Source of the DNA: Streptomyces sp. TN58
GTDB taxonomy: Bacteria; Actinomycetota; Actinomycetes; Streptomycetales; Streptomycetaceae
Direction of reading: 5' to 3'
Length of the DNA stretch: 64,000 bases
NCBI RefSeq assembly: GCF_001941845.1
Contig: NZ_CP018870.1
Location: 4,718,001 to 4,782,000 of the forward strand
Shown piece by piece: positions 1 through 64,000 of the stretch. The notes below the pieces were generated by a model. That model worked only from the letters and a program-made list of their open reading frames with translations, ran no database searches and had not been told where the DNA came from. The position numbers and the translations under genes are program-made. Position 1 is the first letter of the stretch, and each line of letters begins with the position of its first letter.

Positions 1-2
1 CC

Positions 3-221
3 TGGGAGCGCTGGGCGCACCGGCTGAGCAGGTACATGCGGCATGTGGAGATGCTGTTCTCGCCGGACCTGTTCATCATCGGCGGCGGCGTCAGCCGCAA
101 GCCGGAGAAGTTCCTGCCGCTGATCGAGGGCGTAAGGGCCGAGATCGTCCCGGCCGGGCTGCAGAACAACGCGGGCATCGTCGGGGCGGCGATGGCGGCC
201 AAGGGCAAGGCCAAGGGGTAG
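3..221 (+). CDS. ppgK: Polyphosphate glucokinase, C-terminal part (cut by window edge)
   Basis: The reading frame is open from the first bases of the window and ends at 221, so only the last 72 residues are present. The tail carries the ROK-family signature [16 protein letters not shown] followed by FLPLI and a final [10 protein letters not shown] segment, as in actinobacterial polyphosphate glucokinases, which phosphorylate glucose with polyphosphate (or ATP) in the cytoplasm. The assignment to ppgK rather than another ROK glucokinase rests on the [12 protein letters not shown] wording and on the neighbouring DUF6542 and ychF genes, a common Streptomyces order. The ATP/polyphosphate-binding N-terminus lies outside the window. 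Confidence 0.8.
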
Positions 222-282
222 CCGGCGGCCTCCGGGGCGGGTGGCTGGCCCTACGGGGCCGGTGGACGCTACGGGGGACGCG

Positions 283-819
283 TCAGGCTGCGCGGCGCGG
301 GGCCGACGGGCGCCGGGGGAGGCGGCGCCGGCCGATGAGCACGGCCTTGCGCACCAGCGCGATCAGGGCCGCGACGAGCGTGCCCGCGTACAGCCAGCCC
401 GCGTGCAGCGACAGTGCGGAGACCAGCCCCATCAGCTGACCGCCGAAGCCGCCGGAACCGCCCGAGATGGGCCACACCCCGGCGGCGAAGGCGATCGGGA
501 CGCCGATCGGCGCGGTGATCAGGTCCGCCGGACGCACCCAGAGCGCGGTGGCGGCGGCGACGGGCGGGAAGAGCAGCCCGTAGACGAAGAGCGAGGAGCT
601 GAACAGCAGCCAGCAGATGCCGGCGACGAGCGCCATCGCGGTGCAGGCGAAAAGCCCGCCGCCCAGGCCCGTCAGCCGGGGGCGGGGCATGCGCACACGG
701 CGTACGGGCGCCGGCCGGGCGGCGCCGCCCTGCGCGGGCACGCCCGCGGGCCGGGAACCCCTGCGCTGGGCCGGGGGTCGCTGCGGGTGAGGCGCCGGTC
801 GCGTCCTGTATTGCTCCAC
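283..819 (-). CDS. DUF6542 membrane protein
   Basis: A 178-residue protein starting at GTG. An Arg/Pro/Gln-rich cytoplasmic N-terminus of about 45 residues is followed by four hydrophobic segments (roughly residues 50-70, 75-95, 100-120 and 138-158) and an Arg-rich tail. It matches what I know of the DUF6542 family, usually next to ychF in Streptomyces and of unknown function. It converges on ppgK and diverges from ychF across a 135-bp intergenic stretch. A longer start in another minus frame is less likely because the hydrophobic pattern is lost. Confidence 0.8.
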   Translation of the reverse strand: MEQYRTRPAPHPQRPPAQRRGSRPAGVPAQGGAARPAPVRRVRMPRPRLTGLGGGLFACTAMALVAGICWLLFSSSLFVYGLLFPPVAAATALWVRPADLITAPIGVPIAFAAGVWPISGGSGGFGGQLMGLVSALSLHAGWLYAGTLVAALIALVRKAVLIGRRRLPRRPSAPRRAA

Positions 820-954
820 CCCACCAAATTAGGCGGGAGGGCGGCCGGATCCGGGCCCGGACACGCGTACATCGACCGCCACTCATCGGAAAGTAAACTG
901 TCCGGTGGCCCACTCCCGGGCCGCCGCCCCCTCCAGCTACGGGAAGTCGCCAAC

Positions 955-2043
<1,089 letters not shown>

Positions 2044-2059
2044 TCGCCTCTCCAGATGC

Positions 2060-2089
2060 GGCCTGACCTGCGAGGATGCAGGTCAGGCC
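2060..2089 (+). terminator. Rho-independent terminator after ychF
   Basis: Perfect 12-bp stem (GGCCTGACCTGC / GCAGGTCAGGCC) with a 6-nt loop, 16 bases after the ychF stop and followed by a pyrimidine-rich CTTCTGCTGT stretch. Confidence 0.75.
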
Positions 2090-2127
2090 CTTCTGCTGTC
2101 CGCAACAGTCCGCAGAACCGGGAGCAG

Positions 2128-2290
2128 CTACGTGTCGTGGACCGTGGAGCGGTGTCCGACGTGTACGACCCACACCACCAGCTCCCCGTTGTCGATCGTG
2201 TAGACGACACGGTAGTCGCCGACCTGGGCGATGTCGGGTACGCGCGGCTCGACGCGATACGTGCCGTGAGACAGAGGAAGACCGCGCCGC
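2128..2290 (-). pseudogene. Remnant of a RelE-family toxin (C-terminal part only)
   Basis: On the minus strand a frame ending at a TAG (2128-2130) reads GTYRVEPRVPDIAQVGDYR, then VVYTIDNGELVVWVVHVGHR, then STVHDT. This is the C-terminal half of a RelE/ParE-type mRNA interferase, where VGDYRVVYTI and HVGHR-YD are family hallmarks. The family usually reads G-YRLRVGDYRV; here the segment between GTYRV and VGDYR looks expanded. An in-frame stop lies just upstream, at about 2311, and no start or N-terminal half is recognisable; no partner antitoxin gene is visible. I read it as a decayed toxin. Confidence 0.6.
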
Positions 2291-2306
2291 AGCGGGCCGG
2301 GCGGCC

Positions 2307-2760
2307 TTCGCTATGACCCTCGGGCTCGGCTGCTGCGGCCGTGACCGCCTTCGGATCGAGGGCCGGGTGCAGTCCGGCAGGACGTGCCTCTGCTGCGGGA
2401 GGGCGCGGGGGTTCATCCACACCGGCCCGGTGTATGCGGTCGAGAAACTTTCCGGCCTGCTGTGCCCGTACTGCAGCGCGGCTGCGAAGTACGACGCACA
2501 CTTCATCGGTGACCCGGTCGGGGACGATGTCCCTCTCCCACCGCCCAGCGAAGCCCGGTGTACACGTGTCGACGGGCGGCCGAACTGGTCGCGTTGACCG
2601 ATGCTCGGGGGAACTGCGCAGCGAGGCCGGCGAGTGGGGGTGGTCTGCCGAGGCAGTGGAGAGCTACCTGGCTGCTCTGGACAAGGACAGTCAGCCTACG
2701 GGCTACCTCTTCATGTGGCGCACGTGCGGCCGGTACATGGCGTACGCGGACTCCACGTAG
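2307..2760 (+). pseudogene. CbrC-family protein, frameshifted remnant
   Basis: Two plus frames together recreate a CbrC (UPF0167) protein. The first (about 2307-2597) carries CLCCGRARGFIHTGPVYAVE and CPYCSAAAKYDAHFIGDP, the paired Cys motifs of the family. The second frame (about 2600-2760) carries the family's C-terminus, with LAALDKDSQPTGYLFMWRTC. The switch of frame between about 2550 and 2610 indicates at least one indel, and the usual N-terminal FRYHPDP block is missing. It sits beside the broken RelE remnant, so the whole strip 2100-2760 appears to be decaying. Confidence 0.55.
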
Positions 2761-2780
2761 CCGCGATCAGGCAGCTACGG

Positions 2781-3410
2781 CTACGTCCGGGTCCAGCCGT
2801 TGGCGAAGTCGCAGTGGAGGTCCGTCCAGCGGCGAAGCTCGGCGGGGGTGGAACTGGCATAGCCGAGGCGTCCCACTCCCTTGACCCACTCGTCCCAGAG
2901 GCCGTCGGGCTCCGTGAAGCGGTCGGCGTGGTGGGTGTCCAGGTGGGCGTCGAGGCGGAGGAGGGCGCCCAGAGCGGTGGGCTGGTCGTAGTGGAGGTCG
3001 GTGCGCGGGAGGTAGCGGTCGAGGTAGGTGGCGAGGATCCCGGCGTCGGCGTGCGTGCCGAATCGGGCCAGGGCGAAGCAGTAGGCGCTGCCGGAGTAGC
3101 AGACCTCGCTGGCCAGGAGCAGGTCGCCTATGTGTTCCCGGAAGCGTTCGCGGCGGTCGACCCCGATCAGCCAGGCGGCGGTGAGGCGCGAGCGCCATTC
3201 GTACCCGAGGAGGGCTTCCAGTTCCTCGTCGGTGATCGCGGCGGCGTCATTGAGCAGGTGTCGGGTGAAGCGGGTGGTGTGCCACCACCGGGGGCTCAGG
3301 AACCGCCCGCCGTTCAGTACGAGATAGCGCGGGAGCCCCCCGTACGTCCTCGTCACATAGCTCTCGACCACGTGGCCGTAGCCGATTGTTTCAGGGTGCT
3401 GGAACGGCAT
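2781..3410 (-). CDS. DUF6000 family protein
   Basis: A 209-residue soluble protein, rich in Trp, Arg and His, with the DUF6000 features RYLVLNGGRFLSPRWWH near the N-terminus, SEVCYSGSAYCFALARFG in the middle and SSTPAELRRWTDLHCDFANG at the end. No catalytic motif is evident and the function of the family is not known to me. There is no signal peptide or membrane segment. Its nearest neighbours are remnants and small accessory genes, which suggests an accessory patch rather than an operon. Confidence 0.75.
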   Translation of the reverse strand: MPFQHPETIGYGHVVESYVTRTYGGLPRYLVLNGGRFLSPRWWHTTRFTRHLLNDAAAITDEELEALLGYEWRSRLTAAWLIGVDRRERFREHIGDLLLASEVCYSGSAYCFALARFGTHADAGILATYLDRYLPRTDLHYDQPTALGALLRLDAHLDTHHADRFTEPDGLWDEWVKGVGRLGYASSTPAELRRWTDLHCDFANGWTRT

Positions 3411-3716
3411 CGGTCACCTCTCCGGGTACAGATCGCTGCGGTCGAGCCGGGTAGGGGCTCGGAGGCTTGTAGCGGGGACCAGGTGCGGGACTCTTGGACC
3501 AGATGCTCCCAAGGCGCGGTCCAGTCGAGTCCCCAGTCCCGGCCGGGGGCAGATACGCCGTAGTGCCGTCGGCGTCCACCTGCCGGAACTGTGCGGTGTC
3601 CGCCGCAGGGGCAGGGGCAGGAGTCGCATACCTGCGCAGTCTCGTCGCAGGCCCTGCCCGTGTGCCACGGATTTCTCTGCCTCGGGGTCCCCGGCCAGTC
3701 CGCAGTCAATGACTTG
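3411..3716. other. Interval with no confident gene
   Basis: The minus strand carries an open frame 3353-3709 (118 codons, Cys-rich near its start with CDSCPCPCGG) that would overlap the start of the DUF6000 gene by about 58 bases. Its third-position GC is clearly lower than that of neighbouring genes and I recognise no family. It may be a decayed gene or chance; I do not call it. Confidence 0.3.
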
Positions 3717-4298
3717 TCAGCTGCTTCGTGGCGGTGTGAGCTTGTCGAGATCGAGGCTGATCTCGAAGGGCACCGGGCGCTGGAGAGTGCCTCGGAAGAT
3801 CCCGGCCGGCGCGTACGCGCTGGTGGGTTCGTCGAGTTCGTAGACGTGGACGACGGGTGAGCCGTCCTCGTCCTCGATGCACCAGTAGTGGGGGATGCCG
3901 GCCTCCGCGTACTTGCGGAGTTTTACCGTGCGATCGCGATGGGCTGACTCCGGAGAGACGACCTCGATGACGAGTTGGACGTCCTCCGGCGCGAACCAGG
4001 TGCGGTCGCCGTCGAAATCGGCCGTTGTCACCAGCAGGTCCGGTTCGGGGCGGTTGCGTGGATCCAGCTTGACGGTCATCTCGCGGCCGACTCTGGTGTC
4101 GGGGGGAACCTGGTCCATGAGTGCGACCGTGAGCATGGTGACGAGGTGGCCGTGCCACCACCTCTGCGGCGACATCATGAAGACGAGCACTCCGTCGATG
4201 AGCTCGGTGTGGCGGGGTGCCTCGGGGAGGCGGTCCAGGTCCTCCGCGAACCAGCCTTCCGCGCGTGGAGGGCGCATCCAGTCGGGCAGTGCGGTCAT
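3717..4298 (-). CDS. Uma2 family (DUF820) PD-(D/E)xK-fold protein
   Basis: A 193-residue member of the Uma2/DUF820 family, restriction-endonuclease-like proteins that are abundant in Streptomyces and cyanobacteria. The nuclease-fold pattern is visible: EPDLLV (acidic residue after a beta strand), QLVIEVVSPES with the conserved Glu, then KLRKYAEAGIPHYWCIE with the Lys/Tyr block typical of Uma2. The early motif ELIDGVLVFMMSP is also characteristic. Biological role is unproven for the family; these genes occur in many scattered copies. It diverges from the HdeD-like gene. Confidence 0.85.
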   Translation of the reverse strand: MTALPDWMRPPRAEGWFAEDLDRLPEAPRHTELIDGVLVFMMSPQRWWHGHLVTMLTVALMDQVPPDTRVGREMTVKLDPRNRPEPDLLVTTADFDGDRTWFAPEDVQLVIEVVSPESAHRDRTVKLRKYAEAGIPHYWCIEDEDGSPVVHVYELDEPTSAYAPAGIFRGTLQRPVPFEISLDLDKLTPPRSS

Positions 4299-4410
4299 GG
4301 GTTCACGGTAGCGGCCCGCGGCTCAGGCCGGAGAGCCGGCGCTGGCGCGGGTTGGTTCATAGCGGCATAAAGTGGGTGTAAAGGTACTCCAGGTGGGTTC
4401 GGGAGGCGTG

Positions 4411-5022
4411 ATGTCCGTACGGCCCGACGCGTCGCCGCAGCGCGCGCAGCATGATCCCGAGGACACGCTCAACCAGCTCGGCAGTTCGTGGCACTGGGCG
4501 CTCGGCGTCGCACTCGCGACCCTGATCCCGGGAATTCTCGTACTCGTCTGGCCCGACGAGACGCTGCACATCATGGCCGTGATCATCGGGCTCCAGCTCC
4601 TGGTGGCCGGCGTGTTCCGCTTCGTCGCGGCCTTCTCGCACAGCAACGACGCCGGCGGAAGCCGGCTGGCCGGCGTGCTGATCGCGATCCTGGCCTTCCT
4701 GGCCGGCGTACTCGTGCTGCGGCATCCGATGCAGACCATCGGCGCGCTGTCACTGATCGTCGGCGTGTTCTGGCTGATCACCGGCGTGCTCACGGCCTAC
4801 GTCGCCATCGCGGACCGGCTCCTCCTGCACCGTGGGCTGCTCTTCGGCCTGGGCGCGCTCGGAGCCGTCGCCGGGATCGTCGTGCTCTGCTTCCCGGTGG
4901 ACTCCGCCGTCGCCCTGACCAGGCTGCTGGGCCTGTGGCTCGTCCTCCTGGGCGTGTTCGAAGTGGTGATGGCCCTCGTGATGCGCTCCGCCACCCGCCG
5001 GATCGCCGCGACGCCGAGGTAG
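4411..5022 (+). CDS. HdeD-like membrane protein (DUF308)
   Basis: A 203-residue protein with six hydrophobic segments in pairs (LGVALATLIPGILVLVWP, IMAVIIGLQLLVAGVFRF, LAGVLIAILAFLAGVLVL, ALSLIVGVFWLITGVL, and two more before the tail), the repeat pattern of the HdeD/DUF308 family linked in enterobacteria to acid resistance. The start at 4411 is preferred because GGGAGG lies about 7 bases upstream; an ATG at 4372 is possible but lacks a good ribosome-binding site. It lies upstream of the PadR gene but is separated from it by the PadR-type operator. Confidence 0.8.
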   Translation: MSVRPDASPQRAQHDPEDTLNQLGSSWHWALGVALATLIPGILVLVWPDETLHIMAVIIGLQLLVAGVFRFVAAFSHSNDAGGSRLAGVLIAILAFLAGVLVLRHPMQTIGALSLIVGVFWLITGVLTAYVAIADRLLLHRGLLFGLGALGAVAGIVVLCFPVDSAVALTRLLGLWLVLLGVFEVVMALVMRSATRRIAATPR

Positions 5023-5050
5023 TGGGCGGGGTGCGCTGGGGGATTACCTT

Positions 5051-5085
5051 GCGGCACAAGGTAGTCGGGCACTATCTTGTGCCGC
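5051..5085. promoter_or_regulatory. Inverted-repeat operator directly before the PadR start codon
   Basis: GCGGCACAAGGTAGT and ACTATCTTGTGCCGC form 15-bp arms with one mismatch around a 5-bp centre (CGGGC). The right arm ends on the base before the ATG at 5086. The position suggests PadR autorepression and probably a leaderless or very short-leader transcript. Confidence 0.7.
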
Positions 5086-5526
5086 ATGACAAAGGAGCTC
5101 CCCGCGGCCGGTGATCAACGGCGCAGCCAGCTCCTGCGCGGGGTGCTCGACCTGTGCCTGCTGGCCCTCATCGCCGAACGGCCCAGATACGGCTTCGAGT
5201 TCGCCGAAGCGCTCGCCGCCGACGGGCTGGAACTCGTCAGCGACGGCAGCATCTACCCACTGCTCGCCCGGATGGAGCGAGCGGGGCTGATCTCCTCGTA
5301 CCGCGCCCCGTCCCCGAGCGGTGGCGCCCCGCGCAAGTACTACCGGCTGACCGACACGGGCCACGCCGAACTCGGCCGCGGCCGCGCCGACTGGCAGGCC
5401 TTCGCCGGACCGGTGGGCCGGATCCTCGCCACCGCCACCGCCACCGCCACCGCCACCGATGCCGACGCTACGGCCATCACCGACACCACCGACACCACGC
5501 CATCCACGGGGGAGAACACGGCATGA
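5086..5526 (+). CDS. PadR family transcriptional regulator
   Basis: A 146-residue winged-helix regulator. The PadR signature is clear: LLRGVLDLCLLALIAE, then RPRYGFEFAEAL, SDGSIYPLLARMERAGLI and a beta wing with RKYYRLTDTGHAEL. The C-terminal dimerisation helix is short and ends in a low-complexity tail of alternating Thr-Ala then Thr/Asp, encoded by five tandem GCCACC hexamers at 5428-5457. It overlaps the next gene by ATGA, so the two are translationally coupled, the standard PadR-membrane partner layout. Start at 5086 because the operator abuts this codon. Confidence 0.92.
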   Translation: MTKELPAAGDQRRSQLLRGVLDLCLLALIAERPRYGFEFAEALAADGLELVSDGSIYPLLARMERAGLISSYRAPSPSGGAPRKYYRLTDTGHAELGRGRADWQAFAGPVGRILATATATATATDADATAITDTTDTTPSTGENTA

Positions 5527-6080
5527 CGAACGCGCAGATACTCGCCGCCTGCCGCAGCAACTGGGAGTACCGCGGGATCGACGACGCCTCCATGCGGGAG
5601 ATGCTCGACGAGCTCTCCGCGCACCTGGAGGACGCCGAGGCGGCCGGCCGCACCGGGCGGGACGTCGTCGGCGACGACGTCCGCGCCTTCGCCGCCGCCT
5701 GGGCGCGGGCCCGCTCCCCGCTCCCGCGCCGCGTACTGCGCACCGTCTGCCTGGGCTCCTACTTCGCGGGGTGGATTCTGCTGGTGCCCTACCTGATCCG
5801 CCGGACCACGCAGCTGGATGTGACCCCCGGCAACATCGTCTTCTGGATGGTCCTCGCCGCCGTCACCATCACCTGGAAACTGCGCCGCGGCAGCCTCGGC
5901 ATCCGCCGGAGCTGGGCCGTCGCCGTTCTCGTCGCGCTCCCCGCAGCCATCGGCGCGCAGTGGCTGGTCGGCGATTCCCCCCTCTTCACGCTGCCGCTGT
6001 GGGCGCCGCCGCTCCTGCTGCTGCCCGGGCTGCCGTACGCCGTGGCCGACATGCGGGCCAAGAGGCGCGGCGCCGCCTGA
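5523..6080 (+). CDS. PadR-linked membrane protein with HAAS-like N-terminus
   Basis: A 185-residue protein. The first 60 residues form an acidic helical region (YRGIDDASMREMLDELSAHL, EDAEAAGRTGRDVVGDDVRA) resembling the HAAS domain that pairs with PadR regulators. Four hydrophobic segments follow (about residues 79-93, 103-117, 130-145 and 155-172). PadR partners of this kind are thought to be membrane sensors or effectors. The start overlaps the padR stop (ATGA), so expression is coupled and controlled by the same operator. Exact function unknown. Confidence 0.75.
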   Translation: MTNAQILAACRSNWEYRGIDDASMREMLDELSAHLEDAEAAGRTGRDVVGDDVRAFAAAWARARSPLPRRVLRTVCLGSYFAGWILLVPYLIRRTTQLDVTPGNIVFWMVLAAVTITWKLRRGSLGIRRSWAVAVLVALPAAIGAQWLVGDSPLFTLPLWAPPLLLLPGLPYAVADMRAKRRGAA

Positions 6081-6102
6081 CCGCACGTCCCGGCCGGGCC
6101 GC

Positions 6103-7215
6103 TCACAAGCCGCGCACCGAAGCCACCGTGAAGGCGGTCGGGGTGCCCGTGCCGTCGAAGTCCAGCGGGCCTCCCTTGTCGAACTGCGAGCGGACCACCA
6201 GGGTGCGACCCGGTACGCGCGCGAGGGTCGTGGGGATCTGCAGCGACGGGTCCGTGATCGTACGCGTCAGCCTGGCGCGGGTGCCGTCCGCGCAGACCTG
6301 CCACCGGGTCAGCGTGTTGGTGACGTTGTGCGCCACGCGCAGGGTGCCGTCCGGCGCGAGGTCGAGACCGTCGGCGGCCTTCATGTCACCGCCGGAGAGG
6401 GCGACCCGGCGAACGGCGCCGGTCCGCAGGTCGATGCGGTAGAGGTCGCCCGCCGTCATGTCGACGGTCAGGAGGTAGCGGCCCGCACGGTCGGACGTGA
6501 TGCCGTTGAGACTGTAGGAGCCGGCCGGGCGCGGGCGCATGGCCGGGGTGAGGTCGTAGGCATCCGTCAGGACGCCGCTGCCGACGGCCAGTTGCCGCGG
6601 GGTCACGCGGTAGATCACGCCGCGGATGCTGTCCGTCAGGTACGCGGTGCCGTCCGGGGTGAGGGTCAGGTCGTTCACGAAGCGCGCCGACCCCGCGGCC
6701 ACCTCGAAGTGGGCCAGCCGCCTCCCGGTCGCCGTGTCGTAGACGGACACGCCGGCGGTGGAATCCGTCACCCACAGCCGGCCGCGGGCGTCGACCCGCA
6801 GGCCGTTGGCCGTCCGGCGCCCGTCGGTACCGGAGGGCAGGAACACCTCGGCCTCGGCCCGCCCACGCCTGGTCCGGTAGATCGTGCCGTCCGTGTACGA
6901 GCCCACGTAGACGGTGTGCGTACGGGGATCCGCGGCGATGCCCTCCGGATAGACCTTCGCGCCCGGCAGGGCGAAGGCGGTGGATATCCGGGCGTCGCCG
7001 GAGGGGTGCGCCACGGAAGCGGCCACGGCCACGGACGGGGTTGTGGTCGGGGTCAGGGCCAGGGCCGGGGTCGGAGCCGCCGCTCCGAGGGCGAGTGCGC
7101 CGGCCAGGGATGCCGCCACCACGACGGACCTCCGGTGGAAAGGTGCCCTCGCCACGACCCAAGCCCCCTTTGCCGCAGGGCCCTTCGGTGCGGGCGTCTT
7201 CGTCTTCTGCGTCAT
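6103..7215 (-). CDS. Secreted SMP-30/gluconolactonase-like beta-propeller protein
   Basis: A 370-residue protein with an Arg-rich N-region and a hydrophobic core (VVVAASLAGALALGAAAP, about residues 42-60) ending at an Ala-x-Ala site, a probable secretion signal. The mature part shows repeated propeller blades: GIAADPRTHTVYVGSYTDGT, NGLRVDARGRLWVTDS, NDLTLTPDGTAYLTDS, NGITSDRAGRYLLTVD and DGLDLAPDGTLRVAHN, the SMP-30/NHL-like pattern. Substrate cannot be read off. The ATG at 7215 (MTQKTK) is chosen over one 11 codons upstream. It is divergent from a MarR gene and shares its 89-bp control region, so it is probably that regulator's target. Confidence 0.8.
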   Translation of the reverse strand: MTQKTKTPAPKGPAAKGAWVVARAPFHRRSVVVAASLAGALALGAAAPTPALALTPTTTPSVAVAASVAHPSGDARISTAFALPGAKVYPEGIAADPRTHTVYVGSYTDGTIYRTRRGRAEAEVFLPSGTDGRRTANGLRVDARGRLWVTDSTAGVSVYDTATGRRLAHFEVAAGSARFVNDLTLTPDGTAYLTDSIRGVIYRVTPRQLAVGSGVLTDAYDLTPAMRPRPAGSYSLNGITSDRAGRYLLTVDMTAGDLYRIDLRTGAVRRVALSGGDMKAADGLDLAPDGTLRVAHNVTNTLTRWQVCADGTRARLTRTITDPSLQIPTTLARVPGRTLVVRSQFDKGGPLDFDGTGTPTAFTVASVRGL

Positions 7216-7265
7216 GACATGCCTCGCTCGATGTCCTCTACTGATCATGTGAAGGTGAATGTATG

Positions 7266-7277
7266 TTAGAGCTCTAA
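7266..7277. promoter_or_regulatory. Palindrome between the SMP-30-like and MarR genes
   Basis: TTAGAGCTCTAA is a perfect 12-bp palindrome in the divergent intergenic region, 28 bases before the MarR start and 50 bases before the SMP-30-like start. It is notably AT-rich for this genome. It is the best candidate MarR operator and would serve both promoters. Confidence 0.55.
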
Positions 7278-7304
7278 TGCATGCAAGGGTCGTAGGATTC
7301 GGCC

Positions 7305-7742
7305 ATGACCTCCATGGCCCCCCAGGAGCGCATCGGCTCGCACCTCAAGCGCGCCGAGCAGGCGCTTCTCGCGGCGAAGAACGCGGCCTGCAAGCCCGCC
7401 GCAGTAACGGTTCCCCAGTACGCCGCCCTGCTCTGGCTCGCCGAGAAGCCCGGCATCTCGGCGGCGGCGCTCGCGCGCCTGTGCGGGGTGACGCCGCCGA
7501 CCATGAACACCGTGCTGAAGAACCTCCAGGAGCGCGGACTCATCGAGCGGACCCCGCACGAGTGGCACCGCAACGTGCTGGAGACCCGGCTGACCGCCGA
7601 GGGCCGTGCGGCCATGGAACTCGCGGACGCCGGTGCGGTGCGGGTCGAGCGCGCGCTCGCCGCCGCGTTCACCGAGGAGGAGCGGGAGCTGTTCATCGAG
7701 CTGCTCGGGCGGTGCGCGGAGGCACTCGACGCCGAGCGCTGA
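7305..7742 (+). CDS. MarR family transcriptional regulator
   Basis: A 145-residue winged-helix protein: VTVPQYAALLWLAEKPGISA (helix before recognition), AALARLCGVTPPTMNTVLKN (recognition helix), ERGLIERTPHEWHRNVLETR with the wing, then LTAEGRAAMELADAGAVRVE. This is the canonical MarR layout. The Cys in the N-terminal helix (AACKP) could be redox-sensitive, as in OhrR, but that is speculation. Likely represses itself and the divergent propeller-protein gene. Confidence 0.9.
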   Translation: MTSMAPQERIGSHLKRAEQALLAAKNAACKPAAVTVPQYAALLWLAEKPGISAAALARLCGVTPPTMNTVLKNLQERGLIERTPHEWHRNVLETRLTAEGRAAMELADAGAVRVERALAAAFTEEERELFIELLGRCAEALDAER

Positions 7743-7877
7743 TCTCTCCGCCCGCTCACGGATCCGCGTATGTTTTTTGCTCGAATTTGGAACTGTGCGG
7801 GCGGTTTGCTCATCAGGAGTAGGGGAGACCAGCCGCTCTGCCCTCGGGGGCAGTCAAGACCGTTCGGAGCGAAGTTC

Positions 7878-9176
7878 GTGCACCAGTACCCGCAGCGCCC
7901 GCGGCCTGACGACCAGCAGTCGTACCAGGACTACCCGCCCCAGGGCCACGGCGGCCAGTACCACCAGCAACCCCAGCAGCACCAGCCGCATCAGCACCAG
8001 CAGCAGTCGTACGAGGCGCCCTCGCCCTACCCGGGCCGGCCGCCGTACGCGGAGCCGCCCACCGCGGCCGGGTACCCGCACGACCCCGAGCCCCCGCAGC
8101 CCAGGCGGTCCCGGCGCCGAATATGGATCAGCGCCGTGGTCGCCGTCGCGCTCCTCCTCGGCGGCGGCGGGTTCGCCGCCTGGAAGCTCGACTGGTTCTC
8201 GGGCAACGGCGAGGCAGTGACCTTCGGCAAGAACCCGCCCTCGGAAGCGGGTGCGGGTGCGGGCGCCGGTGCGGCAGCGGGTGCACCGAGCGCCGAGGCC
8301 AAGCCCTCCGGCGACCCGGACGTGCTCATGCCGACCGGACCGAGGTCGGACTTCAAGCAGACCGCCAAGCTCGACGACGGCACGATCATCGCCAAGACCC
8401 GCGTGGCGGGCGCGAAGTCCGGCTTCCAGGGCGACGTGTGGGTGTGGGCCCCCAAGCAGTACGACGACCCGAAGTACGCGAAGAGCGGCTTCCCGGTGCT
8501 CATCGCGCTCCCCGGCGGCAACGGCTTCCCCAACAACTACTGGGCGGACACCAGCCTCGGCCTCCAGAAGGCCATCACCGAGGGTGTCAAGGCCGGCACC
8601 AGCCTCCCGTACATCGTGATCATGCCGGTGCTCAACCCGGACGCGAAGTACTACTACGACGGCTCCGACATCCCCGGCCAGGCCAAGATGGGCACCTGGA
8701 TCGCCGAGGACGTCCCGGCGTTCGCCAAGGCCAACTTCCGTACCTACAAGTCCCGTGACGGCTGGGCCTTCATGGGCTCGTCCTCGGGCGCGTTCGTCGG
8801 CATGAAGACCGTCCTCCAGCACCCGGACAAGTTCAAGGCCGTGATCGCCAGCGGCGGCGAGATCGTCCCCGACTCCCCGCTGTGGAAGGGCCACCAGGCG
8901 GAGATGGACGCGAACAACCCGGAGAAGCTGGCCCAGAAGCTGATCGACACCAAGGGCCCCGAGGTGTACATCAACTTCCAGGTCGGCACCAAGGAGTCCG
9001 GCAAGGACCGCATGGTGAAGTTCCAGCAGCAGTACGGCAAGGGGCCGGTCAAGACCACCATCCGCGACATCCAGAACGGCGAGCACAACGGCTGGCACTA
9101 CGTGCGGGGCATGAAGGAAGGCTCGCTGGAATGGGTGAGCAAGGTCCTGAAGGCACCGAAGCCGGAGGCGGGCTGA
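7878..9176 (+). CDS. Membrane-anchored alpha/beta-hydrolase esterase, paralogue 1
   Basis: A 432-residue protein with three parts: a Gln/His/Pro-rich cytoplasmic N-terminus (residues 1-78), one membrane segment (ISAVVAVALLLGGGGFAAW, about 83-101) and an extracellular esterase D/antigen-85-like hydrolase. The nucleophile elbow is GSSSG with Ser302; the oxyanion loop is LIALPGGNGFPNNYW; the likely catalytic His lies in GEHNGWHYVRGM. The GTG at 7878 has GGAGCGAAG upstream. It is about 65% identical by eye to the protein at 10888, from which it is separated by an unusual repeat region. Substrate unknown; family members act on esters, including mycolates in mycobacteria. Confidence 0.85.
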   Translation: MHQYPQRPRPDDQQSYQDYPPQGHGGQYHQQPQQHQPHQHQQQSYEAPSPYPGRPPYAEPPTAAGYPHDPEPPQPRRSRRRIWISAVVAVALLLGGGGFAAWKLDWFSGNGEAVTFGKNPPSEAGAGAGAGAAAGAPSAEAKPSGDPDVLMPTGPRSDFKQTAKLDDGTIIAKTRVAGAKSGFQGDVWVWAPKQYDDPKYAKSGFPVLIALPGGNGFPNNYWADTSLGLQKAITEGVKAGTSLPYIVIMPVLNPDAKYYYDGSDIPGQAKMGTWIAEDVPAFAKANFRTYKSRDGWAFMGSSSGAFVGMKTVLQHPDKFKAVIASGGEIVPDSPLWKGHQAEMDANNPEKLAQKLIDTKGPEVYINFQVGTKESGKDRMVKFQQQYGKGPVKTTIRDIQNGEHNGWHYVRGMKEGSLEWVSKVLKAPKPEAG

Positions 9177-9200
9177 CGGTCGGGGGCGGGGGCCGCTGGG

Positions 9201-9450
9201 CCGGGATCCGCTCGGGCGGGGTCGCGAGGCGCGGGCGAGGTTTGGGTGGCGGGAGCCGCCGGGGCGGGGGCGGAAGGCGCGGCGGCGGTGCGGGGCGGGA
9301 GCCACAGGGGCGGGGGCGTCGAGAGGGGCGGCGGTGGTGCGAGGAGCGGGATCCACCCGGGCGGGGTCGCGAGGCGCCGGCGAGGTTTGGGTGGCGGGAG
9401 CCGCCGGGGCGGGGGCGGAAGGCGCGGCGGCGGTGCGGGGCGGGAGCCAC
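9201..9450. repeat. GC-rich tandem direct repeat (145-bp period)
   Basis: Two tandem copies of a block starting GGGATCC-C-CGGGCGGGGTCGC and containing GAGGTTTGGGTGGCGGGAGC and a long GGCGGGGGCGG-type stretch. Copy 1 runs from about 9201 and copy 2 from about 9346, the second cut short at about 9450 where the left arm of the large inverted repeat begins with a related sequence (GGGAGCCACCCGGGCGG). No gene is supported. The strand shows long G-runs that could form structure. Confidence 0.75.
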
Positions 9451-10680
9451 CCGGGCGGTGTCGGTGGGGTTCTGGGGGTTTCCCGTCAGTCCCATCGTCT
9501 CTCCGCGTCGGGCCGGTCCGTCAAGGGCGCTCCCGTTGGTCGCGTCACTTCGTGAGGGCCTTCGGCCCCCCTTGACTGCCCGTCCCGCCACGGAAATCCG
9601 AAAGACTGCCGGGAAGCCCCCAGAGGAACGGGCCGGCCATCCAGACATCCCCCTGGGAGGTCGGCGCCGCGCACCCGGATCCAGGAACGCCCCAAATCGC
9701 TACGCGCTCCTGCCCGACGGCGCCTGCGAGCCCCATGGGCTGGACATAGGCCGCCATCGATCGCTACGCGCTTCTGCGAGTCGGCGTCTCCGAGCCCCAT
9801 GGGCTGGACATAGGCCGCCACCAATCGCTACGCGCTCCTGCCTGACGGCGTCAGCAAGCCTCTTGGGTTGGGCATAGGCCGCCAGAAATCCGTGTGCGCT
9901 TATCCATCACGCGTCCGCGAGTCTCATGGGTTGGGCATAGGCCGCCAGTGGTGGCCGCGCGCTTCTCGATCACGCGTCTGCGGTTCGTCTGGGGCTGGGC
10001 ACAAGCCGCAGAAAGCTTTCCGCGCCCCTCTTGGACGGCGTCCGGCCCCTGGGTGGGGTGGAAAAGCGCCGGATGACGGCTGGAGCGATGCCAATCCATG
10101 TCTGGGAGAGTGCCCGCACCCGAGAGGCTGCCATTCGCCCCAAATGCCCCCGTCTGTACCGACGGGTGGGATCTCGTCGTGCGTCTTGATGGGGGTTGAG
10201 TTCGGCTGAGCCGAGGAATGGCTTTCCCGGCCCTCGATTTCGCCCCTCCCAGCCCCGAACGAGGGGCGGACGCGGTCGTCGAGGAGCGCGTAGCGATTGG
10301 TGGCGGCTTATGCCCGACCCCAGAGGCTCGCGGACGCGTGATGGAGAAGCGCGTAGCGATCTGGGGCGGCTTATGACCAGCCCAAGAGGCTCGCTGACGC
10401 CGTCCTTCAGGAGCGCGTAGCGATTTGACGCGCTCCTGGATCCGGGCGCGCGGCGCCAACGGCCCGTCTCGATCCTGGACACCCGGCCCGTTCCCCTGGG
10501 GGCTTCCCGGCAGTCTTTCGGATTTCCGTGGCGGGACGGTCAGTCAAGGGGGGCCGAAGGCCCTCACGAAGTGACGCGACCAACGGGAGCGCCCTTGACG
10601 GACCGGCCCGACGCGGAGAGACGATGGGACTGACGGGAAACCCCCAGGACTTCCCCGACACCGCCCGAGTGGATCCCGCC
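9439..10680. repeat. Compound inverted repeat with inward-facing 64-bp arrays
   Basis: Outer arms 9439-9637 and 10483-10680 are reverse complements over about 198 bp with only a few mismatches (both contain TCTCTCCGCGTCGGGCCGG on one strand). Inside the left arm lies an array of a 64-bp unit starting ATCGCTACGCGC and ending CATAGGCCGCCA, with starts at 9696, 9760, 9824, 9888 and 9952 and a decayed sixth at about 10016. Inside the right arm three units lie in opposite orientation, ending at 10424, 10360 and 10297. The centre, about 10040-10235, is unique. Because 64 is not a multiple of 3 the arrays cannot encode a regular protein repeat. No transposase is present. Confidence 0.85.
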
Positions 10681-10887
10681 CCCGAAGCCTGCCCTGCACT
10701 TCGATTCCGTCCGGCGTCTCCCACCCCCGCCCCCCGGCCCGCCCCCGCCCCCGCGTGGTGCGCGCCACGTCACCCCCGTCCCAGGCAACCCGCGCCGTCG
10801 TTCATACCTCTGTAAAGGGTGTAAGGGGGACCGATCGGTCCGGCCCGCGCTCCGAGGTGAGCGCCGGAGAAGGAACGGGACAACACC

Positions 10888-11970
10888 GTGCAGCATGACC
10901 AGCAAGGCGAGGACGGCCCCACGACCACGGGCCGCCGTCGCCCTCACCGCCTGCGCCTGCTTCTGATCAGCGGAGGGCTCGCGCTGACCCTCGCCGGGGG
11001 TGGCGCGGCAGCGTACAAGTTCGGCCTCTTCTCGGACATAGGGGATCCGGTCTCCTTCGGCAAGGTCCAGGAGAAGACGGTCACCGCCTCCGAGGCCCTG
11101 CCCGAGGTGCGCATGCCCACCGGGCCCGCGGCGTCGTTCGTCCGGACCAGCCGCCTGCCCGACGGCACCCAGATCGGCAAGGCGACCCTCACCGGCAAGA
11201 AGTCCGGGTTCACGGGTGACGTGTGGGTGTGGGTGCCGAAGGAGTACGACGACCCGAAGTACGCCCAGAGCGGCTTCCCCGTCCTGATCTCCCTGCCCGG
11301 CGGCCGCGGCTACCCGACGAACTACTGGGGCACGGGGCCCGGCCTCGGCCTCCAGCAGGCGGTCAGCGACGGTGCCAAGTCGGGCAAGAGCCTGCCCTTC
11401 ATCCTGATCATGCCGGTGACCAACGCGGACACCAAGCACCACTTCGACGGATCGGACATCCCCGGCCAGCCCAAGATGGGCACCTGGATGGCCGATGACG
11501 TCCCGGATTTCGCGAAGGCCAATTTCCGGACGTTCACCTCCCGCGACGGGTGGGCCTTCATGGGGTCGTCGGCCGGCGGATTCAACGGCTTCAAGCAGCT
11601 CCTGAAGTACCCCGACCGGTTCAAGGCGGCCATCGCCAGCGGGACCGACATCGTCCCCGACTCCCCGCTGTGGAACGGGAACACGCGGGCCATGGACGAG
11701 AACAACCCCGAGAAGCTCGCCGCGAAGCTGATCGACGCCGGCGGTCCCGACGTCTACGTCAAGTTCCAGATCGGGACCAAGGAGACCGGCCGCGAGCAGG
11801 CCGAGAAGTTCATGAAGGAGTACGGCAAGGGTCCCGTGCACACCTCGCTCCAGGTGATCCAGGATGGTGAGCACAACGGAAAGTCGTACGTGCGCGGCAT
11901 GAGGGAGGGCTCCCTGGAGTGGATCAGCAAGGTGATGAAGGGACCGACACCCGCTCCCGACGTGCCATGA
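10888..11970 (+). CDS. Membrane-anchored alpha/beta-hydrolase esterase, paralogue 2
   Basis: A 360-residue paralogue of the protein at 7878: shorter basic cytoplasmic N-terminus, membrane segment (LLLISGGLALTLAGGGAAAY, about residues 24-43) and the same extracellular hydrolase. Nucleophile elbow GSSAG with Ser228; oxyanion region LISLPGGRGYPTNYW; likely His in GEHNGKSYVRGM. GAAGGAAC lies upstream of the GTG start. Shared blocks with paralogue 1 include KSGFTGDVWVWVPKEYDDPK and DGSDIPGQPKMGTW. The stop overlaps the start of the protease gene (ATGA), so these two are probably co-transcribed. Confidence 0.85.
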   Translation: MQHDQQGEDGPTTTGRRRPHRLRLLLISGGLALTLAGGGAAAYKFGLFSDIGDPVSFGKVQEKTVTASEALPEVRMPTGPAASFVRTSRLPDGTQIGKATLTGKKSGFTGDVWVWVPKEYDDPKYAQSGFPVLISLPGGRGYPTNYWGTGPGLGLQQAVSDGAKSGKSLPFILIMPVTNADTKHHFDGSDIPGQPKMGTWMADDVPDFAKANFRTFTSRDGWAFMGSSAGGFNGFKQLLKYPDRFKAAIASGTDIVPDSPLWNGNTRAMDENNPEKLAAKLIDAGGPDVYVKFQIGTKETGREQAEKFMKEYGKGPVHTSLQVIQDGEHNGKSYVRGMREGSLEWISKVMKGPTPAPDVP

Positions 11971-12758
11971 GCACGGTGGTGAAGGGGGCATCGGCGACGG
12001 CCGCCGCGGGCATCGCGGCGGTGTGCGCCATGGCCTTCATGAAGGCCCCCGGCGAGCGGCCGGTGCTGCCCTTCCCCACCGTCGGGGTACTCATGGCCGG
12101 CGGCGAGCACTGGTGCACCGCGAGCGTCGTCGACAGCCCGAAGGGCAACGTCGTCGCCACCGCCGCGCACTGCGTGGCCCCCGCCGGCGAGGACGGGCAG
12201 CCCGGTGAGGTCGCCCACGACGGCCTCGCCATCGGCGAGCTCTCCTTCGCCCCGGCCTTCTCCGGCGAAGGCGACGGCACCCAGCCCCTCGGGGTGTGGA
12301 AGGTCAAGTCGATCCACGTCGACGACCGCTGGTCCAAATGGGGCGAGGACACCGCCGACTTCGCCTTCCTGACCATCGAGCCGGACGAGGACGGGCGCAG
12401 CGTCCAGGACGCCGTCGGCGGCCGCGCCGAGGCGCCCAGACCCGAATGGACCTCCGGCTACGAGCGGGACGTGACCGTCGTCGGCTACCCGGAGTCGGAG
12501 CGCAACCCGCAGAACAGGCCCGTCTCCTGCACCACGCAGACCCGCCATGACGAGGAGGACCCCGACATGCTCTACATGAGCTGCGCGGGCTTCTGGACGG
12601 GCACCAGCGGCAGCCCCTGGATCGCCGACCGGGGCGGCGCGGAGCCCGCCGGGCACCTCATCGGGGTGCTGAGTGGCGGGGACACCGATGTGGACTCCAC
12701 GGCCGCGTTGTTCGACGAGCGGGCGAAGGCGCTGTACGAGCGGGCCGCGCGGGGCTGA
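11967..12758 (+). CDS. Trypsin-like serine protease (S1 family)
   Basis: A 263-residue protein with a short N-terminal hydrophobic segment (ATAAAGIAAVCAMAFM, a signal or anchor) and a chymotrypsin-fold domain. The catalytic triad is readable: His68 in TAAHC, Asp131 in TADFAFL and Ser216 in GTSGSP. Cys50 and Cys69 should form the usual disulfide near the His. Translationally coupled to the upstream esterase by a 4-base ATGA overlap, so the pair likely acts together outside the membrane. Substrate unknown. Confidence 0.85.
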   Translation: MSTVVKGASATAAAGIAAVCAMAFMKAPGERPVLPFPTVGVLMAGGEHWCTASVVDSPKGNVVATAAHCVAPAGEDGQPGEVAHDGLAIGELSFAPAFSGEGDGTQPLGVWKVKSIHVDDRWSKWGEDTADFAFLTIEPDEDGRSVQDAVGGRAEAPRPEWTSGYERDVTVVGYPESERNPQNRPVSCTTQTRHDEEDPDMLYMSCAGFWTGTSGSPWIADRGGAEPAGHLIGVLSGGDTDVDSTAALFDERAKALYERAARG

Positions 12759-12807
12759 GCGCCGCCGGCCTCCCCTCCGGTCGAGCCCGTCCCCGTCCCC
12801 GCCCCCG

Positions 12808-13749
12808 CTACCGCCTCTGCCTGCGCTCCGTGCTGACGATCACGACCACCGCCGCCACGACCACCGCTCCGCCGACGACGATCGGCCAGGTCAGGGCCTC
12901 GTCGAGGATCAGCCAGCCCAACGCGACGGCGACGACCGGGTTGACGTAGGCGTACGTGGCCACCAGCGACAGCGGTGCGGCCTGGAGCAGCCAGACGTAC
13001 GCGGTGAAGGCGACGAGCGAGCCGAAGAGGACCAGGTAGCCCAGGGCCAGCCAGGAGGCGGTGGAGAAGGACCCCGGGTCCAGACCGCGGTGCTCGCCGC
13101 GCAGCAGGCCGACGACCACGCCCGCGATCCCGCCGGCGAGCATCTGGTAGGCGCTGCCGGTGAAGGGGTTGCCGGGCAGGGGCAGCTTCGAGGCGGAGAA
13201 GGAGCCCAGCGACCACAGCACCGAGGCGATCAGCACGAGCACGACGCCCGACAGCTGTACGGCGCCGCTGAGCCCGGGGCTGGTCAGTACCGTGAGGCCC
13301 GCGAGGCCGACGAGGACGCCGGCCAGGGTGCTGGCCGGGGGCCGGTCCCCGGTGGCCGTGCGCAGCACGACCACCCACATGGGCACCGCCGCCACGAGCA
13401 GTGCGGCGAGGCCGGACGGTACGGAGGTCTCGGCGAGCACGACCAGGCCGTTGCCGCCGAGGATCAGCAGCAGGCCGACGAGGACCGCCGAGCCGAGCTG
13501 CGCGCGGGTGGCCCGGAGTGCGGCCGTCCCGTGGCGCCAGGCCACCAGGGCGGCCAGGAGAACGCCGGCGGTGATGAACCGGGCTCCGGCGGAGAGGAAG
13601 GGCGGCATCGTCTCGACGACGATCCGGATGCCGAGGTAGGTCGAGCCCCACACGACGTAGACGAGGGCCAGCGCGGTCCAGACCGCGCCGGTGATCCTGC
13701 CGTGCGGGGTGGCCGTGGGCTTGCCGTCCTCGGGGACTGAGGTGCGCAT
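12808..13749 (-). CDS. EamA/DMT-family transporter
   Basis: A 313-residue protein with ten hydrophobic segments arranged as two EamA repeats. The first begins VWTALALVYVVWGSTYLGIR, the family's most recognisable motif (WGSTY), and the second begins around SGVVLVLIASVLWSLGSFSA. The YVNPVVAVALGWLILDE block near the end is also typical of drug/metabolite exporters. Transport substrate cannot be inferred. It lies 63 bases downstream of the threonine-synthase-like gene on the same strand, so the two may be co-transcribed, suggesting (weakly) amino-acid export. Confidence 0.9.
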   Translation of the reverse strand: MRTSVPEDGKPTATPHGRITGAVWTALALVYVVWGSTYLGIRIVVETMPPFLSAGARFITAGVLLAALVAWRHGTAALRATRAQLGSAVLVGLLLILGGNGLVVLAETSVPSGLAALLVAAVPMWVVVLRTATGDRPPASTLAGVLVGLAGLTVLTSPGLSGAVQLSGVVLVLIASVLWSLGSFSASKLPLPGNPFTGSAYQMLAGGIAGVVVGLLRGEHRGLDPGSFSTASWLALGYLVLFGSLVAFTAYVWLLQAAPLSLVATYAYVNPVVAVALGWLILDEALTWPIVVGGAVVVAAVVVIVSTERRQRR

Positions 13750-13812
13750 GGCCGGATCCTATGTCGTTGGCTCATGCAGGCATCTGCCGTCTCGGCCCTT
13801 GAGCAGTCGGCC

Positions 13813-14961
13813 TCAGCTCGCCGGTGTGTCGGCCTCGCGTCCTGTGGGGTCGGGCGCCATGCCCGTCTTGGCGCCCGCGCCGCAGAGGGGGATCACTGCC
13901 GTGCGGCCCTGCAGGGGGTCGGTGGGGGCGGTGGGGGAGACCGCGGCCCAGCAGGCGGCGGCCGTCGGTTCGACGAAGAGGCCGCGGCGGGCCAGGTCGC
14001 GCTGGGCTTCGCGCAGCCGGGCGTCCGGGACCGTGACGAAGGTGCCGCCCGACGCCCGGACCGCGGCCAGGATCTGGCGGGCGCGCGGCGGCGCGGGGAT
14101 GGCGATGCCCTCGGCCAGGGTCGGCCGCTGTTCCACCGGGGTGGCGTCGTCCGCGCCCGCCGCGAACGCCTGCGCCAGTGGGGCCACCGCCTCCGACTGG
14201 ACCGCGATCAGGGCGGGCGGCCGTACTCCGCGCCGGGCCAGTTCCCGCGTCGCCAGCGCGGCGCCGAGCAGCAGAGTGCCGTTGCCCACCGGCACCACCA
14301 GCGCCTCGGGGAGCCGCCGGCCCATCTCCTCCCACACCTCGTACACGTAGGTCTTCGTGCCGTGCAGGAAGTACGGGTTGAAGACGTGGCTGGCGTAGAA
14401 GACGCCGGGGGCGTCGGCCTCCTTGCGGGCGGCCAGGGCGGCGGCTTCGCGGCCGCCGGGGACGACGCGGACGACCGCCCCGTGCGCCCGCATCTGCTCG
14501 GTCTTCTTCTCCGACGTCCCCTCGGGTACGAAGATCTCGCAGGCGAGTCCGGCCCGGGCGCAGTACGCCGCCACGGATGTCCCCGCGTTGCCGCTGCTGT
14601 CCGCCACGACGCGCTGCGGCGCCAGCCGCCGGGCGAGTTCGACGAGCATCACGGCGCCCCGGTCCTTGAAGGACAGGGTCGGCATCAGGTAGTCGAGCTT
14701 GGCGTGGATCCGCTCTCCCAGCGGGATCAGCGGTGTGTGACCCTCCGCCAGGGAGATGGAGAAGGCCCCCGGCAGCGGCAGCACCGGCGCGTACCGCCAC
14801 AGTGATCCGGGTCCTGTCGCCGGTTCGAGCGGTGCGTCCGGATCCGGCGTGAAATCGAGGTCCCAGGGGCCGCCGCACAGAGGGCACCCCCAGGGCGCGG
14901 TCCGCACGTCGGCGCGTGTACCGTCCTCGGAGCAGACGTAACCGGGGGGTGCGTGCGTCAT
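13813..14961 (-). CDS. Threonine-synthase-like PLP-dependent enzyme
   Basis: A 382-residue fold-type II PLP enzyme. PLP-binding Lys99 sits in TLSFKDRGAV, followed by SSGNAGTSVAAYCARAGL, the phosphate/substrate loop of threonine synthases, and VPVGNGTLLLG, the PLP phosphate-binding glycine loop. A short N-terminal zinc-ribbon-like section has Cys10, Cys26 and Cys29 (CPLCGG), as in archaeal-type threonine synthases. It could be a true threonine synthase or a related lyase; context does not decide. The ATG at 14961 is chosen because sequence further upstream reads like the antisense leader of the divergent protease gene. Confidence 0.85.
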   Translation of the reverse strand: MTHAPPGYVCSEDGTRADVRTAPWGCPLCGGPWDLDFTPDPDAPLEPATGPGSLWRYAPVLPLPGAFSISLAEGHTPLIPLGERIHAKLDYLMPTLSFKDRGAVMLVELARRLAPQRVVADSSGNAGTSVAAYCARAGLACEIFVPEGTSEKKTEQMRAHGAVVRVVPGGREAAALAARKEADAPGVFYASHVFNPYFLHGTKTYVYEVWEEMGRRLPEALVVPVGNGTLLLGAALATRELARRGVRPPALIAVQSEAVAPLAQAFAAGADDATPVEQRPTLAEGIAIPAPPRARQILAAVRASGGTFVTVPDARLREAQRDLARRGLFVEPTAAACWAAVSPTAPTDPLQGRTAVIPLCGAGAKTGMAPDPTGREADTPAS

Positions 14962-15158
14962 GTGCGAAGCACCTTCGTTTCGATCATGGCCGTCGTTTGG
15001 CACGGATGTTACGCGTTCGTCGTCGTCCTGAGGGTCGCGCCGACGGTGGGTCAGCCTTTTTGCGACAGCAGCCCGTTGGGCCGTCTGCATTGTCATGGTC
15101 ACGCTTGTGCGCGGCCGGTCGGCCCCGCAGTGCACCACCCAAGAGGAGAGCCCGTCAC

Positions 15159-16733
15159 ATGCCAGTGATGCGTCACATCCGCCGGAAGACCGCCGGCATC
15201 AGCGCGACCGCGGTCGTGGCCCTCGCGCTGGGCGCGGCCGGCGCACTGCCCGCCTCGGCCGTCGGCAGCGAGGCGCGCGGCGTGGTCCAGAACGCCGGGG
15301 CCCCGGGGACCGTGGCCAACAGCTACATCGTGACGCTGAAGGACACCGCGCCCCGCTCCACCAGCGCGGGCGGCAAGCTCGTCGCCAAGAAGTACGGCGC
15401 GCGGATCGACCGCACCTACAGCGCGGCCCTCAACGGCTACTCGGTCGAGGTCTCCCGGGCCCAGGCCGAGAAGCTCGCGGCGGACCCGGCGGTCGAGTCC
15501 GTCGTGCAGAACCGCGTCTTCACCGCCAGTGCCACCCAGCCCGGCCCGCCGTCCTGGGGTCTGGATCGCGCCGACCAGCGGGCGCTTCCGCTGAACCAGA
15601 GCTACTCGTATCCGGACCAGGCGGGCCAGGGCGTCACCGCGTACGTCATCGACACCGGTGTCCGCATCACGCACCAGGACTTCGGCGGCCGCGCCTCCTA
15701 CGGTTACGACGCCATCGACAACGACTACACCGCGCAGGACGGGCACGGCCACGGCACGCACGTCGCCGGCACCCTCGCGGGCGGCTCGTACGGGGTGGCC
15801 AAGAAGGCCAAGATCGTCGGCGTCCGCGTCCTGGACAACAGCGGCTTCGGCACCACCGCCCAGGTCGTCGCGGGCATCGACTGGGTGACCCGCAATGCCG
15901 TCAAGCCGGCCGTCGCCAACATGTCGCTCGGCGGCGGAGCGGACACCGCGCTGGACACGGCCGTGCGCAACTCCATAGCCTCCGGCATCACCTACGCCGT
16001 GGCCGCGGGCAACGAGTCGGCGAACGCCTCCACCAAGTCCCCGGCGCGCGTCGCCGAGGCCATCACCGTCGGCGCCACCACCAGCGCCGACGCCAAGGCG
16101 GGCTACTCCAACTACGGCGCCTCCCTGGACATCTTCGCCCCCGGCTCCGCCATCACCTCCGCGTGGTCCACGGGCGACACGATGACCAACACCATCAACG
16201 GCACCTCGATGGCCACCCCGCACGTCGCGGGCGCGGCCGCCGTGTTCCTGTCGCAGAACCCGTCCAGCACCCCGGCCCAGGTGGCCACCGCGCTGATCGG
16301 ATCCGCCACCCCGGACAAGGTGACCGGCGCGGGCACCGGTTCGCCGAACCGCCTGCTGCACGTGACCGCCCTGGGCCCCGTCCCGCCGGGCAAGCGCTTC
16401 GAGAACACCGCCGACCGGGCGATCAACGACAACGCGACCGCGGAGTCCTCGGTCGCCGTGAGCGGGGTGATCGGCAACGCCCCGACGACGCTGAAGGTCC
16501 CGGTCGACATCAAGCACACGTACATCGGCGACCTGAGGGTCGACCTGGTCGCGCCCGACGGCACCGTGTACACGCTGCACAACCGCTCGGGCGGCAGCGC
16601 CGACAACATCATCAGGACCTTCACGGTGAACGCCTCGTCCGAGGCGGCGCCGAACGGCACGTGGAAGCTCCGGGTGAACGACAACGCCACGGGTGACACC
16701 GGCAAGATCGACTCCTGGGCGCTGCAGTTCTGA
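15159..16733 (+). CDS. Secreted subtilisin-family (S8) protease with P/homoB domain
   Basis: A 524-residue preproenzyme. Signal peptide about residues 1-34 (basic N-region, core [17 protein letters not shown]); inhibitor I9 propeptide about 50-122 ([14 protein letters not shown]); catalytic S8 domain of proteinase K type with Asp165 (VIDTGV), His198 (GHGTHVAG), oxyanion Asn285 (AAGNES) and Ser350 (GTSMATPH); C-terminal P/homoB domain from about 400 ([19 protein letters not shown]) to the end (KIDSWALQF). Proteases of this type are common secreted streptomycete enzymes. AGAGGAG lies about 10 bases before the ATG and a strong terminator follows. Confidence 0.95.
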
Positions 16734-16771
16734 GGAGCGGGCCGGATGCAGTGACCGGAACGTGAGGGAAC

Positions 16772-16804
16772 AGCGGGGGCGACCGAGTGCCGGTCGCCCC
16801 CGCT
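16772..16804 (+). terminator. Terminator after the subtilisin gene
   Basis: Perfect 14-bp GC-rich stem (AGCGGGGGCGACCG / CGGTCGCCCCCGCT) with a 5-nt loop, 39 bases after the stop codon. No long T-run follows, which is usual in Streptomyces. Confidence 0.8.
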
Positions 16805-16887
16805 GCGTACTATTCGCGCATCCGTTCGCGCCCTCCGTGGTGCCTCCCGGCGCCCCCCGCCACCCGTGATGCCCTCTGCCACCTGCG

Positions 16888-18069
16888 ATGGAGTACGACC
16901 CCTTGAGCATCCCGCCGAGTCCTCCTCCCGGGCCGGGCCACTCCTGGCCCCCGCCGGCACCGCGGCCGGGATGGGGGCCGCCGCCCGGCCAGGGGCCGCA
17001 GCCGCCGGCGCTCAACGGCTTCGCCCTCGCCTCGCTCCTGTCCGGACTGCTGTGCTTCCCGCCGCTCGGCATCGCCTTCGGCATCGCGGCACTCGTGCAG
17101 ATCGCGAAGAAGGGGGACCGGGGCAAGGCCCTGGCGGTCACCGGGCTCGTGCTGTCCGTCGTGATGACCGGCGTGATGGTCTTCGCCGTCGGTCGCTTCG
17201 TGCAGGCGGTCGACGCCCGGCCCGGTGGACTGGGCGAGTACAGCGAAGTCGAGGGCGAGCTCAGGGACATCAGCGGCCTGAGGCCGGGCGACTGCTTCAA
17301 CGTCCCGGGCGGGGACCTCTTCGACGACCGGCCCCTGGTGTACGCGGTCGACTGCTCGCGGGTGCACCACGCCGAGGTCACCGCGTCCAAGACGGTGGGC
17401 GGCGCCGACCCCGACTCGCCCGAGGCCGACCGGGCGGCGGAGGACGCCTGTTGGAAGGCCCAGGACGAGTACGCGATGGACACCTGGGCCCTCCCCGAGT
17501 TCGCGGAGATGTTCTACTTCGCTCCCTCGCGGGAGGCCTGGGTCCAGGGCGACCGGATGCTGCTCTGCGTCATCGGCACGACGGAGGAGGAGTGGCGCGG
17601 CAGCCTGCGCCGGGATGCCGGGATGCTGAAGCCCGAGCAGGCGGCTTTCCTGCGCGCGGCCAACGGTGTCGAGTTCGTCATGAGCCGGCCCCCCGAGGAG
17701 GACGCCGGCGAGGCGCTGGGCCGGCACCGGGCGTGGGCGCTGCAGATGCACGCGGCGCTCGGCGAGGAGGCGCAGGTCCTCCAGCAGGACGCGGCCCGGC
17801 CGGGGCTGGAGGTGGTCGTCCCGGCGCAGCTCAAGGAGATCGAGGTGGCCCGGGCGGCGTGGCAGCGCGCCTCCCAGGCGCGTACGGGGGCGGAGTTCGA
17901 GCGGCTGGGGGACCGGGCCGCGGCCGCGATGTCGCTGGAGACGGAGAAGGCGCTGCGCGGCGCGTACGGGCTGTCGACGCGGATTCCGCAATGGCTGGAG
18001 GACGACCAGGCCGGCCCGGAGGACCCGGAGGACTGGCACGGGCGCAGGCCCTCGTCCCAGGCGGTGTGA
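16888..18069 (+). CDS. DUF4190/Septum_form domain membrane protein
   Basis: A 393-residue protein: Pro-rich cytoplasmic N-terminus (1-40), two membrane segments of the DUF4190 type (about 43-72, FALASLLSGLLCFPPLG; and 80-103, ALAVTGLVLSVVMTGVMVF), then an extracellular region with the Septum_form-like block LRPGDCFNVPGG, VYAVDCSRVHHAEV and a partner Cys in EDACW and LLCVIG. The C-terminal 130 residues are helical. Septum_form-domain proteins are secreted or anchored actinobacterial proteins of uncertain role. Stands alone between two intergenic gaps. Confidence 0.8.
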   Translation: MEYDPLSIPPSPPPGPGHSWPPPAPRPGWGPPPGQGPQPPALNGFALASLLSGLLCFPPLGIAFGIAALVQIAKKGDRGKALAVTGLVLSVVMTGVMVFAVGRFVQAVDARPGGLGEYSEVEGELRDISGLRPGDCFNVPGGDLFDDRPLVYAVDCSRVHHAEVTASKTVGGADPDSPEADRAAEDACWKAQDEYAMDTWALPEFAEMFYFAPSREAWVQGDRMLLCVIGTTEEEWRGSLRRDAGMLKPEQAAFLRAANGVEFVMSRPPEEDAGEALGRHRAWALQMHAALGEEAQVLQQDAARPGLEVVVPAQLKEIEVARAAWQRASQARTGAEFERLGDRAAAAMSLETEKALRGAYGLSTRIPQWLEDDQAGPEDPEDWHGRRPSSQAV

Positions 18070-18208
18070 CGCCCTCGGGGGGTTACGCACGGTAGCGGGT
18101 TTGAGTGACCTGGCTTCATCACTTCGGGTGAAACTCTGGCCCTTGCTTGCGGTATTCAACCGTCGGTTGCCAGGCTGTAGCTGTCTGTCAACCTGATGGG
18201 AGTGCCCA

Positions 18209-18961
18209 GTGACTTTCGGTGAGCAGCCGGCCTATCTTCGCGTGGCCGGTGATCTTCGGCGTCAGATCGTCGACGGTTCTCTGCCCCCGCACGCCCGGCT
18301 CCCGTCCCAGGCCCGCATCCGCGAGGAGTACGGGGTCTCCGACACCGTCGCCCTGGAGGCGCGCAAGGTCCTCATGGCGGAGGGGCTGGTCGAGGGCAGG
18401 TCCGGGTCCGGTACGTACGTGCGGGAGCAGCCGGTGCCGCGGCGGGTGGTCCGCTCCGGCTACCGCACGGGCGGCGCCTCGACGCCGTTCCGGCAGGAGC
18501 AGGCCGACTCCGGCGCGCGGGGGACGTGGGAGTCGAGCAGTGAACAGACGGGCGCGTCCGCGGAGATCGCGACGCGGCTCGGCATCGAGCCGGGCGAGCG
18601 GGTCATGCGTACGCGGTACGTGTTCCGCGACGCGGGGGAGACGATGATGCTCTCGACCTCCTGGGAGCCGCTCGCCGTGACCGGGCGGACCCCGGTGATG
18701 CTGCCGGAGGAGGGACCGCTGGGGGGCTCCGGGGTCGTCGACCGGATGGCCGCGATCGACGTCGTCGTCGACAACATGGTGGAGGAGGTCGGCGCCCGGC
18801 CCGGCCTGGCCGAGGAGATCATGCTGCTCGGCGGCGTCCCGGGGCATGTGGTGCTGGTGATCGGCCGCACCTACTACGCCTCCGGCCGCGCGGTGGAGAC
18901 GGCCGACGTCGTCGTCCCGGCGGACCGCTACCGCCTCTCCTACCACCTGCCGGTGCGCTGA
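18209..18961 (+). CDS. GntR/HutC-subfamily transcriptional regulator
   Basis: A 250-residue regulator with an N-terminal winged helix (AYLRVAGDLRRQIVDGSLPP, RLPSQARIREEYGVSDTVAL, VEGRSGSGTYVRE) and a C-terminal UTRA ligand-binding domain (residues about 95-245: IEPGERVMRTRYVFRDAGET and AVETADVVVPADRYRLSYHL). GTG start with GATGGGAG about 8 bases upstream. Ligand is unknown. No obvious target operon adjoins it, although a 12-bp palindrome lies about 200 bases downstream. Confidence 0.9.
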   Translation: MTFGEQPAYLRVAGDLRRQIVDGSLPPHARLPSQARIREEYGVSDTVALEARKVLMAEGLVEGRSGSGTYVREQPVPRRVVRSGYRTGGASTPFRQEQADSGARGTWESSSEQTGASAEIATRLGIEPGERVMRTRYVFRDAGETMMLSTSWEPLAVTGRTPVMLPEEGPLGGSGVVDRMAAIDVVVDNMVEEVGARPGLAEEIMLLGGVPGHVVLVIGRTYYASGRAVETADVVVPADRYRLSYHLPVR

Positions 18962-19391
18962 GGGGCGTCCGGCCGGCAAGGGCCTGGGGCGGCGGGTTTC
19001 GGCGCGATGGTGATCGTCCCCGGCCGCCCCGGAGGCCGTCTCCCGTGGGCCGCAGGGCGCTCGCACCACCCTCGCTGACTCCTTCGCGGTGGCCGGAACG
19101 GGCCTGTTCCCGGGCTCGCCGAGGGCTCGGGCAGCGGCGCCCCCTCGAAGCTACCTGCGGGTATACCCGTCCGTAGAGGCCTCAGGGGCGCGTGGGTGGT
19201 GTCCCTCGATGCCCGTGAGCGCCTGGTTCGGACCGGCGCACGCGGCGCACTCGTACGCATGGCCGGATGCGTACGCCTGCCAGGTATCTCTTCGTGAAAA
19301 ACCGTATCCGCTGTGTAAAGGTCGGGCGTAAGGTCGGGCATATGCACAGTGCGGTTTCCCGGGCAGATACGTCGGCGGAGGGTGAAGCGCG
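18962..19391. other. 430-bp intergenic region with a 12-bp palindrome
   Basis: No gene is supported here. A perfect palindrome CGGGTATACCCG lies at 19158-19169. The last 100 bases become less GC-rich (TTCGTGAAAAACCGTATCC at about 19289) and probably hold the promoter of the SPOR-domain gene, whose GGAGGGTGAA ribosome-binding site is at the right edge. Confidence 0.4.
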
Positions 19392-19577
19392 ATGAACGAC
19401 AGCGGTGCCCTGCTCCCGTGGCTGGTCATACGTCAGGACGACAACGGCAACCGCTACCGGGTGGGCCGGTACGCCACCCGGGCCGAGGCCCAGAAGGTCG
19501 TCGACAGTCTCGACGACCGAGGACACAAGCAGCTCTACTGGGTCGAGCGGATCGGCCAGACCGCCACGATGAACTGA
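19392..19577 (+). CDS. Small SPOR-domain-like protein
   Basis: A 61-residue protein. WLVIRQDDNGNRYRVGRYAT followed by RAEAQKVVDSLDDRGHKQLY is a compact SPOR-type fold (strand-helix-strand), a domain that in larger proteins binds denuded peptidoglycan at septa. There is no signal peptide or membrane segment, so the domain stands alone in the cytoplasm and may not bind cell wall. Strong GGAGGG ribosome-binding site 9 bases upstream. Similar short SPOR proteins are widespread in Streptomyces; role unknown. Confidence 0.8.
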   Translation: MNDSGALLPWLVIRQDDNGNRYRVGRYATRAEAQKVVDSLDDRGHKQLYWVERIGQTATMN

Positions 19578-19615
19578 GTCAACGGCGCCTGACGGCGTCG
19601 GCGTAGGCTCCGCCC

Positions 19616-20047
19616 ATGACTGTACGAGTGGTCGTGGGCGGAGCCCTTTGCCATGAAGGGCGCCTGCTGGCCGCCCGCCGCAGCGCACCGCCGGAGCTCG
19701 CCGGGCGCTGGGAGCTGCCGGGCGGCAAGGCCGAACCGGGCGAGTCCGTCCCCGAGGCGCTGGTACGCGAACTGCGCGAGGAACTCGGCGTGGAGACCGA
19801 GCCGCTGGAGCGGATCCCGGGGGAGTGGCCGCTGAAGCCGGGCCTGGTCCTGCACGTGTGGACGGCGCGGCTGCTCTCGGGGGTGCCGGCGCCGCTGGAG
19901 GACCACGACGAGTTGCGCTGGCTGGGGCCGGAGGAGCTGGAGTCGGTGGACTGGCTCGACCAGGACCGCCCCGCCGTCGCCGAGGCCGGCCGCCGACTGC
20001 GCGCGGACGGGCGCGCGGACGGGCGTGCGGACGGGCGCAGGGCATGA
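19616..20047 (+). CDS. Nudix (MutT-like) pyrophosphohydrolase
   Basis: A 143-residue Nudix hydrolase. The Nudix box G-x5-E-x7-REUxEExGU is complete in GGKAEPGESVPEALVRELRE followed by ELGV. The early GRWELPGGK and the late WLGPEELESVDWLDQDRPAV resemble MutT/8-oxo-dGTP and CTP pyrophosphohydrolases, so a nucleotide-pool cleaning role is likely. The C-terminus is extended by a Gly-Arg-Ala-Asp repeat, encoded by three near-identical 12-bp units (GCGCGGACGGGC) at 20001-20036. It lies 38 bases after the SPOR gene. Confidence 0.9.
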   Translation: MTVRVVVGGALCHEGRLLAARRSAPPELAGRWELPGGKAEPGESVPEALVRELREELGVETEPLERIPGEWPLKPGLVLHVWTARLLSGVPAPLEDHDELRWLGPEELESVDWLDQDRPAVAEAGRRLRADGRADGRADGRRA

Positions 20048-20129
20048 GCGGGGACGCGCCTTAGGCCGTCCGCGGCACGGTGCGCCGGTGGGTTCGGGAT
20101 CGAGTGGTACGACGCCCTGAATATCGGGT

Positions 20130-20645
20130 ATGTCGCTATTAATCCCTATCTCGTCCCTCTTTCGTCCCAGACGAACCGGACTGGGGTCGCAGCTGGCCCG
20201 GGAAGTGATCGGCGTGATCGACACAGACGGTGAGAGCGCCGAATGGGCCTTCCCCGCCGAGCCCGGCGCCGTCCGCACCGCTCGCCACGCCGTGCGCGGA
20301 ACCCTGCACGAGTGGGGGCTCGAAGCCGTCGGAGACCTGACCGTGCTGCTGGTCAGCGAACTCGTCACCAACTCCCTCCGCTACGCCTCCGGCCCCATCG
20401 GCGTCCGCCTGATATGGCGGAATCCAGCCGCCGACGGCCTCGCGGACGCCCCCGCCAGAGGCCCCGCGCTCCTGGTGGAGATCTCCGATCCGCTTCCGGA
20501 TCCGCCCCGCGAGCGGGAGGCCGGCGCGGAGGACGAGGGCGGCCGCGGACTGCACCTCGTGGCGGTCTCCTCGCGGCGATGGGGCACACGTCACGGGAAA
20601 ACAGGTAAGACTGTGTGGTTCGAGTTGGCTCTTCCTGGTGAGTAA
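20130..20645 (+). CDS. Anti-sigma-factor-type ATP-binding protein (HATPase_c_2)
   Basis: A 171-residue serine-kinase-like ATPase of the RsbW/SpoIIAB class common in Streptomyces. N-box: LLVSELVTNSLRYA (about residues 71-84); G1 box: EISDPLPDPP; G2 box: DEGGRGLHLVA; final WGTRHGKTGKTVWFELALP. The first 20 residues have no counterpart in the family. It precedes a SpoIIE phosphatase whose own C-terminus carries a closely similar ATPase domain (both contain LLVSELVTN and GKTVWFEL), so the two probably belong to one partner-switching pathway. Its sigma factor or antagonist is not in the window. Confidence 0.85.
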   Translation: MSLLIPISSLFRPRRTGLGSQLAREVIGVIDTDGESAEWAFPAEPGAVRTARHAVRGTLHEWGLEAVGDLTVLLVSELVTNSLRYASGPIGVRLIWRNPAADGLADAPARGPALLVEISDPLPDPPREREAGAEDEGGRGLHLVAVSSRRWGTRHGKTGKTVWFELALPGE

Positions 20646-20842
20646 CAAGGTGAGCGGTGGCGGGAGAACCCCCGCGGTCCCTTCCGGCGGTGGCCGGACA
20701 GGGGGCCGGGGGAGATCGCGCGACATGGCTCGAAATCATCGAGACCGTGCTGTGATCGTGAACGCCGTGCCGTCCGGGGTCGTGGTGCTGAATACTGCCG
20801 TCATGGCCGGTCCGGTTGCGGTGAGCTGGAGGGGACGGTCGC

Positions 20843-23473
20843 GTGAGCGAAATACCTGCGCAGGCACATCAGGCCAATGTGCCTCGGGAGACATGGCACG
20901 ACGCCCTGTGGCACAGCAGTCCGCCTGGCTCGATATATGACTACATAAAGGTTGCATCCTTCTCGATCGGGCCCGACGGGTACATCGACCAGTGGAGCCT
21001 GCGCGCGGAAGAGCTCTTCGGGCTGACGGCCGCCCAGACCGTGGGGCGCGACCCCGTCGACGCCTTCATGCCGCCCGAACTGCGCCCCGACGCCCACCGC
21101 AAGGTCGCCGAGATCCTCGACGGCAAGGAGTGGACCGGCCTGATCCCCTTCCGGATCCCCGGCGGCAACGGCGCGCACGGCGTGGCCGAGATCTACGTGA
21201 TGCCCACCCAGACCGAGACCGCGCAACGGGCCGCCCTCTGCGTCGTCGTCGACGTACGCGCACTGCGCCGCATCGAATCCGACCTCGCCGCGTCACAGGC
21301 CATATTCGGCCAATCTCCCTTCGGCTTCCTGCTCTTCGGCACCGACCTCACCGTGCAGCGCGCCAACCGCCGCTTCGCCACCGTCTTCGGCGGCACCGCC
21401 GAGACGCACCGCGGCCGCACCGTGCACGACTACCTGCCGCCGCACGAGGCCGACCGGATGGCGGACGCCCTGCGCCGGGTGCTGGACACCGGCGACGCCG
21501 TCACCGACCTGCGGATCACCGGAGCCACCCCCCGCAGCCGCGAGAACCGCCACTGGTCCATCAACCTCTACCGGGTACACGGCGGGAGCGGCCGCCCCAT
21601 CGGCGTCGCCGGCATCGGCACCGACGTCACCCGCCGCCACCTCGCAGCCCGCGAGGCCGCCGGAGTACGGCGCAATCTCGCCCTGCTCAACGAGGCCGGG
21701 CACCGCATCGGGAACTCCCTCGACCTGGAGACCACCGCCCGCGAACTCCTCGACGTCACCGTCCCCGGCTTCTGCGACCTGGCAGCCGTCGACCTCTACC
21801 AGGGGCTGCTGCTCGGCGACGACGACCGCCCCGCACGGCCCCAGGGGCCGGGCGTACCCAGCCTCCCCGGCCAGGGCCCGGCCCGTACGCCCTCCGCGCC
21901 CCTGCGCCGGGTCGCCTTCTCCTCCGCCGTCTCCGACGCCCCGCTGTCCGGCCCCGGCGCCCTGGTCGCCGTAGGCGACATCCACCGCTATCCCGCCGCG
22001 TCACCGGGCGCCCTCGCCCTGCGCACGGCACGACCGCGGCTGATCGAGGGCGCCGGCCCGGAAGACCTCGTGCAGTCCACCCTGGTGGTGCCGATGGTCG
22101 CCCACGACACGGTCGTCGGACTCGCACAGTTCTCCCGTACGAAGGGCAGCGAGCCCTTCGGCGAACGCGACCGTGCGGTGGCCGTGGAGCTCGCCGCCCG
22201 CGCCGCCGTCTGCATCGACAACGCGCGGCTCTACCGGCGCGAGCACGAACGGGCGCTGATACTGCAGCGCAGCCTGCTGCCCCCCGGCGACCCGGAGGCC
22301 GCCGGCCTGGACATCGCCTGCCGCTACCTGCCGGGCAACGCGGCCACGGAGGTCGGCGGCGACTGGTTCGACGTCATCGAACTGCCCGGGCACCGCACGG
22401 CCCTGGTCGTCGGCGACGTCATGGGCCGCGGCCTGCGGGCCGCCGTCGCCATGGGCGAACTGCGCACCGCCGTAAGGACCCTGGCCCTGCTGGACCTCGA
22501 ACCGGCGGAGGTGCTGACCGCGCTCGACGAGATCGCACGCGGCCTCGGCGCGCCCGGCGGATCCCAGCAGGCCTCACGCGCAGCCCTGCACTCGCGCGAC
22601 TCCGACCGCTCGGAGGTGTACCTCGCCACCTGCGTGTACGCGGTCTACGACCCGGTGACGAGGCGCTGCACCATCGCCAACGCCGGCCACATGCCGCCCG
22701 CCCTGGTGTCGCCCCGACACGCCGAGCCGGGCGAGGAACGCGAACCGCTTCCCGCCCTGCTGCTGGAGGTGCCGACCGGGCTGCCGCTCGGAGTCGGCGG
22801 GGAGCCGTTCGAGGAGGTCGAGGTGGAACTTCCCGAGGGCGCCCTGCTCGCCCTGTACACCGACGGACTCGTGGAGTCCCGCGACCATCCGCTGGAGGAG
22901 GGCCTGCGCGGCCTGCGCGCCGCGCTCGCCGACCCGGTCCGCCCCCTGGAGGACGTCTGCGACCACGTGCTGAACACCCTGGACACCCGGCACGGTGAGG
23001 ACGACATCGCCCTGCTGATGGCCCGGGTGCAGGGCCTGCCCGTGGACGCCGTCGGGGACTGGCAGCTACCGCGCGAGGCCCGGTCGGTGGGCCGGGCGCG
23101 GGAACTGGCCCGGGCCAAGCTGCCGGCGTGGGGCCTCGAAGGCCTGCTGGACACCACCGAGCTGCTGGTCAGCGAACTCGTCACCAACGCCCTGCGCTAC
23201 GGCGAGGGCGAGATCCGGCTCAGGCTGCTGCTGGACCGGACGCTGGTGTGCGAGGTGTGGGACGCGAACCTGGTCCAGCCGCGCCGCCGACGCGCCCGCG
23301 ACACCGACGAGGGCGGCCGGGGCCTCCAGCTGGTCGGCATGCTCTCCGCCGGGTGGGGCACCCGGCGCACCCACCGCGGCAAGACGGTGTGGTTCGAGCT
23401 GCCTTTGCCCGGCGCGGCGGAGGAAGCCGCCTCGGAACTCTCGGCGGAGCAACTGCTCAACATGTACGGCTGA
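20843..23473 (+). CDS. PAS-PAS-GAF-SpoIIE phosphatase-ATPase sensor protein
   Basis: An 876-residue multi-domain signalling protein. In order: PAS domain (about 37-145, DGYIDQWSLRAEELFGLTAA), second PAS (about 153-275, FGQSPFGFLLFGTDLTVQRA), GAF (about 281-465), SpoIIE/PPM phosphatase (about 470-724) with the metal-binding GGDWFDVIEL and VGDVMGRGLRAAVAMGELRT motifs, and a C-terminal RsbW-like ATPase (about 741-870, LLVSELVTNALRYGEGEIRL; DEGGRGLQLVGML). Such proteins dephosphorylate anti-anti-sigma factors and can also act as anti-sigma kinases. Cytoplasmic; no membrane segment. GTG start. Likely partner: the ATPase encoded just upstream. Confidence 0.9.
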   Translation: MSEIPAQAHQANVPRETWHDALWHSSPPGSIYDYIKVASFSIGPDGYIDQWSLRAEELFGLTAAQTVGRDPVDAFMPPELRPDAHRKVAEILDGKEWTGLIPFRIPGGNGAHGVAEIYVMPTQTETAQRAALCVVVDVRALRRIESDLAASQAIFGQSPFGFLLFGTDLTVQRANRRFATVFGGTAETHRGRTVHDYLPPHEADRMADALRRVLDTGDAVTDLRITGATPRSRENRHWSINLYRVHGGSGRPIGVAGIGTDVTRRHLAAREAAGVRRNLALLNEAGHRIGNSLDLETTARELLDVTVPGFCDLAAVDLYQGLLLGDDDRPARPQGPGVPSLPGQGPARTPSAPLRRVAFSSAVSDAPLSGPGALVAVGDIHRYPAASPGALALRTARPRLIEGAGPEDLVQSTLVVPMVAHDTVVGLAQFSRTKGSEPFGERDRAVAVELAARAAVCIDNARLYRREHERALILQRSLLPPGDPEAAGLDIACRYLPGNAATEVGGDWFDVIELPGHRTALVVGDVMGRGLRAAVAMGELRTAVRTLALLDLEPAEVLTALDEIARGLGAPGGSQQASRAALHSRDSDRSEVYLATCVYAVYDPVTRRCTIANAGHMPPALVSPRHAEPGEEREPLPALLLEVPTGLPLGVGGEPFEEVEVELPEGALLALYTDGLVESRDHPLEEGLRGLRAALADPVRPLEDVCDHVLNTLDTRHGEDDIALLMARVQGLPVDAVGDWQLPREARSVGRARELARAKLPAWGLEGLLDTTELLVSELVTNALRYGEGEIRLRLLLDRTLVCEVWDANLVQPRRRRARDTDEGGRGLQLVGMLSAGWGTRRTHRGKTVWFELPLPGAAEEAASELSAEQLLNMYG

Positions 23474-23592
23474 CCGGCGGGCCCGCTCACCGGCCCAACC
23501 CCCGGGAAGCCGGCCCGCCGGGGTTGGGGGTCGGGCCGCCCGCCGGTAAACCGGTTGGTGGCCGTGGCCCGGCTGCGGCATCGTGCGCGGAG

Positions 23593-24825
23593 ATGACCTG
23601 CGAAACACCGGCCTACGCGCCGCCCGACTCCCTTCAGGGGCTCCTGCAACGGGGCCGCGGGCTGGGCCACCTCCGCGCCCTCGACGATCCCGCAGCCGCC
23701 GCGCCGTTCGTGTACGACTGCATCCGGCGGGAATGGCGCTGGGACCGCCAGTGCGACGCGCGCGCCCGCTACCACGCCCGGCTGGTCCGTGACCTCGGCC
23801 TGCCGATCGGGCCGCTGCTGGACCAACTGGTCGGTGACGAGGAAGCGGTGTGGCGGGCGAGTGCGGTACTGGAACTGCTCGCCTTGGCCGGGGACGGCGA
23901 GGCCGCGGAAGGCCTGCGCGACTACGTCCGGCACGGCGAACACTGGGTCGGCGTAATGGAGTCGATCGCCGGTGAATGGCCCCTCGCCTGGTGGGAAGGG
24001 CTCCGCGAGGTGGCCCGCGACCGGATCACCGGCGAAGAGGAGCAGCCCTGGGCCCGCGAACCCTGGGATCACTTCGGCATCCCGCGCAACCCCGCGGCCC
24101 AGCAGGGGCCGCAGCCGGCCCCCGTGCGCGAGCGGCTCGGAACAGACGCGCTGCTCGCACTGCTCGCCGAGCCCGGCGCCACCCCCCGCGACAAAGCCGG
24201 GGTGCTGCGGACCCTGACCCGCCGCGGCCCCCAGCCCGGACTGATCCCGCTCGTCCCGCTGCTCGGCCTCCCCGGCGCCGGCCGACCGCTGCCCGGACTC
24301 CGAGCCGCCCTGCAGGGACTCGGAGGACGGGCGGTGCCGGCGGCCCGCGACTGGGCCCGGGACGAACGGCCGTGGCTGGCCGCACTCGGCCAGGAGGTCC
24401 TGGACGACAACCCCGGCCCCGAGGCCCTGCCCAAACTCCTGCGCGAACTCGCCGACCTGCGGGACACCGGCGAATGGTGCGGCCCCGACGTCGCCGCCCG
24501 GCGACTGGCCCGCCTCGGGCCCCTCGCCGCCGACGGCGTCCGGCCGCTGCGCGCCCTCCTGCGGGAGACGCCCCACAGCCACGAGCGGGCCGACTACCTG
24601 CGCGCGATCGCCGCCATCGACCCGGGCGCGGCCCAGGACCTGTACGCGGAATGCCTCTGGGACTGCGAGGCCCGGACCCTCCTGCTCGCCGTCGCCGCCG
24701 CGCCGGCCGCCGACTCGGCCGTCCGCGCCCGGCTCGCGGCACTGGCCGACGACCCGCTGGAGGACCCGGACGTCCGGGCGGCCGCGGCGCAGCGCGCCGG
24801 AGCGTTCGCGGACGAGGCACCCTGA
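23593..24825 (+). CDS. HEAT-repeat-like protein
   Basis: A 410-residue alpha-helical protein. The pattern of short paired helices with Leu/Ala/Arg (for example LLDQLVGDEEAVWRASAVLE, DALLALLAEPGATPRDKAGV, LARLGPLAADGVRPLRALL) suggests HEAT or armadillo-like repeats, which usually act as protein-binding scaffolds. No catalytic motif, signal peptide or membrane segment. The ATG at 23593 has only a weak ribosome-binding site. It sits 119 bases after the SpoIIE phosphatase; a functional link is possible but not shown. Confidence 0.7.
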   Translation: MTCETPAYAPPDSLQGLLQRGRGLGHLRALDDPAAAAPFVYDCIRREWRWDRQCDARARYHARLVRDLGLPIGPLLDQLVGDEEAVWRASAVLELLALAGDGEAAEGLRDYVRHGEHWVGVMESIAGEWPLAWWEGLREVARDRITGEEEQPWAREPWDHFGIPRNPAAQQGPQPAPVRERLGTDALLALLAEPGATPRDKAGVLRTLTRRGPQPGLIPLVPLLGLPGAGRPLPGLRAALQGLGGRAVPAARDWARDERPWLAALGQEVLDDNPGPEALPKLLRELADLRDTGEWCGPDVAARRLARLGPLAADGVRPLRALLRETPHSHERADYLRAIAAIDPGAAQDLYAECLWDCEARTLLLAVAAAPAADSAVRARLAALADDPLEDPDVRAAAAQRAGAFADEAP

Positions 24826-24837
24826 GGTCTCACAGCA

Positions 24838-25557
24838 CTAAGCGGCGCGGCCCTGCTTGAGGGCGGCCAGGCGGGCCTCGATCTCCGAGGTCCGGCCCAG
24901 GTCCTCCAGCGACTCGAACTGGGCGTCCAGGGAGGACGCGGCCAACTCCTGCTTGCCCAGGGCCATCGCCTCCTCCCGCCGTACCTTCTCCTCGAAGCGG
25001 CCCAGGTCGCTCGTCGGGTCCATGACGTCGATGTTCTTCACCGCGTCCAGCATCGTGTTCTGCGCCTGGGCGGTCCGCGCCCGGGCCACCAGCTCGTCCC
25101 GCTTCGCCTGGAGCTCCGCCAGCTTGTTCCGCATCGACTCCAGGCCCGACTTGAGCTTGTCGACGACCACCGTCTGTGCGGCGATCGTCGGCTCGGCCGT
25201 CTCGGCCTCCTTCTCCGACTGCAGCTGCCGCCCCAGCGCCACCTTCGCCAGGTTGTCGAAGCGGTCGGCCTCCGCCGTCGCCCCCGACGCCCTCAGCTCG
25301 TCCGCTTTCCGGCTCGCTGCCAGGGCCTTGGAGCCCCACTCGGCGGCCGCCTCCACGTCCTCCTTGTGGTCGGCCTCCAGCATCCGCAGGTTGCCGATGG
25401 TCGTCGCGACGGCCTGGTCCGCCTCCGAGATGTTGTTGGCGTAGTCCCGGATCAGCTGGTCCAGCATCTTCTGCGGATCCTCCGCCTGGTCCAGCAGCGC
25501 GTTGATGTTGGCCTTGGCGAGCTGGGTGACCCGGCCGAGGATCGTCTGCTTGCTCAT
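24838..25557 (-). CDS. pspA: PspA/IM30 family membrane-stress protein
   Basis: A 239-residue, almost entirely coiled-coil protein of the PspA/IM30/ESCRT-III-like family, which coats and protects stressed membranes. It opens with an amphipathic helix (ILGRVTQLAKANINALLDQA) followed by EDPQKMLDQLIRDY, the classic PspA start, then long heptad helices, ending with LDAQFESLEDLGRTSEIEAR. It lies 63 bases downstream of the TPM-domain gene on the same strand, a pairing that suggests joint action in envelope maintenance. GAGAGG ribosome-binding site upstream. Confidence 0.93.
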   Translation of the reverse strand: MSKQTILGRVTQLAKANINALLDQAEDPQKMLDQLIRDYANNISEADQAVATTIGNLRMLEADHKEDVEAAAEWGSKALAASRKADELRASGATAEADRFDNLAKVALGRQLQSEKEAETAEPTIAAQTVVVDKLKSGLESMRNKLAELQAKRDELVARARTAQAQNTMLDAVKNIDVMDPTSDLGRFEEKVRREEAMALGKQELAASSLDAQFESLEDLGRTSEIEARLAALKQGRAA

Positions 25558-25620
25558 GATGGGCCTCTCCTGGTGAGGGGGTGGTCTGTCTGTCCGGTGC
25601 GCGGCCGCGCCGCGGGCGGT

Positions 25621-27714
25621 TCAGAAGCGGCCGCCACCGCCCATGCGGCCCCGGGTGCCGCCGCCGCCGAAGGACCCCGGTCCCCCGCCCCCGCCGAAGC
25701 CTCCGCCGCCCCTGCCGCCGCCACCCCCGAAGCCGCCCCGCAGGATCTCGCCGAGGATGATCCCGCCGAGGACGGCGCCGCCCTGCCCGCCGCCGCGCCG
25801 GCCCGCGAACGGGTCCTGGTACGCCCGTACGTCCTGCTCCGCCAGCTGCTGCGCCTGCCGCGCCAGCGCGTCCGCCTGCTGGGCCTGCGCCAGCGCCTCC
25901 GACGGGTCGCGCTCCGCCAGCGCCGCCGCCCGCTCCAGCCGCCGGCCCGCCTCCGCCAGCCGTGTGCGGGCCTGGCTGCCCACCGCACCCCGGGTCGTGG
26001 TGATGTAGTCGGTCGCGGCGCCGGCCGCACTGCGCGCCGCCAGCATGGCCTGGTCGAGGAGGGCCGCCGCCCGCTGCCGGCCCGACTCCCGCTCCCGCAC
26101 CCCGGCCAGGGCCTCGTCCAGTGCCGCGTCGGCCTCCTCCACCCGGCGCAGCACGTCGATCGGGTCGTACCGGCCGGCCGCCTCCTCCTGCCGTACGACG
26201 GCCAGTACCGACTCGGCGCGGCCGATGCGCCCGCGCAGGTCCGCCGTCGAGGCGCCCTCGGCGGTGCCGGTCAGCAGCCCGCGGGCGTCCGCGAGGTCGG
26301 CCTCCGTCTCCGTCAGCGCGCCCGGCAGCTTTCCGGCCGCCTCCGCCAGCTCCTGCGCCCGCCGCTCCACCGCGTCCATCAAGGTCGCCGCCTGACCCAC
26401 CGCGCCCTCGGCGGACCGTACGTGCACCGCCGCCGTGCCGTTCTCGCCGGCGTCGACCGCCGCGTGCGCCAGCCCCAGGCTGGTCGCCGCGAACAGCAGC
26501 CGGTCCTTGGCCTGTTCGGGATTGGAGGAGACCGGCGCGGAGGCGGAGTCCGCGTACCGCCGGGCCAGCGCGGTCAGCGTCGCCTCGGCGGTGGTGGTGC
26601 GCCCGGTCAGCTCCAGGTAGCGCTCCTCGACGGCCGCCAAGGCCTGCGGGGCGTTCCGCTCCAGGTCCCGCAGCCGGTCGAAGTCCGCGGCCTGGGCGTC
26701 CAGCCGCCGGTTCGCCTCGGTGCAGCGGGCCACGATCTCGTCCAGCATCCGGCGCCGGGCGGCGTCGTCCTCCGGGTAGGCGTCGTCGAGCTGCTGGCGC
26801 AGCCGGAAGGCGCGCGTCAGCTCGCCCTCGGCGTACTCCACGGCCGCCGTGAAGGGAGCCGCCGCCTCCTCGCCGAACTCGGCGACGGCGAAGCCCAGTT
26901 CCTCCGCGCTGGTGCGGACCGCGTCGTCCGTCTCCACCAGCAGCGACTTCGCGCGGCCGTCCAGTTCCGGCAGCGGCAGGCGGTCGGGCGCCCCCTCGGG
27001 CCAGCCGGGCCCGGTCGTCGTCCCGCGCCCGCCGGCCGCCGCCTCCCCGCGCTTGCGGCGCCGGTACGCGTACACGCCCAGCGCCCCGGCCGCACCGACC
27101 GCGACCACCGGGAGCACGAAGTCCCCGGCGCCGCCGCCCTCGCTCCCGCCGCCGGGGTCGGGCGGGCCGGGCGTGATGGTCGGCGCCGGTACGGGCTGCC
27201 CGCCGAGGACCGCGTCGTAGCCGTTCGCCGCGCCGATCGCCGCGCCGGCCCAGTCGTTCTGCCGCAGGGGCGGCTCGATGGCGGTCCGCGCCACCTCGGC
27301 CAGCTGCGCCTCGGTGAAACCGGAGTCGACATCGGCCGAATAGGCGTACTGGCGGGCCCCGGTGGCCACCGCCAGCAGGACGTCGTCCCGGCCCAGGCCG
27401 TTGCGCTGCGCCGTGGCGTCCGCCCAGCTCTGGGCGGAGCGACCGGAGAAGTCCCGCACGTACGCCACGAAGAGCTGGATCCTCCGGTCGTCGTACAGCT
27501 CGTCGAGGGCGGCGGTGACGGCGGGCTCCCGGTCGCCGAGCGCGCCGACGAGGTCGGTGATCTGCCCCTGCTGCGACAGGGCGACGGGGTCCTCGGCGCG
27601 TGCGCTCGGAGCCTGGACGGCGCCCCAGCCGCCGAGCGCCAGCAGTCCGGCGGCCAGGGCGAGTCCGGCCCGTACGCGTGCTCTGCTGCGCGGCTCGATT
27701 CTCGGCGGGATCAC
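25621..27714 (-). CDS. TPM-domain membrane protein with Gly-rich tail
   Basis: A 697-residue envelope protein. Signal peptide (residues 1-40, ARVRAGLALAAGLLALGGWG); extracellular TPM/YgcG domain (about 45-170: ALSQQGQITDLVGALGDREP, IQLFVAYVRDFSGRSAQSWA, GRDDVLLAVATGARQYAYSA); Gly-rich linker; membrane segment (about 198-218, FVLPVVAVGAAGALGVYAY); a long cytoplasmic helical region (about 240-600) likely coiled coil; and a Gly/Arg/Phe tail (residues about 650-697, GGGGFGGGGGPGSFGGGG). Probably co-transcribed with pspA downstream. TPM proteins are linked to membrane and photosystem maintenance elsewhere; role here is inferred. Confidence 0.85.
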   Translation of the reverse strand: MIPPRIEPRSRARVRAGLALAAGLLALGGWGAVQAPSARAEDPVALSQQGQITDLVGALGDREPAVTAALDELYDDRRIQLFVAYVRDFSGRSAQSWADATAQRNGLGRDDVLLAVATGARQYAYSADVDSGFTEAQLAEVARTAIEPPLRQNDWAGAAIGAANGYDAVLGGQPVPAPTITPGPPDPGGGSEGGGAGDFVLPVVAVGAAGALGVYAYRRRKRGEAAAGGRGTTTGPGWPEGAPDRLPLPELDGRAKSLLVETDDAVRTSAEELGFAVAEFGEEAAAPFTAAVEYAEGELTRAFRLRQQLDDAYPEDDAARRRMLDEIVARCTEANRRLDAQAADFDRLRDLERNAPQALAAVEERYLELTGRTTTAEATLTALARRYADSASAPVSSNPEQAKDRLLFAATSLGLAHAAVDAGENGTAAVHVRSAEGAVGQAATLMDAVERRAQELAEAAGKLPGALTETEADLADARGLLTGTAEGASTADLRGRIGRAESVLAVVRQEEAAGRYDPIDVLRRVEEADAALDEALAGVRERESGRQRAAALLDQAMLAARSAAGAATDYITTTRGAVGSQARTRLAEAGRRLERAAALAERDPSEALAQAQQADALARQAQQLAEQDVRAYQDPFAGRRGGGQGGAVLGGIILGEILRGGFGGGGGRGGGGFGGGGGPGSFGGGGTRGRMGGGGRF

Positions 27715-27726
27715 ATTTGGGAGGGT

Positions 27727-27960
27727 ATGAGCCGTTCATCCTGCCCGCATCCGCAGCAACGCGCAGTGACCCCGTCCGGGAGCCGTCGTCGGCAGCCCAC
27801 GAAGAAGATCATGGCCGCGGCCGTGCTCACCGTGGCCGCCCTCGCCCTCTTCGCCCCTCCGGGTGGCCTGCAGGGCCCGGGGGTCCTCGCCGAGGGCCCC
27901 CGGCAGCCCCCTGGGGGGTGTCCGGCGGATCAGGGCCGGGCCCGGGCTGTCCGCCCCTGA
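27727..27960 (+). CDS. Possible small membrane or secreted protein (77 aa)
   Basis: An open frame starting ATG at 27727 with GAGGGT upstream. It has a basic N-terminus and one hydrophobic stretch (IMAAAVLTVAALALFAPPGG, about residues 28-47), then a Gly/Pro-rich tail that stops two bases before the MITE-like element at 27962. It could be a real small gene divergent from the TPM gene, or a gene shortened by the insertion, or chance. The tail looks less protein-like than the N-terminus. Confidence 0.3.
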   Translation: MSRSSCPHPQQRAVTPSGSRRRQPTKKIMAAAVLTVAALALFAPPGGLQGPGVLAEGPRQPPGGCPADQGRARAVRP

Positions 27961-27961
27961 T

Positions 27962-28130
27962 CTAGGGCCTGTATCGAGTTGCCCCGCGGCGTCGCGACGC
28001 CCGGCACGCACCCTCGGCGCACGAGCCGAATGTCCTGGTAGCGGAGCTACCAGGACATTCGGCTCGTGCGCCGAGGGCACGCACCGAACGCCGCTCCTTG
28101 CTCCACGGGGCAACTCGATACAGGCCCTAG
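27962..28130. mobile_element. MITE-like palindromic element, 169 bp
   Basis: Perfect 25-bp terminal inverted repeats (27962-27986 and 28106-28130) beginning CTAGGGCCTGTATCGAGTTG. Inside, 28011-28042 and 28046-28077 form a perfect 32-bp palindrome with a 3-base loop. No coding capacity. The CTAG at both ends suits the target duplication of IS5/IS427-type elements (inference), so this is probably a non-autonomous derivative. The right CTAG supplies the TAG stop codon of sdhB at 28127-28129. The strong hairpin may also terminate transcription from both sides. Confidence 0.75.
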
Positions 28131-28897
28131 CCCTTGCGGCGGCCGATCCTGCTGCCCAGCCACACCAGCGGGTCGTACTTGCGGTCCACCGCCCGCTCCT
28201 TCAGCGGGATCAGCGCGTTGTCGGTGATCCTGATGCCCTCGGGGCAGACCTCCGTACAGCACTTGGTGATGTTGCAGTAGCCGAGCCCGTGCTCCTCCTG
28301 CGCGGTCCGCCTGCGGTCGAGCCCCGCCTCCGCGGCCGCGTCCAGCGGGTGCATGTCCAGCTCCGCCACCCGCATCAGGAAGCGCGGACCGGCGAAGGCC
28401 GACTTGTTCTCCTCGTGGTCACGCACCACGTGACAGGTGTCCTGGCACAGGAAGCACTCGATGCACTTCCTGAACTCCTGCGAGCGTTCCACGTCGATCT
28501 GCTGCATCCGGTACGCGCCCGGCGCCACCCCCTCGGGCGGCACGAAGGCCGGCACCTCCCGTGCCTTCTCGTAGTTGAAGGACACGTCCGTGACCAGGTC
28601 CCGGACGACGGGGAAGGCGCGCAGCGGCGTGATCGTGATCGTCTCGGTCCGCTCGAAGGTCGACATGCGCGTCATGCACATCAGCCGGGGCCGGCCGTTG
28701 ACCTCCGCGCTGCACGAGCCGCACTTGCCCGCCTTGCAGTTCCACCGCACCGCCAGGTCCGGGACCTGGGTGGCCTGCAGCCGGTGGACGATGTCCAGGA
28801 CCACCTCGCCGTCGTGCACCTCGACGGTGAAGTCCCCGAGCGCCCCGCCCTCCGCGTCGCCCCGCCAGATCCGGAAGCTCGCCTCGTACGTGCTCAT
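28127..28897 (-). CDS. sdhB: Succinate dehydrogenase/fumarate reductase iron-sulfur subunit (Sdh1 type)
   Basis: A 256-residue protein carrying electrons from the flavoprotein to the membrane anchor. The N-terminal [2Fe-2S] ferredoxin domain has Cys54, Cys59, Cys62 and Cys74 (CKAGKCGSC ... LMC); the C-terminal dicluster domain has CIECFLCQDTC and CNITKCCTEVCPEGI for the [3Fe-4S] and [4Fe-4S] centres. Start overlaps the sdhA stop by ATGA. The TAG stop lies inside the terminal CTAG of the adjacent MITE-like element, so the native 3' end may have been altered; the protein still ends in a normal-looking basic tail. Confidence 0.93.
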   Translation of the reverse strand: MSTYEASFRIWRGDAEGGALGDFTVEVHDGEVVLDIVHRLQATQVPDLAVRWNCKAGKCGSCSAEVNGRPRLMCMTRMSTFERTETITITPLRAFPVVRDLVTDVSFNYEKAREVPAFVPPEGVAPGAYRMQQIDVERSQEFRKCIECFLCQDTCHVVRDHEENKSAFAGPRFLMRVAELDMHPLDAAAEAGLDRRRTAQEEHGLGYCNITKCCTEVCPEGIRITDNALIPLKERAVDRKYDPLVWLGSRIGRRKG

Positions 28898-30810
28898 CCG
28901 TGCAGCTCCTCTTCGGCGAGGTACTTGACCAGCTCTTCCTTGTCGAACAGTGCGAGCAGGTCCGGGCGGATGGGGTCGGTGCGGGTCCGGACCAGCTCGA
29001 TCCGGTCGGCCGCCGGGTCCGCCGGCGCGGGGTCCACGGGCCGGCACAGCAGGTTCACCGGGCGCCAGGCCCGCTCCATCGCCGGGCAGTCCTCGCGGGT
29101 GTGCCCGCCCCGGCTCTCCGTACGCTCCAGGGCCGCGCGGGCCACGCACTCGCTGACCAGCAGCATGTTCCGCAGGTCCAGGGCCAGGTGCCAGCCCGGG
29201 TTGAACTGCCGGTGGCCCTCGACACCGGCCCGGGAGGCCCGTACGCGCAGGGTCGCGAGCCGCTCCAGGGCCTCGGCCATCTCACCCTCCCGGCGGATGA
29301 TGCCGACGAGGTCGTTCATGGTCGTCTGCAGCTCCTGGTGCAGCGTGTACGGGTTCTCCGCGCCGTCGGCGGCGTGGAACGGGGCCAGCGCCTCCGCCGC
29401 CGCCGCGTCGATCTCCGCCTGGGAGACGGCCGGGCGCCCCGCGGGTGAGGCCGCGTACTCGGCGGCGTGCAGCCCGGCCCGCCGTCCGAAGACCAGCAGG
29501 TCGGAGAGGGAGTTCCCGCCGAGCCGGTTCGAGCCGTGCATCCCGCCGGCGACCTCGCCCGCCGCGAACAGTCCGGGCACCCCGACGGTTGCCGCCGTCT
29601 CGGAGTCGACCGCGATCCCGCCCATCACGTAGTGGCAGGTCGGGCCGACCTCCATCGGCTCCGCCGTGATGTCCACGTCCGCCAGCTCCTTGAACTGGTG
29701 GTACATGGACGGCAGCCGCCGCCTGATCCGCTCGGCGGGCATCCGGGTGGACACGTCGAGGAAGACCCCGCCGTGCGGGGAGCCGCGGCCGGCCTTCACC
29801 TCGGAGTTGATGGCCCGCGCCACCTCGTCGCGGGGCAGCAGCTCGGGCGGGCGCCGGTTGTGGTCGGGGTCCTCGTACCAGCGGTCGCCCTCCTCCTCCG
29901 ACTCCGCGTACTTCTCCTTGAACACCTCGGGGACGTAGTCGAACATGAACCGCCTGCCCTCGGAGTTGCGCAGCACCCCGCCGTCGCCGCGCACGGACTC
30001 GGTGACGAGGATCCCCTTCACCGACGGCGGCCAGACCATGCCGGTCGGGTGGAACTGCACGAACTCCATGTTGAGCAGGGGCGCACCCGCGAGGAGGGCC
30101 AGCGCGTGCCCGTCGCCGGTGTACTCCCAGGAGTTGGAGGTGGTCTTGAAGGACTTGCCGATGCCGCCCGTCGCCAGGACCACGGCCGGGGCCTCCAGCA
30201 CGAAGAAGCGGCCGGACTCCCGCTCGTAGCAGAAGGCGCCCGAGACCGCCGGCCCGTCCTTGCGGCCGTGGTCCTTCAGGACGCGGGTGACCGTGCACTC
30301 CTGGAAGACCTTCAGCCGGGCCTCGTAGTCCCCGTACTCCCTGAAGTCCTCCTGCTGCAGTGCGACGATCTTCTGCTGGAGGGTGCGGATCAGCTCCAGG
30401 CCGGTGCGGTCGCCGACGTGCGCGAGGCGGGGGTACTCGTGTCCGCCGAAGTTGCGCTGGGAGATCTTCCCGTCGGGGGTGCGGTCGAAGAGCGCGCCCC
30501 AGGTCTCCAGCTCCCACACCCGGTCAGGGGCCTCCTTGGCGTGGAGCTCCGCCATCCGCCACTGGTTGAGGAACTTCCCTCCGCGCATGGTGTCGCGGAA
30601 GTGCACCTGCCAGTTGTCGCCGTCGTTGACGTTGCCCATGGAGGCGGCGATCCCGCCCTCCGCCATCACCGTATGGGCCTTGCCGAAGAGGGACTTGCAG
30701 ATCACGGCCGTACGGGCGCCCCGCTCACGGGCCTCGATCGCGGCCCGCAGCCCCGCTCCGCCGGCGCCGACGACGACCACGTCCCACTGCTGCCGTTCCA
30801 CTCGGGCCAT
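28894..30810 (-). CDS. sdhA: Succinate dehydrogenase/fumarate reductase flavoprotein subunit (Sdh1 type)
   Basis: A 638-residue flavoprotein. FAD dinucleotide loop VVVGAGGAGLRAA (about 12-24); the covalent-flavin His is His46 in GKAHTVMAEGG; substrate-site features include NMEFVQFHPTGM, TESVRGDGG and the C-terminal HTRED. The tripartite order anchor-flavoprotein-iron sulfur with sizes 274/638/256 matches mycobacterial Sdh1 (Rv0249c-Rv0247c) rather than the classical sdhCDAB, whose anchors are two small proteins. It would oxidise succinate and reduce menaquinone at the cytoplasmic membrane. The frame starts one base after the anchor's stop. Confidence 0.93.
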   Translation of the reverse strand: MARVERQQWDVVVVGAGGAGLRAAIEARERGARTAVICKSLFGKAHTVMAEGGIAASMGNVNDGDNWQVHFRDTMRGGKFLNQWRMAELHAKEAPDRVWELETWGALFDRTPDGKISQRNFGGHEYPRLAHVGDRTGLELIRTLQQKIVALQQEDFREYGDYEARLKVFQECTVTRVLKDHGRKDGPAVSGAFCYERESGRFFVLEAPAVVLATGGIGKSFKTTSNSWEYTGDGHALALLAGAPLLNMEFVQFHPTGMVWPPSVKGILVTESVRGDGGVLRNSEGRRFMFDYVPEVFKEKYAESEEEGDRWYEDPDHNRRPPELLPRDEVARAINSEVKAGRGSPHGGVFLDVSTRMPAERIRRRLPSMYHQFKELADVDITAEPMEVGPTCHYVMGGIAVDSETAATVGVPGLFAAGEVAGGMHGSNRLGGNSLSDLLVFGRRAGLHAAEYAASPAGRPAVSQAEIDAAAAEALAPFHAADGAENPYTLHQELQTTMNDLVGIIRREGEMAEALERLATLRVRASRAGVEGHRQFNPGWHLALDLRNMLLVSECVARAALERTESRGGHTREDCPAMERAWRPVNLLCRPVDPAPADPAADRIELVRTRTDPIRPDLLALFDKEELVKYLAEEELHG

Positions 30811-30811
30811 G

Positions 30812-31636
30812 TCAGAAGATCCTCGGGTCGGTGAAGGCGCCGTTCGCCAGCAGGTAGACGTAGAAGTCGCACAGGGCCACGCTGACCAGGGAGGCCCAGG
30901 CGAGCTGCATGTGGCGGGAGTTGAGCCGGCTGACCCAGCCCCAGAGCCGGTAGCGGACCGGGTGCTTGGAGAAGTGCCGGAGCCGGCCGCCCATGATGTG
31001 GCGGCAGGAGTGGCAGGACAGCGTGTAGGCCCAGATGAGCACGATGTTGACCAGGAACAGCAGGGTCCCGAGGCCCATGTGGCCCCACGCGTAGTCCGCG
31101 TCGCGGAAGGTCAGCACCGTGTCGTAGGTGAGGATGCCGGCGACCGGGATCGCCGCGTAGAAGAAGTACCGGTGGGCGTTCTGGAGGATCAGCGGGAAAC
31201 GGGTCTCACCGGTGTACCGGGTGTGCGGCTCGGCGACGGCGCAGGCGGGCGGTGAGGCCCAGAAGCCGCGGTAGTAGGCCTTGCGGTAGTAGTAGCAGGT
31301 CAGCCGGAAGCCGAGCGGGAAGACGAGGATCAGCAGGGCGGGGGACAGGCCCCACCAGCTGCCGAAGAGGTCCCAGTTGGGGCCGCCGCGCATCTGCGCG
31401 CAGTTCTCCGCGAGGCACGGGGAGTAGAAGGGCGAGACGTAGGGCGCCGCGTAGTAGTCGGCGCCTGCGAAGGCCCGCCAGGTCGAGTAGACGATGAAGG
31501 CGAGCAGCCCGGCCGCGGTGCCGGCGGGGGCGAGCCACCACCGGTCCGTCCGCAGGTGCCGGGCCGCGATCGCGGCGCGGGAGGCGTCGTGGACGCCGCC
31601 GGGCCGCTGCTGGGGTCGTTCCGTGCCTGTGGCCAA
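30812..31636 (-). CDS. Sdh1-type membrane anchor (cytochrome b-like) subunit
   Basis: A 274-residue protein with five hydrophobic segments (about residues 27-47, 83-103, 146-166, 178-200 and 238-260). Several His residues lie near membrane edges (NAHRYFFY, WGHMGLG, CHSCRHIMGG, SRHMQLAW) and could bind heme b or quinone. The CHSCRH motif is distinctive. It heads the sdh operon. The TTG at 31636 is preferred because GGAG precedes it by about 9 bases; a GTG further in is an alternative. The role as anchor is inferred from operon position and similarity in layout to mycobacterial Rv0249c. Confidence 0.8.
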   Translation of the reverse strand: MATGTERPQQRPGGVHDASRAAIAARHLRTDRWWLAPAGTAAGLLAFIVYSTWRAFAGADYYAAPYVSPFYSPCLAENCAQMRGGPNWDLFGSWWGLSPALLILVFPLGFRLTCYYYRKAYYRGFWASPPACAVAEPHTRYTGETRFPLILQNAHRYFFYAAIPVAGILTYDTVLTFRDADYAWGHMGLGTLLFLVNIVLIWAYTLSCHSCRHIMGGRLRHFSKHPVRYRLWGWVSRLNSRHMQLAWASLVSVALCDFYVYLLANGAFTDPRIF

Positions 31637-31793
31637 AGAGGACTCCGGTAGGAGTGATGAGGGGACGCTCCCGGCGGCGAGGCGGCCGGGGCCTGGGGCG
31701 CGGTGCGGGGTGGACGGCGTGCGGGCCGTGTACGGGCGGCGTCGGGACGCGTGGGATCGCGGCCCGCGAGAGGGGCTTGTCGACCAGGCCGGA

Positions 31794-32039
31794 TCAGGGA
31801 GCGGCACGAGGCGTCGTGGGCCCGGCCTGGTCGGCAGGACACCCCCCGAGGCCCTCGTCGTCGGAGTCCGTCCACAGTGCGCTGTCGTAGGGGGTGTCCG
31901 GGACCGTCACCATCCGGGACGGGTCCGGCGCGTCCGGCGCGGGCCTGTGGCGCGCGGCCCGCTGTTCCAGCCGCTCGACCTTGCGCGTCAGCTCGTCCAG
32001 GTTGCGCCGTACTGCGGTCAGATCGTCGTGCAGGGACAT
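31794..32039 (-). CDS. Small coiled-coil hypothetical protein
   Basis: An 81-residue protein. The first 30 residues form a heptad helix (LTAVRRNLDELTRKVERLEQ); the rest is acidic and Pro-rich with TVPDTPYDSALWTDSDDEGL. No family recognised. GGAAGTGAGGG before the ATG is a good ribosome-binding site. It lies upstream of the sdh operon on the same strand with a 157-base gap, so it could share its transcript. Confidence 0.6.
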   Translation of the reverse strand: MSLHDDLTAVRRNLDELTRKVERLEQRAARHRPAPDAPDPSRMVTVPDTPYDSALWTDSDDEGLGGCPADQAGPTTPRAAP

Positions 32040-32424
32040 GACTTGCCCTCACTTCCGCCAGGGTGCGGTGGCAACGCTCATGTGCGCCAGCGAGTGTCGC
32101 GCCTGGGGCCCCGGTTGTGAAGGGGACGTGCGGCGATTGCGGGCGCGCAGGCGCGAACCGTGCGCCCCTCCCCGTCGCCTCCTCCCGTCCCTCCCGCCGT
32201 CCCCTCCGCCCCTCCCGTCGCCTCCTCCCCCTCCCCGGGGAGCGTCCCCCGCCCGCAAGCGGGATTGGTCCGCACGGGTGGGGTTCGCGGCGTGGCGAGA
32301 GGCGGCTGCGGAGGGTGCGGAGCGCCGTCGATTTCAGTGGAGTCCGGCAACCGGTGTGATCAGCTCCATATACCGCCGAACGTGATCATGCTTCCCCCAC
32401 GCCCCGCCCCCGGAGGTACCACCC
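32040..32424. other. Intergenic region with a polypyrimidine tract
   Basis: About 385 bases between divergent genes without a supported gene. From 32162 to about 32240 the plus strand is nearly all C and T with regular CCTCC/CCGTC motifs (for example CGCCTCCTCCCGTCCCTCCC). The last 60 bases hold an AT-richer stretch (CAGCTCCATATACCG) and GGAGGTACC before the next ATG. Confidence 0.5.
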
Positions 32425-34719
32425 ATGTCCCAGAGAAGGCGCAGGTCCTTGGCGCTCCTGACCTCGGGAGTCCTCGCACTGCCGCTGCTCACGGGCTGCG
32501 GCGCGGGTGACGACGAGGGCGGCCCGGCCGCCGCGGGCCAGGACATCGCCGCGACCACCCGCGACAAGGTCGCGGACGGGGGTGTGCTGCGGTGGGCGGT
32601 GGACACCCTGCCCGACACCCTCAACGCCTTCCAGGCCGACGCGGACGCGACCACCAGCCGGATCGCGGGGGCCGTGCTGCCGCACCTGTTCGTGCTGGAC
32701 GCCAAGGGGCGGCCCGTGGCCAACCCCGACTACCTGGAGAAGGCCGAGGTCATCGAGCGGGAGCCCAAGCAGGTCGTCCTGTACAAGCTGAACCAGCAGG
32801 CCGTGTGGAGCGACGGGCGGGAGATCGGCGCCCCCGACTTCGTGGCCCAGTGGCGGGCCCTCAACGGCAAGGACTCGGCGTACTGGACGGCGCGCAACGC
32901 CGGCTACGAGCGGATCGAGAAGATCGAGAGGGGCAAGACCGACCTGGAGGTCAGGGTCACCTTCGCCAAGCCGTACGCGGACTGGCGCTCACTGTTCTCC
33001 CCGCTCTACCCCAAGCAGGTCACCGGCACCCCGGACGCCTTCAACGAGGGCGCCCGCGGCACCCTGAAGGTCACCGCCGGCCCCTTCGCGCTCGGGGCGA
33101 TCGACAAGAAGACGGGCACCGCCGCCCTCACGCGCAATCCGCGCTGGTGGGGCAGGCCGGCCAAGCTGGACTCGCTCGTCCTGACGGCGGTGCCGCGGGC
33201 CGAGCGCCCCGCGGCGCTGGCCGCCGGGAAGGTCGACCTGGCGGAGATCGACCGCGCCGGTGCCGACCGCATCGCACTGGCCCGCCGGGACGCCGCCGGC
33301 AAGGGCGGCGCGGGCGCGGGCGGGGCCCCGGCGCACGGCCCGGCCGCCGAGCTGACCCCGGCGCAGGCCACGCTGTCCTGGGCGAACGCCTTCGGCACGG
33401 ACGAGGAGAAGGCGGAGCAGGAGAAGGAGGCGCGTGCCAAGCACACCGAGTCGGTGAAGCGGTACGCGGACGAGCAGGCGGCTCTGCGCCGCTTCACCGT
33501 CCGCAAGTCCCTGGAGCCCGCCTACACGCAGCTCGCCATGAACGGGGCGTCCGGCCCGCTGGCCGACGAGCGGGTACGCCGGGCCGTGGCCCGCGCACTG
33601 GACCGCCAGGCGCTGGCCGACCTCGTACTGAAGCCGCTCGGCCTGCCCGCGAAGCCGGTCGGCAGCCATGTGGCCCTGGCCGGGCAGCAGGCGTACGCCG
33701 ACAACAGCGACGCCCTCGGCGGTCAGGACGCCAAGGCGGCCCAGGCCCTCCTCGCCGACGCGGGCTGGCGCCGGGGCGGCAAGCTCACCGAGCCGGCCGG
33801 GGCGAAGGCCGGGCCGGAGAGCACCCCGCAGGACGACGGCAAGACCCCCGCGGGCCCGGGCACCGGCAACGACGGCCTGTACATCGTGGGAGAGGACGAC
33901 GCGGCCAACGGCGACACCGCCTCCGACACCCGTGCCGCCGGCGCCGCCGCCGCGGACGGCGGCCACGACCGCGTCTCCCCGGTCCTGGCGCCCGCGCCCT
34001 TCGGGGCGCAGCAGAAGGCCTCCCTCCTCGCGCAGGCGGCCAGGGTCCGGACCGTCGACGACGCCAAGCGCGGCCCCCTCCTGGACGGCGACACGGCCGA
34101 CGACCCCGCCAAGGGGTCCCCGGCCCCCGCCAAGCAGGCCACCCGTACCTCGGGCAGCATGCTCGCCAAGGACGGCAAGGCGCTCACCCTGCGCTTCGTC
34201 CTCCCCGCCGGACCCGGCTCGGAGCCCCTGCGCACCGTCGGCGAGCGGATCTCCCAGATGCTCCGCAAGCTCGGGGTGAACACCGAGATCACCAAGGTGG
34301 CCGACGACAGCTTCTTCAAGGACCACATCGCCTCGGGCCAGTACGACCTGGCGCTGTACTCCTGGCCGGCGACGGCCTTCCCCGCCACCGACGCCCGGCC
34401 GATCTTCGCCAAGCCGGAGCCCGCGGCGGACGGGTCGCTCCTGGTCGAGCAGAACTACACGCGGGTCGGCACCGACCACATCGACCAGCTGTTCGACCAG
34501 GCGGTCGGGGAGCTGGACGAGGCCCAGTCCCGCGAGCTGGTGCGCAAGGCCGACGCACGGATCTGGGCGGCGGCCGGCTCCATCCCGCTCTTCCAGCGCC
34601 CGGAGCTGGTGGCGGTCAAGCCCAGCCTCGTCAACGCCGGCGCCTTCGGCCTCGGCTCCCCCCGCTACCAGGACATCGGCTGGAAGAAGGCGCCGAAGGC
34701 CAAGGAGAAGAAGAAGTAG
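32425..34719 (+). CDS. Orphan family-5 solute-binding lipoprotein with a large insertion
   Basis: A 764-residue secreted lipoprotein: signal peptide with classic lipobox LLTGC (Cys25), then the OppA/DppA fold (WAVDTLPDTLNAFQADADAT; VVLYKLNQQAVWSDGREIGA; ERVRRAVARALDRQALADL; SGQYDLALYSWPATAFP). About 135 low-complexity residues (about 452-588, rich in Ala, Gly, Asp, Pro, with GTGNDGLYIVGEDDAANGD) interrupt the second lobe, making it about 200 residues longer than usual. No permease or ATPase adjoins it, so it may share the transporters encoded further downstream or act as a sensor. Ends with a Lys-rich tail. Confidence 0.85.
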   Translation: MSQRRRRSLALLTSGVLALPLLTGCGAGDDEGGPAAAGQDIAATTRDKVADGGVLRWAVDTLPDTLNAFQADADATTSRIAGAVLPHLFVLDAKGRPVANPDYLEKAEVIEREPKQVVLYKLNQQAVWSDGREIGAPDFVAQWRALNGKDSAYWTARNAGYERIEKIERGKTDLEVRVTFAKPYADWRSLFSPLYPKQVTGTPDAFNEGARGTLKVTAGPFALGAIDKKTGTAALTRNPRWWGRPAKLDSLVLTAVPRAERPAALAAGKVDLAEIDRAGADRIALARRDAAGKGGAGAGGAPAHGPAAELTPAQATLSWANAFGTDEEKAEQEKEARAKHTESVKRYADEQAALRRFTVRKSLEPAYTQLAMNGASGPLADERVRRAVARALDRQALADLVLKPLGLPAKPVGSHVALAGQQAYADNSDALGGQDAKAAQALLADAGWRRGGKLTEPAGAKAGPESTPQDDGKTPAGPGTGNDGLYIVGEDDAANGDTASDTRAAGAAAADGGHDRVSPVLAPAPFGAQQKASLLAQAARVRTVDDAKRGPLLDGDTADDPAKGSPAPAKQATRTSGSMLAKDGKALTLRFVLPAGPGSEPLRTVGERISQMLRKLGVNTEITKVADDSFFKDHIASGQYDLALYSWPATAFPATDARPIFAKPEPAADGSLLVEQNYTRVGTDHIDQLFDQAVGELDEAQSRELVRKADARIWAAAGSIPLFQRPELVAVKPSLVNAGAFGLGSPRYQDIGWKKAPKAKEKKK

Positions 34720-34796
34720 GCCGGCCGGCGATGTGGTGACAAAGGGGTGCCTGTCAGGTCGCCCCGCGGCTCACAAGCTCAGATGTGACTCAAGTC

Positions 34797-34826
34797 CCTT
34801 GCCCGCCGGAACTCCGGCGGGCAAGG
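34797..34826 (+). terminator. Terminator after the orphan binding-protein gene
   Basis: Perfect 13-bp stem CCTTGCCCGCCGG / CCGGCGGGCAAGG with a 4-nt loop, 78 bases after the stop. Confidence 0.75.
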
Positions 34827-35053
34827 TCGTGGATACCCGTTGACCCGCATGAATTCCCGCAGGAACGGCGGCCCGGGCACCCCACCTCGCGCTCGGCCGC
34901 GCTCATTCCTCCGGCCTCTTGACAGACCCCCCGGCAGGCGCTTCCCGCCAATCGACGTACCATGGGGTAAGGCCGTGGCAGGTTTTCGCCCGGTCGAGGC
35001 GCGCGTGCCAGGCCGTACGTGACGCCATCCACGATCCCGGGAGAAGCGCCGAA

Positions 35054-36958
35054 GTGCCCACGCGCCACGACATCCGTAACGTCGCCATCGTCGCCCACGT
35101 CGACCATGGCAAGACGACCATCGTCGACGCCATGCTCAAGCAGGCCGGTGCCTTCGCCGCCCACCAGCAGCTCGACGACCGCATGATGGACTCGAACGAC
35201 CTGGAGCGTGAGAAGGGCATCACGATCCTCGCCAAGAACACGGCGGTGAAGTATCACCCCAAGGACGGCGGGGCCCCGATCACGATCAACATCATCGACA
35301 CCCCCGGCCACGCCGACTTCGGTGGCGAGGTCGAGCGCGGCCTGTCGATGGTCGACGCCGTCGTCCTGCTGGTGGACGCCTCCGAGGGTCCGCTGCCCCA
35401 GACCCGCTTCGTGCTCCGCAAGGCGCTCCAGCAGCGCAAGCCGGTCATCCTCTGCATCAACAAGACGGACCGCCCGGACTCCCGGATCGACGAGGTCGTC
35501 AACGAGACCTACGACCTGTTCCTGGACCTGGACGCCGACGAGGACCAGATCGAGTTCCCGATCGTCTACGCCTGCGGCCGTGACGGCGTCGCCTCGCTGA
35601 CCAAGCCGGAGGACGGCACCGTCCCCGCCGACAGCGAGAACCTGGAGCCGTTCTTCTCCACCATCCTGGAGCACGTCCCGGCCCCGGTGTACGACGAGGA
35701 GGCCCCCCTCCAGGCGCACGTCACCAACCTCGACGCCGACAACTTCCTCGGCCGTATCGCGCTGCTGCGCGTCGAGCAGGGCGAGCTGCGCAAGGGCCAG
35801 ACCGTCGCTTGGATCAAGCGTGACGGCAGCATCTCCAACGTCCGCATCACCGAGCTGATGATGACCGAGGCGCTGACCCGCAAGCCGGCCGAGGTCGCCG
35901 GCCCCGGTGACATCTGCGCCGTCGCGGGTATCCCCGAGATCATGATCGGTGAGACCCTGGCCGACCCGGAGAACCCGATCGCGCTGCCGCTGATCACGGT
36001 GGACGAGCCGGCCATCTCCATGGTCATCGGCACCAACACCTCCCCGATGGTCGGCCGCGGCGGCTCCGGCAAGGGCGCGGACGCCAAGGCCGCGGTCAAG
36101 GACCGCAAGGTCACCGCCCGTCAGGTCAAGGACCGCCTGGACCGCGAGCTGATCGGCAACGTCTCGCTGCGCGTCCTCGACACCGAGCGTCCCGACGCCT
36201 GGGAGGTCCAGGGCCGCGGTGAGCTCGCGCTGGCGATCCTCGTCGAGCAGATGCGCCGCGAGGGCTTCGAGCTGACCATCGGCAAGCCGCAGGTCGTCAC
36301 CCGCGAGATCGACGGCAAGGTGCACGAGCCGGTCGAGCGCATGACGATCGACGTGCCCGAGGAGCACATGGGCGCGGTCACTCAGCTCATGGGCGTCCGC
36401 AAGGGCCGCATGGACAACATGTCGAACCACGGCTCCGGCTGGGTGCGCATGGAGTTCGTCGTCCCGTCGCGCGGCCTGATCGGCTTCCGTACGGAGTTCC
36501 TGACCCAGACCCGCGGCACCGGCATCGGCCACTCGATCCACGAGGGCCACGAGCCGTGGTTCGGCCAGCTGGTCACCCGTAACAACGGCTCCCTGGTCGC
36601 CGACCGCGCCGGTGCGGTCACCGCGTTCGCGATGACCAACCTCCAGGAGCGCGGCGTGCTGTTCACCGACCCGGGCACCGAGGTGTACGAGGGCATGATC
36701 GTCGGCGAGAACTCGCGCGCCGACGACATGGACGTGAACATCACCAAGGAGAAGAAGCTCACCAACATGCGCTCCTCCTCGGCCGACACGTTCGAGGCGA
36801 TCGTCCCGCCGCGCAAGCTCTCCCTGGAGCAGTCCCTGGAGTTCTGCCGCGACGACGAGTGCGTCGAGGTGACCCCGGAGGCGGTCCGCATCCGCAAGGT
36901 CGTCCTGGACCAGAAGGAGCGCTCGCGCACCGCGTCGCGCGCCAAGTCCGCCAAGTAG
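35054..36958 (+). CDS. typA: Ribosome-associated translational GTPase TypA/BipA
   Basis: A 634-residue GTPase related to EF-G and LepA that assists ribosome assembly and stress adaptation. G1 AHVDHGKTT (residues 14-22), G2 region REKGITI, G3 DTPGHADF, G4 NKTD; then domain II, a V/III-like region with RGELALAILVEQMRREGFEL, and the TypA-specific C-terminal domain (RSSSADTFEAIVPPRKLSLE, ECVEVTPEAVRIRK). GTG start chosen by homology (PTRHDIRNVAIVAHVDHGK) and GGGAGAAG upstream. Strong terminator downstream separates it from the transporter operon. Confidence 0.96.
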   Translation: MPTRHDIRNVAIVAHVDHGKTTIVDAMLKQAGAFAAHQQLDDRMMDSNDLEREKGITILAKNTAVKYHPKDGGAPITINIIDTPGHADFGGEVERGLSMVDAVVLLVDASEGPLPQTRFVLRKALQQRKPVILCINKTDRPDSRIDEVVNETYDLFLDLDADEDQIEFPIVYACGRDGVASLTKPEDGTVPADSENLEPFFSTILEHVPAPVYDEEAPLQAHVTNLDADNFLGRIALLRVEQGELRKGQTVAWIKRDGSISNVRITELMMTEALTRKPAEVAGPGDICAVAGIPEIMIGETLADPENPIALPLITVDEPAISMVIGTNTSPMVGRGGSGKGADAKAAVKDRKVTARQVKDRLDRELIGNVSLRVLDTERPDAWEVQGRGELALAILVEQMRREGFELTIGKPQVVTREIDGKVHEPVERMTIDVPEEHMGAVTQLMGVRKGRMDNMSNHGSGWVRMEFVVPSRGLIGFRTEFLTQTRGTGIGHSIHEGHEPWFGQLVTRNNGSLVADRAGAVTAFAMTNLQERGVLFTDPGTEVYEGMIVGENSRADDMDVNITKEKKLTNMRSSSADTFEAIVPPRKLSLEQSLEFCRDDECVEVTPEAVRIRKVVLDQKERSRTASRAKSAK

Positions 36959-37052
36959 CAAGCGCATTCGGGCCGTCGCTCCGGGTTCGCCCGGGCGGCG
37001 GCCTCGGCGGTCGCAGGCGGTCGCAGTCGGCCGCACCGGCGTGGTAGAACAG

Positions 37053-37100
37053 CAGCCCCTTCCCTCACGGACTCCGTGCGGGGTAGGGGCTGTTCGCTTT
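37053..37100 (+). terminator. Terminator after typA
   Basis: Stem arms CAGCCCCT/AGGGGCTG extended inward by CCC/GGG and CACGG/CCGTG around a 3-nt loop, followed by TTCGCTTTT, so both stem and T-run are present. Confidence 0.8.
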
Positions 37101-37248
37101 TGTCAAGCGGATTTTTGCGTTCAGGTGTCCGCATACCGACCGTGACACTCCGGATGATGAGCTAACCGTCCGTTTCGCACGTGTCTGTCTCCTATCCGTT
37201 TGTCCGGATTTCGGGTTTCTGCCGCGGATCGATGTTGTGAAAACGAGA

Positions 37249-37264
37249 CCACATAAGTGTGGTT
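37249..37264. promoter_or_regulatory. Palindrome upstream of the first oligopeptide operon
   Basis: ACCACATAAGTGTGGT has 6-bp perfect arms in an unusually AT-rich stretch (37220-37265), about 180 bases before the first binding-protein gene. It could be an operator for the transporter operon. The interval 37101-37440 otherwise holds no supported gene. Confidence 0.4.
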
Positions 37265-37440
37265 TACGGCCTGGCGGTCCCTGAGGATGGCTCCATTGAG
37301 CTCGGGTCAATGGGTCACGCGATGTGGGGATCGCGCCGACTCACGAGCACACTATGGGCAGGAAACCACTCGCCGTCAGGGGTGTCGGCGAGGTTTTCAT
37401 GCCCCTCAAGTCGATCAGTGGACTCATGAGGAGGAAACCC

Positions 37441-39096
37441 ATGCGCGGTGCCAAGAGCGCCAAGTGGGTCGTGGGCGCGGTTGTCGTCGCCCTGGCCGCT
37501 ACCGCCTGTGGCGGCGGTGACGGTGACAGCAAGGACAAGGGCAACGCTGCCGGCGGCGGCACGTTCCGCCTGGGCAGCACGGAGCCGGACACCATCGACC
37601 CGGGGCGTGCCCACGAGTCCACGGGCATCCTGCTGTCCAACGCCCTGTTCACGGGCCTGTACTCGAACACGCCGGACGGCCTGGCCGAGCCCGCGCTGGC
37701 CGAGTCGGCGAGCTCGGACGAGGGCTGCACCTCCTGGACCTTCAAGGTCAAGGCGGACACCAAGTTCTCCAACGGCGAGGTTGTCGACGCCGAGGCGTTC
37801 GCCCGCGGTTGGGCGCGTTCCGCGCACAAGGCCGCCGCGTCCGACGTGGCGTACCACTTCGCCGGCATCAAGGGTTACGAGGAGCTGCAGAGCGGCTCCG
37901 CCAAGACCTTCTCCGGTGTCACCACCCCGGACCCGCACACCATCAAGGTCGACCTGGCCAAGGCCGACTGCGAGTTCGTGCTGAAGACGGCGCACACCGC
38001 CTACAGCCCGGTCCCGAAGGTCGCCAAGGTCGGCGAAGAGGACAAGGCGTTCGGCGAGGCCCCCGTCGGCAACGGTCCGTTCAAGATGGACGGCAGCTGG
38101 GAGCACAACAAGGCCATCAACCTCGTCCGCAACGACGACTACGGCCTGGAGAAGGCGAAGCTGGACAAGGTCCAGGTCACCCTCCTCAACGACAAGACCG
38201 CGCACCAGCTTGAGTACGACGGCTTCCAGGCCGGCACCTTCGACTACGCGCACATCCCCGTGCCGATGCTGAAGACGGCCGAGGCCAAGTTCAAGCCGCA
38301 GAACAAGTGGTTCGCCAAGGACACCAACGGCATGAACTGGGTTCTGCCGATCGGTGACAACGGCCCGACCAACAACAAGGACGCCCGTCTGGCGATCTCC
38401 TACGCGATCGACCGCCAGGCCATCGCCAAGGGTGTCTTCCAGGGCTTCCAGACCCCGTCGACGACCATCGTGCCGCCGGCGTTCCCGAAGGCGTACCAGA
38501 AGGACCTCTGCACCTCCTGCGTCAAGCAGGACGTCGCCAAGGCCAAGGAGCACGCCGAGAAGGGCGGCCTGAAGCCGGGCACGGAGATCAAGTTCTCCTT
38601 CAACACCGGTGCGGGCCACGAAGAGTGGGTCCAGGCCGTCGCGCGTCAGCTTGAGGACGTCCTCGGCCTGAAGGTCAAGCTGGACGGCAAGGACTTCCCG
38701 GGTCTGCTCAAGGAGCAGCAGGGCAGCCAGGCCACCGGCCTCTACCGCTTCGCGTGGGGTGCGGACTACCCGACCCCGGAGAACTTCCTGTTCCCGCTGC
38801 TGCACTCGGCCTCGATGAACAAGGACGCCGAGGGCAACGTGGTCGGTGACAACCGCGCCCGTTACAACAACCCCGAGTTCGACAAGCTGATCGACACGGC
38901 CCGCGCCACCAAGGACGAGGCCGCGCGTACCGCGATGTACAAGCAGGCCGAGAAGATGGCCATGGACGACATGGCCCTCATCCCGACCTTCAACCGTTCC
39001 CAGTTCCGCCTGATGGCGACCGACAAGTTCAACGGTCTGGACGACATCAACTTCAACGAGGACCCGATCCTCGAGAAGATCTCGCTCAAGAAGTAA
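37441..39096 (+). CDS. Oligopeptide-binding lipoprotein, transporter operon 1
   Basis: A 551-residue family-5 solute-binding lipoprotein; signal peptide with lipobox ATAC (Cys22). Family motifs: GSTEPDTIDPGRAHESTGIL at the start, AFGEAPVGNGPFKMDG and NNKDARLAISYAIDRQAIAK. It delivers peptides to the permease encoded downstream. The ATG at 37441 has AGGAGG upstream; an earlier in-frame start is possible but would lengthen the signal peptide. A hairpin at 39133-39163 separates it from the permease genes, which should favour expression of the binding protein over the rest. May correspond to part of a bldK-like system (see findings). Confidence 0.92.
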   Translation: MRGAKSAKWVVGAVVVALAATACGGGDGDSKDKGNAAGGGTFRLGSTEPDTIDPGRAHESTGILLSNALFTGLYSNTPDGLAEPALAESASSDEGCTSWTFKVKADTKFSNGEVVDAEAFARGWARSAHKAAASDVAYHFAGIKGYEELQSGSAKTFSGVTTPDPHTIKVDLAKADCEFVLKTAHTAYSPVPKVAKVGEEDKAFGEAPVGNGPFKMDGSWEHNKAINLVRNDDYGLEKAKLDKVQVTLLNDKTAHQLEYDGFQAGTFDYAHIPVPMLKTAEAKFKPQNKWFAKDTNGMNWVLPIGDNGPTNNKDARLAISYAIDRQAIAKGVFQGFQTPSTTIVPPAFPKAYQKDLCTSCVKQDVAKAKEHAEKGGLKPGTEIKFSFNTGAGHEEWVQAVARQLEDVLGLKVKLDGKDFPGLLKEQQGSQATGLYRFAWGADYPTPENFLFPLLHSASMNKDAEGNVVGDNRARYNNPEFDKLIDTARATKDEAARTAMYKQAEKMAMDDMALIPTFNRSQFRLMATDKFNGLDDINFNEDPILEKISLKK

Positions 39097-39132
39097 TCGG
39101 TTCGGACGGTATATCCGTCAGGAGCGAACGTG

Positions 39133-39163
39133 CCGCGGCCCCCGGGTGACCGGTGGGCCGCGG
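39133..39163 (+). terminator. Intercistronic hairpin after binding-protein gene 1
   Basis: Arms CCGCGGCCC and GGGCCGCGG flank a loop that contains further pairing. Located 37 bases after the stop and 132 before the first permease. Likely a partial terminator or mRNA-stabilising structure. Confidence 0.6.
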
Positions 39164-39294
39164 CCCCGCTCGGCAGGCCGTTTTCACTTCGGCACCCCTC
39201 ACATCCGCGGGCAATCCCCGCTGGCCGAGAGCCGGCCCGCTCCTTGGGCCGGAGGCCGCTGCTCCCAGAAGCGGCCAGGTAGAGAGGCACAAAC

Positions 39295-40221
39295 ATGGGA
39301 AGGTACGTCGCCCGTCGCCTCGGGCAGATGGTCATAGTCCTCATCGGCGCGACCATGGTTCTGTTCGCTTGTCTGTTCGTTCTCCCCGGTGACCCCGTGG
39401 GTTCGATCGCGGGCAGCGACAAGGCACGCGACCCAGCGGTGGTCGCGGAGCTCAAGGCGCGGTACGGGCTCGACAAGTCGCTGCCCGAGCAGTATGTGAA
39501 CTACGTGTCCAAGGTCGCGACCGGAGACCTCGGCGAGGACTTCATCCAGCGCCGCGAGGTGTCCGACATCCTCGGCCCCAAGCTGCAGAACACCGCGAAG
39601 CTGGCCCTCCTGGCCATCGTCCTCGTCACGGTGTTCGGTATGGGGGTAGGCATCATCGCCGCCCTGTACAGATACAGCATTCTGGACATGGCCACGACAT
39701 TCTTTACGACCATGATGGTCGGGTTCCCGACGTTCGTGATCGGCATGCTGCTCATGAAGTGGTTTGCGGTCGAGCTCCAGTGGTTCCCGCAGCTCGGCGG
39801 CGACAAGCTCGAAGGCATGGTCCTCCCCGCGGTCACCCTCGCCATCACCGACATCGCGTTCGTCGCCCGCCTGACCCGCGGCACGATGCTGGAGGTGCTG
39901 CGAGCCGACTACGTGAAGACCGCCGTGGCCAAGGGACTCCCGCGCCGCCGCGTGCTCTTCAAGCACGTGCTGCGCAACTCGTCCATCCCGGTTGTCACTT
40001 ACCTGGGCATCTCGTTCGGCGCACTTCTCGGTGGCGCGCTCATCACCGAGGCGATCTTCAACTGGGACGGTGTCGGTCTGGCACTGGTTCAGGCGATCCA
40101 GCAGCAGAACAACCCGATCGTGATCGGCGTGGTGACCTACAGCGTCGCCATCTTCGTCGTCCTCAGCCTCATCGTGGACCTGCTGTACGCGGCCCTCGAC
40201 CCGCGTATCCGCCTCAGCTGA
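39295..40221 (+). CDS. Oligopeptide ABC permease, DppB/OppB type, operon 1
   Basis: A 308-residue inner-membrane permease with six transmembrane segments, starting RYVARRLGQMVIVLIGATMV as usual for OppB. The EAA loop that contacts the ATPase is readable: VLRADYVKTAVAKGLPRRRV then LRNSSIPVVTYLG. It pairs with the permease encoded 23 bases downstream. Forms one half of the channel for peptides captured by the lipoprotein encoded upstream. Confidence 0.95.
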   Translation: MGRYVARRLGQMVIVLIGATMVLFACLFVLPGDPVGSIAGSDKARDPAVVAELKARYGLDKSLPEQYVNYVSKVATGDLGEDFIQRREVSDILGPKLQNTAKLALLAIVLVTVFGMGVGIIAALYRYSILDMATTFFTTMMVGFPTFVIGMLLMKWFAVELQWFPQLGGDKLEGMVLPAVTLAITDIAFVARLTRGTMLEVLRADYVKTAVAKGLPRRRVLFKHVLRNSSIPVVTYLGISFGALLGGALITEAIFNWDGVGLALVQAIQQQNNPIVIGVVTYSVAIFVVLSLIVDLLYAALDPRIRLS

Positions 40222-40244
40222 CCGCCCCCAAGGAGGATTTCCTC

Positions 40245-41168
40245 ATGTCTGAGCTCGTCAAGAGCCCGGCGATCGGGGACGAGAGCCCCGTGCCGGCCAC
40301 CCCGGCCGCCCCTGAAGCAACCCCCAAGCAGCTCACCCAGTGGGGTGAGATCCGCCACCGCTTCGTCCAGAACAAGCTGGCCGTCGTCGGTCTCGTGATC
40401 ATCTGCCTGCTGTTCCTGACCGCGATCTTCGGCGACATGTTCGCGCCGTTCGATCCGGGCGCGCAGGACCTGGAGAACACCCTCGCGTCGCCCAACAGCA
40501 CGCACTGGCTGGGCACCGACGCCCTGGGCCGCGACATGTTCTCGCGCCTCATAGCCGGTACCCGCGTGGCCATGTTCGTCGGCCTCGCCTCGATCTTCTT
40601 CGCCGTGCTGATCGGTGTCGCCCTCGGCGCCATCGCCGGTTACTTCGCCGGCTTCGCCGACACCCTCGTCATGCGCATCGCGGACGTCTTCCTGGCGTTC
40701 CCGCTGATGATCGGTGCCGTCGTCATCATCCTGGTCACCGGCCGCGGCATCACCCCGGTGATCATCTCGCTCGCCGTGTTCTCGTGGGCGACCGTCTCCC
40801 GACTGCTGCGCAGCTCGATCCTGTCGGTGCGCGAGATGGACTACGTCCACGCGGCCAAGGCGCTCGGCGCCGGCGGCTGGCGGATCGTCCGCACGCACAT
40901 CCTGCCCAACTCGCTGACCCCGGTCCTGGTGTACGCGACGTTCAACGTCGGCACCTCGATCATCGGCGTCGCGGCCCTCTCCTTCCTCGGCGCCGGTGTC
41001 CCGGTCGACGTCCCGGAGTGGGGCAACATGCTGGCGGCCGGTCAGGCCTTCATCGGCGTCCACGACTACCTGTGGCTGTACCCCAGCCTCTTCGTCGTCG
41101 TCACCGTGCTCGGCTTCGCCTTCGTCGGCGACGGCCTGCGCGACGCGCTCGACCCGAAGCTGCGGTAG
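40245..41168 (+). CDS. Oligopeptide ABC permease, DppC/OppC type, operon 1
   Basis: A 307-residue permease. Cytoplasmic N-terminal 50 residues, first membrane segment LAVVGLVIICLLFLTAIFGD, the extracellular HWLGTDALGRDMFSRLIAGT block characteristic of OppC, and EAA loop REMDYVHAAKALGAGGWRIV with HILPNSLTPVLV. AAGGAGGA before the ATG. Functions with the DppB-type permease as a heterodimer. Confidence 0.95.
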   Translation: MSELVKSPAIGDESPVPATPAAPEATPKQLTQWGEIRHRFVQNKLAVVGLVIICLLFLTAIFGDMFAPFDPGAQDLENTLASPNSTHWLGTDALGRDMFSRLIAGTRVAMFVGLASIFFAVLIGVALGAIAGYFAGFADTLVMRIADVFLAFPLMIGAVVIILVTGRGITPVIISLAVFSWATVSRLLRSSILSVREMDYVHAAKALGAGGWRIVRTHILPNSLTPVLVYATFNVGTSIIGVAALSFLGAGVPVDVPEWGNMLAAGQAFIGVHDYLWLYPSLFVVVTVLGFAFVGDGLRDALDPKLR

Positions 41169-41219
41169 GGCCGCCCGATGCTCCGAGACAACATCAGCAA
41201 GCAGGACGAAGGTGGCGGC

Positions 41220-42269
41220 GTGACGACGTCGGAGATTCTCAGCGTTGCGGAGACGGGCGGCGGGTCCGGCGCACCGCTGCTGGAGGTGGACAACCTCCAG
41301 GTCGAGTTCAAGACCCGTGACGGTGTCGCCAAGGCCGTCAACGGCGTGAGCTACAGCGTCAGAGCCGGCGAGACCCTCGCCGTCCTCGGCGAGTCCGGCT
41401 CCGGCAAGTCCGTGACCGCCCAGGCGATCATGGGCATCCTCGACAGCCCGCCCGGACGCGTCTCCGGCGGCGAGGTGCGCTTCCACGGCAAGGACATCCT
41501 CAAGATGTCCGACGAGGAGCGCCGCAAGCTCCGCGGCGACAAGATGGCGATGATCTTCCAGGACGCGCTGTCCTCGCTGAACCCGGTCTACTCGGTGGGC
41601 GACCAGCTCGGCGAGATGTTCCGGGTGCACCGCGGCATGTCCAAGAAGGACGCCAAGGTCAAGGCCGTCGAGCTCATGGACCGCGTGAAGATCCCCGCCG
41701 CCAAGGCGCGCGTGGGGGACTACCCGCACCAGTTCTCCGGCGGTATGCGCCAGCGCATCATGATCGCCATGGCGCTGGCCCTGGAGCCGGACCTGATCAT
41801 CGCCGACGAGCCCACCACGGCTCTCGACGTGACCGTTCAGGCCCAGGTCATGGACCTGCTCGCGGAACTCCAGCGCGAGATGAACATGGGCCTGATCCTG
41901 ATCACCCACGACCTCGGCGTCGTCGCCGACGTCGCGGACAAGATCGCGGTGATGTACGCGGGCCGGATTGTCGAGACCGCTCCGGTCCACGAGATCTACA
42001 AGTCGCCCGCGCACCCGTACACCCGCGGCCTGCTGGACTCGATCCCGCGCCTGGACCAGAAGGGCCAGGAGCTCTACGCGATCAAGGGCCTGCCGCCCAA
42101 CCTGCTCCGCATCCCCTCGGGCTGTGCCTTCAGCCCCCGATGCCCCAAGGCGCAGGACATCTGCCGTACGGAGATCCCGGTCCTGCACCCGGTCACCGCG
42201 CAGGACGGCACCGAACTGCCCGGCCGCGGCAGCGCGTGCCACTTCTGGAAGGACCAGATCCATGGCTGA
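41220..42269 (+). CDS. Oligopeptide ABC ATPase, DppD/OppD type, operon 1
   Basis: A 349-residue ABC ATPase. Walker [10 protein letters not shown]-loop region [12 protein letters not shown], signature FSGGMRQR, Walker [14 protein letters not shown]-loop THD, and the OppD-type C-terminal Cys motif ([15 protein letters not shown]) that may hold an iron-sulfur cluster in this family. The GTG at 41220 has GAAGGTGG close upstream; an ATG at 41178 is an alternative start. Overlaps the next gene by 8 bases. Confidence 0.93.
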
Positions 42270-43314
42270 GCTCAGCAAGACGACCACCGAGCGCGAGCCG
42301 ATCCTCCAGGTACGCAACCTGGTCAAGCACTTCCCGCTGACCCAGGGCATCCTGTTCAAGAAGCAGGTCGGCGCCGTCAAGGCCGTCGACGGCGTGTCGT
42401 TCGACCTGTACCAGGGCGAGACCCTCGGCATCGTGGGCGAGTCCGGCTGCGGCAAGTCCACGGTCGCCAAGCTCCTGATGAACCTGGAGCGGGCCACCGC
42501 CGGCGAGGTCTTCTACAAGGGCCAGGACATCACCAAGCTGTCCGGCCGCGCGCTGAAGGCCGTGCGCCGCAACATCCAGATGGTGTTCCAGGACCCGTAC
42601 ACCTCGCTGAACCCGCGCATGACGGTCGGCGACATCATCGGGGAGACCTTCGAGATCCACCCCGAGGTGGCCCCGAAGGGCGACCGGCGCCGCAAGGTCC
42701 AGGAGCTCCTGGACGTCGTGGGCCTGAACCCGGAGTACATCAACCGCTACCCGCACCAGTTCTCCGGCGGCCAGCGCCAGCGCATCGGCATCGCCCGCGG
42801 CCTCGCGCTCAACCCGGAGATCATCATCTGCGACGAGCCGGTCTCCGCGCTCGACGTGTCGGTGCAGGCGCAGGTCATCAACCTGATGGAGAAGCTGCAG
42901 GACGAGTTCAACCTGTCCTACATCTTCATCGCGCACGACCTCTCGATCGTCCGGCACATCTCGGACCGTGTCGGCGTCATGTACCTCGGCAAGATGGCCG
43001 AGATCGGCACCGACGCCGAGATCTACGAGCACCCGACGCACCCGTACACCCAGGCGCTTCTCTCGGCCGTCCCGGTCCCCGACCCGGCCGCCCGCGAGGG
43101 CCGCGAGCGCATCATCCTCACCGGAGACGTCCCGTCCCCGGCCAACCCGCCGTCGGGCTGCCGCTTCCGCACCCGCTGCTGGAAGGCCCAGGACAAGTGC
43201 TCCACCGAGGAGCCGCTGCTGGCGGTCCCGGAGCGCTTCAAGGGCCAGGACTCCCCGGCCGCGCACAACTCGGCGTGCCACTTCGCCGAGGAGAAGGCCA
43301 TCCTGGCCGTCTGA
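42262..43314 (+). CDS. Oligopeptide ABC ATPase, DppF/OppF type, operon 1
   Basis: A 350-residue partner ATPase. Walker [29 protein letters not shown], signature FSGGQRQR, Walker [13 protein letters not shown], and C-terminal [16 protein letters not shown]. Last gene of the operon and followed by a strong terminator. Together with the DppD-type protein it powers peptide import. Confidence 0.95.
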   Translation: MAELSKTTTEREPILQVRNLVKHFPLTQGILFKKQVGAVKAVDGVSFDLYQGETLGIVGESGCGKSTVAKLLMNLERATAGEVFYKGQDITKLSGRALKAVRRNIQMVFQDPYTSLNPRMTVGDIIGETFEIHPEVAPKGDRRRKVQELLDVVGLNPEYINRYPHQFSGGQRQRIGIARGLALNPEIIICDEPVSALDVSVQAQVINLMEKLQDEFNLSYIFIAHDLSIVRHISDRVGVMYLGKMAEIGTDAEIYEHPTHPYTQALLSAVPVPDPAAREGRERIILTGDVPSPANPPSGCRFRTRCWKAQDKCSTEEPLLAVPERFKGQDSPAAHNSACHFAEEKAILAV

Positions 43315-43339
43315 CCGTGTGACGTACGGGCTCTGCCCG

Positions 43340-43381
43340 ACGGCCGGTCCCCGGTGCCCCACGGCGCCGGGGACCGGCCGT
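43340..43381 (+). terminator. Terminator closing transporter operon 1
   Basis: Perfect 15-bp stem ACGGCCGGTCCCCGG / CCGGGGACCGGCCGT with a 12-nt loop, 25 bases after the last ATPase gene. Confidence 0.85.
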
Positions 43382-43463
43382 TCGCGTATACGGCGAGGTG
43401 CCCGCCCGGCCCCCCCGCGGAAACCGGTTGCGGCCCCGGCGCCGCGGGCCGGAGAGTGGCCCG

Positions 43464-44390
43464 ATGACCATCACCGTACGACCCGCCGGTCCCGGGGACG
43501 CCACCGACATCTGCGCCCTGCTCAACGCCGTGGACATGATCGAGATCGGCCGGCCCGAGACCGACCTGGCCACCGTGGAGGCCGACCTCAACGCCCCCGA
43601 CGTGGACCTGGCCACCGACTCCTGGCTCGCCTTCGAAGACGGCAGGCTCCTGGCCTACGCCCTGGTCTGGGCGGACTCCGGACCCGGCCGGGTCGACGGC
43701 GACCACTACGTCCTGCCCGGCCACCACGAGGCCGCGACGCTGCTGCTGGAACGCATGGAGGCCCGCGCCCGCGAGATCACCGGCGCGGCGGGCACCCTGA
43801 AGATCCAGCTCAACGTGAAGCCCACCATCGACCTCGGCCTCCTCGCGGACCGCGGCTACCGCACCGTCCGCCGCTACCAGGTCATGACCCGCCCGCTGTC
43901 CGCGGCGGCCGACCCCGCTCCCACCCCGCCCGCCGGACTCGTCCTGCGCCACTGCGGCGACGACGAGGCCGACCGCCACCGGGCCCACGCCCTGGTCGAG
44001 GAGACCTTCGCCGCCCACTTCGGCCATGTGGACCGTCCCTACGAGACCTGGCTGGACCACATCGAGGGCCGCGCGCTCGACTGGTCGCTGGTCTGGATAG
44101 CCAGCCTGCCCGGCGAGGGCGACGTGGCCGTACTGCTCACCCGGGACGACCGTACGAGCATGGCCTGGATCAGCCACATAGGCGTACGCCAGGACGTGCG
44201 CGGCCGGGGTGTCGGCGGCTTCCTGCTGCGCCACGGGTTCGCCGCCTACGCGGCGCGCGGCCGCGACACCATCGGCCTCGGCGTGGACACCCTCAACGCC
44301 ACCGGCGCACTCGCGCTCTACGAGGCGCACGGCATGGCCCTGCACTACGGCGTGGACGCCTGGGAGCTGGCTTTGCACCCCCAGGGGTGA
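43464..44390 (+). CDS. Tandem-GNAT acetyltransferase
   Basis: A 308-residue protein with two GNAT halves. The N-terminal one (about 1-150) has degenerate acetyl-CoA motifs; the C-terminal one (about 158-308) has the full motif A, ISHIGVRQDVRGRGVGGFLL (R-G-x-G-V/G), and motif B in LALYEAHGMALHYG. This double-domain layout resembles MshD-like and related actinobacterial acetyltransferases, but the substrate is not evident. It lies alone between the two transporter operons, with its own ribosome-binding site (GGAGAG), and an inverted repeat (TTGCACCC / GGGTGCAA) spans its stop codon. Confidence 0.85.
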   Translation: MTITVRPAGPGDATDICALLNAVDMIEIGRPETDLATVEADLNAPDVDLATDSWLAFEDGRLLAYALVWADSGPGRVDGDHYVLPGHHEAATLLLERMEARAREITGAAGTLKIQLNVKPTIDLGLLADRGYRTVRRYQVMTRPLSAAADPAPTPPAGLVLRHCGDDEADRHRAHALVEETFAAHFGHVDRPYETWLDHIEGRALDWSLVWIASLPGEGDVAVLLTRDDRTSMAWISHIGVRQDVRGRGVGGFLLRHGFAAYAARGRDTIGLGVDTLNATGALALYEAHGMALHYGVDAWELALHPQG

Positions 44391-44497
44391 CAGGGGCGCA
44401 ACGCGCGGGTGCAATCGGTCCAACCCTGCGTGTGGGGGACCGCGCATAGGGTGACATTGGCCCCTAAGTGAGTCTTGGGAGCCATAGGAGGCACTCC

Positions 44498-46126
44498 ATG
44501 CGCGGAGCCACCCACGCCAAGTGGGCCGCAGGTGCGGTGGCCGTCGCCCTCGTGGCGACGGCCTGCGGCGGCGGGAGCGACAGCGGCGGAGGCGGCGAGA
44601 CCGGGATCGTCAGCTCGTCGTGGGGTGACCCGCAGAACCCGCTGGAGCCCGCCAACACCAACGAGGTGCAGGGCGGCAAGGTCCTCGACATGCTCTTCCG
44701 CGGCCTCAAGCGCTACGACCCCAAGACCGGCGAGGCCAAGAACATGCTCGCCGAGTCCATCGAGACGACGGACAGTCAGAACTTCACCGTCACGCTGAAG
44801 GACGGCTGGAAGTTCAGCAACGACGAGCCGGTCACCGCGCAGTCCTTCGTGGACGCCTGGAACTACGGCGCCGACGTGCGCAACAAGCAGAACAACTCGC
44901 CGTTCTTCTCCGACATCGTCGGCTACGACGACGTCCACCCGGCATCCGGCGAGCCCAAGGCCAAGACGATGTCCGGGCTGGTGGTCAAGGACCCCAAGAC
45001 CTTCACCGTCGCCCTCAAGAACAAGTTCTCCACCTGGCCGGAGACCCTCGGCTACCAGGCCTTCTCCCCGCTCCCCAAGGCCTTCTTCACCGACCACACC
45101 GCCTGGCTGGACAAGCCCGTCGGCAACGGCCCGTACCTGGTGGACTCGTACAGCAAGGGCACCGGGATGAAGCTGCGCAAGTGGGACGCGTACCCCGGGG
45201 AGGACAAGGCGCAGAACGGCGGCGTGGACCTGAAGGTCTACACCGACAACAACACCGCCTACACCGACCTCATCTCCGGCAACCTCGACCTCGTCGACGA
45301 CGTCCCGGCGCAGCAGCTGAAGAACGTCAAGAACGACCTCGGCGACCGGTACATCAACCAGCCGGCCCTCATCATCCAGACGCTCACCTTCCCGCTGTAC
45401 GACCCGCAGTGGAGCAAGCCCGGCATGGAGAAGGTCCGCCAGGGCATCTCGCGGGCCGTCAACCGCGACGAGATCACCAAGCAGATCTTCCGCGAGACCC
45501 GCACCCCCGCCAAGGACTGGACCTCGCCGGCGCTCGGCGAGAAGGGCGGCTTCTCCGCCACCGCCTGCGGCGATGCCTGCGTCTACGACCCGGCCGAGGC
45601 CAAGAGGCTCATCCAGGAGGGCGGCGGACTGCCCGGCGGCAAGGTCACGCTGACCTCCAACGTGGACACCGGCTCGCACCGCGACTGGATGGACGCCGTC
45701 TGCAACAGCATCAACAACGCGCTGGGGGAGGGCCCGGTCTGCACGGTCAACCCGGTCGGCACCTTCGCCGACTTCCGCAACCAGCAGAGCAGCTACAAGC
45801 TGACCGGCCCCTTCCGCTCCGGCTGGCAGGCCGACTACCCGCTGATCCAGAACTTCCTGCAGCCGCTCTACTACACCGGGGCCTCCTCCAACTACGGCAA
45901 GTTCAGCAACAAGGAGTTCGACGCCCTCGTCAACCAGGCGAACCAGGAGAGCGACGCGGCCAAGGCGATCACCAGCTTCCAGGAGTCGGAGAAGATCCTC
46001 GCCGAGCAGATGCCGTCCATCCCGCTCTGGTACCAGAACGGCAGCGCCGGCTACTCCGAGCGCCTGGAGAACGTGGCCCTCAACCAGTTCAGCGTCCCCG
46101 TCTACGACCAGATCACCGTGGTCTGA
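44498..46126 (+). CDS. Oligopeptide-binding lipoprotein, transporter operon 2
   Basis: A 542-residue family-5 solute-binding lipoprotein; lipobox ATAC with Cys22, AGGAGG upstream of the ATG. Signature sequences: SSWGDPQNPLEPANTNEVQG, LFRGLKRYDPKTGEAKN, and LPKAFFTDHTAWLDKPVGNG. The signal peptide (MRGATHAKW) is nearly the same as that of operon 1 (MRGAKSAKW), pointing to an old duplication, but the mature parts differ widely, implying different peptide preference. A hairpin follows at 46143-46164. Confidence 0.92.
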   Translation: MRGATHAKWAAGAVAVALVATACGGGSDSGGGGETGIVSSSWGDPQNPLEPANTNEVQGGKVLDMLFRGLKRYDPKTGEAKNMLAESIETTDSQNFTVTLKDGWKFSNDEPVTAQSFVDAWNYGADVRNKQNNSPFFSDIVGYDDVHPASGEPKAKTMSGLVVKDPKTFTVALKNKFSTWPETLGYQAFSPLPKAFFTDHTAWLDKPVGNGPYLVDSYSKGTGMKLRKWDAYPGEDKAQNGGVDLKVYTDNNTAYTDLISGNLDLVDDVPAQQLKNVKNDLGDRYINQPALIIQTLTFPLYDPQWSKPGMEKVRQGISRAVNRDEITKQIFRETRTPAKDWTSPALGEKGGFSATACGDACVYDPAEAKRLIQEGGGLPGGKVTLTSNVDTGSHRDWMDAVCNSINNALGEGPVCTVNPVGTFADFRNQQSSYKLTGPFRSGWQADYPLIQNFLQPLYYTGASSNYGKFSNKEFDALVNQANQESDAAKAITSFQESEKILAEQMPSIPLWYQNGSAGYSERLENVALNQFSVPVYDQITVV

Positions 46127-46142
46127 CCCCCGCCCGGATCCC

Positions 46143-46164
46143 GGCCCCCCGCACCGCGGGGGCC
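46143..46164 (+). terminator. Intercistronic hairpin after binding-protein gene 2
   Basis: GGCCCCCCGC and GCGGGGGCC pair with one bulge, 17 bases after the stop and 32 before the permease. It mirrors the hairpin in operon 1 and probably lowers read-through to the membrane and ATPase genes. Confidence 0.55.
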
Positions 46165-46195
46165 CGCCGCGCCCGCCAACAGCATGGAGCACTCC

Positions 46196-47119
46196 ATGGG
46201 ACGTTACGTGATCCGGCGGCTGCTCCAGATGATCCCGGTGTTCATCGGCAGCACGTTCCTGATCTTCTTCATGGTGTACGCGCTCGGGGACCCGGTCGCT
46301 GCCCTCTTCGGCGACAAGGCCCCGGACCCGGCCACCGCCGCCCGCATCCGCAAGGATCTCTACCTGGACCAGCCCCTGTGGAAGCAGTACCTGCACTACA
46401 TGGGGCAGATCTTCAAGGGTGACTTCGGCACCGCCTTCAACGGACAGTCCGTCACCGAGCTGATGGCGAGCGCCTTCCCCGTGACCCTGCGCCTGACCCT
46501 CGTCGCGATCTTCTTCGAGGTCGTCATCGGTATCACCCTCGGCGTGATCAGCGGCCTGCGCCGCGGCCGGACCGTCGACACCTCCGTACTCGTCCTGACC
46601 CTCGTGGTCATCTCGGTGCCCACCTTCGTGACCGGCTACCTGCTGCAGTTCCTCTTCGGCGTCAAATGGGGCTGGGTACGGCCCACGGTCTCCCCCGACG
46701 CACCCCTGAACGAGCTGATCCTGCCCGGCATCGTCCTCGCCCTGGTCTCCCTCGCCTACGTGACACGCCTGTCCCGCACCTCCATCGCCGAGAACGTCAA
46801 GGCCGACTACGTCCGCACCGCCACCGCCAAGGGACTGCCCCGCCACCGGGTCGTCACCCGCCACCTGCTGCGCAACTCCCTGATCCCGGTGGTCACCTTC
46901 ATCGGCACCGACATCGGCGCCCTGATGGGCGGCGCCATCGTCACCGAGCGGATCTTCAACATCCACGGTGTCGGCTACCAGCTCTACCAGGGCATCCTGC
47001 GCAACAACTCGCCCACGGTCGTCGGCTTCGTGACCATCCTCGTCATCGTCTTCCTGCTGGCGAACCTGCTCGTCGACCTGCTCTACGCGGTCCTGGACCC
47101 GAGGATCCGCTATGCCTGA
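46196..47119 (+). CDS. Oligopeptide ABC permease, DppB/OppB type, operon 2
   Basis: A 307-residue, six-segment permease beginning RYVIRRLLQMIPVFIGSTFL. EAA loop: NVKADYVRTATAKGLPRHRV followed by LRNSLIPVVTFIG. GGAGC lies about 6 bases before the ATG at 46196. It overlaps the next gene by 8 bases, so the permeases are made together. Confidence 0.95.
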   Translation: MGRYVIRRLLQMIPVFIGSTFLIFFMVYALGDPVAALFGDKAPDPATAARIRKDLYLDQPLWKQYLHYMGQIFKGDFGTAFNGQSVTELMASAFPVTLRLTLVAIFFEVVIGITLGVISGLRRGRTVDTSVLVLTLVVISVPTFVTGYLLQFLFGVKWGWVRPTVSPDAPLNELILPGIVLALVSLAYVTRLSRTSIAENVKADYVRTATAKGLPRHRVVTRHLLRNSLIPVVTFIGTDIGALMGGAIVTERIFNIHGVGYQLYQGILRNNSPTVVGFVTILVIVFLLANLLVDLLYAVLDPRIRYA

Positions 47120-48131
47120 TCCCGAGCGCCCCGAACCCGCCGGCTACGACCCGGTCGGCCCCCGCCCCAAGGAGGCGGTCTCACCCACGGGCCAAGGGGG
47201 ACCCATGGATCTCGCACTGGACGAGGCGGAAAGCGTCGAAGGCATCGAGAAGACCGCCGGACCGGGCGCTTCCGGCCCCCGCGAGCGGCCCCGCTCCCTG
47301 TGGTCCGACGCCTGGCACCAACTGCGCCGCAACCCCGTCTTCATCGTCTCCGCGGCCCTGATCCTCTTCCTGGTCGTCATCGCGATCTGGCCGCAGCTCA
47401 TCGCGAGCGGCGACCCCCTCCAGTGCGACCTCTCCAAGTCCCAGCAAGGCTCCGAGCCCGGCCACCCCTTCGGCTACGACACCCAGGGCTGCGACGTCTA
47501 CACCCGCACCGTCCACGGGGCCCGCGCCTCCATCACCGTCGGCGTCTGCGCCACCCTCGGCGCCGCCCTCCTCGGCTCCGCCCTCGGCGGCCTCGCCGGC
47601 TTCTTCGGCGGCTGGGGCGACTCCCTGCTCTCCCGGGTCGCCGACATCTTCTTCGGCATCCCGGTCGTCCTCGGCGGCCTGGTCTTCCTGTCCGTCGTCA
47701 CCAGCACCACCGTCTGGCCCGTGGTCGGCTTCATCGTGCTCCTGGGCTGGCCGCAGATCGCCCGCATCGCCCGCGGCTCGGTGATCACCGCGAAACAGAA
47801 CGACTACGTCCAGGCCGCCCGGGCCCTCGGCGCCGGCAACGCCCGCATGCTGATGCGGCACGTGGCGCCCAACGCCGTCGCCCCCGTCATCGTCGTCGCC
47901 ACGATCGCGCTCGGCACGTACATCGCGCTGGAGGCGACCTTGTCCTTCCTCGGCGTCGGCCTGCGCCCGCCCACCGTCTCCTGGGGCATCGACATCTCCA
48001 ACGCGGCCTCGCAGATCCGCAACGCCCCGCACATGCTGCTCTGGCCGGCCGGCGCGCTCAGCATCACGGTGCTCGCCTTCATCATGCTCGGCGACGCGGT
48101 GCGCGACGCCCTCGACCCCAAGCTGCGCTGA
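47112..48131 (+). CDS. Oligopeptide ABC permease, DppC/OppC type, operon 2
   Basis: A 339-residue permease with a longer cytoplasmic N-terminus (about 60 residues, acidic and Pro-rich) than its operon 1 counterpart. First membrane segment VFIVSAALILFLVVIAIW; OppC block HPFGYDTQGCDVYTRTVHGA, where the two Cys residues in the extracellular loop (QCDLS and QGCDVY) may form a disulfide; EAA loop KQNDYVQAARALGAGNARML and HVAPNAVAPVIV. Confidence 0.93.
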   Translation: MPDPERPEPAGYDPVGPRPKEAVSPTGQGGPMDLALDEAESVEGIEKTAGPGASGPRERPRSLWSDAWHQLRRNPVFIVSAALILFLVVIAIWPQLIASGDPLQCDLSKSQQGSEPGHPFGYDTQGCDVYTRTVHGARASITVGVCATLGAALLGSALGGLAGFFGGWGDSLLSRVADIFFGIPVVLGGLVFLSVVTSTTVWPVVGFIVLLGWPQIARIARGSVITAKQNDYVQAARALGAGNARMLMRHVAPNAVAPVIVVATIALGTYIALEATLSFLGVGLRPPTVSWGIDISNAASQIRNAPHMLLWPAGALSITVLAFIMLGDAVRDALDPKLR

Positions 48132-48143
48132 GGAGCCCCGCAC

Positions 48144-49127
48144 ATGCTGCTCGAAGTCCGCGACCTGCACGTGGAGTTCACAACGCGCGACGGAGTCGCG
48201 AAGGCGGTCAACGGAGTCCACTACTCGGTCGCCGAGGGCGAGACGCTGGCCGTCCTCGGCGAGTCCGGCTCCGGCAAGTCGGTGACCGCCCAGGCCGTGA
48301 TGGGGATCCTGGACGTGCCGCCGGGCCGGATCGCCGGCGGCGAGATCCTTTTCAAGGGCCGCGACCTGCTGAAGATGAAGGAGGACGAACGGCGCAGGAT
48401 CCGCGGCGCCGAGATGGCGATGATCTTCCAGGACGCGCTGTCCGCCCTGAACCCGGTGCTGACCGTCGGCGCCCAGCTCGGCGAGATGTACGAGGTCCAC
48501 CGCGGCACCTCCCGCAAGGAGGCCCGGGCCAAGGCCGTCGAGCTGATGGACCGGGTGCGGATCCCGGCGGCGAAACAGCGGGTGGGGGACTACCCGCACC
48601 AGTTCTCCGGCGGCATGCGCCAGCGCATCATGATCGCCATGGCGCTGGCCCTGGAGCCCTCGCTGATCATCGCGGACGAGCCGACCACCGCCCTGGACGT
48701 CACCGTCCAGGCGCAGGTGATGGACCTGCTGGCCGAGCTCCGGCGGGAGCTCAACATGGGCCTCATCCTGATCACCCACGACCTCGGCGTCGTCGCCGAC
48801 GTGGCCGACAAGATCGCCGTCATGTACGCGGGCCGGATCGTCGAGGCGGCCCCCGTCCACGAGATCTACAAGGCGCCCGCCCACCCGTACACGCGCGGCC
48901 TGCTGGACTCCATCCCGCGCCTGGACCAGAAGGGCCAGGAGCTGTACGCGATCAAGGGCCTGCCGCCCAACCTCCTGCGCATCCCGCCCGGCTGCGCCTT
49001 CAACCCGCGCTGCCCGATGGCGCGGGAGGTGTGCCGCAGCGACGTCCCGCCGCTGTACCCGGTGACGGAGTCGCCCGTACCGCGGGCCAGCGCCTGCCAC
49101 TTCTGGAAGGAGTGCCTCCATGGCTGA
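48144..49127 (+). CDS. Oligopeptide ABC ATPase, DppD/OppD type, operon 2
   Basis: A 327-residue ATPase close to the operon 1 DppD-type protein but starting directly at the fold ([17 protein letters not shown]). Walker [21 protein letters not shown], signature FSGGMRQR, Walker [14 protein letters not shown]-terminal Cys motif [21 protein letters not shown] lies upstream. Overlaps the following gene by 8 bases. Confidence 0.95.
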
Positions 49128-50184
49128 GCCCCTCCTCGAAGTGAAGGACCTGGCCAAGCACTACCCGCTCACCCGGGGCATCCTCTTCAAGCGCCAGGTC
49201 GGCGCGGTCAAGGCCGTCGACGGGGTCTCCTTCGACCTGCGCGCCGGCGAGACGCTGGGCATCGTGGGCGAGTCCGGCTGCGGCAAGTCCACCGTGGCCA
49301 AGATGCTGGTCAACCTGGAGCGTCCGACCGGGGGCTCGATCGCGTACAAGGGCGAGGACATCAGCCGGCTGTCGGCCCGCGCCCTGAAGGCCGTACGCCG
49401 CAACATCCAGATGGTGTTCCAGGACCCGTACACCTCGCTGAACCCGCGCATGACGGTCGGCGACATCATCGGGGAGCCGTACGAGATCCACCCCGAGGTG
49501 GCACCCAAGGGCTCGCGCCGCGGCCGCGTCCAGGAGCTGCTGGACGTCGTGGGCCTGAACCCGGAGTACATCAACCGCTACCCGCACCAGTTCTCAGGCG
49601 GCCAGCGCCAGCGCATCGGCATCGCCCGCGGCCTGGCCCTCCAGCCCGAGATCATCGTCGCCGACGAGCCGGTGTCCGCCCTGGACGTCTCCGTGCAGGC
49701 GCAGGTCGTCAACCTGCTGGAGAAGCTCCAGGACGAGTTCGGCCTGTCCTACGTGTTCATCGCGCACGACCTCTCGATCGTCCGGCACATCTCCGACCGC
49801 GTCGGTGTCATGTACCTCGGCCGCATCGTCGAGATCGGCACCGACGCCGAGATCTACGAGCACCCGACCCACCCGTACACGCAGGCGCTGCTTTCGGCCG
49901 TGCCGGTCCCCGACCCGCAGGCCCGCGCCCACCGCGAGCGGATCATCCTCTCCGGCGACGTCCCGTCCCCGGCCGACCCGCCGTCGGGCTGCCGCTTCCG
50001 CACCCGCTGCTGGAAGGCCCGGGAGCGCTGCGCGACGGAGGTCCCGCTGCTCGCGGTCCCGGAGGCCTTCCCCTCCGGTCCGGCGGCACATCCCTCGGCG
50101 TGTCACTTCGCGGCGGAGAAGCGGGTGGTCCCGCACGTGCCGCCGGAGGAGGCCGACCGGACCGGAGGGCCGCACAAGGACTGA
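49120..50184 (+). CDS. Oligopeptide ABC ATPase, DppF/OppF type, operon 2
   Basis: A 354-residue ATPase, very similar to the operon 1 DppF-type protein over its whole length (shared [51 protein letters not shown]). Walker A GESGCGKS, Walker [13 protein letters not shown]. The final 25 residues (acidic, ending GGPHKD) are its own. The two ATPase pairs are much more alike than the binding proteins, as expected if specificity diverged after duplication. Confidence 0.95.
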
Positions 50185-50348
50185 GACGCCCACCCCGCCG
50201 ACCGATGATTTCCGGCCACCCGTGGTGTTCCGCTTGCGGAGCCGGGAGCGGTTCCCCAACTCGGTTTACATCCAGGCAACTTGACCGTTTCTGCCCCGAG
50301 ATCTGGGGCATGCAGGCTGGGTGGCGTGCGGCCGTGCGGGTGCCGACA

Positions 50349-50382
50349 GCCGGCCGGGGGGCGTGTACGCCCCCCGGCCGGC
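50349..50382 (+). terminator. Terminator after transporter operon 2
   Basis: Perfect 15-bp stem GCCGGCCGGGGGGCG / CGCCCCCCGGCCGGC with a 4-nt loop. The interval 50185-50544 holds no supported gene; a -10-like TATGAT at 50460-50465 may belong to the next gene. Confidence 0.75.
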
Positions 50383-50544
50383 CTCTGCGTGACCCCGCAC
50401 GTGCGCGGCATGCGCCCCTTGTGCTGCCGGATTTCGATCGATGCGCTGGTACGGAAAGTTATGATCCGTAGCGCACGGTGGGTATGACTCCTGCCGAGCA
50501 CGATTACGCGTACCGATGTCCGCTCGACGTGGAGGTGAAACGCC

Positions 50545-50739
50545 GTGGCACTCTCGATCTCTGCCGTGGTGCTGCTGGCGATCATCGTTTTCCTGCTGGT
50601 CCGCCGTGCGGGCCTGAAGGCGGGACACGCGGTGGTCTGTGTGCTTCTCGGCTTCTACCTGGCGAGTTCCACCATCGCCCCGACCCTCAGCCAGCTCACC
50701 TCGAACGTGGCGAGCATGATCAGCGGCATCAAGTTCTGA
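50545..50739 (+). CDS. Small two-segment membrane protein
   Basis: A 64-residue protein with GTG start preceded by GGAGGTG. Two hydrophobic stretches: [15 protein letters not shown] (about 4-19) and [19 protein letters not shown] (about 27-45), joined by a basic loop RRAGLK, so both ends should face outward. The tail has [15 protein letters not shown]. It has the look of a conserved short streptomycete protein, and its good codon use and ribosome-binding site support it; function unknown. Confidence 0.75.
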
Positions 50740-50788
50740 GGGGGCGGGCAGGCCGGGTCCGGCGCGGGACACCCCCTACGCTAGGGCC

Positions 50789-51685
50789 ATGAACGGTCTT
50801 CCCGCCCGTCGTCTACTCTTCGTGCACGCGCACCCCGACGACGAGTCGATCAACAACGGCGTCACCATGGCCAAGTACGCGGCCCAGGGCGCCCACGTCG
50901 CGTTGGTGACCTGCACCCTGGGCGAGGAGGGCGAGGTCATCCCGCCCGCCCTCGGCCACCTGACGGCCGACCGCGACGACACCCTGGGCGCCCACCGGAT
51001 CGGCGAGCTCGCCGCCGCCATGGCCGAACTGGGCGTCCACGACCACCGGTTCCTCGGCGGCCCCGGCCGCTACCGCGACTCCGGGATGATGGGCGCCCCG
51101 CAGAACCACCGTCCGGAGGCCTTCTGGTCCGCCGACGTGGACGAGGCCGCCGCGTACCTCGTGGAGGTCATCCGGGAGCTGCGGCCGCAGGTGCTCGTCA
51201 CCTACGACCCGGACGGCGGCTACGGGCACCCGGACCACATCCAGGCCCACCGCGTCGCCATGCGCGCCGCCGAACTGGCCGCGGAGAAGGCCTACCGGCG
51301 CGACCTCGGGGAGCCCCACACGATCGGGAAGATCTACTGGAACCGCGTCCCGCTCTCGGTGGTCGAGGAGGGCTTCGCCCGGCTGAGCGCCGCCGCGGAC
51401 GGGGTGCCCTTCCCGGGGCTGGCCTCGCCCCGGGACGTACCGGGGGTCGTGGACGATGCGCGGATCACCGCCGAGATCGACGCCGACGAGGCCCTTGTGG
51501 CGGCCAAGGCGGCCGCCATGCGGGCCCACGCCACCCAGATCGCCGTGGACGGGCCCTTCTTCGCCCTCTCCAACGACCTGGCGCAGCCGCTGTTCGGGCG
51601 CGAGTACTACGAACTGGTCGAGGGCCGGCCGGGCGTCGCGGCGGGCGAGCGCGAACACGACCTCTTCGCGGGGGTGGACGCGTGA
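50789..51685 (+). CDS. mshB: N-acetyl-glucosaminyl-inositol deacetylase MshB (mycothiol synthesis)
   Basis: A 298-residue zinc deacetylase of the PIG-L/LmbE family. It removes the acetyl group from GlcNAc-inositol in the second enzymatic step of mycothiol synthesis. Zinc site: HAHPDDE (His15, Asp18) and the [13 protein letters not shown] block (His147, His150). The family member Mca, which acts on mycothiol conjugates, is an alternative, but the length, the [12 protein letters not shown] segment and synteny favour MshB. The stop overlaps the next start (GTGA), so DUF6113 is coupled to it. Confidence 0.92.
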
Positions 51686-52065
51686 GGGGCACCCTGTCGG
51701 CGGGACGGATCGCCGGCTGCCTCGGCCTGCTGGTGCTGGGCGCGCTGACCGGCGCGGCCGGCTGGCTGGTCGTCGACCTGTGGTTCCCCGGCGGGCTGCT
51801 GCTCGCGCTGCTGGCCCTCCTCGGGCTGTTCCTCGGCGGCCGGCTCGCCCTCGGGACCGGCCTGGGGATCGGCGGCGGCGCGGTCGGCTGGTTCCTCACC
51901 TATGTGATGCTCAGCCTCCCGCGCCCCGAGGGGGACTTCATCCTCAGTTCGTCCGGAATCGGTATGTACGCCTACCTTTTGGGCGGAGCGGCGCTGGCTG
52001 TGATGTGCGCCACGGTCACGCTTCCCCCCGACCGGCCGGTTTCGGCCTCCCGGCCCGTCAAGTGA
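51682..52065 (+). CDS. DUF6113 membrane protein
   Basis: A 127-residue protein with four hydrophobic segments (about 10-30, 36-56, 60-78 and 94-112) and a Pro-rich C-terminus. Translationally coupled to mshB by a 4-base GTGA overlap, an arrangement I know for DUF6113 proteins in Streptomyces. Function unknown; the link to mycothiol is only positional. Confidence 0.8.
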
Positions 52066-52270
52066 CATGGTGTCGGACCTCGTAGGGAGTCCGGCGGACC
52101 GGTGCACGCGGGGTCTCTCGTGGCGCTTCAGGGGGGTTTGAGGGCCCCCAAGGGGAACCCCTGATTCCAGGCCGTCAGTTGCGCGCGGGCGGCGGCCAGT
52201 ATGGTGGACGGGCCGCCGAGCTGCCCGCGCACGGTATGACGGGCGGCGGAGCCAACCGGGAGAACCTGCC

Positions 52271-54247
52271 TTGAGTCGTGAAACCGACAGTTCGTCCTCC
52301 GGGCCCAAGGGGCACGGTGGAGCCGCTTACCCCTCGGGTACGCCGCCGTACGGAACCGGCCAGTACCCGTCCACGACTGTGCCCGGGCCCGGCGCGGCGA
52401 CCGCCCCGGAGGAGAACCCTGTGACCTCGAATCCGTCCAATCCCGAATCCGACGGACCCAAGACCGAGACCACCCTGACGACCCGGATCCGGATCAACAT
52501 CCCGGGTTCGCGGCCGATCCCCCCGGTGGTCGTGCGCAAGTCGATGGGCACCAACACCGGCACGCCCGGAGGCGGGACCCCGACCCCGCCCGAGCCGGCG
52601 CCCGGGCAGCAGGCCGAGCCCCCGCTCCCGCAGCGGCCGGGTCCCCGCCCGACGCGCGTCGAGGCCGCGCCGGAGCCGGACCCCGCCCCGGCCGAGGAGG
52701 CCGCCAGCAACTGGTTCGCGCCCCGCAAGGCGCCCACCCCCGCTCCGGCGCCGGCCGCCCCCGCCGCCGCGCAGATGCCGCCGGCCGCCCCGGCGCCGCC
52801 GCTCGCCAGGCGGGTGCCCGGCGCGACGCCGACACCGCCGCCGCCCGCGCCCGGCAACGGCTTCGCGCCCCCGCCGCGCACCCAGGCCCCGCCGGCGCCG
52901 GACGCCGCGTACGCGCCGCCGCGCACCCCGCCGCCGCCCGTCGACGACTACGGCACGGGCTACGCCCCGCGGCAGACCCCCGCTCCGCAGGCCCCGATGC
53001 CCGGGGGCCCCGGCGTCGGGACGACCCAGGGCTTCCCCGCCTACGGGAACGACGGCGGCCCCTCCACCGAGGCGTTCCCCGTCTACGACAGCCAGGCCGA
53101 CGGCCCCTCCGGCCCCACCGGCGGCGGCTTCGGCTCGCGTCCCGCCGGCGGTCCGTCCGCCGCGGCGGCCGCCGATGCCGCGAGCTGGCCCGGTCCGGAC
53201 CTGGACGGCCCGCTGCCGACCCCCGTACCGGCTCCCGCGCCGGCCGTGCCGCGTCCGACTCCGCCCGCGGACAAGAAGGCCGCCGCGAAGCCGGCCGAGC
53301 CCGCGAAGAAGGGCCGCTCCAAGCTGGTCCTCGTCGGCGGCGGCATCGTCGCGCTCCTCGGCGTGGCCTACGGCGCCGGGCTGCTCCTGAACCACTCCGA
53401 CGTCCCCAAGGGCACCACCGTCCTCGGTGTCGACATCAGCGGCAGCCGCGACGAGGCCGTCTCCAAGCTCCAGACGGCCTTCGGCACCCGCGCCGCGACC
53501 CCGCTCCAGCTGAGCGTCGGCGGCAAACCGGTCGAGCTGAAGCCCGACAAGGCCGGCCTGACCCTGGACAGCCAGACCACGGTCCGCAACGCCGCGGGCA
53601 GCGACTACAACCCGATCACGGTCATCGGCTCCCTCCTCGGCAACGAGCGGGTGGCCGACGCCGTGATGCCCGTCGACGAGGAGAAGCTGACGGTCGCGCT
53701 CCAGGAACTCGCCGGCACGGCGGGGTCCGTCACCGAGGGCACGATCACCTTCGACACCGGCAAGGCCGTCGCCGTCCCCGGCAAGGCGGGCACCACCCTG
53801 GACGTGGACGGCTCCGTCGACCTCGTCACGAAGGCCTTCCGCGACCAGGTCGGCACCGGCAAGGCGGCCGTCGTGCAGCTGCCGACCGTCACCAAGGAGC
53901 CGGTCGTCGGCCAGGCCGAACTCGACCGTGCGATGAAGGAGTTCGCGGAGCCCGCGATGTCCGCCAACGCCACCGTCAAGGCCGGCCCCAAGTCCATCAA
54001 CTTCGGCAAGCTGTCGCTGCCCAAGATCCTCAGCATGCAGGCCGTGGACGGCCGCCTCACCGAGAAGTTCGACCTGGAGGCGCTCAAGGCGACCTACGGG
54101 AACACCTTCGACGGGGTCCTGATCACCCGCGGCACCGGCGCCAGGACGGCGGTCACCCCGCAGGACGTCGCCGGCGCGCTCGGCAAGGCCCTGCGCGGCA
54201 AGACCACGGCCGAGCGGACCGTGGTCATCGACACCAACCCCAGCTGA
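52271..54247 (+). CDS. Membrane protein with extracellular PG-binding domains
   Basis: A 658-residue protein with a TTG start (GGGAG upstream). Residues 1-345 are cytoplasmic, disordered and rich in Pro, Ala and Gly, interrupted only by a short ordered block (TTLTTRIRINIPGSRPIPPV, about 65-85) ; one membrane segment follows (LVLVGGGIVALLGVAYGAGL, about 353-373); the outside part (380-658) holds two repeats of the PG_binding_4 type (VLGVDISGSRDEAVSKLQTA and TITFDTGKAVAVPGKAGTTL). Proteins with this domain normally continue into a VanW domain, which is absent. Follows mshB-DUF6113 after 205 bases. Confidence 0.75.
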   Translation: MSRETDSSSSGPKGHGGAAYPSGTPPYGTGQYPSTTVPGPGAATAPEENPVTSNPSNPESDGPKTETTLTTRIRINIPGSRPIPPVVVRKSMGTNTGTPGGGTPTPPEPAPGQQAEPPLPQRPGPRPTRVEAAPEPDPAPAEEAASNWFAPRKAPTPAPAPAAPAAAQMPPAAPAPPLARRVPGATPTPPPPAPGNGFAPPPRTQAPPAPDAAYAPPRTPPPPVDDYGTGYAPRQTPAPQAPMPGGPGVGTTQGFPAYGNDGGPSTEAFPVYDSQADGPSGPTGGGFGSRPAGGPSAAAAADAASWPGPDLDGPLPTPVPAPAPAVPRPTPPADKKAAAKPAEPAKKGRSKLVLVGGGIVALLGVAYGAGLLLNHSDVPKGTTVLGVDISGSRDEAVSKLQTAFGTRAATPLQLSVGGKPVELKPDKAGLTLDSQTTVRNAAGSDYNPITVIGSLLGNERVADAVMPVDEEKLTVALQELAGTAGSVTEGTITFDTGKAVAVPGKAGTTLDVDGSVDLVTKAFRDQVGTGKAAVVQLPTVTKEPVVGQAELDRAMKEFAEPAMSANATVKAGPKSINFGKLSLPKILSMQAVDGRLTEKFDLEALKATYGNTFDGVLITRGTGARTAVTPQDVAGALGKALRGKTTAERTVVIDTNPS

Positions 54248-54265
54248 GATACGCCCACCGACGGT

Positions 54266-54290
54266 GCCCCGCCCGGGATCCGGGCGGGGC
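54266..54290 (+). terminator. Terminator after the PG-binding protein gene
   Basis: Perfect 11-bp stem GCCCCGCCCGG / CCGGGCGGGGC with a 3-nt loop, 18 bases after the stop. Confidence 0.75.
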
Positions 54291-54513
54291 GCCGCCATGT
54301 CCGCCGGACCGGCCGGCAACCAGCCCGGCGCAGCGGGCCGGGTGGGTTCCGGCGGAACCGGGTCCACGCCGTGGCGTCTCCTCGGGCGCCGAACGGTCCC
54401 GGGGCCGACAGGTAGGGCGGCGGTGCGTTCGGCGCGCCCTGCGGGGGTCGCCCCGACACACCCGGCCCCGCCGGACCGGCGGTGGGGGTGGGCGTCCGGG
54501 CCTCCTGCGGCCG

Positions 54514-55308
54514 TCAGTTCAGCAGGGCGCGGGCCGAGACCGCCTCGGCCCGGACGCGGGCCGCGGCGGCGTCGTCCACCGCCGCGACGACGTCGGCGTA
54601 CGCGTCGAGTTCGGCCGCCCCCTCCTGGAAGGCGCCCCGCTCCACCAGCAGCCGCGCCCGCTCGTAGCGCAGCGACGCCGGATGGGAGGGCAGCAGCAGC
54701 GACAGCTCCAGCGCCCACAGCGCCACCCCCGACTGCTCGGGGCGGGTGGAGGCCCACGCACGGATGTTGGTCAGGATCCGCAGCACGATGTCCAGCGTCG
54801 TCGCCGGCGTGCGCGGGCCGGACGCCAGCTCAGCCGGCCCGGCGCCCAGCGAGGCGCCGCCCGCGAACGGATCCACCACCACACCCTCCTCCGGGTCGCC
54901 GAAACCCACCACGAAGTGCCCCGGCAGCCCCAGCCCGTACACCGGCGCGCCGGCCCGCCGCGCGACCTCCAGCCACACCACGGACAGCAGGATGGGCAGG
55001 CCGCGCCGGCGCCGCAGCACCTCGTGCAGCAGCGAGGACGACAGCCTCTCGTAGTCCGCCGGGGTGCCGTGGAAGCCGAGCCGCCCGCCCAGCAGCTCCG
55101 TCACCGCCGAGGCCCACGCCCGCCCGCCCCGCAGACCGTACGGCAGCATCCCGGCCAGCCGGTCCAGCTCGATCTGCGCCCAGTCCATGGCGCGTTCGTC
55201 CAGCTCCGGATCCGCCTCCGCCGCCAGCAGCAGGCACATCAGCGCCAGGTCCGGGCGCTCCGACCGGGCCTGCGCGGCGAACTGCTCCCGCCGGGCCGGC
55301 GCGCTCAC
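54514..55308 (-). CDS. SirB1-like transglutaminase-fold protein
   Basis: A 264-residue protein of the Transglut_core2/SirB1 family. Typical blocks: LMCLLLAAEADPELDERAMD, LLHEVLRRRRGLPILLSVVW, and GLPGHFVVGFGDPEEGVVVD with the fold's His and Asp. The usual catalytic Cys position of transglutaminases is not obvious, as is common in this subfamily, so it may be non-enzymatic. Contains TPR-like helices at the end (RYERARLLVERGAFQEGAAE). GTG start overlaps the GNAT stop (GTGA), so the pair is co-translated. Confidence 0.85.
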   Translation of the reverse strand: MSAPARREQFAAQARSERPDLALMCLLLAAEADPELDERAMDWAQIELDRLAGMLPYGLRGGRAWASAVTELLGGRLGFHGTPADYERLSSSLLHEVLRRRRGLPILLSVVWLEVARRAGAPVYGLGLPGHFVVGFGDPEEGVVVDPFAGGASLGAGPAELASGPRTPATTLDIVLRILTNIRAWASTRPEQSGVALWALELSLLLPSHPASLRYERARLLVERGAFQEGAAELDAYADVVAAVDDAAAARVRAEAVSARALLN

Positions 55309-56291
55309 CGGGCCGCCCGGAAGTGGTGGTAGACGTGGTGCGTCGCGAAGCCCAGCCCGTCGTACAGCGCCCGTGCCCCCGCGTTGTCGGTCTCGACCTG
55401 CAGCCACGCCGCCGACGCGCCCTCCTCCAGCGCGCGCCGCGCCAGCGCGGCCATCACCGCCGTCGCGAGCCCCTCCCGCCGGTGGGCGGGATCGACCGTC
55501 ACCGCCGCGAAGCCGGCCCACCGGCCGTCCACCACGCACCGCCCGATCGCCCGTCCGCCGGGCAGCGAGGCGAACCACACCGACGGGCCCCGCACCAGGA
55601 CCTCCCGGGCCACGTCCGGATCGGAGACCCGCCCGTAGCGCCCCAGCCACTCCTCGTCCGGGACCCGGGCCAGCGTCACGGACCCGCACGCGGGCGCGTC
55701 CACGTCGCCCACGGGTGCCAGCGCCCCGATCCGCACCTCCGCCGACGCCTCGGACACCCAGCCCCGGCGCTCCAGCTCCGCGCACAGCAGCTCCTGCGTG
55801 CCGGCGGCCCCCGTGGCGGCCTGCACATAGGCCGGAAGTCCGCGTTCCGCATACCAGGAGGTCACTCGCGCGAGTGCATCGTCGAGCGGTATGCCCGGGT
55901 CGCTGGCCGGCAGCACGGAATTGGCCCGCCGGGTGAACCCGGACGAGGCGCGCAGCGTCCACCCGCCCAGGGACTCGCTCTCCAACGGCTGCCAGCCCCG
56001 CGCGCAGACCCTCGTCAGCTCCTCGAAGGAGGCCGCCGGACCCCGCCGCCGTGCGGGCGCCGCGGGCACGACCTTGCCCGCCACCAGGGAGGATTCCGGG
56101 ATACGGACGGACTGCCCGTTCTTCTTTGTGATCAGCAGCACACCCTGGTCCCAGGATGTGAGAACACCGACCGTGTCCGTGAACTCGGGTGATCCGCTCA
56201 CTCCGGTGTCCACCCGTCGTACAGAGACACGTTTACCCACGTCAGCCGGGGTGATTCGGACCTCCAGCAGTCCTCCGGCAGTGATTTCCAC
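55305..56291 (-). CDS. GNAT acetyltransferase with N-terminal SH3-like part
   Basis: A 328-residue protein. Residues 1-75 form a beta-rich, SH3-like module (VGKRVSVRRVDTGVSGSPEF, LTSWDQGVLLITKKNGQSVR); the rest is a GNAT with the acetyl-CoA motif VDPAHRREGLATAVMAALAR and a final ALYDGLGFATHHVYHHFR. This layout matches actinobacterial proteins annotated as CG3035-type N-acetylglutamate synthase-like; whether it makes acetylglutamate is untested. It is divergent from fdxA across 117 bases and coupled to the downstream SirB1-like gene. Confidence 0.85.
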   Translation of the reverse strand: MEITAGGLLEVRITPADVGKRVSVRRVDTGVSGSPEFTDTVGVLTSWDQGVLLITKKNGQSVRIPESSLVAGKVVPAAPARRRGPAASFEELTRVCARGWQPLESESLGGWTLRASSGFTRRANSVLPASDPGIPLDDALARVTSWYAERGLPAYVQAATGAAGTQELLCAELERRGWVSEASAEVRIGALAPVGDVDAPACGSVTLARVPDEEWLGRYGRVSDPDVAREVLVRGPSVWFASLPGGRAIGRCVVDGRWAGFAAVTVDPAHRREGLATAVMAALARRALEEGASAAWLQVETDNAGARALYDGLGFATHHVYHHFRAAR

Positions 56292-56408
56292 AGCTCTGTC
56301 CGCCCCTCCTGTTCGGATCGTGCCCGGGAACGGAGATACTAGGTGCGGGCATCGACGACGCCGCGCTCCCGCGCGATATGGAAAGCCCTACCGAGGAGGA
56401 ACGAGAGC

Positions 56409-56738
56409 GTGACCTACGTCATCGCGGAGCCTTGTGTCGACGTCAAGGACAAGGCATGCATCGAAGAGTGCCCCGTCGACTGCATCTACGAGGGCCAGCG
56501 GTCCCTGTACATCCACCCGGACGAATGCGTCGACTGTGGTGCGTGTGAGCCGGTCTGCCCGGTCGAGGCCATCTTCTACGAGGACGACACTCCGGAAGAG
56601 TGGAAGGACTACTACAAGGCGAACGTCGAGTTCTTCGACGAGCTCGGTTCGCCCGGTGGTGCCTCCAAGCTGGGTCTGATCGAGCGCGACCACCCCTTCG
56701 TCGCGGGGCTGCCCGCCGGCATCAACGGCGAGCACTGA
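56409..56738 (+). CDS. fdxA: 7Fe ferredoxin ([3Fe-4S][4Fe-4S])
   Basis: A 109-residue seven-iron ferredoxin. Cys9, Cys17 and Cys50 should bind [3Fe-4S]; Cys21, Cys40, Cys43 and Cys46 bind [4Fe-4S] (CIEECPVDC ... CVDCGACEPVC), the same spacing as in Azotobacter FdI and mycobacterial FdxC. GTG start with GAGGAACGAG upstream. It serves as a general electron carrier, with P450s and other reductases as possible partners. It precedes dapC, as fdxC (Rv1177) does in M. tuberculosis. Confidence 0.95.
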   Translation: MTYVIAEPCVDVKDKACIEECPVDCIYEGQRSLYIHPDECVDCGACEPVCPVEAIFYEDDTPEEWKDYYKANVEFFDELGSPGGASKLGLIERDHPFVAGLPAGINGEH

Positions 56739-56761
56739 CCTTTCACGGCAGAAGCGCCCCT

Positions 56762-56795
56762 CGGTCCCGTACGGCCTGCCCGCCGCACGGGACCG
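56762..56795 (+). terminator. Hairpin between fdxA and dapC
   Basis: CGGTCCCGT and ACGGGACCG pair perfectly over 9 bp around a 16-nt loop. It may reduce read-through from fdxA, which is usually far more expressed than the downstream aminotransferase. Confidence 0.5.
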
Positions 56796-56845
56796 CGGTG
56801 TTTTCCGACCCGACCCACCAGCATCCAGAGAGAGCAGAGACCACC

Positions 56846-57943
56846 GTGGCCGCAGTATCCGACCGTCTTCCCGCCTTCCCCTGGGACAAGCTGGAGCCGT
56901 ACAAGAAGACGGCGGCGGCCCACCCGGACGGCATCGTCGACCTCTCCGTCGGCACCCCGGTGGACCCGGTCCCGGAGCTGGTCCGGCAGGCCCTGATCGA
57001 CGCCGCCGACTCCCCGGGCTACCCGACGGTGTGGGGCACGGCCGCCCTGCGCGACGCCATCACCGGCTGGCTGCGCGGCCGCCTCGGCGCGAGCGCCGCC
57101 GGGCACCGCAACGTCCTGCCGGTCGTCGGCTCGAAGGAACTGGTGGCCTGGCTGCCCACCCAGCTGGGCCTGGGCGCCGGCGACCAGGTCGCCTACCCCC
57201 GGCTCGCCTACCCGACGTACGAGGTCGGGGCGCGGCTGTGCGGCGCGGAGCCGGTGGTCTACGACGACCCGACCACCGATCTCGACCCGGCCCGCGTGAA
57301 GCTGCTCTGGCTCAACTCCCCGTCCAACCCCACCGGCAAGGTCCTCGACAAGGCCGAGCTCGTCCGGATCGTGGCCTGGGCGCGGGAGCACGGGATCCTG
57401 CTCTTCAGCGACGAGTGCTACCTGGAGCTGGGCTGGGAGGCCGAGCCCGTCTCCGTCCTCCACGACGACGTCTGCGGCGGCTCGTACGAGGGGATCGTCG
57501 CCGTCCACTCCCTGTCCAAGCGCTCCAACCTGGCGGGCTACCGGGCGGCCTTCGCCGCCGGCGACGCAGCCGTCCTCGGCGAGCTCCTGGAGATCCGCAA
57601 GCACGGCGGGATGATGACCCCCGCCCCGGTGCAGGCGGCCACGGTGGCGGCCCTCGGCGACGACCGGCACGTGACGGAACAGCGCGAGCGCTACGCGGCC
57701 CGCCGCGCCGCGCTGCGCGCGGCCCTGGAGGCGCACGGCTTCCGGGTCGAGCACAGCGAGGCCAGCCTCTACCTGTGGGTGACCCGGGACGAGCCCTGCT
57801 GGGACACCGTCGCGCACCTCGCGGAGCTGGGCATCCTGGTCGCGCCCGGCGACTTCTACGGCGAGGCGGGCGCCCGCTTCGTGCGCGTCGCCTTCACCGC
57901 CACCGACGAGCGGGTCGAAGCGGCGGTCAAGCGCCTCGGCTGA
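56846..57943 (+). CDS. dapC: Succinyldiaminopimelate aminotransferase DapC
   Basis: A 365-residue fold-type I aminotransferase of the lysine/diaminopimelate pathway. It converts N-succinyl-2-amino-6-ketopimelate to N-succinyl-LL-diaminopimelate. PLP Lys225 in HSLSKRSNLAGYR; NSPSNPTGK and SDECYLELGW are class I motifs. Streptomycete homologues are annotated as bifunctional with glutamate-prephenate activity. GTG start with AGAGAG upstream. dapE lies about 1.8 kb downstream, supporting DapC over other aminotransferases. Confidence 0.9.
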   Translation: MAAVSDRLPAFPWDKLEPYKKTAAAHPDGIVDLSVGTPVDPVPELVRQALIDAADSPGYPTVWGTAALRDAITGWLRGRLGASAAGHRNVLPVVGSKELVAWLPTQLGLGAGDQVAYPRLAYPTYEVGARLCGAEPVVYDDPTTDLDPARVKLLWLNSPSNPTGKVLDKAELVRIVAWAREHGILLFSDECYLELGWEAEPVSVLHDDVCGGSYEGIVAVHSLSKRSNLAGYRAAFAAGDAAVLGELLEIRKHGGMMTPAPVQAATVAALGDDRHVTEQRERYAARRAALRAALEAHGFRVEHSEASLYLWVTRDEPCWDTVAHLAELGILVAPGDFYGEAGARFVRVAFTATDERVEAAVKRLG

Positions 57944-57979
57944 CCGGGCCCCTGACAGCCCGAAGGGGCCGTGACAGCC

Positions 57980-58014
57980 CGAGGGGCCGGGAGTGTGAAA
58001 CTCCCGGCCCCTCG
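57980..58014. terminator. Bidirectional terminator between dapC and the secreted-protein gene
   Basis: Perfect 14-bp stem CGAGGGGCCGGGAG / CTCCCGGCCCCTCG with a 7-nt loop, placed between convergent genes. Confidence 0.85.
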
Positions 58015-58029
58015 GACGTTTCCCGGGCG

Positions 58030-58401
58030 TCAGCCGCCCAGGGGCAGACCGCCGGGCAGGCCGGCCGGCAGGCCACCGCCCAGGGGCAGGGAGGAGACCG
58101 GCAGTTCCTGGGTCGTGGGCAGACCGCCGAGCAGGCCGCCGGCCTGGCCGGCCACGTCGGAGGCCGGGGCCGGCAGGGTCTCGGCCGCGGCACCGGCGGT
58201 GCCGACGACGTCGGTGGCCGTTCCCGTGGCCGTGTCGGCGGCCGCCGCCGCGGGGGCGTCCGTGGCGGTGAGTGCGCCCAGCTGCGGCACGGACTCCAGA
58301 CCGGCGGCGTTGGCCGCGCCGGCCGCACCGACCACGGGCGCTGCCCCGGCTGCGACGAGCAGCGCGGCACGGGCGATCCGACGGGTCAGGGGGAGGGACA
58401 T
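58030..58401 (-). CDS. Small secreted Ala/Gly-rich protein
   Basis: A 123-residue protein with a clear signal peptide (RRIARAALLVAAGAAPVVGA, cleavage after ANAA at about residue 33). The mature part is low complexity: Ala/Thr-rich in the middle and Gly/Leu/Pro-rich at the end (GGGLPAGLPGGLPLGG). No Cys, no enzymatic motif. Similar small exported proteins are common in Streptomyces and may be wall- or hypha-associated; function unknown. Confidence 0.75.
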   Translation of the reverse strand: MSLPLTRRIARAALLVAAGAAPVVGAAGAANAAGLESVPQLGALTATDAPAAAAADTATGTATDVVGTAGAAAETLPAPASDVAGQAGGLLGGLPTTQELPVSSLPLGGGLPAGLPGGLPLGG

Positions 58402-58702
58402 GATGCTCCTAAGCGGTAGCGGCTGAGTACGGCCTGTCTAACCGCTCGGGGGGCGGGTGGAGTTGCGGCGCCGCCGGGTAAAGGATCGGTAACGCATCGT
58501 TTAATCGGCTTCCGCGACAAGAGCATTGGATGCGCGCCGACCAGGGATTCCGTCCGTCAAGGGCGTCCGCCGGGCGGGGTGCGGCCCGATGGTGATCACC
58601 CCCGCGCGAGTGATCACTCGTACGCGCTGCCGGGCGCTCCCGGTCGATCCGCTGATCCTCTGATCCGCTCTGGCCGGAGCCCGGTGCGGATCAGCGGGCG
58701 GA
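58402..58702. other. Intergenic region with a terminator-like repeat
   Basis: About 300 bases with no supported gene. Near the right end CCGCTGATCC and GGATCAGCGG form an imperfect inverted repeat (about 58649-58708) whose arms are repeated (GGATCAGCGGGCGGATCAGC), running into the 3' end of the minus-strand gene, so it may be that gene's terminator. The left part should hold the promoter of the small secreted protein. Confidence 0.4.
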
Positions 58703-59683
58703 TCAGCGGGCCATGAAGATCCGCACCTCGCCGGGGGCCGCGCCGTAGGGATCGCCGTCGCCGTTCTTCGCGCCCGCGTCCCCCTTGTCCTGCCAGCGGC
58801 CCCGGTCCTTGCCCGCGACCCAGCCGCGCAGGTCGTAGGAGACCCGGGCGATCCCCATCTCCCGGGAGTTGGCCACCGCCCAGTGGGCCATCGCCCGGCT
58901 GCGGCGCGTCGCGGCCTCGCCCGCGTCCCGCTTCTCCACCATCGTGATCTCGGGCTCCGCGACGGACCGGCCGCCGGCGCTGCGGCCGGCCTGGCCGCCC
59001 TGGCCGTCCTGCGGGCCGAAGGTGTGCATCCCGTCCTTGCCGAAGATCCGCACCAACCCCTCGCGCACCTTCTCCGGGTCGCCCGGCCGCGTGGGCGCCG
59101 GACCGCCGCAGTCCAGGCTCCCGCCGCCGGCGAAGGCCGCGGTCAGCACCGTCGCGTCCGGCTCGTGCTTGGCGTACGCCTGCGGGAAGCCGCTGCGCTG
59201 CACCTTCTGCGCGGCCACCGTCAGCGGCAGCCGCGAGTACCCCGGCACGTCGACGAGGTGGTCGTAGAAGATCCCGGCCGAGTAGACCGGGTCCGTGATC
59301 TGCTCCGGTGTGCCCCAGCCCATCGACGGACGCTGCTGGAAGAGCCCGAGGGAGTCCCGGTCGCCGTGGTCGAGGTTGCGCAGGGCCGACTCCTGCATCG
59401 CGGTCGCCAGGGCGATGGTGACGGCCCGGTCCGGCAGGCCCTTGGCGATGCCCACGGCGGCTATCGTCGCCGCGTTCGCCGCCTGCTCCGGGGACATCTC
59501 GTACTTCGCGGAGCCGCCGCCGCGACCGGAGGCGTCCGCGGTCGCGACGCAGAAGGGGGCGCCCCCGCCGTTCGAGGCGCGCTGCACGGCGAAGTACCCG
59601 GCCACCGACAGGAGAACGAGCAGGCCGACGACCACACGGAGCAGCCTGCCGCGGCGAGGACGGGGATCACGGATCTCGGACAC
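58703..59683 (-). CDS. Lysozyme-fold (transglycosylase-like) membrane protein
   Basis: A 326-residue protein with one N-terminal membrane segment (LLRVVVGLLVLLSVAGYFAV, about 14-33) and an extracellular domain. AATIAAVGIAKGLPDRAVTI, ALATAMQESALRNLDHGDRD and SLGLFQQRPSMGWGTPEQIT follow the lysozyme-like pattern, with the Glu of MQESAL as the probable catalytic residue. Found widely in actinobacteria; it may trim peptidoglycan, but activity is unproven. GTG start at 59683; an apparent longer frame upstream is the antisense of dapE. Confidence 0.8.
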   Translation of the reverse strand: MSEIRDPRPRRGRLLRVVVGLLVLLSVAGYFAVQRASNGGGAPFCVATADASGRGGGSAKYEMSPEQAANAATIAAVGIAKGLPDRAVTIALATAMQESALRNLDHGDRDSLGLFQQRPSMGWGTPEQITDPVYSAGIFYDHLVDVPGYSRLPLTVAAQKVQRSGFPQAYAKHEPDATVLTAAFAGGGSLDCGGPAPTRPGDPEKVREGLVRIFGKDGMHTFGPQDGQGGQAGRSAGGRSVAEPEITMVEKRDAGEAATRRSRAMAHWAVANSREMGIARVSYDLRGWVAGKDRGRWQDKGDAGAKNGDGDPYGAAPGEVRIFMAR

Positions 59684-59770
59684 GCCGCCCACGGTACTTG
59701 AGGCATATGACGCGTCCACCGTCCGGACGAGGGACGCTTCGCCACACCCCGGGGCGTTAGGGTCAGTTCC

Positions 59771-60850
59771 ATGTCCGAATCCGAGCTGAACCTCACCCTG
59801 GACGCCGCCGAGCTGACCGCCCGGCTCGTCGACATCCCCTCCGTGAGCGGCGACGAGAAGGTACTCGCCGACCTCGTGGAGAACGCGTTGCGCGGCCTGC
59901 CCCACCTCACCGTGGACCGCTTCGGCAACAACGTCGTCGCCCGCACGAACCTCGGCCGCGCCGAGCGCGTCGTACTCGCCGGCCACCTCGACACCGTGCC
60001 GATCGCCGACAACGTCCCGTCGCGCCTCGACGAGAACGACGTCCTGTGGGGCTGCGGCACCACCGACATGAAGTCCGGCGTCGCCGTGCAGCTGCGCATC
60101 GCGGCGACCGTGCCCGAGCCCAACCGGGACCTCACCTTCGTCTTCTACGACCAGGAGGAGGTCGCCGCCGACCTCAACGGCCTCGGCAAGGTCGCCGAGG
60201 CCCACCCCGACTGGCTCACGGGCGACTTCGCGGTCCTGCTGGAGCCCTCGAACGCCGAGGTCGAGGGCGGCTGCCAGGGCACCCTGCGCGTGCTGCTGCG
60301 CACCGCCGGCGAGCGCGCCCACTCCGCCCGCAGCTGGATGGGATCCAACGCCATCCACACGGCGAGCCCGATCCTGGCCCGGCTGGCGGCGTACGAGCCC
60401 CGCAAGCCGGTCATCGACGGCCTGGAGTACCACGAGGGCCTCAACGCCGTCCGCATCGAGGGCGGCGTCGCCAACAACGTCATCCCCGACGCGTGCACGG
60501 TGACGGTCAACTTCCGCTACGCCCCCGACCGCACCGAAGCCGAGGCGCTGGCCCACGTCCGCGAGGTGTTCGCGGACTGCGACATCGCGGAGTTCGTCGT
60601 CGACGACTCCTCCGGCGGCGCCCTGCCGGGCCTCTCCCACCCCGCGGCCGCGGCCTTCATGGAGGCGGTGGGCGGCCGGGCCATGCCGAAATTCGGCTGG
60701 ACGGACGTCTCCCGCTTCAGCGCGCTGGGCGTCCCGGCGGTGAACTACGGTCCGGGCGACGCCCTGCTGGCACACAAGGTCGACGAGCGCGTGGAGACGA
60801 AGGCGATCCTGCACTGCGAGGAACGACTCCGCGCCTGGCTGACCTCCTGA
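59771..60850 (+). CDS. dapE: Succinyl-diaminopimelate desuccinylase DapE
   Basis: A 359-residue M20-family zinc amidohydrolase, releasing LL-diaminopimelate and succinate in lysine and peptidoglycan synthesis. Metal and catalytic residues: His72 and Asp74 (AGHLDTVP), Asp99 (GTTDMKSG), Glu129-Glu130 (DQEEVA). The dimerisation domain lies at about 180-290, and the final His is in LLAHKVDERVE. Divergent from the lysozyme-fold gene. Confidence 0.95.
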   Translation: MSESELNLTLDAAELTARLVDIPSVSGDEKVLADLVENALRGLPHLTVDRFGNNVVARTNLGRAERVVLAGHLDTVPIADNVPSRLDENDVLWGCGTTDMKSGVAVQLRIAATVPEPNRDLTFVFYDQEEVAADLNGLGKVAEAHPDWLTGDFAVLLEPSNAEVEGGCQGTLRVLLRTAGERAHSARSWMGSNAIHTASPILARLAAYEPRKPVIDGLEYHEGLNAVRIEGGVANNVIPDACTVTVNFRYAPDRTEAEALAHVREVFADCDIAEFVVDDSSGGALPGLSHPAAAAFMEAVGGRAMPKFGWTDVSRFSALGVPAVNYGPGDALLAHKVDERVETKAILHCEERLRAWLTS

Positions 60851-60914
60851 ATTCCCCTTCCCGTCACCTTTGTGCGCCTACCCTGATCCAACGATCAGCA
60901 GGAGGGAGCACATA

Positions 60915-61682
60915 ATGGGCAACCCCGGCATCTCCGACGGGTCCGCTCGTCACCGGCCCGAGGAGCAGCAGCTCGGGCCGGTCCTGAGGCGGCGGAGCCA
61001 GGTGCAGGCGGGCAGTACGACGGACCAGCGGCTGCTGGACTCCGCCGGGCCCTCCGAGTGGGTCCACACCGATCCCTGGCGGGTCCTGCGCATCCAGTCG
61101 GAGTTCATCGAGGGCTTCGGCACGCTGGCCGAGCTGCCGCCCGCGATCAGCGTGTTCGGCTCGGCCCGCACCCCGGAGGGCTCGCCCGAGTACGAGGCGG
61201 GCGTGCGGATCGGCGGCGCACTGGTCGACGCCGGTTTCGCGGTGATCACGGGCGGCGGTCCGGGAGCGATGGAGGCCGCCAACAAGGGCGCCCGCGAGGC
61301 GAACGGGATCTCCGTCGGCCTGGGCATCGAGCTCCCCTTCGAGCAGGGGCTCAACGAGCACGTCGACCTCGGTCTGAACTTCCGGTACTTCTTCGTCCGC
61401 AAGACGATGTTCGTGAAGTACAGCCAGGGCTTCGTCGTACTGCCCGGCGGGCTGGGCACGCTGGACGAGCTGTTCGAGGCGCTGACCCTGGTCCAGACCC
61501 AGAAGATCACCCGCTTCCCCATCGTGCTGTTCGGCACGGAGTACTGGAGCGGGCTGGTCGACTGGCTGCGGGGCACGGTGATCGCCCAGGGCAAGGCCTC
61601 GGAGAAGGACCTCTACCTCTTCCACGTCACCGACGACGTGGACGAGGCCATCGCCCTCGTGACCAAGGAAGTCGGCAAGTAG
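60915..61682 (+). CDS. LOG-family protein (TIGR00730)
   Basis: A 255-residue Rossmann-fold protein of the lysine decarboxylase-like/LOG family. Family motif PGGLGTLDELFEALTLVQTQ is complete, with the nucleotide loop VITGGGPGAMEAANKGA. Members cleave nucleoside monophosphates, releasing free base, and plant and fungal homologues make cytokinins. The AGGAGGGAG ribosome-binding site is excellent. It sits between dapE and folP2 as Rv1205 does in M. tuberculosis, where Rv1205 is reported to make cytokinins. Confidence 0.93.
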   Translation: MGNPGISDGSARHRPEEQQLGPVLRRRSQVQAGSTTDQRLLDSAGPSEWVHTDPWRVLRIQSEFIEGFGTLAELPPAISVFGSARTPEGSPEYEAGVRIGGALVDAGFAVITGGGPGAMEAANKGAREANGISVGLGIELPFEQGLNEHVDLGLNFRYFFVRKTMFVKYSQGFVVLPGGLGTLDELFEALTLVQTQKITRFPIVLFGTEYWSGLVDWLRGTVIAQGKASEKDLYLFHVTDDVDEAIALVTKEVGK

Positions 61683-61689
61683 GTCCGGT

Positions 61690-61717
61690 CCGCGGGCCGG
61701 CCCAGGCCGGCCCGCGG
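61690..61717 (+). terminator. Terminator after the LOG gene
   Basis: Perfect 13-bp stem CCGCGGGCCGGCC / GGCCGGCCCGCGG with a 2-nt loop, immediately after the stop. Confidence 0.8.
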
Positions 61718-61720
61718 CCG

Positions 61721-61929
61721 TCAGGCGAGGCCGCGGCGGGCGACGGCGGGCGGGCGGTGGCCCTGGATCGAGCGGACCATGTTGCTTCTGGACGCCGCTC
61801 TCGCGCGGTTCGGCGCCGGGGCGCCTCGCCGGCTTCGGGCGGCTGCGCCGGCCTCCGGCCGGCGGTGCTTCAGGCGAGGCCGCGGCGGGCGACGGCGGGC
61901 GGGCGGTGGCCCTGGATCGAGCGGACCAT
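61721..61929. repeat. Direct 60-bp repeat of the folP2 3' end
   Basis: Bases 61721-61780 and 61870-61929 are identical. The second copy is the last 20 codons of folP2 (from an internal Met to the stop); the first is an extra copy 149 bases further downstream, in the same orientation. The 89 bases between them carry a short CG-rich inverted repeat. The extra copy would still read MVRSIQGHRPPAVARRGLA with a stop codon. Confidence 0.9.
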
Positions 61930-62730
61930 TTCCAGGATCTGGCGGGTCTCGGCGACCTCGTGGACGCGGTAGACCTGCGCGCCCAGCCAGGCGGAGACCG
62001 CCGTGGTGGCCAGCGTGCCCAGCAGCCGCTCCTTGACCGGCTTGTCCAGGGTCTCCCCGACGAAGTCCTTGTTCGACAGCGAGACCAGCACCGGCCAGCC
62101 CGTGGCCGTCATCTCCTCCAGCCGCCGGGTCGCCTCCAGCGAGTGGCGGGTGTTCTTGCCGAAGTCGTGCCCCGGGTCGATCATGATCGCGTCCCGGCGG
62201 ACGCCGAGGGCCGCAGCCCGCTCGGCGAGCTCCACCGTGACCCGCAGGATGTCCGCCATCACGTCCTCGTACGCGATCCGGTGCGGCCGGGTACGGGGTT
62301 CGACCCCGCCTGCGTGCGTGCAGACCAGGCCGGCGCCGTAGCGTGCCGCCACCTCGGCCAGCTTGTGGTCCACCCCGCCCCACGCGTCGTTCAGCACGTC
62401 CGCCCCGGCCTCGCAGACGGCTTCGCCGACCTCGTGCCGCCAGGTGTCCACGCTGATCACCACGTCCGGGTGGCGGCGCCTGACCTCGGCCACGAACCCG
62501 ACCGTGCGCCGTGCCTCCTCGGCCGCGTCCACGTGCTCGCCCGGGCCCGCCTTCACCCCGCCGATGTCGATGATCGCGGCGCCCTCGGCGACGGCCTGCT
62601 CCACCCGGTCCAGCGCCGGCTCGTCGCGGAAGGTCGCGCCCTGGTCGTAGAAGGAGTCCGGAGTCCGGTTCACGATGGCCATGATCACCGGCTCGTGGGT
62701 GTCGAACTCGCGCCTGCCCAGTCGCAGCAT
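61870..62730 (-). CDS. folP2: FolP2-like dihydropteroate synthase paralogue
   Basis: A 286-residue TIM barrel related to dihydropteroate synthase. Loop 1 is NRTPDSFYDQG instead of the usual NVTPDSFSDGG, and loop 2 is GGVKAGPG (57-64) where true enzymes have GGESTRPG. The STRP residues bind p-aminobenzoate and sulfonamides, so ordinary activity is doubtful. The same changes occur in mycobacterial FolP2 (Rv1207), which in M. leprae does not replace FolP1. The Lys-containing SNKDFVGE segment and the RVHEV end are kept. Synteny with LOG, DivIVA-like and tag genes supports orthology to Rv1207. Confidence 0.88.
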   Translation of the reverse strand: MLRLGRREFDTHEPVIMAIVNRTPDSFYDQGATFRDEPALDRVEQAVAEGAAIIDIGGVKAGPGEHVDAAEEARRTVGFVAEVRRRHPDVVISVDTWRHEVGEAVCEAGADVLNDAWGGVDHKLAEVAARYGAGLVCTHAGGVEPRTRPHRIAYEDVMADILRVTVELAERAAALGVRRDAIMIDPGHDFGKNTRHSLEATRRLEEMTATGWPVLVSLSNKDFVGETLDKPVKERLLGTLATTAVSAWLGAQVYRVHEVAETRQILEMVRSIQGHRPPAVARRGLA

Positions 62731-62813
62731 CCTGGTCTTTCCTCCTCCGGCGGCCCTCGCGCCTCGCCTGCGACCTTAACCTGGTGGCCGGAAGTCTCTC
62801 AGGGGAGTTGATC

Positions 62814-63164
62814 GTGTTCTTCTTCTTGATGATCGCGCTGGTCGTGGTCGTGGCAGCGGTCACCCTCGCCGTGATCGGCGGCGGCTCGGAGGCCGTCCTG
62901 CCGGAGGTGGAGCCGGACCGGGTGGCGGACGGGCTGCCGGAGACCCGGCCCGTGGTGCGGGAGGACATCGACGCGCTGCGGCTGCCGGTCGCGCCGCGCG
63001 GCTACCGGATGGCCGAGGTGGACGACGTACTGGAGCGGCTGGCCGCGGAGCTCGCCGAGCGGGACGCGCGGATCGCCCTGCTGACGGGGACCGCGCCGTC
63101 CGAGCCCGCCGCCCCGCAGGACGCTCCCGGCCCGGTCGACCTCGGCAAGGGCGGTGACCGGTGA
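62814..63164 (+). CDS. Membrane-anchored DivIVA-like small protein
   Basis: A 116-residue protein: membrane segment at the N-terminus (FFFLMIALVVVVAAVTLAVI, residues 2-21), acidic linker, and a single DivIVA-type motif (APRGYRMAEVDDVLERLAAE) followed by a short coiled coil. GTG start with AGGGGAG 7 bases upstream. A single short DivIVA motif is found in Rv1209, the matching gene of M. tuberculosis. It may help localise proteins at membrane sites of curvature. Overlaps tag by GTGA. Confidence 0.85.
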   Translation: MFFFLMIALVVVVAAVTLAVIGGGSEAVLPEVEPDRVADGLPETRPVVREDIDALRLPVAPRGYRMAEVDDVLERLAAELAERDARIALLTGTAPSEPAAPQDAPGPVDLGKGGDR

Positions 63165-63748
63165 GCGGACCGGTGGCCGGCCCGGACGGGCTGCTGCGCT
63201 GCCCGTGGGCGCTGTCCACGGGGTCCACCGGGGAGTACGTCGCCTACCACGACGGCGAATGGGGCCGGCCGGTCCACGGCGACGACGCCCTGTACGAGCG
63301 GCTGTGCCTGGAGGCCTTCCAGTCGGGGCTGTCCTGGCTGACGATCCTGCGCCGGCGCGAGGGCTTCCGTAAGGCGTTCTCCGGCTTCTCCATCGCGGCG
63401 GTCGCCGAATTCGGCGTCGCGGACGCGGAGCGGCTGCTCGCCGACGAGGGGATCATCCGCAACCGGGCCAAGATCGAGGCGACCCTGGCCAACGCGAAGG
63501 TCCTCGCCGGCTGGGAGTCCGGCGAGCTGGACACCCTGATCTGGTCCCACGCCCCCGAGGAGCCCGGTCCCGCGCCGCTCACGGTCACCGAGGTCCCCGC
63601 GGTCACCCCTGAGTCCACCGCCCTCGCCAAGGCCCTCAAGAAGGCCGGCATCCGCTTCGTCGGCCCCACGACCGCCTACGCCCTGATGCAGGCGTGCGGG
63701 CTGGTCAACGACCACCTGGCAGCCTGCGCCCTGCGCGACCCGGCCTGA
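63161..63748 (+). CDS. tag: DNA-3-methyladenine glycosylase I
   Basis: A 195-residue base-excision repair glycosylase that removes 3-methyladenine. Zinc ligands Cys14 and His30 at the start (CPWALS ... YHDGEWG) and His and Cys in CGLVNDHLAAC near the end, as in E. coli Tag; GLSWLTILRRREGFRKAF and GIIRNRAKIEA are also conserved. Coupled to the upstream DivIVA-like gene by a GTGA overlap, as Rv1210 tagA follows Rv1209. Confidence 0.95.
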   Translation: MSGPVAGPDGLLRCPWALSTGSTGEYVAYHDGEWGRPVHGDDALYERLCLEAFQSGLSWLTILRRREGFRKAFSGFSIAAVAEFGVADAERLLADEGIIRNRAKIEATLANAKVLAGWESGELDTLIWSHAPEEPGPAPLTVTEVPAVTPESTALAKALKKAGIRFVGPTTAYALMQACGLVNDHLAACALRDPA

Positions 63749-63812
63749 GGTCCTTCGGCGTCCACCCCGGGACGCACCCCCCTGCCCGGGCCGCACCGGA
63801 CGGCTCACCGGC

Positions 63813-64000
63813 TCAGCGGCCGAGGTACTTCGGCGGCTGCTTCGCCAGGAACGCCTGGACGGCGATGGAGTGGTCCTCGGAGGCACCCGCACGGGTCTGC
63901 AGGACGTCCTCGTGCACCAGGGACTCCGCGAGGGTGTGGGAGGCGCCGTACGCCAGGGACTCCTTCAGGGAGGCGTAGGCGACCGTCGGGCCGGCGGCCA
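63813..64000 (-). CDS. Enoyl-CoA hydratase/isomerase family, C-terminal part (cut by window edge)
   Basis: The minus strand is open from the window end to a TGA at 63813, giving about 62 residues that read GPTVAYASLKESLAYGASHT, then LAESLVHEDVLQTRAGASED and HSIAVQAFLAKQPPKYLGR. The final block (SEDHSIAVQAFLAKQPPKY) is the trimerisation helix and end of crotonase-family enoyl-CoA hydratases. The active-site residues lie outside the window. Confidence 0.85.
   Translation of the reverse strand, partial: AAGPTVAYASLKESLAYGASHTLAESLVHEDVLQTRAGASEDHSIAVQAFLAKQPPKYLGR

Follow-up and report, generated by a model that had tools for sequence, protein, structure and literature searches.

A mobile or recently mobile, non-autonomous element family of Streptomyces with conserved folding of its inverted arms

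Introduction

MITEs and mobile insertion cassettes (MICs) have no transposase, possess inverted ends and in some copies hold passenger genes, and the elements of Streptomyces described here share all three properties. They differ from MITEs and MICs in the folding and covariation of their arms, which are each near 200 bp long, in having satellites both inside and outside the arms, and in showing no visible target duplication and no known parent IS. REP, BIME and REPIN sequences with their RAYTs are likewise inverted pairs of palindromes in intergenic DNA, but the present elements are far longer, have cargo genes and occur in carrier genomes of which 9 of 12 have no Y1 transposase. Integron gene cassettes resemble them in their small unrelated passenger genes (GNAT, HTH, hydrolases), and integron recombination sites fold as single strands. 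The arms of the present elements, in contrast, are inverted and paired around the cargo and form no array; at 80 loci neighboring arms always faced each other, and none formed the direct repeats expected of integron attC sites. Nor was any integrase observed within the elements. Compared by description, the BOX elements of Streptococcus are similar in being modular repeats with a variable number of internal units; to our knowledge, BOX elements have no long inverted arms or passenger genes, unlike the elements here.

A likeness of another kind is to the telomeres of linear Streptomyces chromosomes (the Tap/Tpg system). In typical telomeres the hairpins are closed by G:A sheared pairs, have GCA loops and are bound by Tap, hairpins II and III being those to which Tap binds, and their branched fold is likened to parvovirus ends, or rabbit ears (PMC4513846). 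The elements and these telomeres have in common tightly packed palindromes, GNA triloops on the 3′-outward strand and a branched fold (PMC4513846). They differ in that the elements are chromosome-internal, form inverted pairs a few kb apart, are present in many copies and have no significant sequence match to the ends compared here.

How the large accessory gene sets of Streptomyces move is understood only in part, and a family carrying acetyltransferases, regulators and hydrolases between folded inverted ends, without an enzyme of its own, would add such a route. Its folding signature with telomere polarity would also provide a handle on whether the linear-chromosome machinery acts on internal DNA. 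We found no published description of such a family in a literature search that left most subscription journals outside.

Results

Architecture of the Block between Two Esterase Genes

The block was found in a window of 64,000 nucleotides (the whole stretch of DNA that was analyzed) from Streptomyces sp. TN58, contig NZ_CP018870.1. Its features, in window positions, are as follows.

7770–9176, + strand: esterase gene 1 (PF00756), a host neighbor outside the element
9182–9436, + strand: outer satellite of the left side, G-rich and repeating about every 48 bp; other elements are flanked by mirrored copies of it, and it was not seen in the empty intergenic stretches of relatives
9437–9644, + strand: left arm, a palindrome of about 180 nt, 95% complementary to the right arm
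9521–9575, + strand: terminal junction of the left arm, three mini-hairpins; the GNA triloops of the family are on the bottom strand
9688–9982, + strand: left 64-bp array, whose better kept repeats begin ATCGCTACGCGC
9983–10266, no strand assigned: central core; no gene found here, and in other copies cargo lies beside the core or replaces it
10266–10432, − strand: right array of 63–64-bp repeats, orientation opposite to that of the left array
10475–10682, − strand: right arm, partner of the left arm
10544–10598, − strand: terminal junction of the right arm, from the arm core pattern and the arm alignment
10683–10755, − strand: outer C-rich flank, mirroring the left satellite; outer edge ill-defined
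10888–11970, + strand: esterase gene 2 (PF00756), a host neighbor outside the element

The original prediction, made from the letters of the window, was of a giant compound inverted repeat with 64-bp arrays facing inward between two esterase paralogs, and both the structure and its position agree with what we found: the arms are 95% complementary over 208 nt each and 830 nt apart, there is an array on either side, and both flanking genes belong to PF00756. The left array holds about 4–5 direct copies (five to six in the original prediction) and the right array about 2.5 copies of a 63–64-bp unit in reverse orientation (10266 to 10425 or 10432; three copies in the original prediction). Each arm is a palindrome in its own right, and the arm core pattern had two matches in the window and none in 100 shuffles of it. 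On both sides the element continues outward into a G-rich satellite, which is mirrored and repeats roughly every 48 bp; the outer edge of the element blurs into this satellite, and the right outer boundary is not sharp. The 64-bp unit is alike along its full length (80–85% among the first three copies). A CRISPR array was rejected because the entire 64-bp unit is conserved, rather than a repeat with unrelated spacers. The better kept repeats start with ATCGCTACGCGC, whose bottom strand contains GCGTAGC; this is a GNA mini-hairpin, its stem 3 bp long.

Copies in the TN58 Genome

A search of the 7,585,034-bp, single-contig genome with the arm gave 26 matches, two of which arose because the palindrome matches itself on the opposite strand, leaving 24 arms. 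These form 11 inward-facing pairs of 1.17–2.84 kb and two halves, all of which lie inside the chromosome and none at a replicon end. The 284-bp core is present, whole or partly, in 10 of these 13 copies and halves. For the outer satellite, 40 of 334 candidate matches in the genome were scored, giving 27 matches, of which 20 flank an element on its outside in the matching mirrored orientation and seven short ones lie elsewhere. Seven of the 11 complete copies sit between convergent called ORFs.

In the half element L067 (2779–3638; near 1.27 Mb of the genome), fragments of a Tn3 transposase occupy the place of the right half, and a Y1 transposase gene adjoins the other half element, L069 (1879–3578; near 3.466 Mb), beside which there is also a TnpB-like frame, so named from its sequence alone. 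A decayed small ORF that starts MPIHVW was seen in the core of eight of the 11 complete TN58 elements and in one S. virginiae element (L174), with stops breaking most frames downstream; it was not found in the other 49 of the 59 pairs scanned. As its frames are mostly broken and it is absent from most pairs, we rejected it as an autonomous gene.

Comparison of Partner Arms

Arm identity within elements compared with that between elements was 0.939 and 0.928, respectively, in TN58, 0.900 and 0.921 in genome G038, and 0.901 and 0.908 in S. lavendulae, so that in the latter two partner arms are no more alike than arms from different elements. Homogenization of the two arms within an element was not seen in this comparison. 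The arms of the 12 copies listed from G038 and S. lavendulae fall into two types, and 10 of these copies combine both types; in L107 and L211 the two arms are of the same type. The copies L104 and L106, for example, share 98.6% identity over 1.15 kb; they are oppositely oriented, and their surroundings differ. Judged from these sequences, the partner-arm data and the L104/L106 copies are consistent with movement of the whole block.

Occupied and Empty Sites in Relatives

At the site of the window copy we compared 26 of 30 loci (TN58, G042, and 24 others; L149–L152 were left out). Besides G042, the arm is absent from all 24 relatives within about 1.5 kb to either side of the second esterase gene, and in 23 of the 24 the esterase pair is adjacent with a short spacer, the exception being L131 (genome G071), which has the first esterase on another contig. 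The spacer in relatives is mostly 0.1–0.3 kb, vs. 1.7 kb in the window. In G042, the second esterase gene is 97% identical and has a gene-less arm pair beside it at the contig end, and the first esterase is at the start of a different contig.

Other TN58 sites gave a similar picture. Counterparts are cleanly empty for L060 (in G269, G227, and G039), L062 (in G269, G199, and G039; in G227 it is empty by spacing only), L063 (in G199), and L065 (in G042). Two counterparts hold remnants, as half an arm persists at the L059 site in G227 (L281) and a short remnant is perhaps kept at the L066 site in G042 (L282), and some of the absences are therefore losses. Several sites, such as those of L064 and L068, are filled in relatives by longer, different contents.

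The L060 site occurs in three states: empty (G269, G227, and G039), gene-less (L283 in G199), and gene-carrying (TN58). Aligned with the TN58 copy, L283 matches continuously from the flank into the arm at either end (86 and 82%), and the TN58 cargo was not found in L283; one and the same insertion thus occurs both with genes and without them. At the seven TN58 sites with counterparts and in the flanks of 12 further copies a target-site duplication was not readable, the edges fading into satellite. The copies are dispersed and polymorphic in presence and absence, as in a MITE or mobile insertion cassette, and since sites that hold the block in one species lack it in relatives, it likely moves.

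Cargo Genes and the Search for an Enzyme

We catalogued 58 inverted arm pairs in Streptomyces, after dropping one of 59 (L203, 240 bp); in five of them (L170, L174, L229, L230, and L232) an arm is cut by a contig end. With genes called by a GC-frame filter at 80 codons or more, 44 of the 58 pairs are gene-less (0.6–1.8 kb, some cut by contig ends) and 14 carry at least one gene (1.4–3.7 kb). Pfam assigned GNAT acetyltransferases to the cargo of L059, L115 (twice), and L218; HTH regulators to L060, L103, L112, L213, and L218; a 2OG-Fe(II) oxygenase to L062; an alpha/beta hydrolase to L103; a GDSL lipase to L114; NUDIX to L201; CYTH to L200; and HAD to L218. In the TN58 copy L060 the cargo comprises a winged-helix regulator gene and a 150-aa gene with no Pfam match. 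Six scanned cargo frames had no Pfam match; the scan omitted four called ORFs (two of L213 and one each of L122 and L115). PADLOC, run on 10 cargo proteins for defense functions, gave no match for nine and only helix-turn-helix matches for one.

Among the 58 pairs no recombinase recurs and no autonomous partner was found. A DDE_5 transposase gene occurs inside one paired element (L114, 2518–3966), beside the GDSL lipase gene. This gene and the Tn3 fragments of L067 were each found in a single copy, standing where cargo or an arm would be, and so have the look of later insertions. The interiors of different lineages are partly related, and a gene common to them was not found. The Y1_Tnp family (PF01797) was identified in three of 12 carrier genomes (G000, G038, and G054) and in none of 12 non-carriers.

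Distribution of the Arm

The arm was found in 41 of 295 genomes of the genus at E ≤ 0.001, 19 of them below 1e-20, in a search in which two candidates were scored per genome and many of the weaker matches cover the core only. The arm core pattern was identified in eight of 61 genus genomes, with no matches for the reversed control, and in four of the 394 genomes from the class (137 genera), each of the four being a member of the same genus. A wider scan gave at least 120 stretches, and all 80 of those listed are from Streptomyces; among the matches listed there are many from S. virginiae, S. lavendulae, S. goshikiensis, S. toxytricini, S. katrae, and S. avidinii. Some Streptomyces genomes have a dozen or so copies of the block. 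That the element is found in many independent genomes rules out an assembly error as the source of the block, a possibility raised with the original prediction.

Among plasmids a single record matched, namely the linear plasmid NZ_CP108163.1 of Streptomyces sp. NBC_00158, which has an arm. This arm (L102, at 168545) is single and full-length, and the gene beside it is annotated as a GNAT acetyltransferase and has no Pfam match. Arm searches of phages and of viral contigs each gave no matches, and an origin from phages was rejected on this basis.

Folding of the Arms and GNA Mini-Hairpins

Folded as DNA, the arm is more stable than its shuffles on both strands (z = −4.0 for the top and −6.7 for the bottom strand). 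For comparison across the family, 159 full-length arms were reduced to 107 by removal of near-duplicates and to 99 by exclusion of eight by hand, and in the alignment of these 99 arms 91.3% of 5869 cells are paired in the named structure. Changes on both sides of a pair were seen at 19 of 61 pairs, compared with 5–9 when the partners were slid and 13.5 in letter shuffles (of which 1 of 500 was as high), and the covariation score was 0.068 vs. 0.022–0.033 for slid partners. The covarying pairs span about 160 nt. The number of further pair types, 32, did not exceed that of the shuffles (30.6; 162 of 500 as high), and several outer pairs, such as columns 9–170, 38–140, 44–134, and 58–120, lack pairing in roughly half of the arms or in more than half.

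Three small hairpins terminate each arm. On the bottom strand a GNA triloop is found in mini-hairpin 2 in 94 of the 99 arms, in mini-hairpin 3 in 97 and in mini-hairpin 4 in all 99; the arm core pattern fixes some letters of mini-hairpins 3 and 4 and none of mini-hairpin 2. All four bases occur at the N position across the arm set, and the flanking G-A/A-G steps of mini-hairpin 2 are kept in 98 of the 99 arms. The left arm of the window copy has a first mini-hairpin loop of the exceptional type found in five of the 99. The small stems are in the register of a triloop and not of a UNCG tetraloop.

The GNA mini-hairpins have a polarity. In the 88 halves of 44 gene-less elements, there were 280 with stems of at least 3 on the 3′-outward strand against 25 on its complement (about 26 and 22 on average in shuffles), and those with stems of at least 4 numbered 168 and 20 (shuffle means 7.9 and 6.3). 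Since the arms are related by descent, these loop and polarity counts are not independent. In the interiors without the arms the counts were 119 vs. 25 at stems of at least 3 but reversed, 7 vs. 20, at stems of at least 4, so the interior polarity rests on short stems; the window as a whole is also uneven in its strand counts (35 and 69).

One of the arms excluded by hand, in L191 (3207–3401), has a mini-hairpin module in duplicate. Differences between other arms likewise involve entire loop modules, as though hairpins had been exchanged or copied.

Comparison with Chromosome Ends

We read 16 end stretches, 14 and the two ends of the carrier plasmid. Five sequence ends of carrier genomes and the carrier plasmid (L303, L304, L307, L308, and L309), chosen from the 16 for their visible telomere-type palindromes, have 29 GNA mini-hairpins on the 3′ strand and none on the 5′ strand in their outer 300 bases, which is the same polarity as that of the element (3′-outward strand). 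None of the 16 stretches has a GNA mini-hairpin with a stem of at least 4 on the 5′ strand in the outer 200 bases; the ends L300, L295, and L296 each have one such mini-hairpin on the 3′ strand, and L310 begins with a CA repeat. The arms had no significant sequence match to the 16 stretches (best 13 bp, E 0.059). The two ends of the TN58 chromosome, which the mini-hairpin counts exclude, are identical to each other over the 1500 bp read and likewise had no significant arm match. As far as these sequences can be judged, the likeness to telomeres is one of form, by style and polarity, and not by demonstrated descent.

Discussion

The dispersed copies, their presence and absence at the same sites, their cargo and the lack of a recurrent recombinase show that the block belongs to a mobile or recently mobile family that is non-autonomous in the copies read. 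The folding of its arms is conserved, with base pairs maintained by compensatory change. A non-autonomous mobile element was one of three explanations offered in the original prediction, and is the one to have survived. The reading we favor, and hold to be reasonably probable, is that the block is one copy of a Streptomyces element family that likely moves as a unit, aided by a protein whose gene lies outside the element; recognition of the arms is predicted to be that of folded single-stranded DNA, in the manner of a Streptomyces telomere end. The folded form of the arms would be that of single-stranded DNA, to which a trans-acting protein would bind, and insertion may proceed via a single-stranded or end-primed intermediate. 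By analogy with the telomeres, the host protein Tap would be the first candidate for the binder. It counts against this reading that Tap or a counterpart is presumably present in every Streptomyces with a linear chromosome, yet a minority have the arm. Gain or loss of passenger genes would take place next to the central core and leave the ends as they are.

An ordinary MITE or mobile insertion cassette, with DDE-type IS ends moved by a transposase in trans and palindromes that are incidental or regulatory, seems to us an unlikely account. The inverted ends, passenger genes, gene-less majority and lack of an internal recurrent recombinase all suit it, and transposase genes do occur singly, as DDE_5 in L114 and Tn3 fragments in L067. 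These, however, are each in one copy only, at the cargo position or replacing an arm, no target duplication was seen, and a transposase site that is short and double-stranded would not call for covariation over about 160 nt. A REPIN-like element, in the form of a giant REP doublet mobilized by the REP-associated Y1 tyrosine transposase, would account for two palindromes in inverted orientation and for folded-DNA recognition, and a Y1 transposase gene does lie beside the half element L069, but PF01797 is missing from nine of 12 carriers and all 12 non-carriers. With Y1_Tnp in only three of the 12 carriers, REP/RAYT is largely ruled out as the general agent, save for a Y1 enzyme that has diverged too far to match PF01797, and we regard this explanation as highly improbable.

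That the block is a structured RNA or a bidirectional transcription terminator between genes, kept by selection and spread by recombination, we consider distinctly unlikely. The location of seven of the 11 complete TN58 copies between convergent ORFs favors it, compensatory changes suit RNA as well as DNA, and GNA triloops also occur in RNA. Against it stand the small stems in triloop rather than UNCG tetraloop register, the sites empty in relatives (including that of L065 in G042) and the cargo genes between the arms, which it leaves to be explained. A search of Rfam 15 gave no match above the gathering score (six matches up to E 1, the best at E 0.036, were all far below). A structured RNA had been put forward in the original prediction; since no Rfam family reached its gathering score and the loops follow the triloop rule of Streptomyces telomeric DNA, it is unlikely as the main reading. 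The third suggestion made there, a scar of the tandem duplication that produced the esterase genes, has in its favor the position of the block exactly between two paralogs. It is contradicted by the 23 of 24 relatives in which the esterases neighbor each other without the block, and by the other TN58 copies elsewhere in the genome, and we reject it as having practically no chance of being correct.

An extension of our preferred reading, in which a protein encoded elsewhere acts on folded arms, is that the elements are telomere-mimicking transposable cassettes, whose GNA mini-hairpin ends would use the Tap/Tpg telomere-binding and end-priming proteins of the host for mobilization. We judge this to be unlikely. 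If the extension were true, a system that maintains linear chromosomes would double as a system of gene capture.

A separate observation was made at the L068 site, where in G199, G227, and G269 (L289) about 5.6–6.2 kb lie between the same neighbors, with a single arm in G199. This content is possibly a larger, older cassette.
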